From Deltaproteobacteria bacterium HGW-Deltaproteobacteria-19 (GTDB taxonomy: Bacteria; Desulfobacterota; Syntrophia; Syntrophales; PHBD01), in NCBI GenBank assembly GCA_002841865.1, contig PHBD01000024.1, positions 1-48,454 of the forward strand: a DNA stretch of 48,454 bases, in the 5' to 3' direction. Each line of letters opens with the position of its first letter. Within the stretch, counting starts at the first letter, position 1. Shown here one piece after another: positions 1 through 48,454 of this stretch. The position numbers and the translations under genes are program-made. The notes under the pieces are model-generated. The model ran no database searches, was not told the origin of the DNA, and worked only from the letters and a program-made list of their open reading frames with translations.

Positions 1-1
1 G

Positions 2-433
2 CGGGGGATCGATTTTCAGCTTCGCCCCTACCGTTACGAGGAGCATGGGGGGACACGCGTATCCGCACGGGAGCTGGGTGTCAGCGAGCACCAGATCATC
101 AAGACGCTGGTCATGGAAGACGAGCACGGTGCCCCGCTGATCATCCTGATGCACGGAGACCGGCAGGTCTCCACCAAGGCCTTCGCCCGGCATCTGGGAG
201 TCAAAAGCATTGCCCCCTGCGATCCGAAGACGGCGGAGCGGCACACCGGTTACAAGGTGGGGGGAACGTCTCCCTTCGGGACCCGGAAACCGCTGAATGT
301 ATATCTGGAAGAAAGCATTACCGGCCTGCCCAGGATCTTCATAAACGCGGGAGGCCGCGGGATTCTGGCGGAGATGTCGCCGGCCGACCTGATCCGTGTC
401 CTCAACCCGGTCACGGTGCAGGTCGCCATCTGA
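2..433 (+). CDS. ybaK: YbaK/EbsC-type aminoacyl-tRNA deacylase (5' end cut off)
   Basis: The reading frame is open from base 2 and ends at TGA 431-433, so the N-terminus lies outside the window; about 143 residues are visible. The family hydrolyses mischarged Cys-tRNA(Pro) and related aminoacyl-tRNAs in the cytoplasm. The sequence shows the typical core: a helix with HQIIKTLVMEDEHG, a strand GAPLIILMHGD, then VGGTSPFGTRKPLNVYLEES and FINAGGRG near the end, which match the YbaK pattern (VGGxSPxG and the NxGxRG-like substrate loop). A start at the internal ATG 113 would delete the first strand and helix, so it is rejected. The thioredoxin gene follows 11 bases later and may be co-transcribed. 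The family call is firm; the exact tRNA substrate is not visible. Confidence 0.85.
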   Translation, partial: RGIDFQLRPYRYEEHGGTRVSARELGVSEHQIIKTLVMEDEHGAPLIILMHGDRQVSTKAFARHLGVKSIAPCDPKTAERHTGYKVGGTSPFGTRKPLNVYLEESITGLPRIFINAGGRGILAEMSPADLIRVLNPVTVQVAI

Positions 434-444
434 AAGAGGGCACC

Positions 445-1014
445 ATGCCGAAGCGAGAGAAGGAACAGATGATCGTCCGATGCCTCCACTGCGGGGTCAA
501 GAACCGCATTCCCAAGGTCCGCCTCCAGGATCGCCCCGCCTGCGGAAGCTGCCATAACCCGCTGGATGAAATGATCATCCGGTGCCTGCACTGCGGCGCC
601 AAGAACCGCATGCCGGAAAACCGGATTCACGACCGTCCCCTCTGCGGCGCCTGCAAGACCCCGCTCATCGTTTGCCACGCCCCCGCCTTCCCCGTCGACG
701 TGAACGACCAGAACTTCTCCCGGGAGGTCCTGGGCGAGGCCTGCTCCGTCCTGGTAGACTGCTGGGCCCCCTGGTGCGGCCCCTGCAAGACCATGGAGCC
801 CGTCATGGAAGACCTGGCGGTCAAATACGGCGGTGCGGTCAAAATCGCCAAGCTCAACGTCGATGAAAACCCCCTCACGGCCTCCCAGTACGCCATCCGG
901 AGCATCCCGACACTCCTGTTCTTCCGGGGTGGTGTGGTGGTGCAGCGGCTGGTGGGCGCCCAGTCCAGGGAAGCCGTCGAAGAACAGCTCCTGGCGACCA
1001 TCAAGACGAATTGA
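445..1014 (+). CDS. Thioredoxin with two tandem zinc ribbons (TrxC-like)
   Basis: This 189-residue protein ends in a standard thioredoxin fold: active site WCGPC near residue 110, then the cis-proline loop IRSIPTLLFF. Thioredoxin 2 (TrxC) carries one N-terminal zinc ribbon. Here there are two, each with a CLHCG...CGxC pattern, spaced by exactly 34 residues (about residues 9-42 and 43-76). It should reduce protein disulfides in the cytoplasm, with zinc-bound Cys modulating redox behaviour. The ATG at 445 has a modest AGAGGG upstream. The ATG at 469 (AAGGA upstream) would start directly at the first ribbon and is a fair alternative. It lies 11 bases behind the ybaK-like gene. Confidence 0.9.
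   Translation: MPKREKEQMIVRCLHCGVKNRIPKVRLQDRPACGSCHNPLDEMIIRCLHCGAKNRMPENRIHDRPLCGACKTPLIVCHAPAFPVDVNDQNFSREVLGEACSVLVDCWAPWCGPCKTMEPVMEDLAVKYGGAVKIAKLNVDENPLTASQYAIRSIPTLLFFRGGVVVQRLVGAQSREAVEEQLLATIKTN
469..672 (+). repeat. Tandem duplication of the zinc-ribbon coding unit
   Basis: Two 102-base units (469-570 and 571-672) encode the two ribbons. Both begin ATGATC, and both encode CLHCG followed by KNR and a second CG-x-C pair. The DNA copies are clearly related but diverged, so the duplication is not very recent. Confidence 0.85.
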
Positions 1015-1112
1015 CGAAACCCGTACGCCGTCACGTCTGCCTTCCTCCAACAAATGCATCGAGTCCCAACGGGATCTTACAAGCCAATCAGCGGATTATG
1101 GAGTGTCTGTCC

Positions 1113-3605
1113 ATGAAAAGGTTGACTCTTTGGATCCTTGTCGCGGTGGCCGCCTCAATCCTCACGGCCTCCGGCTGCGCCCGCCTGAACTCCTTCCAGC
1201 GTGACGGAGACATCCGGCTGCAGGGATTGAAGGCCCCCGTGGAGGTGGTCCGCGACGAAAAGGGAATGGCCTACATTTATGCGGCCAATGAACATGACCT
1301 GCTCCGGGCGCAGGGTTTTGTGACGGCCCAGGACCGGCTCTTCCAGATGGAGCTGATCCGGCTTCTCGCCTCCGGCCGCATCTCCGAGCTCGCCGGACCG
1401 GCGGGCCGGGAAGCGGACATCCGCATGCGGACCATCGGCTTCCTCCGGCAGGGCAGAAAACATGCCGCCATCCTGAACGATGAGACGGCGCGCTTTCTCC
1501 AGGCCTATCTGGACGGCGTGAACGCCTTCATCACACGGACACAGGATTGGCCGCTGGAATTCAAACTGGCGGGCATCCGGCCGACACCCTGGGCCATCGA
1601 GGATTCCCTGGCCATTGCCTATTACATGGGCTGGGGATCGGCGGCGAATCTCAAGGATGAAATCATCGCCCAGATGCTGGTCGAAAAACTGGGGCCCGAG
1701 CGGGCCAAGGAGCTCTTCCCCCTGAACGTCAATCCCGACGAGGTACATGAATGCCCGACGCCGGACAGGATCCGGCAGGGCTCCCTGCCGGCAAAACACC
1801 ATCTCGATCTTGCCTCCGATCCGACCCTAATGGCCTTCCCGGCGGATCAGACCGCGGGATGGCGCGTGGGGAGCAACAACTGGGCGACGGGGGCCTCCCT
1901 TTCCCCAAGCGGTAGGCCCATCGTCGCCAACGATCCGCACCTCGACGCCCGCATGCTCCCGGGTCCCTGGTATCCCTGCGGCCTGATCCTTCCCTCCTCG
2001 AGGGCGGTGATCGCTTCCATCCCGGGCGTGCCGGGCCTCGGCATCGGCCGGACCGACCGCATCGCCCTGGGGGTGACCAACTCCTACGGCGACGCCCAGG
2101 ATCTGTTCATCGAGACGGTCGATCCGGGCAACCCCGGCCGCTACATGGAAGGCGGGAAGTCCCTCCCCTTCGAGGCGATCACGGAGACGCTGAAAATAAA
2201 GGACAAGAGCGCCGACGCCGGTTTCCGGGAGGAAAAGGTCGTCGTCCGCCTCACGAAGCGGGGTCCCGTCGTGTCCGGTGTCCTGAAAGGCCTCGCGAAC
2301 GATCATGTCATCTGCCTGCGCTGGTCGCCCTTCGAGACGATGGCGCCCTCCCTGGGGACCGAGCGCCTGCTGAAGGCCCGGAACGTCGAGGAGGTAAGGG
2401 AAAGCCTGCGCGGCCTGACGGTCATCATGCTGAATTTCGGCTTTGCCGACATAAACGGGAATTTCGGCTGGCAGACAACGGGCCGCCTGCCCATCCGGGC
2501 GCGGGGCGAGGGGCTTGTTCCCCATAAAGTTACGGACGACCGCGACGACTGGACCGGCTGGATCCCCTTCGACAAGATGCCCCATTCTTACAATCCGCCG
2601 AGAGGCTGGGTGGGAACCTGCAATCATCATGCGGTTCCGTGCGATTATCCTCACTACTACACGTCCCATGTGTCGGCGTCCTACCGCTACCGGCGGCTGA
2701 TCGAACTGCTGGACGCGCCGGGGAAGAAAACGGTGGAGGACCACTGGCGCTTCCAGCGGGACACCTTGAACCTGATGGCCCGGCGGATCGCACCGGTCAT
2801 GTCGAAAGCCCTGCTCAAGCATGAGGACACGAAAGCCCTGGGCCGAATCCTCGGCCGCTGGGATTTTGTCGAGGATCCGGACCAGGCGGCGCCGGCCGTT
2901 TTCCAGGCGGTGTATCGCCGGTTTTTCTTCGCCGCTTACCGGGACGAGCTGGGAGCATCCCTGGTGGAGCTCCTGGCCGACAATCCCTACTTCTGGCAGG
3001 AATCCCTCCAGAAAATGGTTCTGGCCGGGGAATCGCCCTGGTTCGACGATGTCTCGACACCCGCCGTCCGGGAAACGAGGGACGACCTTCTGCACCGCGC
3101 CGGACTGGCTGCGATCCGGGAACTGGGTCCTTCGTACGGCAGCGATCCGGAAGGGTGGCGATGGGGCCGCATGCATCGCCTGACCCTGGTGTCTCCGATC
3201 CGCCGCGAGGGGTTTGCGGCGGCCCTTCTAGGCGGCGGGTCCCATGCCATGGGCGGCTCCCAGGAAACCCTCTACCGCGCCAGCTACGATTACAACCATC
3301 CCCATGACGTGACGCTTTCCGCGTCCCTGCGAATGGTCATGGATCTGGGGGATCCCGACAAGATCATGGCCGTTCTCCCCGGCGGTGTCTCCGGACGCCT
3401 CTTCGACCCTCACAGCAAGGACCAGGTGGAACCCTTCATGAACGGGGGAGTGCGCTACTGGTGGTTCAGCGACCGGAAAATCCGGGAAAACGCCCGGACG
3501 ACCCTGCGCCTGCTCCCGGAAACACAGGGAGAGGCATCGGATTCGACGGAGACGGGGAAACGGGACACTCTTCGACTCGGCGATGACCATCGGCCGGTAA
3601 AGTGA
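1113..3605 (+). CDS. Penicillin acylase family N-terminal-nucleophile hydrolase, lipoprotein
   Basis: The family makes a single precursor that cuts itself to expose an N-terminal Ser, which then hydrolyses amide bonds such as those of penicillins, acyl-homoserine lactones or other acylated amines. The expected cleavage site GSNNWATG is present, with Ser254 (codon 1872-1874) as the new N-terminus. The upstream part is the small chain, with YIYAANEHDLLRAQGF and QDRLFQMEL; the large chain has NDPHLDARMLPGPWY and later TCNHHAVP. The start at 1113 is preferred because GGAG sits nine bases upstream and the protein then opens with a lipoprotein signal (LTASGC lipobox). The longer frame from 1011 buries this signal. 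At 830 residues it has a normal family length. It is probably periplasmic or membrane-anchored. The natural substrate cannot be read from the sequence. Confidence 0.88.
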   Translation: MKRLTLWILVAVAASILTASGCARLNSFQRDGDIRLQGLKAPVEVVRDEKGMAYIYAANEHDLLRAQGFVTAQDRLFQMELIRLLASGRISELAGPAGREADIRMRTIGFLRQGRKHAAILNDETARFLQAYLDGVNAFITRTQDWPLEFKLAGIRPTPWAIEDSLAIAYYMGWGSAANLKDEIIAQMLVEKLGPERAKELFPLNVNPDEVHECPTPDRIRQGSLPAKHHLDLASDPTLMAFPADQTAGWRVGSNNWATGASLSPSGRPIVANDPHLDARMLPGPWYPCGLILPSSRAVIASIPGVPGLGIGRTDRIALGVTNSYGDAQDLFIETVDPGNPGRYMEGGKSLPFEAITETLKIKDKSADAGFREEKVVVRLTKRGPVVSGVLKGLANDHVICLRWSPFETMAPSLGTERLLKARNVEEVRESLRGLTVIMLNFGFADINGNFGWQTTGRLPIRARGEGLVPHKVTDDRDDWTGWIPFDKMPHSYNPPRGWVGTCNHHAVPCDYPHYYTSHVSASYRYRRLIELLDAPGKKTVEDHWRFQRDTLNLMARRIAPVMSKALLKHEDTKALGRILGRWDFVEDPDQAAPAVFQAVYRRFFFAAYRDELGASLVELLADNPYFWQESLQKMVLAGESPWFDDVSTPAVRETRDDLLHRAGLAAIRELGPSYGSDPEGWRWGRMHRLTLVSPIRREGFAAALLGGGSHAMGGSQETLYRASYDYNHPHDVTLSASLRMVMDLGDPDKIMAVLPGGVSGRLFDPHSKDQVEPFMNGGVRYWWFSDRKIRENARTTLRLLPETQGEASDSTETGKRDTLRLGDDHRPVK

Positions 3606-3653
3606 TCTGAGAGGGGAAACGCGTGAACCTCCGGAAAGGCGGGACCGTGCGGC

Positions 3654-4166
3654 TTATCGAGTGGTCCTGTTCCGCTGGTGAAGCTGGATTTCCAGTTCCT
3701 TAAGCAGCTTCAGGTCTTTCCTCAGCTGTTCGTTTTCCTGCTGGAGGGTCCCCAGTTCCGTCTGGAGGCGCTCCCTGACCTGGTTCATTTCCTTGCGGAG
3801 CTGCTCGTTCTCCCGCTGGAGGCGCCTGGCCCCCGCCGCCGCCTCGGAGGCCGTTTTGGCGTCCGTTTGAATCGACTCTATCAGGCGCTCCTGATCGTCG
3901 AGCAGTCGGACGATAATCTCCGCGACCCTCACCCAACGGCTCTCGGGGTAAGTCAGCGTCAGCTCCGCAAACATGTTTCTCGCCTTTGCCGGCCCCTCGG
4001 ACCCTCCGCCTCCCTCCAGGGCTTTCAGTCCCGCCTCGAAAAGTTCAGCGTCGGAAGCCGGCGTCTTGGGAGCATTCGGGTCGGTCACGGTCGCTTTGGT
4101 TGAGGCGCAGGCAACAAGCCCCAGGGCCAGGAGAATGACCGCTACCGTCCGCATCCATGGTTTCAT
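3654..4166 (-). CDS. Small coiled-coil lipoprotein of unknown function
   Basis: This 170-residue protein starts with a lipoprotein signal peptide ending in LGLVAC (Cys20 as lipid site). A Thr/Pro-rich linker and a short helical region (DAELFEAGLKALEG) follow. The last ~80 residues are a strong coiled coil rich in Glu, Gln, Arg and Leu, with repeated QLRKE/NEQLRK units. It overlaps the upstream GGDEF-like gene by four bases, so the two are probably translationally coupled and functionally linked. No enzymatic motif is visible. The call rests on the signal and coiled coil; I do not recognise a named family. Confidence 0.75.
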   Translation of the reverse strand: MKPWMRTVAVILLALGLVACASTKATVTDPNAPKTPASDAELFEAGLKALEGGGGSEGPAKARNMFAELTLTYPESRWVRVAEIIVRLLDDQERLIESIQTDAKTASEAAAGARRLQRENEQLRKEMNQVRERLQTELGTLQQENEQLRKDLKLLKELEIQLHQRNRTTR

Positions 4167-5500
4167 GAGACCGCCTTTCCCAAAGACTCCTGTTTCACGT
4201 AGTTGCTTCCCGGCAGGGTCTTGGCGTACTCCTTGAGCTCCGCCGCCTTTTTCGCCATCGCCAGCGGACTCGTGAATCGGCTCCCGTCATCCGTAACAAT
4301 GGCCACGCTCACGGTGATCAGGGGGAATTTCTGCACCTGCCCTTTCCGGTCCTTCCCCATGATGGATCCGCGCTCCCTGTCCTCGGCGCTGTAAAAGGAC
4401 TGGATCTGCCCCTCGAACTCCTCCACGAGCTGGTGGCTCATCGCTTCGGCGACAGCCGGCTCGGCGATGAGGACAAAGTCATCTCCGCCGATATGGGCGA
4501 CGAATACATCCTCCTCGGCGGCAGCATCCAGATGCTGGGTCAGGATCTTGGCCACCTCCTTGATGATTTCGCTGCCCCATGCGTACCCATACTTGTCCGC
4601 AAAGGGCTTGAAGTTGTCAAGGTCCACGTGACAGAGGGAAAACATTTTTCCCTCCGCCCGCCGCCGTTCCAGTTCCCGCTCGATGGCCAGATTCCCCGGG
4701 AGCCCCGTTAGCGGGGAGGCATCGAGATTGAGGGCCTCCAGTTCCTTCAGCCGCTCCGTCATGACCCCGAAGGCCTGGGCCAGGGAGCCGATCTCGTCGT
4801 CCCGCTCCATCTGGATGGCCGGATCGAAGTTCCCTTCGGCGATCACCCCCGTGGCCTTTTCAAGTTTCCTCAGCGGAATCGATATGTTGTAAGTAATAAA
4901 CAGGGCTACGATCATCCCCCCCAGCAGGCTGACGAGGCTGAGCAGGATCGTGATTCGCGAGGCCCGGAGGCCCTGTTCGTTGATCAGGCTCATCCGGGAG
5001 TCGACATCCCGTTCCCCCCGCTTCTGGCAATCCCGCAGGGAAGAGGCGATCTGGTCAAGCAGCGGCTTGCCCTCCTGCTCGGAAAGCGCCCGGGCCTCGT
5101 CGATCTTGTTCTCCTGAACGAGTGCGATCTCCTTCTGGAAGATCTCCCCGTATTGCCGGTGGAGAAGGCCCATCAGGGACACCCTCTTCGTGATGGTCGT
5201 CGAGCGGTTTTTCCCCATGGTTTCCAGGCCGGCCTTGAATTCCCGGCTCAGGCTCCAGAAGATCTCCGTCAGCTGCGGGTCCTTGAGGATCAGGTACTTC
5301 TTTTCCGCGCTCTCCTGCGCGAGGAGTGTCTCCGAGAGGCCCTTGGCCGTCTCCACCACCGGGACGTCCTCGTTGATGATCGTGTAGGCCAGATCGCTCA
5401 GCCGTCCGAGGCTGAGCACGGCGTAGAGACTGGCAAGGACCGTCAGAAGGGCCATGGCGAAATAGCCCAGAAGCAGTTTTCGGCGGATGGTCAGTTTCAT
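4163..5500 (-). CDS. Membrane sensor with HAMP and degenerate GGDEF domain
   Basis: This 445-residue protein has one membrane segment at about residues 10-30, a periplasmic helical sensor of ~150 residues resembling the four-helix-bundle chemoreceptor type, a second membrane segment (about 183-205), a HAMP linker (PLRKLEKATGVIAEGNFD) and a C-terminal GGDEF-like domain. The signature reads GGDDF instead of GG(D/E)EF, the metal-site strand reads HVDLDNFKPFADKYG, and no RxxD inhibitory site is seen just upstream. It may make c-di-GMP weakly, or it may act as a GTP or c-di-GMP sensor. It overlaps the lipoprotein gene (3654-4166) by four bases and is transcribed away from the membrane protein gene at 5625. 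Confidence 0.85.
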   Translation of the reverse strand: MKLTIRRKLLLGYFAMALLTVLASLYAVLSLGRLSDLAYTIINEDVPVVETAKGLSETLLAQESAEKKYLILKDPQLTEIFWSLSREFKAGLETMGKNRSTTITKRVSLMGLLHRQYGEIFQKEIALVQENKIDEARALSEQEGKPLLDQIASSLRDCQKRGERDVDSRMSLINEQGLRASRITILLSLVSLLGGMIVALFITYNISIPLRKLEKATGVIAEGNFDPAIQMERDDEIGSLAQAFGVMTERLKELEALNLDASPLTGLPGNLAIERELERRRAEGKMFSLCHVDLDNFKPFADKYGYAWGSEIIKEVAKILTQHLDAAAEEDVFVAHIGGDDFVLIAEPAVAEAMSHQLVEEFEGQIQSFYSAEDRERGSIMGKDRKGQVQKFPLITVSVAIVTDDGSRFTSPLAMAKKAAELKEYAKTLPGSNYVKQESLGKAVS

Positions 5501-5558
5501 GAATGTGCTCGCAAACCTTTGAAAAGAGGCAAATCCGTATCATATCCCCGCTACTTAG

Positions 5559-5574
5559 GCAATTGTGAAATTGC
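5559..5574. promoter_or_regulatory. Inverted repeat in the divergent region, possible operator
   Basis: GCAATT-gtga-AATTGC is a perfect 6-base dyad. It lies in the 124-base spacer between the divergently transcribed GGDEF-like gene and the membrane protein gene. It could be an operator. The arms are short, so this is tentative. Confidence 0.3.
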
Positions 5575-5624
5575 TCTTTTCCTGCCCGCCGGCCTCTGCT
5601 ACAAGGGCCGCGGAGACTATGGGA

Positions 5625-6563
5625 ATGAACGCGGCGATCCGGGACGGATTCAAAAACGGCTTGCGCAAAGGATGGGACGGTTTCGTCTGGATGATTCAGA
5701 TCATCGTGCCCGTATCCTTTCTTACCTCTCTTTTGGCCTGGAGCGGCTGGCTCCGGGAGATCGACTTCATCGTCCAACCCATGATGAATGCCGTCAGCCT
5801 TCCGGCCATGGCGGCCCTGCCGCTCGTCATCGGCATGTTCGCGGGCATCTATGGCGCCATCGCGGCCATGGCCGTCCTGCCGATGAGCCAGACGGAGATG
5901 ACCCTGGTGGCGATCTTCGCCCTGATGGCCCACAACCTGATCCAGGAGGGGATCATCCAGGCCAAATCGGGGATTCACCCGTTCAAGGCAACCGTCTTCC
6001 GCCTCGTCTCCGCCTGCCTGACCGTGATGGCCGTAGCGGCGCTGATGGGATACGTTCCGTCCGGGGAAGCAGCCGTCCTGGCCGGCCCGGTTCCCGTGCG
6101 GGGTCCCCTGAGCCGGGTCTTCCTGGAATGGCTGGTCGCAACGGTCAAGCTGGCGGCGATCATTTTCGTTGTGATCATGGCCCTCCTCTCCGTCCTGGAA
6201 ATCATGAAAAACCTGGGCTGGATTCACCCCATCGTCCGGGCCTGTGCGCCGGTTCTCCGCCTCATGGGACTCAATGAAAAGGTGGGGATCCTGTGGATGA
6301 CGGCCATTGTCTTCGGCCTTTCATACGGGGGGGCCGTCATTGTCGAGGAGGCCCGGCAGGGACACCTGACCCGGGAAGACCTGGAGACCCTCCACCTTTC
6401 CATCGGCATGAATCACTCGATGGTGGAGGATCCGTCCTATTTTATCGCCCTCGGCCTCAACCCACTCTGGCTCTACGTACCGCGGCTCGTGGCCGCGATC
6501 CTCACGGTCTGGCTCATCCGCCTGTGGTACCGTCTTTCAGGACGGACGTCCCGTTCGTCCTGA
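5625..6563 (+). CDS. Multi-pass membrane protein with nucleoside-recognition (Gate) domains
   Basis: This 312-residue protein has about eight hydrophobic segments arranged as two similar halves, resembling the SpmA/SpmB/YjiH group with Gate (nucleoside recognition) domains. The halves carry comparable elements: AHNLIQEGIIQAKSG in the first and MNHSMVEDPSYF in the second, with a conserved GLSYGGAVIVEEA loop between. The ATG at 5625 is chosen because GGAG (5612-5615) is nine bases upstream; the frame opens earlier but without a good site. A transport or membrane-gating role is likely. The ligand is unknown, and the family name 'nucleoside recognition' is historical. Confidence 0.75.
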   Translation: MNAAIRDGFKNGLRKGWDGFVWMIQIIVPVSFLTSLLAWSGWLREIDFIVQPMMNAVSLPAMAALPLVIGMFAGIYGAIAAMAVLPMSQTEMTLVAIFALMAHNLIQEGIIQAKSGIHPFKATVFRLVSACLTVMAVAALMGYVPSGEAAVLAGPVPVRGPLSRVFLEWLVATVKLAAIIFVVIMALLSVLEIMKNLGWIHPIVRACAPVLRLMGLNEKVGILWMTAIVFGLSYGGAVIVEEARQGHLTREDLETLHLSIGMNHSMVEDPSYFIALGLNPLWLYVPRLVAAILTVWLIRLWYRLSGRTSRSS

Positions 6564-6565
6564 AA
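6535..6565 (+). terminator. Hairpin spanning the stop codon of the Gate-domain gene
   Basis: TTTCAGGACG (6535-6544) and CGTCCTGAAA (6556-6565) form a perfect 10-base stem with an 11-base loop; the TGA stop at 6561-6563 lies inside the right arm. There is no T-run after it (GGGAAAAAAC follows), so it is a weak candidate for termination and may instead protect the 3' end. Confidence 0.35.
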
Positions 6566-6611
6566 GGGAAAAAACGTCAGAATCCCGTGGAAATACCCGG
6601 CATAATGCGGG

Positions 6612-6640
6612 TTGCCCCCGCCGTCGTCTTCTGCTATTTT
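6612..6640 (+). promoter_or_regulatory. Possible sigma-70-type promoter upstream of paaK
   Basis: TTGCCC (6612-6617), a 17-base spacer and TATTTT (6635-6640) lie about 85 bases before the phenylacetate-CoA ligase start. The -35 matches four of six consensus bases and the -10 four of six. Context fits, but the match is imperfect. Confidence 0.35.
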
Positions 6641-6723
6641 AAAATTCCATACGCCGGAAACGCCTGTCTTCTGAGGAAGTCCGCATGGCCCGGCACGGAA
6701 ACTACTCCAGGGAGGCATGATGC

Positions 6724-8031
6724 ATGATCTACAATGAAGAATTCGAAACGCTGCCGCGGGAGGCTCTGGAAGCGCTGCAGTTCAAGAGGCTCCAGCAGGT
6801 CGTCCTGCGGGTCTATCATACGGTCGGATTTTACCGGAAGGCCTTCGACGACGCCGGGGTGAAGCCGGAAGACGTGAAAAGCCTTGCGGACCTGAAGCGG
6901 CTTCCCTTCACCACCAAGCAGGACCTGCGGGACAATTATCCCTTCGGCATGTTCGCCGTCCCCATGAGCAGTGTTGTCCGTCTCCATGCCTCCTCCGGAA
7001 CGACCGGCCGGGCCACCGTGGTGGGCTATACGAAACGCGACATCGAACACTGGTCGGAGCTGATGGCCCGCTGCTTCGTCGCCGCCGGGCTGACAAAGAA
7101 CGACATCATCCACAACGCTTACGGCTACGGGCTCTTCACGGGCGGCCTCGGCGCCCACTATGGGGCGGAGCGGCTGGGGGCCAGCGTCATCCCCATCTCA
7201 GGAGGCAACACGAAGCGGCAGATCATGATCCTTCAGGATTTCGGCCCCACCGCCATCTGCTGCACCCCCTCCTACGCCCTGAACCTGGCGGAACAGGGGC
7301 AGGCCATGGGGGTCGACATGCGGTCCCTGAAGCTCCGGGTCGGCGTCTTCGGCGCGGAGCCCTGGAGCGACAAGATGCGCAACCAGATCGAAGACGTCCT
7401 GGACATCCAGGCCATGAACATCTACGGGCTGTCGGAGGTCATGGGCCCCGGCGTCGCCATGGAGTGCACCGAGGGCCGCCAGGGCATGCACATCTTCGAG
7501 GACCACTTCCTCGCCGAGATCATCAATCCCTTAACGGGCGAGGTCCTGCCGCCGGGGGAAGAGGGCGAACTGGTCTTCACCACCCTCACGAAGGAGGCCT
7601 TCCCCCTCGTCCGGTACCGGACCCGGGACGTCACGCGCCTCATCCACGACCCCTGCCGATGCGGCCGCAGCCACGTGCGGATGGACCGGGTCATGGGACG
7701 GAGCGACGACATGCTCATCATCCGCGGCGTCAATGTCTTTCCCTCTCAGATCGAGGCCGTCCTCGTCGGCATCGACGGGCTGGAGCCGCATTACCAGCTC
7801 CTGGTGGATCGGGAGGGAACCCTGGACACGCTGGAAGTCCAGGTCGAGGTCAGGGAAGAGGCGTTCGCCAACGCCGATGAAGTAAAGGTCCTCCAGCGGA
7901 CTGAGCGGCGGATCGTAAAGGACCTGAAGGATTATCTCGGCATCTCCGCCAAGGTCAAGCTGGTGGAGCCGAAGTCCCTCCAGCGTTTCGAGGGCAAGGC
8001 CAGCCGGGTCATCGACAAACGGAAAATCTGA
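6724..8031 (+). CDS. paaK: Phenylacetate-CoA ligase
   Basis: This enzyme activates phenylacetate or a similar aryl/acyl acid with ATP and CoA in the cytoplasm, through an acyl-adenylate. The length of 435 residues is typical. The AMP-binding P-loop [14 protein letters not shown] is at about residues 91-104. It is followed by [19 protein letters not shown], the adenylate motif [11 protein letters not shown], and YRTRDVTR; a C-terminal lid domain contains [25 protein letters not shown] at 6711-6715 supports the ATG at 6724. The ACT-domain gene follows after 14 bases, a pairing common for PaaK homologues in anaerobes. Nearby genes do not show which acid is used. Confidence 0.93.
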
Positions 8032-8045
8032 CGGGAGGTGTCTTC

Positions 8046-8477
8046 ATGAAGGTGGAACAGATCTCCGTATTTCTGGAAAACAAGCCGGGCGTGCTCGAAG
8101 AGGTGATGAAAGCGCTCAAGGAAGCCAACATCAACATCCGCACCCTGTCGCTGGCCGACACATCGGATTTCGGCATTCTCCGGCTCATCGTCAACGATGT
8201 CACGGCCACCAGCACGATCCTCAAGGCCAGGGGATTCCGGGTCAGCCGCACCACGGTGGTGGCCGTGGAGGTGCCGGACCGGCCGGGAGGGCTCCATTCC
8301 ATTCTGGAGGCCCTGGGAGGCGAGGCCATCAATATCGAGTACCTCTACGCCTTCGTCGAAAAAAGCGGTGAAAACGCCGTCATCATCTTCCGGTACGACA
8401 ATCCCGACCGGGCCATCGAAGTCCTTCAGAAGAAGGGATTCTCCGTCCTCTCGGGAGAGAAGCTCTACTCCATGTAA
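8046..8477 (+). CDS. Tandem ACT-domain protein
   Basis: This 143-residue protein consists of two ACT-like halves: the first ([19 protein letters not shown]) and the second, starting around residue 73 ([18 protein letters not shown]). Both have the typical beta-strand followed by a PGxL turn where small ligands, usually amino acids, bind. It is stand-alone, with no catalytic domain. The position 14 bases after paaK suggests co-transcription and a role in sensing an aromatic amino acid or related acid to regulate the ligase or its pathway. GGAGGTG just upstream supports the start. The ligand is not known. Confidence 0.88.
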
Positions 8478-8592
8478 ATCCGCCGAGGCGGGGCCTCGCT
8501 TCCTCCGCCGACGGGCAGAGATGAAACGGAGAAGCCGTGACAACGATCATCCCCCGCACGGCCTGCATGACAAACACGCGAAAGGAGGTCCC

Positions 8593-9285
8593 ATGAAAGC
8601 CAAGCCCCGCTCCCTCGAACAACTGGTGAAAGAGCAACTGGACAAATGGAACGGCCTGCCGGTTCAGACCAGGAAGACGAAAGAAAGACCCGCTCCCGTC
8701 ATCACCGTCTCCCGGGAACCCGGATGCGGGGGCACCGCCATCGCCCGCAAGCTGTCGTCGGCACTCGGCATGGACCTGGTCAGCGGCCAGATCATCCAGA
8801 AGGTGGCGGACAGCGCCGAGATGAGCGAAAAGGTCGTGGCCTCCCTGGACGAAAAACAGGTCACCCGCCGCGACGACTGGCTGACATCCCTTTTCGAAGT
8901 CCGCCACCTCTGGCCGGACAGCTATCTCCGCCATCTGACGAAAGTCGTCGGCACCGTCGGGCGGCACGGAAACGCGGTCATCCTCGGCCGGGGCGCCAAT
9001 TTCATGCTCCCGCCGGAGGAGACCTTCCGGATCCGCCTGATCGGTCCCCGGGAGGCTCGCATCGCCCGGGTCATGAAAGACAAAAAGGTCTCCGGGAGCG
9101 AGGCGGAGGAATACGTCGTCCGCACCGAGTCGGACAGGAACGCCTTCGTGCGGAAATATTTCCATGCCGACATCGGCGACCCCGCCCACTATGACATGAT
9201 CCTCGACACGAGCCGCCTCGGCATCGATGGCGTCGTAGAGAGCGTCAAAGCCGCTTATGCGGCGTGGCGGAAGATCGCCGGCTGA
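8593..9285 (+). CDS. Cytidylate-kinase-like family protein (copy 1)
   Basis: This 230-residue protein belongs to the cytidylate-kinase-like family (Cytidylate_kin2 type). It starts with a helix LEQLVKEQLDKW, then the atypical nucleotide loop SREPGCGGTAIARKL, which lacks the usual P-loop Lys-Gly-Thr, followed by VVASLDEKQ, WLTSLFEVRHLWP, GNAVILGRGANFML and a lid region MKDKKVSGSEAEEYV. The start at 8593 has a strong AAAGGAGG (8581-8588). The frame extends upstream to 8197, but that part overlaps the ACT gene and is not coding. A strong terminator follows at 9317. Copy 2 (21504-22289) is closely related throughout this core. True CMP kinase activity is doubtful given the altered loop; a regulatory or different kinase role is possible. 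Confidence 0.82.
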   Translation: MKAKPRSLEQLVKEQLDKWNGLPVQTRKTKERPAPVITVSREPGCGGTAIARKLSSALGMDLVSGQIIQKVADSAEMSEKVVASLDEKQVTRRDDWLTSLFEVRHLWPDSYLRHLTKVVGTVGRHGNAVILGRGANFMLPPEETFRIRLIGPREARIARVMKDKKVSGSEAEEYVVRTESDRNAFVRKYFHADIGDPAHYDMILDTSRLGIDGVVESVKAAYAAWRKIAG

Positions 9286-9316
9286 AGGTCCGGCCGTTTA
9301 TCCCGGGTGTGACACG

Positions 9317-9353
9317 CGCCCTGGATTCCTCCCCGGAATCCGGGGCGTTTTCG
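9317..9353 (+). terminator. Intrinsic terminator after cytidylate-kinase-like copy 1
   Basis: CGCCCTGGATTCC (9317-9329) pairs with GGAATCCGGGGCG (9335-9347) as a 13-base stem with one G-T pair and a five-base loop, followed by TTTTCGTTT. This separates the paaK-side unit from the histidine kinase unit. Confidence 0.8.
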
Positions 9354-9396
9354 TTTCTCCGGAAAAGCGGGGCGTCCCGAATCCGGCCGAATCCGG

Positions 9397-9425
9397 TTGA
9401 CGGCCCGGGGGAAAAACGTCAGAAT
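9397..9425 (+). promoter_or_regulatory. Sigma-70-type promoter for the histidine kinase operon
   Basis: TTGACG (9397-9402), a 17-base spacer and CAGAAT (9420-9425) lie between the terminator at 9317 and the kinase start at 9476. The -35 matches five of six bases and the -10 four of six. The optimal spacing and the position right after a terminator make it credible. Confidence 0.5.
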
Positions 9426-9475
9426 GGCGGCAACCATTCAGCGGGAAGGCCCCGGAAAGGCAGCAGGAATCCCTC

Positions 9476-11626
9476 GTGGCGAAGAACGCGGCACAACAGA
9501 CCCCGGCGGACGAGTTGGCCGGCCTCCGGCGAAGGATTGCGGACCTGGAAAAAGCGGAACAGGTCCGCCACGCCGGCGAGGCTCTCCTGGCCAGCATCAT
9601 CGGCGGCTCCCCGATTCCGACCTTCGTCATCGGTCGGGACCACCGGATCCTCTACTGGAACCGGGCACTGGAGGAGCTCAGCCGTATCCGGGCCGACGAG
9701 GTAATCGGAACGAACCAGCAGTGGCGGGCCTTCTACGCCCGGGAACGGCCCTGCATGGCGGATCTCCTGGTGGACGGCGCCCAGAAGGCCATTCCGACCT
9801 GGTACACCGGGAAATACATCCCCTCCAAGCTCATCGACGAGGCCTACGAAGCGACGGACTTCTTTCCCGAACTGGGAGAAGAGGGGCGCTGGCTGCGGTT
9901 CACCGCCGCCGTGCTCCGCGACGCCGGGGGACGTCTCGTGGGGGTCGTGGAGACCCTGGAGGACATCACGGAGCGGCGCCAGGCCGAGGAAGCCCTTCGG
10001 GCCGCCCATGAGAAGCTGGAATCGCGGGTCCGGGAGCGGACCGCCGAACTGGCAAAGGCCAACCTCGCCCTCAAGGAGACCACGGAGCATCTCTCCCTCA
10101 TTCTCGAATCCCTGCCGATCGTCTCGTACAGCCGCCAGGCGGAGTCCCCCTTCTCCCTCACGTATGTGAGCACCACGGTAAAGGAAATGACGGGTTACGA
10201 CCCGGAACGATTCCTGGAAGAGCCCGGCTTCTGGGAGAGCCGCGTCCATCCGGACGACCGGACCCGGCCCCCGCGGGGATCGAAAGTGCGGCGGCGTCAG
10301 GGGAAATCCGAGTACCGCTTCCGCATCGCCGACGGGAGCTATCGATGGTTCTCCGATTACTGGCGCCTGCTCCGCCACTCCGGCGGCCCGCCTCCCCAGA
10401 TCGCCGGCGTCTGGCAGGACGTGACGGAAGAAAAGCGGATGCGACAGGAAGCGGAACTCCGGCTCCAGCAGATGATCCAGACCCACAAGCTCACGGCCCT
10501 GGGCGAAGTCGTGGCCGGCGTGGCCCACGAGATCAACAACCCGGTGAGTTTCATCTCTTACAACATCCCCCTCCTGGAGGAAATCTGGAGCGCCGTCGAG
10601 CCCAGCATCCACCGCCTCGGGGAGATCGACCCGCGCTGGCGGGACCGGGACGTCCGGCCCGAAGAGATTACCCGGCACATGCGGGAGATCATCGAGGCCT
10701 TCCGCGTCGCCTCCAACCGGATCAGCCGGGTCATCACGAACCTCAAGGAGTTTTCCCGGTCCGACGAGCGTTCCTCACGGATGAAGCCCCTGCAGGTTTC
10801 AGAGGCCGTCCAGGGAGCCCTTCTGATCGTCGGCGGCCAGATCCGCCGGACCGTCTCCACGATCGAGCAGCGCATCGAGCCTGACCTGCCGCCGATCCTG
10901 GGAAACATCCAGAAGCTGGAGCAGGTCCTGACGAACCTGCTCATCAACGCCCACCAATCCATGCCCGACGGCGGCAGGAAGGGCCGCCTCACTGTCTCGG
11001 CCCGTTCTGTTCCCCGCCTGAGTGCGGTCCTCCTGGAAGTGGAGGACAACGGCCGGGGCATCCCCAGGGAGAACCTGGGCCATCTGTTCGATCCCTTCTT
11101 CACGACCCGGCGGGATTCCGGAGGGACCGGGCTGGGTCTTTCCATTTCCTATGGCCTCGTGCGGGAACACAACGGCCTCATCGGCGTTCTTTCCCGTCCC
11201 GGCGTGGGAAGCCGTTTTTCCGTCTTCCTGCCCGTCGAAGGCAAGACCCTGCCGAAGATCCTGCCTTCCATCCTGTGCCTGGGAACCGATGCGGAGTTTC
11301 TCGGCACCCTGAAGGCCGCCCTGGTGGAAGCGGAAACCTGGGTCGCCGGTCCCGGGATCGGCGTTCCGTCGGTTCTGAAATACCTGGATGAACACCCGGA
11401 GGTGGACACGGTGGTCACGGAATGGATCCTCTCGAACCTGGACGGGCGCGACCTCCTCAAGGCCGTTCGCGACCGGTTTCCACTGGTGGAGGTGGTGCTC
11501 TGCGCCTCCGAGGAGGATGCCCGGCGCCTGTCCGCCGGGGGAACTGCCGGAGAGATTCTCGTCAAGCCCGCCGCTGCCGGGCAGTTGCAGAAAATCCTTG
11601 AGAAAAAGGGGAGGTTGAGACTTTGA
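9476..11626 (+). CDS. PAS-PAS hybrid histidine kinase with degenerate receiver domain
   Basis: This 716-residue soluble sensor kinase has no membrane segment. Domains in order: a short coiled coil, PAS-1 (about 36-165) of the distinctive type with WRAFYARERPCMADLL, a coiled-coil linker (RVRERTAELAKAN), PAS-2 (about 205-320), a dimerisation/phosphoacceptor domain with His351 in VAHEINNPVSF, an ATPase domain (N-box NLLINAHQSM; DNGRGI; GGTGLGLSI) and a C-terminal receiver-like domain (about 600-716). In the last, the phosphoacceptor Asp is replaced by Glu649 and the acidic pair is poor, although the VKP Lys motif remains. The start is GTG at 9476 with GCAGGAA upstream. It overlaps the regulator gene by four bases, so the two form a two-component pair. 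The signal is unknown; PAS-1 is shared with the triple-PAS protein at 22491. Confidence 0.9.
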   Translation: MAKNAAQQTPADELAGLRRRIADLEKAEQVRHAGEALLASIIGGSPIPTFVIGRDHRILYWNRALEELSRIRADEVIGTNQQWRAFYARERPCMADLLVDGAQKAIPTWYTGKYIPSKLIDEAYEATDFFPELGEEGRWLRFTAAVLRDAGGRLVGVVETLEDITERRQAEEALRAAHEKLESRVRERTAELAKANLALKETTEHLSLILESLPIVSYSRQAESPFSLTYVSTTVKEMTGYDPERFLEEPGFWESRVHPDDRTRPPRGSKVRRRQGKSEYRFRIADGSYRWFSDYWRLLRHSGGPPPQIAGVWQDVTEEKRMRQEAELRLQQMIQTHKLTALGEVVAGVAHEINNPVSFISYNIPLLEEIWSAVEPSIHRLGEIDPRWRDRDVRPEEITRHMREIIEAFRVASNRISRVITNLKEFSRSDERSSRMKPLQVSEAVQGALLIVGGQIRRTVSTIEQRIEPDLPPILGNIQKLEQVLTNLLINAHQSMPDGGRKGRLTVSARSVPRLSAVLLEVEDNGRGIPRENLGHLFDPFFTTRRDSGGTGLGLSISYGLVREHNGLIGVLSRPGVGSRFSVFLPVEGKTLPKILPSILCLGTDAEFLGTLKAALVEAETWVAGPGIGVPSVLKYLDEHPEVDTVVTEWILSNLDGRDLLKAVRDRFPLVEVVLCASEEDARRLSAGGTAGEILVKPAAAGQLQKILEKKGRLRL

Positions 11627-12999
11627 GAATCCTGGCCGTGGACGATGAGGAGATCTCCCTCTCCTCCATCAAGAGGCTCCTGAACTGGCGAGGCTACAAG
11701 GACGTCGAGACCTGCCGCGGCGGCGCCGAGGCCATTCGCAGGCTTCGAATGGAGGACTTCGACATCGTCCTCCTGGACCTCCTGATGCCGGAGATGGACG
11801 GCCTGACCGTGCTGGAGACGGTTAAGCCCTATCTTCCCCAGACGGAATTCATCATCCTGACCGCCGTGGACGACCTGTCCACGACAGTCAGGGCCATCCG
11901 GACGGGTGCCTACGACTACCTGGTGAAGCCCGTGGACAACGAGCTTCTGATTCTTACGATCCAGCGGGCTTACGAGCGGAAAGGCCTTCTGAACAGCCTG
12001 GCGCCGACGACGGAGGGTCGGGCCGCCGACATCCCGGAGGCCTTCGCGGCCACGATCACGCAATCCCCCCGCATGAAATCCATCCTTGCCTACGCCCAGG
12101 TCATGGCCAGGAGCGGCAATCCCGTCCTGATCACGGGCGAATCGGGAACCGGCAAGGAACTGGTCGCCCGAGGCATCCATCGGGCAGGCCCTGCGCCCGG
12201 CGGCCCCTTCATCGCTGTCAATGTCAGTGCCATCCCCACGACCATGTTCGAAACCCAGTTTTTCGGACACACCCGTGGCGCTTTCACGGGGGCCGATTCG
12301 AGCTACCGCGGCTTCTTCGAACAGGCAGATGGGGGCACCCTCTTTCTCGACGAAATCGGCGAACTCCCTGCGGGTCTCCAGTCGAAGCTTCTCCGCGTCC
12401 TGGAAGATCATACCTTCACCCCTCTGGGAAGCAACCGAGCCGTCCAGGTGGACGTCCGCGTCATTTCCGCGACCAACATGGATCTCGACCGGGCCAGCCA
12501 GGAGGGGCGCTTCCGCCTCGACCTTTTCTATCGCCTCAAATCCGCCCACATCCATCTGCCGCCCCTCAGTGAGCGGGAAGGGGATATCGCTCTGCTGGCA
12601 AACCACTTCCTGAAGGAGTCCGGAAAACGATACGCCAAAGAGGTCCTCGGGTTCAGCCCCGAGGCCATGGAGATCCTTCGTCAGGGCCAGTACCGCGGGA
12701 ATATCCGGGAACTGGCCCAAGTCGTGGAAAACGCAGTCCTGCTGGCCGACGCTCCCTGGATCCTGCCCCGTCACCTGGGAGCGACCCCTCCCCGGCCGGT
12801 CCCTTTCGCCAGGCGTATGGGCACCCTCAAGGAAAACGAGGAGGCCCACGTCGCCTATGTCCTCACGAACACCGGCGGCGATCGGAAGCAGACTGCCCGG
12901 ATCCTCGGGATCACCGTCCGCCAGCTCCAGAGAAAAATTGCCCAGATGCGCCAGCAGACGCACTGGCAGGACTATCTGGACGACACCACTGTCCCCTGA
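11623..12999 (+). CDS. NtrC-family sigma-54-dependent response regulator
   Basis: This 458-residue activator has a receiver domain (phosphoacceptor Asp52 in VLLDLLMPEMDG, DDE at residues 7-9, KP at 103-104), a sigma-54 AAA+ domain with Walker A GESGTGKE, the sigma-54-contact loop GAFTGA and Walker B GGTLFLDEIGE, then a Fis-type helix-turn-helix near the C-terminus (RKQTARILGITVRQLQRKI). It should activate sigma-54 promoters after phosphorylation by the adjacent kinase. The start is TTG at 11623 inside the kinase stop region, with GGGGAGG (11608-11614) eight bases upstream. A strong terminator at 13021 and a sigma-54 promoter at 13222 lie directly downstream, which points to the RsbRD/N-ATPase region as target (inference). 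Confidence 0.94.
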   Translation: MRILAVDDEEISLSSIKRLLNWRGYKDVETCRGGAEAIRRLRMEDFDIVLLDLLMPEMDGLTVLETVKPYLPQTEFIILTAVDDLSTTVRAIRTGAYDYLVKPVDNELLILTIQRAYERKGLLNSLAPTTEGRAADIPEAFAATITQSPRMKSILAYAQVMARSGNPVLITGESGTGKELVARGIHRAGPAPGGPFIAVNVSAIPTTMFETQFFGHTRGAFTGADSSYRGFFEQADGGTLFLDEIGELPAGLQSKLLRVLEDHTFTPLGSNRAVQVDVRVISATNMDLDRASQEGRFRLDLFYRLKSAHIHLPPLSEREGDIALLANHFLKESGKRYAKEVLGFSPEAMEILRQGQYRGNIRELAQVVENAVLLADAPWILPRHLGATPPRPVPFARRMGTLKENEEAHVAYVLTNTGGDRKQTARILGITVRQLQRKIAQMRQQTHWQDYLDDTTVP

Positions 13000-13020
13000 A
13001 GTTGACGACCTTTCTGTCAT

Positions 13021-13056
13021 AAGAGGGGCGACATAAAGGTCGCCCCTCTTTATTCC
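13021..13056 (+). terminator. Intrinsic terminator after the response regulator
   Basis: AAGAGGGGCGAC (13021-13032) and GTCGCCCCTCTT (13039-13050) form a perfect 12-base stem with a six-base loop, followed by TATTCC. It ends the kinase/regulator transcript, so the next gene needs its own promoter. Confidence 0.8.
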
Positions 13057-13097
13057 ATTCTATTTCAACTACTTGGATGCTTCTCATCGCCTGTCGG

Positions 13098-13199
13098 ACG
13101 ATCGTTTGGCCTCTGGCGGCAACGACACGGACAGAAACGCCCTTCCCGCCAGGACAACCCCCGCACAAACTAATCAACAATGGTTATGGGTGCTTGCAC
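13098..13199. promoter_or_regulatory. Dyad elements upstream of the sigma-54 promoter, possible activator sites
   Basis: The spacer between the terminator and the sigma-54 promoter holds a perfect palindrome ACGATCGT (13098-13105), an inverted repeat CTGGCGG/CCGCCAG (13113-13119 and 13146-13152), and GTGCTTGCAC (13190-13199). They lie roughly 50-150 bases before the predicted start of transcription, where enhancer sites of NtrC-type activators are usual. Which, if any, is bound is not known. Confidence 0.3.
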
Positions 13200-13221
13200 G
13201 CAGCGACCGCTTCCTTCATCT

Positions 13222-13238
13222 CTGGCATGTCCTTTGCG
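13222..13238 (+). promoter_or_regulatory. Sigma-54 (-24/-12) promoter
   Basis: CTGGCATGTCCTTTGCG matches the sigma-54 pattern TGGCAC-N5-TTGC. The GG at -24 (13224-13225) and the GC at -12 (13236-13237) are exactly ten bases apart, and the only change in the -24 block is T for the final C. It lies about 45 bases upstream of the first RsbRD-like gene, just downstream of a terminator and of a sigma-54 activator gene. Transcription should start near 13249. Confidence 0.72.
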
Positions 13239-13282
13239 CTGAAGAAGGGCAAAGACAAAGTCTACGAGAGGAGGTGGCGGAG

Positions 13283-13747
13283 ATGTACATGGGAATGAAG
13301 CTGATCGACCTGGTGGAAACGCACGCGGAGCAGATCGCCCGACAGTGGGCCAAAAACGTGCGGAAGAACCCGTTCACCCCTTACTATCACGGCCTTCCGG
13401 ATGAGCAACTGGTCCCGCAGGCGGTCGTTTTCTACGAGAAGTTCCGCAACCTGTTCATGGAACCAAAGCCGGTGGAGGCGTCCGAGGGATATTTCGCCCG
13501 GTATGCCGAGGAGAGCTATCGACGAGGCGTGCCCCTTCACGAGGCGCTCTACGCGCTGATCCTGATGAGGCGGCAGATCTGGCTCTACGCCGAGTTTCAG
13601 GTCCTCTTCTTCACGGCGGTGGAGCAGAACCTGGCCGTGGAAAGCATCACGCGGACGATCCTGATGTTCGACTATGCCGTATATTTCATCAGCAAAAAGT
13701 ACGGGGAACTGATGAAGCTCGAGTGGTTCGAGGCCCCCAACACGTAA
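13283..13747 (+). CDS. RsbRD N-terminal-domain-like protein (copy 1)
   Basis: This 154-residue, all-helical protein resembles the N-terminal sensor domain of RsbRD, a stressosome-type protein. Visible pattern: THAEQIARQWAKNVRKNP near the start, YARYAEE-type and PLHEALYALILMRRQIW segments, then TRTILMFDYAVYF near the end. The STAS domain that RsbR proteins normally carry is absent. The start at 13283 is taken because GAGAGGAGG (13266-13274) lies just upstream; Met codons at 13289 and 13295 are alternatives. The frame from 13073 would cover the promoter and is rejected. It is the first gene behind the sigma-54 promoter. Copies 2 (13839) and 3 (23965) share its core motifs. Signal and partner are unknown. 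Confidence 0.8.
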   Translation: MYMGMKLIDLVETHAEQIARQWAKNVRKNPFTPYYHGLPDEQLVPQAVVFYEKFRNLFMEPKPVEASEGYFARYAEESYRRGVPLHEALYALILMRRQIWLYAEFQVLFFTAVEQNLAVESITRTILMFDYAVYFISKKYGELMKLEWFEAPNT

Positions 13748-13761
13748 TGCCCGCTCCACCG

Positions 13762-13787
13762 AGGCCCGGCATCCCGATGCCGGGCCT
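13762..13787 (+). other. Strong intercistronic hairpin between two RsbRD-like genes
   Basis: AGGCCCGGCAT (13762-13772) and ATGCCGGGCCT (13777-13787) form a perfect 11-base stem with a four-base loop. No T-run follows, so full termination is unlikely. It may set mRNA stability or the ratio between copy 1 and the genes downstream. Confidence 0.6.
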
Positions 13788-13838
13788 GGCAAACCTTCCG
13801 CTGCCATGGGCGCCGGGGGGAGACAAGGAGGGCAGGCC

Positions 13839-16515
<2,677 letters not shown>

Positions 16516-16523
<8 letters not shown>

Positions 16524-16845
16524 AGAGAAACTGACCCCTCGGGAACGGCGCCAGAAACAGGCGGAGGACTTCACGCGCAAGGTTGGGACCAAGGAGCTGC
16601 GGCGCATCAAAGGAAAGACGCACAAGGACGAAACGGTCTGGTTCGGCCTTGGCATGATCGGGGTCGTGGGCTGGTCCGTGGCCATCCCCACCCTCATCGG
16701 GACGGCCATCGGGCTCTGGATCGACCGAGGCTGGCCGAGCCGGTTTTCCTGGACCCTCATGCTTCTCATCCTTGGGGTGTCCCTGGGATGCCTCAATGCC
16801 TGGTATTGGGTGAAGAAGGCCCGCGAGACCATCATCAAGGACTGA
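16516..16845 (+). CDS. atpQ: N-ATPase accessory membrane protein AtpQ (AtpI-like)
   Basis: This 109-residue protein has a charged N-terminal third (KLTPRERRQKQAEDF) followed by two membrane helices (GLGMIGVVGWSVAIPTLIG and FSWTLMLLILGVSLGCL) joined by a short loop LWIDRGWP. This is the pattern of the AtpI-like/ATPase gene 1 family. Known members help assemble the c-ring. Position between atpC and atpR is characteristic of N-ATPase operons, which is the main reason for the name. Confidence 0.87.
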
Positions 16846-16909
16846 ACGGGTCGTCCATCCCTGCAAGTCGGCCCGTGAGCCGCACAGGTGACAGGAAAGG
16901 GTGTAACCC

Positions 16910-17218
16910 ATGGAATCCGTTTCCACGCTCCTCGTTCCGCTGATCGCCGGCGCCCTGCTCGGCCTCCTCTACTTTGCCGGGCTCTGGCAGACCCTGCAGC
17001 GCCTGCCGGGCACCCTCCATCCCTGGAGGCTCATGGCCGCCAGCTACACCCTGCGGCTGGCAGCCGCACTGGGCGGATTCTACTTCCTCATGGATGGGGC
17101 CTGGGAGCGCCTGGTTGCAGCCGTGATCGGCTTCTTCGCAGTCCGCGCCGCGATGATCCGGGGCCTTGGTCCGAAGGACGCTCTTCCCGCGAAAGGAATC
17201 CCGTCATGGAAATCGTAG
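16910..17218 (+). CDS. atpR: N-ATPase subunit AtpR
   Basis: This 102-residue protein has three membrane helices (VPLIAGALLGLLYFAGLW, SYTLRLAAALGGFYFL, LVAAVIGFFAVRAAMI). Two of the helices contain an Arg (LRLAAAL, FAVRAAM), a feature of AtpR, where these charges have been proposed to contact the c-ring carboxylates. AtpR occurs only with N-type ATPases. Its end overlaps the start of atpB by 13 bases. The upstream site is AGGAAAGG. Confidence 0.87.
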   Translation: MESVSTLLVPLIAGALLGLLYFAGLWQTLQRLPGTLHPWRLMAASYTLRLAAALGGFYFLMDGAWERLVAAVIGFFAVRAAMIRGLGPKDALPAKGIPSWKS

Positions 17219-17922
17219 CCATCAACCAGATCAGTCCCGATCAGGTCATCTTCTTCGCCTGGAAGTTCGTCACCATCAACGCCACCCTCGTGTACACGTG
17301 GCTCATCATGGGCATCCTGGTCGTCGGGTCGGTCCTTATCACCCGGAACCTGTCGACGGAACGGACCATGTCCCGGTGGCAGAACCTGATGGAGGTGATT
17401 GTCACGGGAATCCGCGGAGAGATCCGGGAGATGGCGAAGGACGGGGTGGACACGTACTTCCCTTTCATCGGCACCATTTTTCTCTTCATCCTGCTCTCCA
17501 ACCTGCTCACGTTCCTCCCCGGCTATGTCGCCCCGACATCGTCCCTCACGACGACCTCGGCCCTGGCGATCCTGGTTTTCTTCGCCGTGCCGATCTACGG
17601 GATCAGCAAGCAGGGAATCATCGAATACCTGAAGGAGTATATCCGCCCGAACCCCATCTTCTTCCCCTTTCACGTCATGGGCGAGCTGTCCCGCACCCTG
17701 GCGCTGGCGGTTCGGCTCTTCGGAAACCTGATGAGCCACGAGAAGGTCGTTGCCATCCTCTTGGCCGTGACCCCCCTGTTTTTCCCGATCGTCATGCAGG
17801 CCCTGGGGCTTCTCATCGGGCTCATCCAGGCCTACATCTTTGCGGTTCTTGCCATGGTCTACATTGCGTCTGCGACCCAGACGCACGAGGAAGGGGAGCA
17901 TCCTCCCAAAACGTCATCGTAA
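17206..17922 (+). CDS. atpB: N-ATPase Fo subunit a
   Basis: This 238-residue integral membrane subunit forms the ion half-channels. The essential Arg is in TLALAVRLFGNLMSHE, and a second conserved stretch is FPIVMQALGLLIGLIQAYIF near the C-terminus. Membrane segments start at about residues 25, 80, 110, 165 and 190. The ATG at 17206 lies inside the 3' end of atpR, with AAAGGA upstream; the open frame extends back to 16888 but that part lies over atpR. atpE follows 26 bases later. Confidence 0.95.
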   Translation: MEIVAINQISPDQVIFFAWKFVTINATLVYTWLIMGILVVGSVLITRNLSTERTMSRWQNLMEVIVTGIRGEIREMAKDGVDTYFPFIGTIFLFILLSNLLTFLPGYVAPTSSLTTTSALAILVFFAVPIYGISKQGIIEYLKEYIRPNPIFFPFHVMGELSRTLALAVRLFGNLMSHEKVVAILLAVTPLFFPIVMQALGLLIGLIQAYIFAVLAMVYIASATQTHEEGEHPPKTSS

Positions 17923-17948
17923 CCATCAAAACCAGAGGAGGTATCGGT

Positions 17949-18227
17949 ATGGACAGCGTGACAATCATAGCAATGGCCTCGATCATTACCGCGGGCATCT
18001 GCATGGGGATCGGCGCCATCGGCCCCGCCCTCGGACAGGGGCGGGCGGTACAGGGCGCCCTGGGATCGATCGCACAGCAGCCGGACGAGCGCAATTCGCT
18101 CACAAGAACGCTCTTTGTCGGCCTCGCCATGATCGAATCCATCGCGATTTACTGCTTCGTCATCTCCATGATCCTGGTCTTCGCAAATCCTTTCTGGGCT
18201 TACGTCATCAAGAGAGCGGGAGGCTGA
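17949..18227 (+). CDS. atpE: N-ATPase Fo subunit c (ring subunit, Na+-type ligand set)
   Basis: This 92-residue, two-helix subunit forms the rotor ring. Helix 1 holds GPALGQG with Gln30. The loop is AQQPDERN. Helix 2 holds GLAMIESIAIYCFV with the ion-carrying Glu63, followed by Ser64 and Tyr68. Gln, Glu, Ser and Tyr correspond to Na+ ligand positions Gln32, Glu65, Ser66 and Tyr70 known from the Ilyobacter tartaricus ring. The Thr67 position is Ile65 here. I therefore infer Na+ coupling. GAGGAGG just upstream (17935-17941) is the strongest ribosome site in the operon, as expected for a subunit needed in many copies. Confidence 0.95.
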   Translation: MDSVTIIAMASIITAGICMGIGAIGPALGQGRAVQGALGSIAQQPDERNSLTRTLFVGLAMIESIAIYCFVISMILVFANPFWAYVIKRAGG

Positions 18228-18231
18228 TTCC

Positions 18232-18999
18232 ATGCACATCGACTGGTTCGTCTTTTTCTCCCAGATCGTCAACCTGATGATCCTGATGTTCCTGCTGAAG
18301 AAGTTTCTTTACGGGAAGATCGTCGGGGCAATAGACGCCAGGGAGGCGAAGATCGCCGCAGTCTTCGCAGAGGCCGAGCAGTCCCGATTGGAGGCCGAGA
18401 GCGCGGCGACGTCGCATGCGCGGAACCTCCGGGAGCTGGACGAACGCCACGAGTCGCTGCTCGAAAAATCGCGCCAGGACGCGGAGAGCTACCGGGAGCG
18501 GCTCGAGGAGAAGGCCCGGGAGGAGACGGACTTCCTGAAGACCCGGTGGATCGAGGCAGTGAAGTCGGAGCGGGAGAACTTTCTCCGGGAACTCCGGCAT
18601 CTGGCGGGCAAGCAAACCTACGCCGTGACGCGGCGGGTGCTCCACGACCTGGCGGAAGTGGACCTGGAGGATCGGATCGTGGAGATCCTGGCGGAGCGGG
18701 TCGTCTCCATGGACGAAGGAGAGCGAAACAGGTTCCGGGAACCCCTGGAGAACGGGGGCGTCGTCACCGTTACGAGCGCTTTCGACCTTACCCCGGAAAG
18801 AAGGGAAAGACTCAACGTCGCTCTTCGGCAGCACATCGCCGCCGATATCGAGGTGGTATTCAGTCAGTCCGACGACCTGCTCTCAGGCTGTGAGCTCCGG
18901 TCAGACGGGCACAAGATCGCCTGGAGCATCAAGGACTACCTCGATACCCTGGAGGAGAGCTTCTACACGGCGCTCTATGAGAAGGCACAGGAACGGTAA
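18232..18999 (+). CDS. atpF: N-ATPase subunit b with C-terminal delta-like domain
   Basis: This 255-residue subunit is about 100 residues longer than a classical b. It has one N-terminal membrane helix ([20 protein letters not shown]), a long charged stalk helix (about 40-140), and then a globular end. The last ~75 residues ([43 protein letters not shown]) align with the C-terminal domain of subunit delta, which has the same VISAAxL...GVxIRxGDxVIDGS order. No separate atpH exists in this operon, so this fusion probably supplies the stator contact. This agrees with the alternate-type F0 b family. Confidence 0.92.
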
Positions 19000-19022
19000 C
19001 AGGGCTCCAAGGAGAGGAGATC

Positions 19023-20591
19023 ATGGAGATCATGACGGATACGACACCGGAAAAAGAACAGATGAAGACCTTTCTGGACGGAACCTTCAAGACCATGGAC
19101 GCCGTCCTCGACGACCAGGAGGCGGAACTGAGGGACCGCGAGATCGGCACGGTCACGTACGTCGGGTACGGCATCGTCCAGGTCAGCGGGCTGCCGACCA
19201 TCCGTTCCGACGAAGTCGTCCTGTTCCCCGAGAACTTGCAGGGGCTGGTCTTCAACATCGACCCCGACGAGATCGGCGTCATTCTCCTCGGCCACAGCGA
19301 ACATCTGTCGGCGGGGGCCGAGGTGAGAAGGACGGGCCGGATCCTCGACGTCCCGGTCGGGGAATCCCTCATCGGCCGGGTCGTGGACGCCCAGGGGCGC
19401 CCCCTGGACAACGGGGGGGTGATCCGGACCGTCAAGCGCCTGCCGGTGGAGCAGGAGGCGCCCCCCGTCATGGCCCGGGATCCCGTGACGGTGCCTCTGC
19501 AGACAGGCATCAAGGTCATCGACGCCCTCTTCCCGATCGGCCGGGGACAGCGTGAGCTCATCGTCGGGGACCGCCAGACGGGAAAAACGGCCATCGCCCT
19601 CGATGCCATCATCAACCAGGCCGGCAAAGACGTCCTGTGCATCTACTGCACCATCGGGAAGAAAGCCTCCGACACGGCCAAGGTCATCGCCGATCTGAAG
19701 CAGTACAAGGCCATGTCCTACACAACGGTCGTCGTCGCCACCGCAGAAGACCCGCCGGGTCTCCAGTTCATCGCACCCTACGCCGCCACCTCCATGGCCG
19801 AGTACTTCATCGCCCAGGGACGGGACGTCCTGATCATCTACGATGACCTGACAAGCCACGCCCGGGCCTACCGGGAACTTTCCCTGCTCCTCCGTCGGCC
19901 CCCGGGACGGGAGGCCTTCCCGGGAGACATCTTTTACATCCACTCACGCCTGCTGGAGCGGTCGACCCATCTCCGGAAGGACCTCGGCGGCGGCTCCCTT
20001 ACGTCGCTTCCCATCGTGGAGACAGAGGCCCAGGACATCTCGGGCTACATCCCGACGAACCTGATCTCCATCACCGACGGGCAGCTCTACCTGTCGCCCC
20101 GCCTCTTTCAGAAGGGCATTCTCCCCGCCATAGACGTGGGCAAGTCGGTGTCCCGCGTGGGCGGCAAGGCCCAGCTCCCGGCCTATCGGGCCGTCGCCGG
20201 AGACGTCCGGATCTCCTACTCCCAGTTCGAAGAGCTGGAGACCTTCTCCCGCTTCGGGACCCGCCTTGACGATGCGACCCGGAAGGTCCTCGACCGGGGC
20301 TGGCGGCTCCGGGAAATCCTGAAGCAGCCACAGTACAAGCCCATCCCCGTGGCCGAGCAGGTCGCAGCAATCCTGGCCGTCACCTCGGGGCAGTTCGATG
20401 CCGTCGCCGTGGAGGACATCCGGACCGCTGAAGACAAGCTCCGGAAGGACGTGGCGGAGAATCAGGCCGGTTTCTGCTCCCGCATCAGCGAGGGAGAGAA
20501 ATTCAGCGACAAGGACCGGGAAGCGATCGTCTGCGTGGCCCGGGAAACAGCCGTCTGTTTCCGGAAGGAGCCCGAACGTGCTGACAGCTGA
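19023..20591 (+). CDS. atpA: N-ATPase F1 subunit alpha
   Basis: This non-catalytic nucleotide-binding subunit has 522 residues. Walker A is [13 protein letters not shown] (about 180). Other conserved stretches are [54 protein letters not shown] (read in parts), and [12 protein letters not shown], which carries the arginine-finger region. The N-terminus is a helix ([17 protein letters not shown]) that should bind the delta-like end of subunit b. AAGGAGAGGAG upstream supports the start. The end overlaps atpG by 14 bases. Confidence 0.95.
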
Positions 20592-21507
20592 AGCCCTGAA
20601 GCGCAGGATCCAGAGCGCCCAGGATCTCCTGGGGGTGGTGAAGACCATGAAGGCCCTGGCGGCCGTCAGCATCCGCCAGTACCAGCGGGCCGTCGAGTCC
20701 CTGGGGGAATACAACCGGACCGTCGAGATGGGCCTCCAGGTCCTCCTGAAAGACCGCCGTGACCCCCTCTCGTCATCCGTGTCCAGGGTCCCCCGCCTAG
20801 GGGCGATCGTGTTTGGAACCGACCAGGGTCTCTGCGGCCAGCTCAACAACGTCATCGTCCAGCACGCTCTGGAAGAAATGGACAAGACCGGCATACCCAA
20901 AGAGAACCGGATTGTGATCGCCATCGGCGTGAAAACGGCGGACCTCCTGGAGGACGGGGGACAGCGGGTCTTCGAGACGCTGGCAACCCCGGGTTCGACA
21001 GCGGGCATCACGCCCATGGTCCAGGACATCACGCTCTTCCTGGAAACCTGGCGGTTCCGGAACCTCGTGGAAAACATGTCGCTCTATTACAACGAGTACC
21101 TCACCGGCGCAAATTACCGGCCGCGGACGCTGAAACTTCTTCCGATCGACAAGGAATGGCTTGCCGGCCTCCGGAAGCGGAAATGGGCGTCCCGCACACT
21201 CCCGATGTTCACCATGGACTGGGAGCCCCTCTTCCGGGCCATGATCCGGGAATACCTGTTCGTCTCCCTGTACCAGGCATTCGCCAACTCGCTGGCCAGC
21301 GAGAACGCGAGCCGCCTCGCGGCGATGCAGAACGCGGAAAAGAACATCGAGGAACGTCTTGAGGAGCTCAACGTCCAGTTCCACCGCCAGCGCCAGATGA
21401 CCATCACGGAGGAACTGCTCGATATCGTGAGCGGGTTTGAAGCAATGAAGGCAGTCAAGGTCGGGGATGGCTCGGTGGCGTCCCGGAAAGGAGGGACCAG
21501 ACCATGA
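20578..21507 (+). CDS. atpG: N-ATPase F1 subunit gamma
   Basis: This 309-residue central shaft has the N-terminal helix [20 protein letters not shown] and the C-terminal helix [17 protein letters not shown], which form the rotating coiled coil, with a Rossmann-like part between ([18 protein letters not shown]). The start is GTG at 20578 with GAAGGAG (20564-20570) seven bases upstream, inside the end of atpA; the frame open from 20398 is not used. The stop overlaps the start of the cytidylate-kinase-like gene (ATGA), so that gene belongs to the ATPase transcript. Confidence 0.93.
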
Positions 21508-22289
21508 CGACGGAAAGACGGCTGTGCGTGATCTGTGCCTGGCGGGAACATTGCCAGAAGCGTTTCAGCGTAACCTACAATGGGTCGCTAAACATCCACT
21601 GCCCCGATTTTACGAGAGATTACACGATCCGGGACCTGGAGGCGGACAAGCAGGTCGTGGAGGCCGTCCTGGACAAGTGGCGCAAGGAAGGGCTGACGGG
21701 CCCCCGCCCGTGCATCACCATTTCCCGGGAACCGGCGGCCGGTGGAAGCGAGATCTCCCGGAGGCTGGCTGCCGACCTCAAGATGGACCTCATGGGCGGC
21801 CAGATCATTTCCCGCGTGGCCGAAAGCGCGGGCATGAGTGAAAAGGTCGTGGCGACCCTGGACGAAAAACGCGTCTCCACCCTGGACACGTGGCTCACGT
21901 CGCTCTTCACGGCCCGCCACCTCTGGCCCGACGTCTACCTGAAACACTTGACGAAAGTCATCGGTACGATCGGGGAACACGGCAACGCCATCATCGTCGG
22001 CCGGGGAGCCCAGTTCATCCTGCCGCTGGAGAGGCTCTTCCGGGTCCGCTTCATCGCCCCTCAGGAACAACGCATCGCCAAGGTCATGAAAGACCGGAAA
22101 TACAGCAGGGACGATGCGGAAAGTTACGTGGTCAAGGCAGAGGCGGATCGGGCCGCCTTCATCAAGAAATATTTCCGGGAGGACATCGCCGACCCGGCCC
22201 ATTTCGACCTGGTTCTCAACACGGCCGGGTTGACCGTCGACCAGGCCACGGAAATCGTAAAGGCCTCCTTCCGGGCAAAGTTCCCCTGA
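21504..22289 (+). CDS. Cytidylate-kinase-like protein with N-terminal Cys cluster (copy 2)
   Basis: This 261-residue protein is the second member of the cytidylate-kinase-like family here. The kinase-like core (from about residue 70) matches copy 1 (8593): ISREPAAGGSEISRRL, MSEKVVATLDEKR, WLTSLFTARHLWPDVYLKH, GNAIIVGRGAQFIL, MKDRKYSRDDAESYV. The nucleotide loop lacks the P-loop Lys. Unlike copy 1 it has an N-terminal CVICAWREHCQKRF with a further Cys in HCPDFTRDY: four Cys (8, 11, 17, 33), a plausible metal or Fe-S site (inference). Its start overlaps the atpG stop, giving coupling to the ATPase. It may link nucleotide or redox state to the ATPase; no substrate is shown. Confidence 0.82.
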   Translation: MTTERRLCVICAWREHCQKRFSVTYNGSLNIHCPDFTRDYTIRDLEADKQVVEAVLDKWRKEGLTGPRPCITISREPAAGGSEISRRLAADLKMDLMGGQIISRVAESAGMSEKVVATLDEKRVSTLDTWLTSLFTARHLWPDVYLKHLTKVIGTIGEHGNAIIVGRGAQFILPLERLFRVRFIAPQEQRIAKVMKDRKYSRDDAESYVVKAEADRAAFIKKYFREDIADPAHFDLVLNTAGLTVDQATEIVKASFRAKFP

Positions 22290-22293
22290 TCCC

Positions 22294-22323
22294 GCCGGGG
22301 CTCCGCCAGCCCCGGCATCCTTT
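22294..22323 (+). terminator. Probable terminator of the N-ATPase operon
   Basis: GCCGGGGCT (22294-22302) and AGCCCCGGC (22308-22316) form a perfect 9-base GC-rich stem with a five-base loop, followed by ATCCTTT. The T-run is short, but the place, five bases after the last stop codon, is right. Confidence 0.55.
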
Positions 22324-22490
22324 CCGGGCCGGTCGGCAACCGTCGGGGGCCCGGATCGCTTTCATTCCCGGTCGGGCCCATCGATCCGGATGGGATCCTG
22401 CCGGCTGATGCCTTCCCTGTCCGGGAAGGAACCCGGATCTCATCTCCGTTCACGTAGAAGATGGCAGTCGCTTCAAGAAAGGAGGACGGT

Positions 22491-23882
22491 ATGAAAGGGA
22501 AAGCCGCAAAAAAACAGACATCGGGCGGGAAAGGTCCGGTGAAGAAAGAGGGTGGGGCTCCGTCGGCCTCGACGGTCTCCAGCCTTCTGCTCCATAGCAT
22601 CATCCAGGGGTTTTCCATCCCTGCCTTCGTAATCGGAACGGACCACAAGGTCCTTTTCTGGAACTCCGCACTGGAGAAGCTGAGCAACATCCCGGCCGGC
22701 GAAATCGTAGGAACCAACCAGCAGTGGCGAGCCTTCTACGCCGAGGAGAGGCCCTGTATGGCCGACCTCATCCTGAACGGCATCACGGAACGGATTCCCA
22801 AGTGGTACGCCGGCAAGTACCGGAAGTCCGATCTCCTGGAGGAAGCATACGAGGCGACGGATTTCTTTCCCGACCTGGGAGAAGACGGCCGCTGGCTCCG
22901 CTTCACCGCAGCGGCTGTCCGGGACGATGGCGGGCGCCTCGTGGGCGCCCTCGAAACCCTGGAAGACATCACGGAACAGAAGGTAGCCGAGATCAACCAG
23001 CGGGAAATCGAACAGAGGCTCTTCTACGTCATCGAGGGATCTCCCATTCCCACGTTCGTCGTCGGCCTGGACCACAAGGTGATCTACTGGAACCGGGCAC
23101 TGGAGAGACTCAGCAAAATCCCGGCGATAGAGATGATCGGTACGAACGGTCACTGGCGGGCCTTCTATGCCCAGGAGCGGCCCTGCATGGCCGACCTCCT
23201 GGTCAATGAAACGCCGGAGATCATTCAGGAATGGTACCGGGGGGTGGCAAAATCGAAGCTCCTCGACGAGACCTACGAGGCGGAGGGCTTCTTCCCCGAC
23301 CTGGGAGAGAGCGGCCGCTGGCTCCGATTCATCGCGGTTCCCATCCGCAGTTCCCAGCGGGTCCTGATGGGTGCCATCGAAACGCTGGAGGACATCACGG
23401 AACGCAAGCGAATCGAGCAGGTGGTCATCGAGAACGAACAGCGACTCCGCAGCGTGATCCAGGGGTTTTCCATTCCCGCCTTCGTAATCGGGAAGGACCA
23501 CAAGGTGCTCTACTGGAACCGGGCCCTGGAACAGCTGAGCAAGATCCCCGCCTCGGAGGTCGTCGGGACCAACCGGCACTGGCGGGCCTTCTACGCCCAG
23601 GAGAGGCCCTGCATGGCCGATCTCCTGGTGGACAGCGCCCTGGCCAAAGTCCCGAAGTGGTACTCGGGAAAGTACCGGAAATCGGACCTCATCGAGGAGT
23701 CGTACGAGGCGACGGACTTCTTTCCCGCCCTGGGCAAAAGCGGACGCTGGCTCCGGTTCACAGCCGCCGCGATCCGGGATTCCCATGGAGAACTCGTCGG
23801 GGCGGTGGAGACACTGGAGGACATCACCGAGCAGAAAACGGCGGAGGATAGCCTGAAGAAGGCGGCACGAGTGAAGAAATGA
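22491..23882 (+). CDS. Triple PAS-domain protein without output domain
   Basis: This 463-residue soluble protein has a Lys/Gly-rich start, then three PAS domains (about 35-165, 178-305, 318-450), each ending in LEDITE. All three carry the same loop W(R)AFYAxERPCMADL with an invariant Cys, and a WLRF motif. The histidine kinase at 9476 has one copy of the same type. There is no kinase, cyclase, methyl-acceptor or DNA-binding domain; the C-terminus is a short Lys-rich tail. AAAGGAGG (22478-22485) supports ATG 22491. It may be a ligand-binding scaffold that pairs with the kinase PAS-1. Domain limits are estimates. Confidence 0.82.
   Translation: MKGKAAKKQTSGGKGPVKKEGGAPSASTVSSLLLHSIIQGFSIPAFVIGTDHKVLFWNSALEKLSNIPAGEIVGTNQQWRAFYAEERPCMADLILNGITERIPKWYAGKYRKSDLLEEAYEATDFFPDLGEDGRWLRFTAAAVRDDGGRLVGALETLEDITEQKVAEINQREIEQRLFYVIEGSPIPTFVVGLDHKVIYWNRALERLSKIPAIEMIGTNGHWRAFYAQERPCMADLLVNETPEIIQEWYRGVAKSKLLDETYEAEGFFPDLGESGRWLRFIAVPIRSSQRVLMGAIETLEDITERKRIEQVVIENEQRLRSVIQGFSIPAFVIGKDHKVLYWNRALEQLSKIPASEVVGTNRHWRAFYAQERPCMADLLVDSALAKVPKWYSGKYRKSDLIEESYEATDFFPALGKSGRWLRFTAAAIRDSHGELVGAVETLEDITEQKTAEDSLKKAARVKK
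22590..23845 (+). repeat. Three in-frame repeats encoding PAS domains
   Basis: Units start near 22590, 23025 and 23445. Repeats 1 and 3 are nearly identical over about 50 bases at their beginning (the ATCCAGGGGTTTTCCAT block is at 22602 and 23457, 855 bases apart). Repeat 2 is more diverged there. This suggests later duplication or gene conversion between units 1 and 3. Confidence 0.75.
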
Positions 23883-23964
23883 TTCGGCGCTACGCTACGA
23901 AAGGCGACCCGGCAGATCCGTTATTCCGCATTCGCTTTTTACACAGAAAAAGGAGGGGCAGGCC

Positions 23965-24477
23965 ATGACATCCTACGCCACGAAGTTGATCGAGATCACC
24001 GAGCGTCACGCCGATACGATCGCCCAGCAATGGTATAACAACGTCCGGATGAATCCCAGGACGCCGTCGTATCACAAGATGCCGGAGGAAGAAGCGAAAA
24101 AACAAGCCATGTATTTTTTCACCAACTTCCGGAAGCTGTTTTTTTCGGACAACCCCTTCGAGGAGGCGCAGACACTGTTCTCGCGATATGCGGAAGCCCG
24201 CCACAAAGAGCGGATCTCCCTCCCCGAGGTCGTATACGCCCTCACCCTCATGCGTCGCCACATGTGGCTTTTCTCCACTTCCCAGGCCGTATTCATCACG
24301 GCGGTGGAGCACCATCACGCTGCGGAGAGCCAGAGCCGCACGATCCTGATGTTCGATTATGCCATCTACATCATTGTCCAGAAATACGAAGAACTGGTGA
24401 AAAAGGAAGTCGAGGAGAAGCTGAAGTCCCTGAAGGTCAAGACCCCCCTGACGTTCTGGGGAAGCGACCGAAAATGA
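23965..24477 (+). CDS. RsbRD N-terminal-domain-like protein (copy 3)
   Basis: This 170-residue helical protein is related to copies 1 and 2 upstream of atpD: ITERHADTIAQQWYNNVRMNP, YAEARHKERISLPEVVYAL, LMRRHMWLF, HHHAAESQSRTILMFDYAIYI. There is no STAS or other output domain. AAGGAGG lies just before ATG 23965. It is 82 bases behind the triple-PAS gene and probably co-transcribed with it, so a PAS/RsbRD pair flanks the N-ATPase on this side too. The role is unknown. The next gene, rtcB, is convergent. Confidence 0.78.
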   Translation: MTSYATKLIEITERHADTIAQQWYNNVRMNPRTPSYHKMPEEEAKKQAMYFFTNFRKLFFSDNPFEEAQTLFSRYAEARHKERISLPEVVYALTLMRRHMWLFSTSQAVFITAVEHHHAAESQSRTILMFDYAIYIIVQKYEELVKKEVEEKLKSLKVKTPLTFWGSDRK

Positions 24478-24537
24478 CCCCCCTCGCCCCGGGTCGCGCC
24501 GGAAGGTTCGGCCGGCCCGGGGTCCCTCCTGTTTCTC

Positions 24538-25974
24538 CTATCCCTTGATGCAGCCGACGGCACGCAGGCGGGCCACCTTGCGGGCGAGGCCCGCCCGGTG
24601 AACCACGTCCACGACGGCATCCAGATCCTTGTAGGCCTCGGGAATCTCTTCCCGCAGGGTTTCCTTGCCGCTGGCCATGACCAGAATGCCCCGCTCGGCC
24701 AGTTCCCGGGCGACGGCCCGGCCGCGGCTCGACTTGACCGCCTGGGTTCGGCTCATGACCCGGCCGGCTCCATGGCAGGAGCTTCCGAAGGTCTCCGCCA
24801 TGGCCCGTTCCGTTCCCGCCAGAACGTACGACCCGGTTCCCATGTCCCCCGGGATGAGGACCGGCTGGCCCACCGCCCGGTAGCGGTCCGGAAGGGCCGG
24901 ATGGCCCGGCGGATAGGCCCGGGTGGCCCCCTTCCGGTGCACGCACAGGGTCCGCTCCCGCCCCTCCACCGGGAGGGTCTCGATCTTGGCGATGTTGTGG
25001 CAGACGTCGTAAAGGAGACGCATGCCCAACTCGCGGGGGCCTTTTTTCAGGGTTCGCTCGAAGGTCTCCCGGGTCCAGTGCATCAGCATCTGACGGTTCG
25101 CCCAGGCATAGTTGGCCGCGCAGGCCATGGCGGCCAGGTAATCCTTCCCCTGCGGTGAGTGCAGATAAGCGCAGGCGAGCTGGCGGTCCGGGAGGTTCAG
25201 GTCCAGGGTGCGGACGTGCTTCACAAGCCGGGCCAGGAAATCGTCGCAGACCTGGTAACCCAGGCCCCGGGAACCGCTGTGGATCATGACGGTGACCTGC
25301 CCCCGCTCCAGGCCGAACGCCCGGGCCGCCTCGGGGTCGAAGATGTCCTCCACGACCTCGATTTCCAGGAAATGGTTCCCCGAGCCGAGGGTCCCGAGCT
25401 GAGGCCGCCCCCGCTCCAGGGCCCGGGGACTCACCTTTTCAGGATCGGCCCCGGCCAGGCAGCCTCCGTCTTCCGTCGTCTCCAGGTCCGACTCGGTTCC
25501 GTACCCCCGCCCCACGGCCCACCGGGCCCCCTCCACCAGGACGTGACGCTGCTCCTTCTCGGAGAGCTTCAGGACGCCCGTCGAACCCACGCCGGAGGGG
25601 ATATTCCGGAAGAGCGCCGCAACCAGATCCTTCAGGGACTCCCGGATCTCCGGGAAGGACAGGCGCGTGGCCACCAGGCGGCATCCGCAGTTGATGTCGT
25701 AGCCGACACCCCCGGGGGACACGACCCCCTCATCGAGGTCGAAGGCCGCCACGCCTCCGATGGGGAACCCGTAGCCCCAGTGCATGTCCGGCATGGCCAG
25801 GGAGGCCTTCACGATCCCCGGGAGATGGGCCACGTTGGCCACCTGACGGACCCCTTCATCGGCGGTCTTCATGAGGGCCCGGCTCGAATAGATGATCCCG
25901 GGAACGCGCATGCCGCCGGTCGGTTCGATTTTCCAGCGGAATTCGTCGATCTGCGTCAGGGGGATGTCAGACAT
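24538..25974 (-). CDS. rtcB: RtcB-type RNA ligase
   Basis: RtcB joins 2',3'-cyclic-phosphate or 3'-phosphate RNA ends to 5'-OH ends using GTP and Mn2+. The 478 residues show the family landmarks: MPDMHWGYGFPIGG, GGVGYDINCGCRL with the metal-binding Cys, GSGNHFLEIE, MIHSGSRGLGYQ, IPGDMGTGSY, and CHGAGR with the His that is guanylylated. The start codon lies within the end of the archease gene (eight-base overlap), and both are transcribed with the TVP38-type gene. Archease next door fits its known role as RtcB activator. RNA repair or tRNA healing is the likely function; the RNA target is not visible. Confidence 0.96.
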   Translation of the reverse strand: MSDIPLTQIDEFRWKIEPTGGMRVPGIIYSSRALMKTADEGVRQVANVAHLPGIVKASLAMPDMHWGYGFPIGGVAAFDLDEGVVSPGGVGYDINCGCRLVATRLSFPEIRESLKDLVAALFRNIPSGVGSTGVLKLSEKEQRHVLVEGARWAVGRGYGTESDLETTEDGGCLAGADPEKVSPRALERGRPQLGTLGSGNHFLEIEVVEDIFDPEAARAFGLERGQVTVMIHSGSRGLGYQVCDDFLARLVKHVRTLDLNLPDRQLACAYLHSPQGKDYLAAMACAANYAWANRQMLMHWTRETFERTLKKGPRELGMRLLYDVCHNIAKIETLPVEGRERTLCVHRKGATRAYPPGHPALPDRYRAVGQPVLIPGDMGTGSYVLAGTERAMAETFGSSCHGAGRVMSRTQAVKSSRGRAVARELAERGILVMASGKETLREEIPEAYKDLDAVVDVVHRAGLARKVARLRAVGCIKG

Positions 25975-26392
25975 CGAAGATCACCCTTCCCTTCCATCGC
26001 TCCCGGCCCTCGAGAGTCTCCTCCAGGGAGGCGCCGTGCCAGGTGACGGCCTTGATCTCCATCCGGATCCGGTGGCGTCCCGGATCGTACGGCTCGCCCC
26101 GCAGCTCGGCCTCCAGGGTCGTCTTCTCCCCCATCCGAACCCGGGCGGTCCGGATGAGAAATCCCTCCCCTGTATAGAGGTAGAGGCACTCCCGGAGAAA
26201 GTTGACCAGAAGATCCGCCGGATCCTCCCCCTCGACGCGAATCGCCCGGGATTCGGCATCGCGGATCCCGTCCCGCTCCGCCAGGAGGTCAAAGAGGGCC
26301 TCGGCGGCCCGGGCCATGACCTCTTCCGGCGTGTCTCCGGAGACTTCGATCCCCAGGTCTGCCGTGTGGTCGATGAGCCGGTAAAAACTCAC
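25967..26392 (-). CDS. Archease, RtcB activator
   Basis: Archease speeds up guanylylation of RtcB and allows multiple turnovers. The 141 residues show the N-terminal signature LIDHTADLGIEV and the C-terminal RVIFDV with a terminal-region Asp, the two metal-binding areas of the family. A short EEVMARAAEALFDLL helix and the LLVNFLRECLYL helix are also typical. It overlaps rtcB by eight bases and the upstream membrane gene by four, forming a compact three-gene unit. Confidence 0.94.
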   Translation of the reverse strand: MSFYRLIDHTADLGIEVSGDTPEEVMARAAEALFDLLAERDGIRDAESRAIRVEGEDPADLLVNFLRECLYLYTGEGFLIRTARVRMGEKTTLEAELRGEPYDPGRHRIRMEIKAVTWHGASLEETLEGRERWKGRVIFDV

Positions 26393-27090
26393 GCCATCCC
26401 CCGCGGTGGTTCCGGTGGTTTTTTATGCCGGACGAAGCGGATGATCTCGTGCCGCCAGAAATAGGCCAGGAGAAACAGGAGCGACCCGACCCCCAGGGCG
26501 ATCATCCACGGCACGTTTTCCCGGCAGGGATCCCGGGCGATCATGCCGCTGATGGACAGGCCGATGGTACCGACGAGCCGGCCGACGGTGGAAATGACCA
26601 GGAAGGGCCCTGCCTTCATGTGGCTGAGCCCCAGGATGTAGCAGAGGGAATCCTTCGGGAATCCGGGGATCAGGAACAGGAAGAAGGCCACCGCCGTCCC
26701 CTGGCGGGCCATGAATTTGTCGTACCGCTGAATCAGGGAGGGTTTGACGAACCGCTCCACCAGCGGCAGCCCGAACCAGTGGGCGAGCCCGAAGGCGAGC
26801 CAGGAACCGATGGTCAGGCCGATGGTGGAATAGACCGTGCCCAGGACGGGACCATAGAGAAAGCCGCCGATGAACCCCGTCACCTCCCCGGGGATCGGCG
26901 CCAGGATGACCTGCAGGACCTGCAGGACGATAAAAACGACCACCGACAGGGGTCCGTAGGACTCCAGCAGGCGGATCGTCTGCTGGCGGTCTCCAAAAAA
27001 GGCGGCCAGATTGAAGTGAATAAAGGCCCAGGCTGCGATGGCCACAAGGACCACCAGGAGAATCAGCCTCAACCAAAGTCGGTTTTTCAT
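26389..27090 (-). CDS. TVP38/TMEM64-family membrane protein
   Basis: This 233-residue protein has about six hydrophobic segments. The family core is visible: APIPGEVTGFIGGFLYGPV..., then GLTIGSWLAFGLAHWFG, FLFLIPGFPKDSLCYILG and a later VGRLVGTIGLSISG. These are the SNARE-associated/DedA-superfamily re-entrant loop motifs. Members act in membrane lipid (for example undecaprenyl-phosphate or phospholipid) movement. It is the first gene of the unit with archease and rtcB; the functional reason for that linkage is not obvious. AGGCAGG stands directly before the ATG. Confidence 0.87.
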   Translation of the reverse strand: MKNRLWLRLILLVVLVAIAAWAFIHFNLAAFFGDRQQTIRLLESYGPLSVVVFIVLQVLQVILAPIPGEVTGFIGGFLYGPVLGTVYSTIGLTIGSWLAFGLAHWFGLPLVERFVKPSLIQRYDKFMARQGTAVAFFLFLIPGFPKDSLCYILGLSHMKAGPFLVISTVGRLVGTIGLSISGMIARDPCRENVPWMIALGVGSLLFLLAYFWRHEIIRFVRHKKPPEPPRGMA

Positions 27091-27218
27091 CCTGCCTCAG
27101 GGAAGGATCGGCCGGATCGCATCGACGAAAAAACGATCCATTCGGTCACGGAGGCCGACCCGCTGAAAAACAGCCGTCTTCAATCACCCGGTTCAGACGG
27201 ATGACCTGGGTTGCCGTA

Positions 27219-29729
27219 TCATGCGTCTTCCTCGGAATGGCCGTTGCCGTTTTCCTCGCTTCCGGCAAAGCTGTTCCCGTTTTCCTCGTCCTTCTCGTCA
27301 CTTTCCTTGTCCGCCCTGGCTATGCCGACGAGCTTTTCCTCCGGGGCCAGGTCGATCAGCTTCACCCCCTGGGTGGACCGGCCGATGACGGGGATCTCCT
27401 CCACCTTCAGCCGGATGATGTTTCCGGCGCTGGAGATGAGCATGATGTTCTCCGTTCCCATCACCTGCAGAATCCCCGAGACGTTCCCGATCCTGGGCAC
27501 GGTCTTGAGATTGATGGTCCCCCGTCCTCCCCGTCCCTGGAGCCGGTATTCGGCGATGTCCGTCCGCTTCCCGTAGCCCTTCTCGGAAACGGTGAGCATC
27601 GTACTGCCCTCGACGGGAATGTCGACGCCCACCACCTCGTCATCTTTCTCCAGGTGGATTCCCCGCACTCCCCGGGCGGTTCTCCCCATGTCCCGGACCT
27701 CGTCTTCCTGAAAACGGATGGACATGCCCCGGCGGGTGGCCAGGAAGATGTCCTGCCCACCGCAGGTGAGCTTCACGTCCATCAGCTCGTCCCCCTCATC
27801 GACGGAAACGGCGATGATTCCCGTCGAACGGGGGTTGGAGAAGGCCAGGAGCTCCGTTTTCTTGATGATCCCTTTTTTGGACACCATGACCACCGATTTC
27901 TTCTCCTCGAAGGAGCGTACCGGCAGGATCGCCGCCACCCGCTCTTCCTGGGACATGGAGATCAGGTTGACGATGGCCTTGCCCTTGGCGGCCCGGCCCG
28001 CCTGGGGGATCTGATAGACCTTGAGCCAGTAGACCCGGCCATGGGTCGAGAAGATCAGGATGTAGTGGTGCGTGTTGGCGATGAAGACGTTCTCCACGAA
28101 GTCCTCTTCCTTCGTGGCCATCCCCACCTTGCCCCGGCCTCCGCGGCGCTGGCTGCGGTAGAGGGTCGCGGCGTTTCGCTTGATGTAGCCTGACTTGGAC
28201 ACGGTGACGACCATGTCTTCCTCGACGATCATGTCCTCCACGTCGATGTCGTCCACACTGGCTACGATCTCCGTCCGCCGTTCATCGCCGAACCGGTCCC
28301 GGATCTCCACCAGTTCCTTTTCGATGACCTCCAGGACCTTTGCCGGATCGTCGAGAATGGCCTGCAGCTCACTGATGAGGACCATCGTCTGGTCGTATTC
28401 CTGCTGGATCTTGTCGCGCTCCAGGCCGGTGAGCCGCTGGAGCCGCATCTCCAGGATCGCCTTCGCCTGGACCTCCGAAAGCCCGAAGTTGCTGATCAGG
28501 GCGTCGGACGCCTCGGCGGGGCTTCCGGAGGCCTTGATGACGGCGATGACCTCGTCGATCCGGGCGAGGGCGATCAGGAGCCCCTCCAGGATGTGGGCTC
28601 GCTCCCTGGCCCGGGCCAGGTCGAAGGTCGTCCGGCGGATCACAACCTCCCGGCGGAAGTCGACGAAGCGCTCGAGGATATCCTTGAGGTTGAATACACG
28701 GGGCTGTCCCTCGTCGATGGCCAGGAAGATGATGCCGAAGGAACTCTCCATCTGCGTATGCTTGTAGAGCTGGTTCAACACGACCCCGGCGATTTCATCC
28801 TTCCGGAGATCCATAACGACGCGGATGCCTTCCCGGTCCGATTCGTCGCGCAGATCCACGATGCCGGTCAATTTTTTCTCTTTCACCAGTTCGGAGATCT
28901 TCTCAATGAGGTTCGCCTTGTTGACCTGGTACGGCAACTCCGTCACGACGATGCTCTCCCGGTCCGTTCGGGCGTTCCGTTCGATCAGTGCCCGGGCCCG
29001 GAGCCGGATGATTCCCCTGCCGGTGCGATACGCGTCGAGGATCCCGTCCCGTCCGTTGATGAATCCGGCCGTCGGGAAGTCGGGCCCCGGAATGATTCGC
29101 ATCAGTTCTTCAATGGTCATTTCCGGGCGGGCCATCAGGGCAATGATGCCGTTCACCAGTTCCACCAGGTTGTGGGGAGGGATGTTCGTGGCCACCCCCA
29201 CGGCGATGCCCGCGCTTCCGTTCAGAAGAAGTTCCGGGATCCTTGCGGGCATGACCGTCGGCTCTTCCAGGGTTTCGTCGTAATTGGGGGTGAAATCAAC
29301 GGTGTCCTTTTCCAGATCCGCCAGGAGCTCCTCGGCGATCCGGGACATGCGGACCTCGGTGTATCGCATGGCCGCCGGGGGATCCCCGTCGATGGAGCCG
29401 AAGTTTCCCTGGCCGTCGACGAGGGGGTAGCGCATGGAGAAATCCTGAGCCATCCTGACGACGGTATCGTAGGCGGCGGAATCTCCGTGGGGATGGTACT
29501 TACCGATGATGTCCCCGACGATGCGGGCCGATTTCTTGTAGGCTTTGTTCCAGCGGTTCCCCATCTCGTGCATGGCGAACAGGGCCCGCCGGTGAACCGG
29601 CTTGAGCCCGTCCCGGACGTCCGGGATGGCGCGCCCGATGATGACGCTCATGGCGTAGTCCATGTAGGACTTCTTCATCTCGTCTTCGATATTGATGGGA
29701 AGGTTCTTCTGCAGGAAAGACTGTTCCAT
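27219..29729 (-). CDS. gyrA: DNA gyrase subunit A
   Basis: This is the DNA cleavage/rejoining subunit of gyrase. The 836 residues include [20 protein letters not shown] (the quinolone region, with the usual Ser and Asp), the catalytic Tyr in [10 protein letters not shown], and six C-terminal beta-pinwheel blades. The GyrA box QRRGGRG is present, which distinguishes gyrase from topoisomerase IV. The C-terminus is acidic and Glu/Asn-rich. It is 87 bases behind gyrB on the same strand. Confidence 0.97.
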
Positions 29730-29816
29730 TCCTAGTTATCCTCTTGATCCTCTTGAAAAAAACGCGGCCAGAACCGTTTCGGCCCTGACCTGTCGGGAAA
29801 TTCGGGCTCCGGCCCG

Positions 29817-33397
<3,581 letters not shown>

Positions 33398-33544
33398 GTC
33401 TCTCTCCCTTTCTTTTTTTTTCTCTAGTTAATTAAAATAGTAGTCTTAGTAAGGGCTGTGGATACCTTAATGAAAACGGTTTTCCTGAATGACGCCGAAC
33501 GGATGGATGATCGTGACGCTGTGGATAATCCGTTGATCCCGCTG
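33398..33544. other. dnaA-dnaN spacer with DnaA boxes and AT-rich tract, oriC candidate part
   Basis: Two DnaA boxes are visible: TGTGGATAC (33457-33465) and the perfect TGTGGATAA (33520-33528). A 27-base all-pyrimidine run (33399-33425) is followed by an AT-rich stretch (33426-33450, AGTTAATTAAAATAG and on), which could be the unwinding element. Together with boxes on the other side of dnaA this resembles a bipartite origin. Confidence 0.6.
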
Positions 33545-34894
33545 TTATGAAGACTGCTGAAGGGCATCTTCGATGTCCTGGATCGTCTTTTTCAGGTTTG
33601 CATCCTTCTCGATCAGGGCGCTGATCTTGTTGACGGAGTAAATGACGGTGGAATGGTCACGGCCGCCGATCTTTTCGCCGATGTCCGGGAAGGATGCGTT
33701 TGTCAGCCGTCGACACAGAAACATGGCCGACTGGCGGGCAAGAACGATGTTTTTGCTCTTTTTCTTGGACTTGAGATCGGAGAGCTTCACATTGAACTTT
33801 CCGGATGCGGCGCGGACGATCTCGTCCACCGTGATGTCTTCCCGTTCGTTTTGACGGATTATTTTCCGGAGAACCTCCCGGGCCAGTTCCATGTCGATGG
33901 AGCGCCCCGTCACGGAGGAATAGGCGCTGATCCGGACCAGGAAGCCTTCGAGTTCACGGATATTTGACTGGGCGTTGGACGCCACATAATGGGAGACTCC
34001 GCTGGGAAGCTGGATGTTGTTGTCCTGGGCCTTTTTCTCCAGGATGGCGATCCGGGTCTCGATGTCCGGGGGATGGATGTCGGCGATAAGTCCCCATTCA
34101 AAGCGGGAGCGGAGACGATCTTCCAGGTTCGGAATGTCTTTCGGAAACTTGTCGCTGGTCACGACGATCTGCTTTCCGGCGTCGTGGAGGGTATTGAATG
34201 TGTGAAAAAACTCTTCCTGGGTCCGATCCTTGCCGGCGATAAACTGGATATCGTCGATCAGGAGGCAGTCGATTTTCCGGTATTTTTCGCGAAATTTCGC
34301 CGTTCGGTCATAGCGAATGGAACTGATGAGCTCGTTGACGAACTCCTCCGCGGAGACATAAACGACGTTGGTGTCCGGATACAGGTTCAGGGTATGCAGA
34401 CCGATGGCATTGAGCAGATGTGTCTTTCCCAGGCCGACGTCGCTGTAAATGAAGAGGGGGTTGTAATTTTTGGCCGGCATCTCCCCTACCGAAACGGCGG
34501 CGGCGTGAGCAAACTGGTTGCAGGAACCGACGACGAAACGCTCGAAGCTGTAGTTGGGGTTCAGGTTCGAGTCGTACTTCGTAACGGGGGATTTGCGGAC
34601 GGATTTTCCCTCGGATTTCTTCGCTTCCGTCTGTGTTTCCGCTGCGCGGCCGTCTCCCTTGCTGACAGAAAAATGGACGCTCAGGTCGATTCCTGAGACT
34701 TCTTTCAGGCTTTCCTTGATGATGGGAAGATAATTGTCGTTGAGCCAGTCTTTGAAAAACTTGTTGGGCACGGTGAACTGGACGCTGTTCCCCTCGATGG
34801 CCGTGACCCGAACCGGCTGGATCCAGGTTTCGAAGTTCTGCTGGCTCACCTGTTTTCGAATGATATTTGTTGCTTTTTCCCAGATAATATCCAC
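33545..34894 (-). CDS. dnaA: Chromosomal replication initiator DnaA
   Basis: This protein binds DnaA boxes and opens oriC. The 449 residues comprise domain I (residues 1-85), a short linker (SEGKSVRKSPVTKYD), the AAA+ domain III with Walker A SDVGLGKTHLL and Walker B CLLIDDIQFIAG, and the domain IV helix-turn-helix with GGRDHSTVIYSVNKI that reads the DnaA box. The start overlaps an AT-rich segment next to the DnaA boxes at 34907-34938. It sits between parB and dnaN, as in many bacteria. Confidence 0.97.
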   Translation of the reverse strand: MDIIWEKATNIIRKQVSQQNFETWIQPVRVTAIEGNSVQFTVPNKFFKDWLNDNYLPIIKESLKEVSGIDLSVHFSVSKGDGRAAETQTEAKKSEGKSVRKSPVTKYDSNLNPNYSFERFVVGSCNQFAHAAAVSVGEMPAKNYNPLFIYSDVGLGKTHLLNAIGLHTLNLYPDTNVVYVSAEEFVNELISSIRYDRTAKFREKYRKIDCLLIDDIQFIAGKDRTQEEFFHTFNTLHDAGKQIVVTSDKFPKDIPNLEDRLRSRFEWGLIADIHPPDIETRIAILEKKAQDNNIQLPSGVSHYVASNAQSNIRELEGFLVRISAYSSVTGRSIDMELAREVLRKIIRQNEREDITVDEIVRAASGKFNVKLSDLKSKKKSKNIVLARQSAMFLCRRLTNASFPDIGEKIGGRDHSTVIYSVNKISALIEKDANLKKTIQDIEDALQQSS

Positions 34895-34980
34895 TACTTA
34901 ATTACCTCATCCACAGGGTTTTAAACAGCTGTGGATAAATGATTTTGAAGGGGATTCGGGTTCCCGGGGCCGTTTCCGGA
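34895..34980. other. parB-dnaA spacer with DnaA boxes, oriC candidate part
   Basis: TCATCCACA (34907-34915, one mismatch) and TGTGGATAA (34930-34938, perfect, opposite direction) flank an AT-rich GGGTTTTAAACAGC core. They lie directly upstream of dnaA, so they could serve both origin function and autoregulation of dnaA. Confidence 0.6.
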
Positions 34981-35844
34981 TCAGGGCTTTCCGTCCAGCA
35001 GCAGGTTGATCAGCCGGTTGAGCTCTTCCTCTCCGGAAAAACGGATCTCGATCCGCCCGCTTTTTCGGCCCGGCCGGATCCGGACTGCACTGAGAAAACG
35101 CTCCGTCAGTGAATTTTCCAGATGTCGCAGATGCGGCCCACCGGCGGGTTCCTTTTTCCGGTCTTTATTCCCTTTTGTTTTCAGGAGCTTCTTGACGAGC
35201 TGTTCGGTTTCCCGAACACTCAGCGTTCGCTCGAGGACAGTCCGGTACGCCTGAAGCTGGATCGGGGGCTGTTCCAGGGAGAGAAGGCAACGGGCATGAC
35301 CCGAAGAGATCTTTCTCGCCACGAGGCCGTCCAGGATCTCCGCGGGCAGCCGGAGGAGGCGAAGGGAATTCGCCACGGTGGACCGGTCTTTCGCAACCCG
35401 GAGCGCGATGTCTTCCTGGGAAAGGCCGAACTTGTCCGCCAGGATGCGGAAGGCCTCCGCTTCTTCCACCGGGTTGAGGGACTCCCGCTGGATGTTTTCC
35501 ACGATGGACCATTCCGCTGCGTCGAGATCTCCCGCCTCCCGGATCACGACGGGGACTTCCTTCAGTCCTGCCTGCTGAGCCGCCCGCCAGCGCCGTTCTC
35601 CGGCAATGATTTCGTACCCTTCCGCCGCCCGCCGGACCACGATGGGCTGGATGACGCCGCTTTTGCGGATGGAGGCGACCAGGTTCTTCTGCTCCTGATC
35701 CCGAAAGGATTTCCGGGCCTGGAATCGATTGGGGGTCAGCTCCTCGACGCCGCACAGGATATAGGAGGGCCGTTCGTCGACCCGTTTGAGCAGTTCCGGA
35801 AACATGGCGCCCAGGCCTTTTCCAAGGGATGATTTTGTCGACAT
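34981..35844 (-). CDS. parB: Chromosome partitioning protein ParB
   Basis: This 287-residue protein binds parS and spreads along DNA to organise the origin region. The CTP-binding N-terminal part shows QKNLVASIRKSGVIQPIVVR and GERRWRAAQQAG, then the ENIQRESLNPVEEAEAF box, a helix-turn-helix (LSQEDIALRVAKDRSTVAN) and a C-terminal dimerisation tail (RIEIRFSGEEELNRLINLLL). The start at 35844 (MSTKSSLGKGLGAM, a standard ParB opening) overlaps the parA stop by one base; the longer frame to 36243 overlies parA. No clear parS site was seen in the window. Confidence 0.95.
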   Translation of the reverse strand: MSTKSSLGKGLGAMFPELLKRVDERPSYILCGVEELTPNRFQARKSFRDQEQKNLVASIRKSGVIQPIVVRRAAEGYEIIAGERRWRAAQQAGLKEVPVVIREAGDLDAAEWSIVENIQRESLNPVEEAEAFRILADKFGLSQEDIALRVAKDRSTVANSLRLLRLPAEILDGLVARKISSGHARCLLSLEQPPIQLQAYRTVLERTLSVRETEQLVKKLLKTKGNKDRKKEPAGGPHLRHLENSLTERFLSAVRIRPGRKSGRIEIRFSGEEELNRLINLLLDGKP

Positions 35845-36620
35845 CAGGACCTGTTTCCTCCGTTCTCCATGACTTCCTTGGCCAGTTCCATGTAGGAGAT
35901 GGCGCCCCGGGAACGGACATCGTAAAGAATGATCGGGAGCCCGTGGCTGGGGCTCTCGGAAAGCCGGACATTCCGCGGGATGACGGTCTGGAAGACCTTG
36001 TTCCCGAAGTGCAGCCGGACTTCTTCGCTGACCTGACGGGACAGAGTGTTCCGTCCATCGAACATGGTCAGGAGGATTCCTCCCAGTGCCAGAGCGGGAT
36101 TGAGCCTCGCCTGGACGAGCTTTATCGTGGACAGGAGCCGCCCCAGTCCCTCCAGTGCGAAATACTCGCACTGCAGTGGCACGATGACGCTGTCCGCCGC
36201 CACCAGGGCGTTCAACGTGAGAAATCCCAGGGAAGGCGGGCAATCGATGATGATGTATTCATAATCGAGATCCGCGGAGCGAACCAGCCGGCGAAGTTTT
36301 TTTTCCCGGTCCTCGATTTCGACGAACTCGATTTCCACACCGGTCAGGTCCTGGTTGGAACCGATCACATCGAGGAAAGGAAGGCGGCTGCCCAGAACCA
36401 CTTCCGCCAGGGAACCGTCTCCACTGAGCGCGGCGTAGAGATTGCGCTCCGGCAGCGCCAGAAGGTCGATGCCCAAGCCGCTCGTGGCATTCCCCTGCGG
36501 ATCCGCATCGATGAGAAGCGTCTTCCGTTCCGCCGCGGCGAGAGTCGCCGCCAGGTTAATGGCGGTGGTGGTCTTGCCGACCCCCCCTTTTTGATTCGCG
36601 ATGCTTATGATTTTACGCAT
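35844..36620 (-). CDS. parA: Chromosome partitioning ATPase ParA (Soj)
   Basis: This 258-residue ATPase works with ParB in origin segregation. It opens MRKIISIANQKGGVGKTTTA, the deviant Walker A. Further motifs are LLIDADPQGNATSGLG, IIDCPPSLGFLTLNAL and VPLQCEYFALEGL. The start at 36620 is the family start; the frame extends to 36686 without support. The gene is 105 bases behind rsmG, in an AT-rich gap that may hold its own promoter (TTGAAA, 16 bases, TACCTT on the minus strand), but this is weak. Confidence 0.96.
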   Translation of the reverse strand: MRKIISIANQKGGVGKTTTAINLAATLAAAERKTLLIDADPQGNATSGLGIDLLALPERNLYAALSGDGSLAEVVLGSRLPFLDVIGSNQDLTGVEIEFVEIEDREKKLRRLVRSADLDYEYIIIDCPPSLGFLTLNALVAADSVIVPLQCEYFALEGLGRLLSTIKLVQARLNPALALGGILLTMFDGRNTLSRQVSEEVRLHFGNKVFQTVIPRNVRLSESPSHGLPIILYDVRSRGAISYMELAKEVMENGGNRS

Positions 36621-36725
36621 GATTTTGGGGAAAGGAACTGGAACTTGATCACCCCCTTGACGCGACGGAAAGGTACCACAAAACAAGGTTTTTTCAAAGG
36701 AGATTTTTTTAGATAACTATCTGAA

Positions 36726-37379
36726 TTATATAGATTTTATATAGAGAAAAATTTTTCGCCGGTCTCCCGAGAAGGGCAGCGTGTATTCGTGGATCGAAAC
36801 CGGCTCGATGCAGGCTTCCGCAGGGGGCAGCGTCCGGTTGCCGGCGCCGGGCCCGGCCATGACGATGAGGTGCCCTCCCGGCCGCAGGAACGGCGAGCCC
36901 GCCAGGGCAAATACGGACGGGGGAAAGACCGCCCGGGAAATCACCATATCAAAGGAACCGGCGACGCCTTTCCGTCCGAGAAAGTCCTCCGCCCGCTCCC
37001 AGAGGACGTCGATTCCGTCCTGGCCCAGAATCCCTGCGACCCGCTTCAGGAATGACGCCTTTTTCCTGGAGGCCTCCAGCAGGCTGACTTCCAGGGAGGG
37101 AAGGGCGATCTTGAGAGGGATGCCCGGAAACCCGGCTCCGCTTCCGATATCCAGCAGGTTCCCGTCTTGGCGGGGCAGCCAGGGGATCGGCGCAAGGGAG
37201 TCGAGGACATGCCGGACGACAATCTCTTCCGGATCGGTCGTTGCAACAAGATTGTGGCGGCGGTTCCAGAGGAGGAGTTCGTCGATATACAGACGGAAAC
37301 GCCACCGCTGCGCTGCGTCCAGCGGCACGCCGGTGATCCGGGCTCCGTCGGCCAGCATCTGGAGTTGGGATTCGTCCAT
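36726..37379 (-). CDS. rsmG: 16S rRNA (guanine-N7) methyltransferase RsmG (GidB)
   Basis: RsmG methylates G527 of 16S rRNA with S-adenosylmethionine. The 217 residues match the family length (about 207-240). Seen are YIDELLLWNRRHNLVATTDP, HVLDSLAP, the SAM loop LLDIGSGAGFPGIPLKI and LLEASRKKASFLKRV. The start is uncertain: ATG 37379 gives the normal length, while the frame continues to a TTG at 37484 with residues unlike the family. It usually follows mnmG; here trmJ is divergent on the other side. Confidence 0.92.
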   Translation of the reverse strand: MDESQLQMLADGARITGVPLDAAQRWRFRLYIDELLLWNRRHNLVATTDPEEIVVRHVLDSLAPIPWLPRQDGNLLDIGSGAGFPGIPLKIALPSLEVSLLEASRKKASFLKRVAGILGQDGIDVLWERAEDFLGRKGVAGSFDMVISRAVFPPSVFALAGSPFLRPGGHLIVMAGPGAGNRTLPPAEACIEPVSIHEYTLPFSGDRRKIFLYIKSI

Positions 37380-37552
37380 GGGCTCTGTTGCGTGAATGGA
37401 GTTGCCTTGAATGCGTTCCCGGATAGGTTGGAGGAACACCCTTTCTTGTGCCCGATAGCAGACGACGGGGAAGCGAACAATCAAAAAATGCGTCCGTTCC
37501 GGTTTTGTGGTATCAGGGTCTCCGCCTGATTATAAAGGATACGGGGAAGAAG

Positions 37553-38323
37553 ATGAAAGAGGAACAGGAAGTCCGGGTGCGGATGGAGAACGTGGCGGTC
37601 GTGCTCTGCCGGCCGAAATTTTCCGGAAACGTGGGTTCGGTGGCCCGGTGTGCGAAAAACATGGGGATCGGGAAACTGGTCGTCGTCGGGGGGGAGCCCC
37701 TCGACCGGGAGGAGGTACTCCAGCGCTCCACCCATGCCGCCCGGGATCTGGTGGACACGATGGAATGCCATGAGAAACTGGGGGACGCCGTGGCCGGTTT
37801 CACCTGGCTCGTGGGTACGACCGGACGCCGCGGGTCTGCCCGCGGTCCCGCCATATCCCCGCGGGAAATGGCCCGGCAGATGACCGACCTCAGCAGGAAC
37901 AACCGCATCGCCCTGCTCTTCGGCCCCGAAGACAAGGGGCTCTCCAACGAGGAACTCCGCCTCTGCCAGACCATCGTCAACATTCCTGCCTCCGAAGCGT
38001 TCCGATCCCTCAACCTGTCTCACGCCGTGATGATCCTCTGTTATGAGCTGTTCGTCGCCGCCGCCCCCCCTCCCGCCGCCTTCCGGCCGCGGCTCGCCTC
38101 GTCGGCGGAACTGGAGGGGATGTACGGGCACCTGCGGGAAGTCCTCACCCGGATCGGTTTCATCAACAAGCAGAATCCCGAATACTGGATGCTTCATGTC
38201 CGGCGGCTCTTCTCCCGGGTTCAGCTTCAGGCCCGGGAAGTGAAGATCCTCCGCGGGATCTGCCGCCAGATCGACTGGGCTACGGGCCAGCCCGGACCGG
38301 AACCTGGCCGGCACTCCGGCTAA
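37553..38323 (+). CDS. trmJ: TrmJ-type tRNA (cytidine/uridine-2'-O)-methyltransferase
   Basis: This SPOUT-fold RNA methyltransferase methylates the ribose at position 32 of tRNA in known members. The 256 residues show the motifs FSGNVGSVARCAKNMG, LLFGPEDKGLSNEEL and IPASEAFRSLNLSHAVMIL, which form the SAM-binding knot. The C-terminal extension (GHLREVLTRIGFI..., HVRRLFSRVQLQAREVKILRGI, read in parts) is characteristic of TrmJ. The ATG at 37553 is preferred (GGGGAAG upstream). It is the first gene on the plus strand beyond the replication cluster. Confidence 0.9.
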   Translation: MKEEQEVRVRMENVAVVLCRPKFSGNVGSVARCAKNMGIGKLVVVGGEPLDREEVLQRSTHAARDLVDTMECHEKLGDAVAGFTWLVGTTGRRGSARGPAISPREMARQMTDLSRNNRIALLFGPEDKGLSNEELRLCQTIVNIPASEAFRSLNLSHAVMILCYELFVAAAPPPAAFRPRLASSAELEGMYGHLREVLTRIGFINKQNPEYWMLHVRRLFSRVQLQAREVKILRGICRQIDWATGQPGPEPGRHSG

Positions 38324-38433
38324 AGGGCCCGCAAGGCATCGCCAGCCTGAAATAGCGATGGAATTTTAAAAGGAAAAGAAGTAGGTTTCTTGTCCTCATC
38401 ATTGGAAGAGATCCCGGGTGGGTGGAGGTATGC

Positions 38434-39795
38434 ATGAAACAGAAAACGGTGAAGACAGGGATTGTTCTCCTGGGGCTTACGGCCCTGGCGATCTTCATAG
38501 GGCTTGCCGGAGACAGCCCGGTCGCGGCGCTGGACCGGAGCACCTATCGGAGCCTTAAGACCTTCAATGAAATCCTTGATATCGTCGAGAAGAATTACGT
38601 GGAGCCGGTTGAGACCAAAACCCTCCTCCAGGGGGCCGTCAACGGCATGATGCGGTCCCTGGACCCCCACAGTTCCTACATGACGGCAGATATGTACAAG
38701 GAACTGGAGGTAGAGACAAAGGGCCGCTTCGGAGGCATCGGCATCGAAATCACGATCCGTAAGGATGTCCTCACCGTCGTTTCGCCCATTGAAGACACGC
38801 CGGCCTATCGGGCGGGGGTCAAGGCCGGTGACGCGATTATCCGGATTGACGGCAAGTCCACCAAGGACATCACGATCATGGACGCCGTCAAGAAGCTCCG
38901 GGGACCGAAGGGAACGAACGTCATCATCACCATCATGCGGGACGAAACCTCGAAGCCCCAGGACGTCACGATTACCCGGGACATCATCCAGATCAGGAGC
39001 ATCCGGTCCAAGGTCTTCGAGGACGGGATCGGTTATATCCGGATCTCCTCGTTTCAGGAGCGGACTGCGGAAGACTTGAGCAAGGCCCTGGCCGAAGTGG
39101 AAAAGAAGGCCCACCCCCTCAAGGGGCTTGTCCTCGACCTCCGGAACAACCCGGGCGGACTTCTGGGTCAGGCCGTCCAGGTATCTGAACTGTTCCTGAA
39201 ATCGGGCACCATCGTGTCCACCCGCGGCCGCGTGAAATCCGTGGAGAGTTCGGCGAAGGCCCGGGACAACGGGAATGAGCCGACCTGTGCCATTGTCGCC
39301 CTTGTCAACGAGGGCACCGCCTCCGCGGCGGAGATCGTTGCCGGCGCCCTTCAGGATAACGGTCGCGCCCTTGTCCTGGGAACTCAGACCTTCGGCAAGG
39401 GGTCCGTGCAGACCGTCATTCCCCTGGACGACGGATCGGCCCTCAAGCTGACGACGGCTAAGTATTACACGCCCAAGGGCCGCTCCATCCAGGCAGAGGG
39501 AATTGTGCCGGATATCGTCATCCGCAGGACGCGGACGGTCGACGGAAAGGAAAAGGAGCAGGTCGAGGAACCCCTGCGGGAAAAAGATCTGAAGGGACAT
39601 ATCCGCTCTCCCCGGGAGAACGGGGATGGCAAGGACGACAAGGACGTTAAGAACGGTGCGGTCAAACCTCTGGTGGCACCGCCGCTGCTGAGACGGGATG
39701 AAATGGGGGACGTGGCCCATGACAACCAGCTCAAGAGCGCCATCGACATCCTCAAGAGCTGGGACCTTTTCCGGAAGGGAACCCGAAGCAGTTAA
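38434..39795 (+). CDS. ctpA: Carboxyl-terminal processing protease (CtpA, S41)
   Basis: This exported serine protease trims C-termini of periplasmic proteins, often in cell-wall turnover. The 453 residues comprise a signal or anchor helix (IVLLGLTALAIFIGLAG), a helical part, a PDZ domain (GGIGIEITIRKDVLTVVSPI) and the S41 catalytic core with Ser297 in NEGTASAAEIV and Lys322 in TFGKGSVQ; the 25-residue gap is the usual Ser-Lys spacing. The C-terminus is charged and long. The ATG at 38434 has GGTGGAGG just before it. It is followed by a divergent polysaccharide deacetylase, a common partner in envelope gene sets. Confidence 0.95.
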   Translation: MKQKTVKTGIVLLGLTALAIFIGLAGDSPVAALDRSTYRSLKTFNEILDIVEKNYVEPVETKTLLQGAVNGMMRSLDPHSSYMTADMYKELEVETKGRFGGIGIEITIRKDVLTVVSPIEDTPAYRAGVKAGDAIIRIDGKSTKDITIMDAVKKLRGPKGTNVIITIMRDETSKPQDVTITRDIIQIRSIRSKVFEDGIGYIRISSFQERTAEDLSKALAEVEKKAHPLKGLVLDLRNNPGGLLGQAVQVSELFLKSGTIVSTRGRVKSVESSAKARDNGNEPTCAIVALVNEGTASAAEIVAGALQDNGRALVLGTQTFGKGSVQTVIPLDDGSALKLTTAKYYTPKGRSIQAEGIVPDIVIRRTRTVDGKEKEQVEEPLREKDLKGHIRSPRENGDGKDDKDVKNGAVKPLVAPPLLRRDEMGDVAHDNQLKSAIDILKSWDLFRKGTRSS

Positions 39796-39873
39796 GGACA
39801 AGGGAAACGCCACCCGGGCGCCCCGTCCGGGGAGCTCCGGTGAGGAGGGAGCCGGAACGGACGGAACGGACGG

Positions 39874-40812
39874 ATGGGACGCAGAAGAGGCAGGAAGAAA
39901 GGAAAGGTTCTGGCGTGGATCGCTTTCCTTGCCGCGGTCGCAGCCATTGTCGCCATTGCCTTTTTCCTCCATTCGGAGCGACAGCGGGACACACGCCGGG
40001 AGCAGGTCCCGGCGCGCAAAGTCGTCCCGAGCAAGGTTGTTCCGAAAGCCCCTCCCGCAGAAACGGGCAAAGACCGGCGGGAGGCCGGCCGAACCGTCCC
40101 GAAGCCGGAGGCACACGGTTCTCCGAAGCGGATCGTCATCATCATTGACGATATCGGGCACGATCTGGCCCCGGTCCGGGAGCTCCTTGCGCTCAAGACG
40201 CCCCTGACCTTTGCCGTTCTTCCCGACGGGGCCCGCTCGGCTCAGGCGGCCGCCATGATTCACAAGGATGGACGGGAGGTGATCCTCCATCTCCCCCTCG
40301 AACCCCGCTCGGAAACAAAAGCCAACCCGGGAACGATGGTCCTCCTGACGAGCATGAAGGACGATGAAATCCGAGACCGGCTGGAACGGAACACCCGGAA
40401 CGTGCCCTATGCCAGGGGGGCCAACAGCCACATGGGATCCCTTTTCACGGAGCACCAGGAGAAAATGGTCATCGTCATGAAGACGCTCCAGGAAAAGGGT
40501 CTCTTTTTTATCGACAGCCGGACGTCTTCCCGGAGCCGGGCAGGCGAAGCCGCCCGGCAGACGGGCATTCCCTTCGCGAAACGGGACCTGTTCATCGACG
40601 GCAATCGCGATGATGAGACCCTGAACCGGATCCTCCGGCTGGCCGAAACCGCCGATCCGGCCCAGCCCCCGATCATCATCGGTCACCCCTATCCCGGAAC
40701 CATCCGCACCCTCCAGCATGTCCTTCCGCTCCTCCGGCGTCACGGAATCCTGGTTGTTTCCGCGTCGGAAGCGGTCCGGCCGGTCGGCAACAGCGACAGA
40801 GCCAGGCGATGA
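39874..40812 (+). CDS. Divergent polysaccharide deacetylase family protein (YibQ-like)
   Basis: This 312-residue protein has one N-terminal membrane segment (VLAWIAFLAAVAAIVAIAFFL), a Lys/Arg/Pro-rich linker, and a divergent deacetylase (YibQ-type) fold from about residue 85: RIVIIIDDIGHDL, LTFAVLPDGARSAQ, VILHLPLEP, FFIDSRTSS and a final PIIIGHPYPGTI. The family is periplasmic and found next to ctpA and peptidoglycan hydrolase activators, so cell-wall work is likely, though activity has not been settled. The start is weakly supported: no clear ribosome site is close to ATG 39874. It overlaps the TPR gene by four bases. Confidence 0.87.
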   Translation: MGRRRGRKKGKVLAWIAFLAAVAAIVAIAFFLHSERQRDTRREQVPARKVVPSKVVPKAPPAETGKDRREAGRTVPKPEAHGSPKRIVIIIDDIGHDLAPVRELLALKTPLTFAVLPDGARSAQAAAMIHKDGREVILHLPLEPRSETKANPGTMVLLTSMKDDEIRDRLERNTRNVPYARGANSHMGSLFTEHQEKMVIVMKTLQEKGLFFIDSRTSSRSRAGEAARQTGIPFAKRDLFIDGNRDDETLNRILRLAETADPAQPPIIIGHPYPGTIRTLQHVLPLLRRHGILVVSASEAVRPVGNSDRARR

Positions 40813-42518
40813 GAAAACGAACCTTTTACATTCCCTTTCTGTGTTTCCTGATCGGCGCTTTTCTTTCCATCTCGGGATGCGCGACGGCTCCCCTCCGGGA
40901 GGGGTTTGCTGCCGTGCCGGGTCGGGGTGATGCCAAGGCGATGTTCCATTATTCCGTGGCCGTCCAGTATATGCTGGACGGGAAACTGGATGAAGCCATC
41001 GCGGAGCTCGAAGCCGCCCGGCGCTATGATGAAAAATCCGTCGACCTGACCATTGAACTGGCCGTTCTGTATGCGGAAAAAGGGAATTCGGAGAAAGTGA
41101 TCGCCATCCTTCAGGATGCGACGCGCCGGCATCCCCGTGAACCCATGGTTTACCTTCTTCTCGGGGGAGCCCAAGCCGTCCGGAAGGAGACCGTCCAGGC
41201 CGAACGGTCTTTCCGGAAGGCTCTTGAGCTGGATCGGGATAACGAGACGGCCTGGCTGCACCTGGCGGCTCTTTATACGGAATCGCATGAGTATGAACGG
41301 GCTCTTGCCTGTTACGATCGCCTCCTGAAGGTGCATCCGGACCACGTGGCCTCCCTTTACTACCGGGCGCGGATTCTTCGGGAGCTGAAGCGGGACGAAG
41401 AAGCCGAGGCAGGATTCCGGAAGGTCCTGGAGCTGCGGCCTGCCTTTGAAGCGGCCTGGATCGACCTGGGACAGTTCTACGAATCCCGCAAGCAGACGGA
41501 AAAGGCGGTGGAGACGTACCGCCGGTTCATGGAACAGTATCCCCTGCGCATCGGAATCCGCCTCCGGCTGGCGGAGATGCTCATCCGGCTGCAGCGGTTT
41601 GACGAGGCCGAACAGGTCCTGCAGGACGCCTTGAAAATCGATCCGGACAATCGGGACGTGCGGCTGACTCTGGCGCTCTTCTACATGGAAAAGAAGGACA
41701 ATCCCCGCGCCGTTGATCTGCTGGAGGCCCTGGTGCAGGAAGAACCGGCGGAAGCACGCCTTCGGTATCTTCTGGCGTCCGCCTATGAGGATAACGGCGA
41801 TACGGCCAAGGCCATCGCTGCCTATGGCGATGTGACCGTGAAATCGGAGTTTTTCGGGAATGCCCGGGTCAGGATGGCCATGCTGCAGAGTAAAGCGGGC
41901 CGGAAGGAGGAGGCCCTGCAGACGGCCAGCCAGGCGCTGGAGAAGCGGAAAGACTACCCGGGGCTCTTCCTGTATCTGGCTTCTCTGCATGAGGAGATGA
42001 AAAACCCGGCGGCCGCCGAAAAGGTGTTGCGACAGGGAATGGCCGCCCACCCCCGCAACGTGGATCTGCCTTACAGCCTCGGGGTTCTCTTTGAGAAGAG
42101 CAGCCGGTTTTCGGAAAGCATCACCCTCATGGAGGGCATTCTCGCAATCGAGCCGGATCATGCCGACGCTCTCAATTTCATCGGGTACAGCTATGCGGAA
42201 CGGGGGCTGCGCCTCGACGAAGCGGAACGGCTCATCCGGAAGGCCCTGAAAGTAAAGCCCGGCAACGGGTACATAACCGACAGCCTGGGGTGGGTGTATT
42301 TTAAGAAGAACGACCTGGGGAAAGCCATTCAATATCTCCGGGATGCCGCCCTCGCGGTTCCGGACGATCCCACCATCGCCGAGCATCTGGGAGATGCCTT
42401 CGCGAAGGCAGGGCAGAAGGAAGAAGCCCTGTCGGCCTATCGGAAGGCCCTCCATCTGAATCCCTCGAGCGCCGATCTCCCGCGCAAGATCCGGGAACTC
42501 GGCGGCGGGAATCCATAA
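40809..42518 (+). CDS. TPR-repeat outer-membrane-type lipoprotein
   Basis: This 569-residue protein starts with a lipoprotein signal (FLSISGC, Cys about residue 24) and then is almost entirely tetratricopeptide repeats, about 14-15 units such as LDEAIAELEAARRYD, AWLHLAALYTESHEYERAL, and AWIDLGQFYESRKQTEKAV. It should act as a protein-docking scaffold on the periplasmic side. ATGA overlap with the deacetylase gene suggests one operon ctpA-yibQ-TPR. A bidirectional terminator follows. The partner is unknown. Confidence 0.9.
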   Translation: MRKRTFYIPFLCFLIGAFLSISGCATAPLREGFAAVPGRGDAKAMFHYSVAVQYMLDGKLDEAIAELEAARRYDEKSVDLTIELAVLYAEKGNSEKVIAILQDATRRHPREPMVYLLLGGAQAVRKETVQAERSFRKALELDRDNETAWLHLAALYTESHEYERALACYDRLLKVHPDHVASLYYRARILRELKRDEEAEAGFRKVLELRPAFEAAWIDLGQFYESRKQTEKAVETYRRFMEQYPLRIGIRLRLAEMLIRLQRFDEAEQVLQDALKIDPDNRDVRLTLALFYMEKKDNPRAVDLLEALVQEEPAEARLRYLLASAYEDNGDTAKAIAAYGDVTVKSEFFGNARVRMAMLQSKAGRKEEALQTASQALEKRKDYPGLFLYLASLHEEMKNPAAAEKVLRQGMAAHPRNVDLPYSLGVLFEKSSRFSESITLMEGILAIEPDHADALNFIGYSYAERGLRLDEAERLIRKALKVKPGNGYITDSLGWVYFKKNDLGKAIQYLRDAALAVPDDPTIAEHLGDAFAKAGQKEEALSAYRKALHLNPSSADLPRKIRELGGGNP

Positions 42519-42551
42519 AAAAAGGAGACTGGCGAATACGCCGTCTCCTTT
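42513..42551. terminator. Bidirectional intrinsic terminator
   Basis: AAAGGAGAC (42521-42529) pairs with GTCTCCTTT (42543-42551), and inside it GGCG/CGCC with an AATA loop, giving a nearly perfect 13-base stem with one bulged base. The A-run before it (42517-42523) is a T-run on the minus strand. It serves the convergent TPR and cpoB genes. Confidence 0.8.
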
Positions 42552-42574
42552 GAGACCCCCTGAAACTTCTCCTT

Positions 42575-43423
42575 CTATTTCAACTCATTCAATTTCGTTC
42601 GGGCCGTACGGGCCGAACTCGTGTTGGGATAATCCTTGATGATCTGCTGCAGAATCATGCGGGCACTGGTCTTGTCCCCCAACTGGGCAAACGCCAGTCC
42701 CTGCTTCAGGAATGACGGGGGAACCTTGTCTCCCTCGGGATAGTTCTTGATGACCTTTTCATACTCCAAGATCGCTTTTTCGAACTTGCCTTCGGAAAAG
42801 TAGCTTTCACCGATCCAGAACTGGGCATTGTCAGACAATTCGGTGCGGGGGTACTTCTTGAGGAAATTCTGGAATTCTGCGCGGGATTTTTCGTACTTTC
42901 CCTCTTTCAGGGTGGCGTATGCCGCCCCGTAAAGGATCTCCCGATCGGATTTTCCCTTCGTTTCCTTTCCGTTGTTCCCGCCGTTCCGGTGGACGGCCTC
43001 TTTGCCGTCGTCCTTCTTGCTGATGCCCAGGTAGTTTTCAAGGAACTGGATCTTGGAGGACAGGGCGTCAACCTTCTCCTTCATCTCGTCCTGGCGACCG
43101 CCGCCAGAGGACAGATCTTTCTTCATTCCGTCCACGAGACCCCGGATCTGCCGGATCTGGTCTTTGGCCTCCGTCAGGTCGGCGCCCGTTTCCGCCTGTC
43201 GCTTCTGCAGCAGCGTAACGGATTCCGCAACGGTCCTGGCGTCGCCCTTGATGCTCTGATCGGTCTGGTCCAGAGCGGCGATTTTCTGCTCCGTCGCCTC
43301 GATCCGGGTAAGCAAATCACCCTGAACCCTTCTCAGGTCCTTCGAGGTGGCGCAACCGGACACCCCGGCCAGACCGACCAGAACAAAAAGGAGAAGAACA
43401 AGCTTCCTCATACGAGGAGACAT
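42575..43423 (-). CDS. cpoB: CpoB/YbgF, Tol-Pal system-associated coiled-coil TPR protein
   Basis: This 282-residue protein has a lipoprotein-type signal (LAGVSGC), an N-terminal coiled coil (about 30-140) and C-terminal TPR repeats (YAATLKEGKYEKSRAEF-like, QFWIGESYFSEGKFEKAILEY, LKQGLAFAQLGDKTSARMIL). CpoB coordinates outer-membrane constriction with peptidoglycan synthesis. The usual YbgF has a cleavable signal; here the Cys suggests lipid anchoring. The start is placed at 43423, seven bases after the pal stop; 43411 is an alternative. It is co-transcribed with pal. Confidence 0.88.
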   Translation of the reverse strand: MSPRMRKLVLLLFVLVGLAGVSGCATSKDLRRVQGDLLTRIEATEQKIAALDQTDQSIKGDARTVAESVTLLQKRQAETGADLTEAKDQIRQIRGLVDGMKKDLSSGGGRQDEMKEKVDALSSKIQFLENYLGISKKDDGKEAVHRNGGNNGKETKGKSDREILYGAAYATLKEGKYEKSRAEFQNFLKKYPRTELSDNAQFWIGESYFSEGKFEKAILEYEKVIKNYPEGDKVPPSFLKQGLAFAQLGDKTSARMILQQIIKDYPNTSSARTARTKLNELK

Positions 43424-43430
43424 CGCAGCG

Positions 43431-44021
43431 TTATTTGGGGTTGATCTCAAAGTGAGCACGGCGGTTCTTGGCCCACGCTTCTTCGTTCTGAGCCGGATCA
43501 AGGGGACGATCCTTCCCGTAGGAAATCGTCTTGATTCGTGTCTTGTCGATGCCGAGGTCGATCAGGTACTTCATGACGGATGCCGCACGCCGTTCTCCCA
43601 GCGCGAGGTTGTACTCGGCAGTTCCCCGCTCATCGCAGTGACCCTCGACGAGGACCGTGTCCGATGCATTTTCCTTCAGCCAGGCTGACTGTGCGGCCAA
43701 GCGGTCCCGGTATTCGGCCTTGACGTTATACTTGTCAAAATCGAAGTTTACGTCCGCGAACAGGGCCGCGAGCTTCTCGGCCTTCTCCCGTGCGAGACGT
43801 TCCTGCTCGGCCCTGCGGGCTTCTTCCTCCTTCAGGGCGCGTTCCCGGGCCGCTGCCTCTGCAGCCTTCCGGGCGGCGTCATCGTCTGTTGTTGCCTGAG
43901 CGGCAATCTTCTGCTCCTGCATTCCTGTGTCTTCCTTGACGGCCTTCTTGGCGCAGCCCACGGCGAACAGGAGAACCAGGCAGGAGAGAATCACCACGGT
44001 CCGAAAGAACCGGCTCTTCAT
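43431..44021 (-). CDS. pal: Peptidoglycan-associated lipoprotein Pal
   Basis: This 196-residue protein opens with a lipoprotein signal ending LLFAVGC, then has a helical region (AARKAAEAAARERALKEEEA) and a C-terminal OmpA-like domain that binds peptidoglycan: VEGHCDERGTAEYNLALG, GERRAASVMKYL, SYGKDRPLDP and the final NRRAHFEI. The start at 44021 has AAAGGAGAT upstream; the longer frame to 44096 has no signal. It is upstream of cpoB, but tolQ, tolR, tolA and tolB are not next to it; the neighbour is gltX. Confidence 0.93.
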   Translation of the reverse strand: MKSRFFRTVVILSCLVLLFAVGCAKKAVKEDTGMQEQKIAAQATTDDDAARKAAEAAARERALKEEEARRAEQERLAREKAEKLAALFADVNFDFDKYNVKAEYRDRLAAQSAWLKENASDTVLVEGHCDERGTAEYNLALGERRAASVMKYLIDLGIDKTRIKTISYGKDRPLDPAQNEEAWAKNRRAHFEINPK

Positions 44022-44166
44022 AATACCAATCTCCTTTCTTGAATAGGGACTCATTGGGAATAGGGTTAAACAACAACGGCAACCAAATAACCACAATCAG
44101 CGGGGCAGGTCAATGAAAAACCGGCCATTCCCGCGGATCATCCCGTGTTGCGGGTCATTTTTGGGT

Positions 44167-45576
44167 TCAGGCGGAACTCGTGGAGCGCAGAAACGACAAG
44201 GCCCGGGAAATGCGATCGAGGGTGCGTTCCCGGCCGAGGGTTACCATCACCTCATCGATTCCGGGACTGACGGTCTTTCCCGTCAAGGCGACGCGCAGCG
44301 GCTGGGCGATGTCCTTGAGCTTTGCCTGGCGGGACTCCGCCAGGGCGCGAAGAAACGCCTCGATCCCTTCCTTCGAGTAGTCCATGAGATGGGGCAGCCC
44401 CTCCAGAACGGCCTCCAGGAGAACGGCGGACACCTGCGTCAGGAATTTTTCCGCTGCCTTCGGATCGTAGGCAACCTCATCGGCAAAATAGAAAGCGGCG
44501 CCGTCAATCAACTCGAGGAGCGTCCGGCTTCGGGACTGGAGGTCTCTGGCCACCCCGCGGACGAGGGCTTCCTGTGAGGGCTCGGATGCCGCCGGCCAGA
44601 GTGGCTGGAGGGCCTCCATCAGCCGGTCCGCAGGATAGGACCGGATATAGTGCTGGTTGAGCCACAGCAGCTTTTCCGGATTGAACACCGCCGGGGACTT
44701 GCCCACGGCGTCCAGGTCAAACAGGCTTGTCAGCTCGTCTCCGGTGAAGATCTCCTGGTCTCCGTGGGACCAGCCGAGGCGCACCAGGTAGTTCACCAGG
44801 GCCTCCGGCAGATAGCCCATATCACGGTAGGCCATGACGGAAGTCGCTCCGTGGCGCTTGCTCAGACGGGCCTTGTCGGATCCGAGGATCATTGGGACGT
44901 GGGCGAAGAAAGGGACGGGAAATCCGAGGGCTTCATAGAGGAGGATCTGCCGGGGTGTGTTGTTCACGTGATCGTCTCCCCGAATGACGTGGGTGATCCC
45001 CATCTGGGCGTCGTCGATAACGACGGCGAAGTTGTACGTGGGGTACCCGTCGGCCCGCTGGATGATCAGGTCGTCCAGCTCCTCGTTCTGAAAGAGGATA
45101 TTTCCCTTGATGAGATCCTGCATCCGGGTGGTTCCGCCATCGGGGCAGCGGAACCGCACCACGGCTCCGGGCGTCGGGGAGAGGTGCCGTTCCCGGCAGG
45201 TGCCGTCGTATTTCGGCTTTCGGCCCTCGGCCAGGGCCGTTTTTCGTTTCGCTTCCAGTTCATCCTGAGTGCAGGTGCACCAGTAGGCCTTTCCCTCGTC
45301 CACCAGTTTCTCGACCATCTGCCGGTGGATCCCGACGCGTTCCGCCTGGAAGAAGGGTCCCTCGTCCCAGGTCAGGCCGAGCCACGTCATGGCGTCCAGG
45401 ATGGCCTGGGTGGATTCCTCCGTTGAGCGGATCTGGTCCGTGTCCTCGATGCGAAGAAGAAAGATGCCGCCGTGTCGGCGGGCGAAGAGCCAGTTGAAGA
45501 GGGCCGTCCGGGCGCCGCCGATATGGAGGTAACCCGTGGGCGAAGGGGCGAATCGCGTCTTGATGGGTGTGTTCAT
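44167..45576 (-). CDS. gltX: Glutamyl-tRNA synthetase
   Basis: This enzyme charges tRNA(Glu) with glutamate. The 469 residues include the class I signature [18 protein letters not shown] (HIGH motif) near the start, RIEDTDQ, the [13 protein letters not shown] motif, and the KMSKS equivalent in [10 protein letters not shown]. The C-terminal anticodon domain follows from about residue 320. A Cys-containing insert with [12 protein letters not shown] is typical of bacterial forms. ATG 45576 is preferred over TTG 45585, since GGAAGG lies nine bases upstream. Confidence 0.96.
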
Positions 45577-45657
45577 TGGATTCAACCTTCCGTTGACGGC
45601 GTTATAGGAGCCAGGGCCGGCAATGTCAAGGGGCTTTGCTCACGGACGGAAGCAAGC

Positions 45658-46626
<969 letters not shown>

Positions 46627-46724
46627 TTATATCAAAAACGTTCGGAGCACAACGGGCTCTTTCCGATCTTCGGCGACAGGAAATCCCTGTTGCAAAAGCC
46701 ATTTCGGTAGGATAGGATCGCCGC

Positions 46725-46761
46725 CGGTTCCCGGGCAGGAAAAGGGAACCGTTTATTTTTT
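46725..46761 (+). terminator. Orphan intrinsic terminator upstream of dedA
   Basis: CGGTTCCC (46725-46732) and GGGAACCG (46744-46751) form a perfect 8-base stem with an 11-base loop, followed by TTTATTTTTT. It has the form of a plus-strand terminator, but no plus-strand gene ends before it: mdh to the left is on the minus strand. It may end a small RNA or act in an attenuated leader. Confidence 0.6.
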
Positions 46762-46781
46762 CCCCCGGTGCCGCAGGCCCC

Positions 46782-46868
46782 GGTCCGGATGGAGGCAAAA
46801 AGCAAATCCGGACCTTCTGCTGTGGAGCCCCCGGCGGAGAAACGATCGAACAAACCCGCGAAGGGGGC
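46782..46868 (+). other. Two more hairpins in the dedA leader
   Basis: GGTCCGGAT (46782-46790) and ATCCGGACC (46806-46814) form a perfect 9-base stem. GCCCCC (46827-46832) pairs with GGGGGC (46863-46868), with an inner GCGG/CCGC (46834-46837, 46856-46859). With the terminator at 46725 they make a structured 5' region before dedA. The rest of the 297-base mdh-dedA gap shows no gene. Confidence 0.45.
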
Positions 46869-46887
46869 CCCAAAGGCATAATCTTTC

Positions 46888-47529
46888 ATGGACCTGATCC
46901 TTCAGTTCATCGATATCTTCATTCACCTTGATCGATACATCAGCGACATTCTCCGGATCTTCGGCCCGTGGACCTATCTGATCGTTTTCCTGATCATCTT
47001 CTGTGAAACGGGGCTCGTGGTGACGCCGATACTGCCCGGTGACTCGCTTCTCTTCGGCCTGGGGGCCTTCGCCGCCCGGGGCGATCTGGACCCGGTCCTC
47101 CTGTTTTCACTCCTGTCCGTTGCCGCCGTAGGCGGCGACACCGTGAACTATGCCGTCGGGAAATACCTTGGACCCCGGGTGTTCCACGTGGACACCTCGC
47201 GGTTCTTCAAGCGGGAGTATCTCGACCGGACCCATGCCTTCTACGAGCGGCACGGAGGCAAGACGATCATCATCGCCCGGTTCATCCCCATCATCCGCAC
47301 CTTTGCGCCTTTCGTGGCGGGCATCGGCACCATGACCTACCGCCGCTTCATCTCCTACAACGTCATTGGTGGAGTCGCCTGGATCGCCACATTCGTGCTG
47401 GGGGGATACTATTTCGGGAACCTGTCCTTCGTGAAGCGGAACTTCACACTGGTTATCATGGCCATTATCATTCTGTCGGTTATGCCGGGGGTGATCGAAT
47501 ACGTCCGGCAGAGAAGGCAGAGCGCCTGA
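46888..47529 (+). CDS. DedA-family membrane protein
   Basis: This 213-residue protein has about five hydrophobic segments. DedA core motifs are [19 protein letters not shown] (re-entrant loop), [15 protein letters not shown], and [18 protein letters not shown] with the conserved Arg and Pro. DedA proteins flip or carry lipid phosphates (C55-P, phosphatidylethanolamine) and keep membrane potential. There is a second DedA-superfamily gene in the window (26389-27090, TVP38 type). No strong ribosome site precedes the ATG, but the preceding structured leader may matter. Confidence 0.92.
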
Positions 47530-47662
47530 GAAAGGAGACGAAAAATTGATGCCTGTCCGGGAGGAACCGGTTGAATTCCGCAGGGAGGCCCGCTATGATC
47601 GCCGGGAAGCGGCCGGAGCCCCGTTGCCGGGGATACAACAGGCCTGCGGAAAGGATCGGGTC

Positions 47663-48454
47663 ATGAAAGGTCGGATTGCCGCCTGCATCATGCTTGCTCT
47701 CCTCCTCTTTGCCTCCGCCGCCGCGGCCAGCCAGGAATCCTCAACCATTTTCAAAATCGGCAGCGACGTGACCGTCGAGGCGGATACAAAGGTGAAGCGG
47801 GTCATCACCATCGGCGGACAGGTTTCTGTTTTCGGCACGGTGGAAAAGGATGTTGTGGCCGTTGGCGGGCTGGTATTGCTGGGGAAGCGAGCCGTCGTCG
47901 ACGGCGATGTCGTCTCTATCGGCGGAGATATCCTGAACAAGGATCGTGGCGCAATTGTGCGGGGGAGCATCACGGAGATCAACGCCTCCAACTTCTGGGC
48001 CTTCGTGTCCTCCGCCATCGAGGACGAAGCGGAGGGATGGTCCTGGGTCTGGGCTGTCATCTCCCTGGCGATCTTCTTCTGCCTCCTCATCATTGCCATG
48101 CTGGTGACGATCCTGATCCCGAAGCCGATCACGGTCATATCCACGACCATCCGGGAAGAAACCCTCCGCTCCTCGCTCTGGGGGCTCCTGGCCCTGGTCC
48201 TGGCGATGCCCCTGGCGATCCTTCTGGCCATTTCCGTCATCGGGATCGTCCTGATCCCCCTGGAGGTCGTCATTATGACCGTGGCGGCCCTGGCGGGATT
48301 CATCGCCATGTCGCAGCTTATCGGGAAGCAGGTGTACGCCCTGGTGAAGAGGCAGAACCAGGGCGCCGTCCGGGAGACCTTCTGGGGACTCATCATCCTC
48401 TGGTTTGCCGGCTGGATCCCCTATGTAGGGCCGATCGTGAAAGTGCTGGCGGTC
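47663..48454 (+). CDS. Exported membrane protein with beta-solenoid-like repeats (3' end cut off)
   Basis: The frame is open to the window end, so the C-terminus is missing; 264 residues are visible. It begins with a signal peptide (ACIMLALLLFASAAAASQ), followed by short repeats typical of polymer-forming/bactofilin-like solenoids: VTVEADTKVKRVITIGGQ, VFGTVEKDVVAVGG, VVDGDVVSIGGDIL. A Trp-rich linker and at least three membrane segments (LIIAMLVTILIP, LLALVLAMPLAILLAISVIG, TVAALAGFIAM) come next. The start at 47663 fits the signal peptide and has AAAGGAT upstream; an in-frame ATG at 47549 with AAAGGAG would add 38 charged residues and is less likely. Function unknown. Confidence 0.75.
   Translation, partial: MKGRIAACIMLALLLFASAAAASQESSTIFKIGSDVTVEADTKVKRVITIGGQVSVFGTVEKDVVAVGGLVLLGKRAVVDGDVVSIGGDILNKDRGAIVRGSITEINASNFWAFVSSAIEDEAEGWSWVWAVISLAIFFCLLIIAMLVTILIPKPITVISTTIREETLRSSLWGLLALVLAMPLAILLAISVIGIVLIPLEVVIMTVAALAGFIAMSQLIGKQVYALVKRQNQGAVRETFWGLIILWFAGWIPYVGPIVKVLAV

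Follow-up and report, generated by a model that had tools for sequence, protein, structure and literature searches.

A predicted sigma-54 promoter with candidate enhancer dyads upstream of the N-ATPase operon in Syntrophales

What calls for the transcription of an N-ATPase, an enzyme whose cellular functions are described as largely unexplored (PMC5376962, accessible part)? The 48,454-nucleotide stretch of Syntrophales DNA analysed here (the window) poses the question concretely: an N-ATPase operon is preceded by genes for a sensor kinase, an NtrC-type activator and two small proteins (ORF1 and ORF2), and a match to the sigma-54 promoter consensus lies between the activator gene and ORF1. Is the match a promoter, which protein and which DNA sites would serve it, and how far would its transcripts reach? 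The parts are these (a, c, b and gamma subunits being named from their translations rather than by family search):

9476..11626, plus strand: sensor histidine kinase with two PAS regions, HisKA and HATPase (Pfam)
11623..12999, plus strand: NtrC-type sigma-54 activator with receiver, AAA+ domain with GAFTGA, and Fis-type HTH (Pfam; GAFTGA from translation)
13005..13020, plus strand: candidate enhancer dyad 1, ACGACCTTTCTGTCAT (conserved pair)
13028..13043, plus strand: candidate enhancer dyad 2, GCGACATAAAGGTCGC (conserved pair; core of a hairpin at 13021-13050)
13222..13238, plus strand: predicted sigma-54 -24/-12 promoter (consensus match and conservation in relatives)
13283..13747, plus strand: ORF1, 154 aa, single globin-like (RsbR_N-type) domain by predicted fold; ATG after GGAGG
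13839..14678, plus strand: ORF2, 279 aa, ORF1-like domain and a hydrophobic, probably membrane C-terminal part (translation)
14743..16140, plus strand: N-ATPase beta (AtpD; TIGR03305, 788 bits, cut-off 752)
16140..21507, plus strand: rest of the N-ATPase operon, namely epsilon, AtpQ-like, AtpR, a, c, b, alpha and gamma (epsilon and ATPase_gene1 by family search)
16910-17218, plus strand: AtpR (PF12966)
19023-20591, plus strand: N-ATPase alpha (TIGR03324, 799 bits, cut-off 750.5)

With beta and alpha above the cut-offs for alternate F1F0 enzymes, and with AtpR- and AtpQ-type genes, the operon is of the N-ATPase kind (atpDCQRBEFAG) that Dibrova is said to have defined in 2010; it differs from other N-ATPase operons in having two ORF1-type genes and the putative sigma-54 cassette in front. 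Its c subunit reads Q...ES..Y, which would be a Na+-type signature; the N-ATPase of B. pseudomallei (Burkholderia) is reported to be proton-coupled (PMC5376962, accessible part). Two cytidylate-kinase-like genes, at 8584-9285 and 21504-22289, flank the whole cluster (TIGR02173 below cut-off; PF13189, E 6.6e-42).

The putative promoter element and its probable regulators

The first-pass annotation put a -24/-12 element ahead of ORF1, and there it lies: TGGCATGTCCTTTGC at 13223-13237 is a complete match to the 15-base sigma-54 consensus TGGCAYRN4TTGC, its GG (13224-13225) and GC (13236-13237) separated by ten bases, and it is the only zero-mismatch match in the window. A gap of 45 bp separates the matched 15-mer from the ATG of ORF1 at 13283. 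The genome has an rpoN gene (TIGR02395, 456 bits, cut-off 277). By itself the element is suggestive only, because the whole 3.98 Mb genome holds 11 zero-mismatch matches where the pattern reversed, as a control, finds 5. (Another of the 11 directly precedes an open reading frame whose translation we take to be an ammonium-transporter-like protein; ammonium transporter genes are a classical kind of sigma-54 target.)

The upstream neighbour was likewise correctly recognised as a GAFTGA-containing sigma-54 activator: its Pfam domains, together with the GAFTGA in its translation, say so. Its scores against the NCBIfam equivalogs fall far under the cut-offs (AtoC, 371 of 714 bits; NtrC, 357 of 559). 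The kinase gene overlaps it in the window and adjoins the regulator gene in many orthologous loci; at its C-terminus the kinase also has a receiver match, below the Pfam threshold. Downstream of the operon, the protein encoded at 22461-23882 has three copies of a PAS domain, every copy sharing 57-66% identity with the kinase PAS, which is a hint of a shared ligand; a third ORF1-like gene (23965-24477) comes after it.

The reading that we favour, at a probability of about 0.87, is that the element is a real sigma-54 promoter driving ORF1, ORF2 and the N-ATPase genes as one operon by way of the kinase, the regulator and the dyads. From what the sequence shows, namely the parts, their order, the way they are conserved together and an rpoN gene in the genome, we infer the following course of events: 1) the PAS-domain kinase (9476) would phosphorylate the NtrC-type regulator (11623); 2) the regulator would bind the tandem dyads at 13005-13043, about 180-218 bp upstream of the promoter; 3) the DNA between dyads and promoter would loop; 4) the AAA+ domain of the regulator would remodel the RNA polymerase-sigma-54 complex at 13223-13238; 5) transcription would start near 13249, as predicted; and 6) RNA polymerase would read through ORF1 and ORF2 into the ATPase genes. 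Kinase, activator, upstream dyads and a -24/-12 promoter make up the familiar NtrC-type scheme. The arrangement is like those of NtrBC, ZraSR and AtoSC in its PAS kinase, its receiver-AAA+(GAFTGA)-Fis regulator, its tandem upstream dyads and its long-range -24/-12 promoter, and unlike them in its target, a rotary ATPase operon.

Recurrence within the Syntrophales

Does the same element stand before the orthologous genes of relatives, as the first-pass annotation proposed to check? It does. N-ATPase beta exceeds its cut-off in 70 of the 155 genomes of the order, and 74 loci were analysed, three of which have partial beta genes under the family cut-off; 71 offer 440 bp or more in front of the first operon gene recognised, and three with less (L073, L084, L116) were left out. 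Counting as an element any site that departs from TGGCAYRN4TTGCW at no more than one base, and as a dyad pair any score of at least 15 of 20, the element is found in 53 of the 71 loci (without mismatch in 40), the tandem pair in 49, and both together in 47. For 2840 segments drawn at random from these loci the corresponding numbers are 10 (3 without mismatch), 88 and 1; for 2840 dinucleotide-shuffled versions of the upstream stretches, a control added because the random segments were believed to be mostly coding DNA, they are 14 (0 without mismatch), 38 and 0. Two loci outside these counts also have a zero-mismatch element, L049 (G005), which is the upstream piece from one of the genomes so left out, with dyads of 0 and 1 mismatch, and L066 (G049) with dyads of 2 and 3 mismatches.

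A chance match to a short consensus would fit the modest excess over control in the genome, and with two mismatches allowed the window itself has 25 matches where chance predicts 26.9; the return of the element to the same operon in 53 of 71 loci, as against 10 of 2840 random segments, puts it far beyond chance and leaves that explanation a negligible one. The 53 loci represent 12 genera in 7 families, and this conservation supports what the first-pass annotation had proposed, a sigma-54 promoter with its cognate regulator and control of the whole operon.

The regulator keeps company with the element. A match with E no higher than 1e-160 exists in 65 of the 155 genomes, one per genome (absence is defined by that cut-off with up to ten candidates scored per genome, several genomes are incomplete, and some of the absences may not be real). 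Of the 71 loci, 50 combine regulator and element, 9 have the regulator alone, 3 the element alone and 9 neither (Fisher p 9e-5, uncorrected for kinship among lineages that are not independent). The three genomes with an element and no regulator match at the cut-off are G029, G051 and G069; in G051 and G069 there are fragments at contig ends. Six of the 53 element loci fall short of the pair threshold of 15 out of 20; conversely, L040 and L082 reach it and have no element, the genome of L082 also being without a regulator match.

The nine exceptions among the 59 loci of regulator-bearing genomes comprise six in family f14, to which we return below, and G144, G023 and G123. In G144 the dyads remain and the -12 block reads TTGT. 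The regulators of G023 and G123 match less well (60% and 56%), and no element stands before the N-ATPase genes of these genomes. (The HTH core RQLQRK is found in 16 of 19 regulators compared; the G023 and G123 proteins have it too, and it is therefore not diagnostic.) A one-mismatch element does lie some 200 bp past the regulator genes of these two genomes (G023, L211 10047; G123, L210 8331), with no dyad pair at threshold in either regulator locus.

Dyads, hairpin and cassette

Where would the regulator bind? The first-pass annotation pointed to dyads at 13098-13199. These amount to a 10-bp repeat at 90% and an 8-base palindrome, both weak; they show no conservation above their surroundings in six aligned loci, and have been rejected as the enhancer. 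The most likely enhancer, judged by conservation, is instead the tandem pair at 13005-13043, GCGAC-N6-GTCGC twice with a spacing of 21-23 bp, the first dyad of which starts 193-396 bp 5' of the element across the loci of the order. In the six aligned loci, the two dyads and the element together occupy 48 positions with 24 invariant columns; the remaining 222 of the first 270 positions have 16. The window's pair pattern occurs at a single place in the genome, both strands read, the reversed control giving one match per strand; weaker pairs would escape such a search. A third dyad-like site, GCGACNTTTNNTTCGC, lies between pair and promoter in many loci of families f21 and f11 (e.g., L041, L076, L097) and is not seen in the window's genus. 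In one f21 locus (L042, G148) element and dyad pair occur twice in nearly the same letters, before 9441 (ORF1) and before 14086 (ORF2), about 4.6 kb apart, perhaps through a duplication or as an effect of assembly.

Dyad 2 is also the core of what had been described as a strong terminator at 13021. The hairpin stands, as a 12-bp perfect stem (13021-13050) in a stretch with a folding energy of -23.8 kcal/mol; the terminator fares less well, being absent from the list of the terminator scan and having a conserved dyad at its core. Could the hairpin nevertheless merely terminate transcripts of the regulator gene, the dyads having nothing to do with activation? The perfect stem and T-rich tail would suit that purpose in the window's genome, and the sister genome G020 is similar, with a long G+C-rich stem around dyad 2 followed by T-rich sequence. 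Three observations make this very improbable: 1) In most other lineages the core pair is kept with weaker extended stems or none (a few loci, e.g., L096, L102 and L107, also fold stably). 2) In the f21 loci L041-L043 and L045 the dyads lie beside the promoter while the regulator gene is kilobases off on the opposite strand, so that there they are not its terminator. 3) A spacing of 21-23 bp corresponds to two helix turns. The hairpin at 13021 would thus be primarily enhancer dyad 2, its stem extended in the window's genus, where it may have the second role of terminating regulator-gene transcripts.

Family f14 shows the same parts at another address. Seven of its genomes have a regulator match, and in all five of the regulator loci fetched (L201-L205) the element follows the regulator gene, with the dyad pair in four, which ties dyads and element to the regulator; the N-ATPase loci of f14 have neither element nor pair. 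The next gene after the f14 cassette reads as a membrane PAS protein in 5/5 by translation (by Pfam for L201), and in L201, L202 and L205 a radical-SAM-type gene comes after it (Pfam for L201).

Beyond the order, the regulator was sought in 395 sampled genomes of the phylum, order members included, with up to four candidates scored per genome: 13 match at 1e-170, and only two of the 13 are not members of the order. One of these, G282 (L219 11119-12956), has the regulator (58%), then dyads and a zero-mismatch element, then a gene that we take to be of the dihydroorotate/dihydropyrimidine dehydrogenase type; its N-ATPase (L234) sits elsewhere and is without the element. The other, G424, has no such pair after its regulator gene. 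N-ATPase loci outside the order, examined in 22 of the 43 genomes with an N-ATPase match (21 with at least 1100 bp upstream, L245 with only 146), have the element in 0 of 22 and the dyad pair in 0 of 22, and the same examination finds the element in 7 of 8 loci of the order, the exception being G144. Going by these placements, regulator, dyads and promoter generally move together as one cassette, which is coupled to the N-ATPase in much of the Syntrophales.

The probable target and its meaning

If the promoter is real, does it serve the ATPase genes or only the two genes that come first? The gaps are as the first-pass annotation gave them, 91 bases between ORF1 and ORF2 and 64 between ORF2 and beta, and each has room for a start site, so that the ATPase genes might have a promoter of their own; the six f14 genomes with a regulator, whose N-ATPase operon lies behind ORF1-like genes without the element, could be read in the same sense. 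Against this, the scan of the window lists neither a plus-strand terminator-like site from ORF1 to beta, as had been claimed, nor a sigma-70-like one, and in 11 of the 53 element loci no ORF1/ORF2-like gene, the only kind of gene sought in these stretches, is detected on the way from the element to beta; nine of the 11 have an element starting 73-242 bp 5' of beta. The target is therefore probably the ATPase operon rather than ORF1 and ORF2 alone, and a promoter confined to the latter is unlikely.

What, then, are ORF1 and ORF2, which had been called RsbRD-like? They are related to each other, the N-terminal domain of ORF2 being 61% identical to ORF1. The name draws support from the predicted fold and from weak profile matches of relatives, RsbRD_N being matched at E up to 1 by 26 of 48 ORF1-type proteins (best 5.4e-5); against it, ORF1 of the window has no Pfam match at 0.001 and none to RsbRD_N (PF14361). 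Of the 48 proteins, 23 match HisK_N (best 2.5e-5). Part of ORF2 matches RsbRD_N below the gathering score (E = 0.1, 13.7 bits of 24.3). The ORF1 model (pLDDT 87) has a globin-like helical fold. Its best Foldseek matches are the globin domain of DosC and other globin-coupled sensors (lowest E 0.0076), and its VIA Z scores are 14.8 with DosC, 14.5 with pXO1-118 (3pmd) and 11.9 with RsbR_N (2bnl): globin-type sensor domains top both lists, with no Foldseek E under 0.001. The predicted fold is thus like the N-terminal non-haem globin domain of RsbR/RsbRD and the Bacillus pXO1-118 type, and ORF1 is unlike RsbR/RsbRD in being a stand-alone domain without STAS and without the Pfam RsbRD_N match. Haem binding is doubtful because His 86 is kept in 31 and His 36 in 38 of the 48 ORF1-type proteins. 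(Run against the sequences of the PDB, the ORF1 profile matched three RecA-fusion chains and nothing else; no stretch passed alone, and the result is set aside as an artefact.) Small globin-like proteins of this type occur in 121 of the 155 genomes of the order, in many of them several times.

How much of this has precedent? Pelobacter carbinolicus also has an N-type operon; its expression is described as condition-dependent on the strength of the authors' unpublished microarray, and, unlike the one in the window, it is transcribed divergently from a mechanosensitive channel gene (PMC3543383, accessible part). Under the spellings searched, the accessible part of that paper mentions sigma-54 in one reference title only; that of PMC4154653 contains no occurrence of "sigma", "promoter" or "regulat", and those of PMC4324140 and PMC5606693 hold nothing on sigma-54 control of an N-ATPase. 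Searches for literature joining N-ATPase with sigma-54, RpoN or Syntrophus found none (subscription papers being mostly outside their reach), and in wider searches nothing on sigma-54 and N-ATPase was recognised from titles and the starts of abstracts.

The type of circuit is textbook NtrC/sigma-54. What is new, to judge by these searches, is the N-ATPase as its probable target and the breadth of this arrangement in the Syntrophales. Sigma-54 promoters are silent until activated. A promoter of that kind with a dedicated two-component system would make of the N-ATPase a response rather than a housekeeping function: in these relatives of syntrophs the ion pump is probably switched on as a dedicated response. 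One may tentatively go further, to a proposal to which we give somewhat less than even odds: the Syntrophales cassette would be a single-operon, all-or-none switch that reverses energy flow (ATP-driven ion pumping) at the limit of thermodynamic feasibility, with the globin-like proteins, expressed along with it, as a second sensing layer, and in related lineages it would have been attached to other genes. For the signal, the kinase encoded at 9476 is the protein to interrogate.
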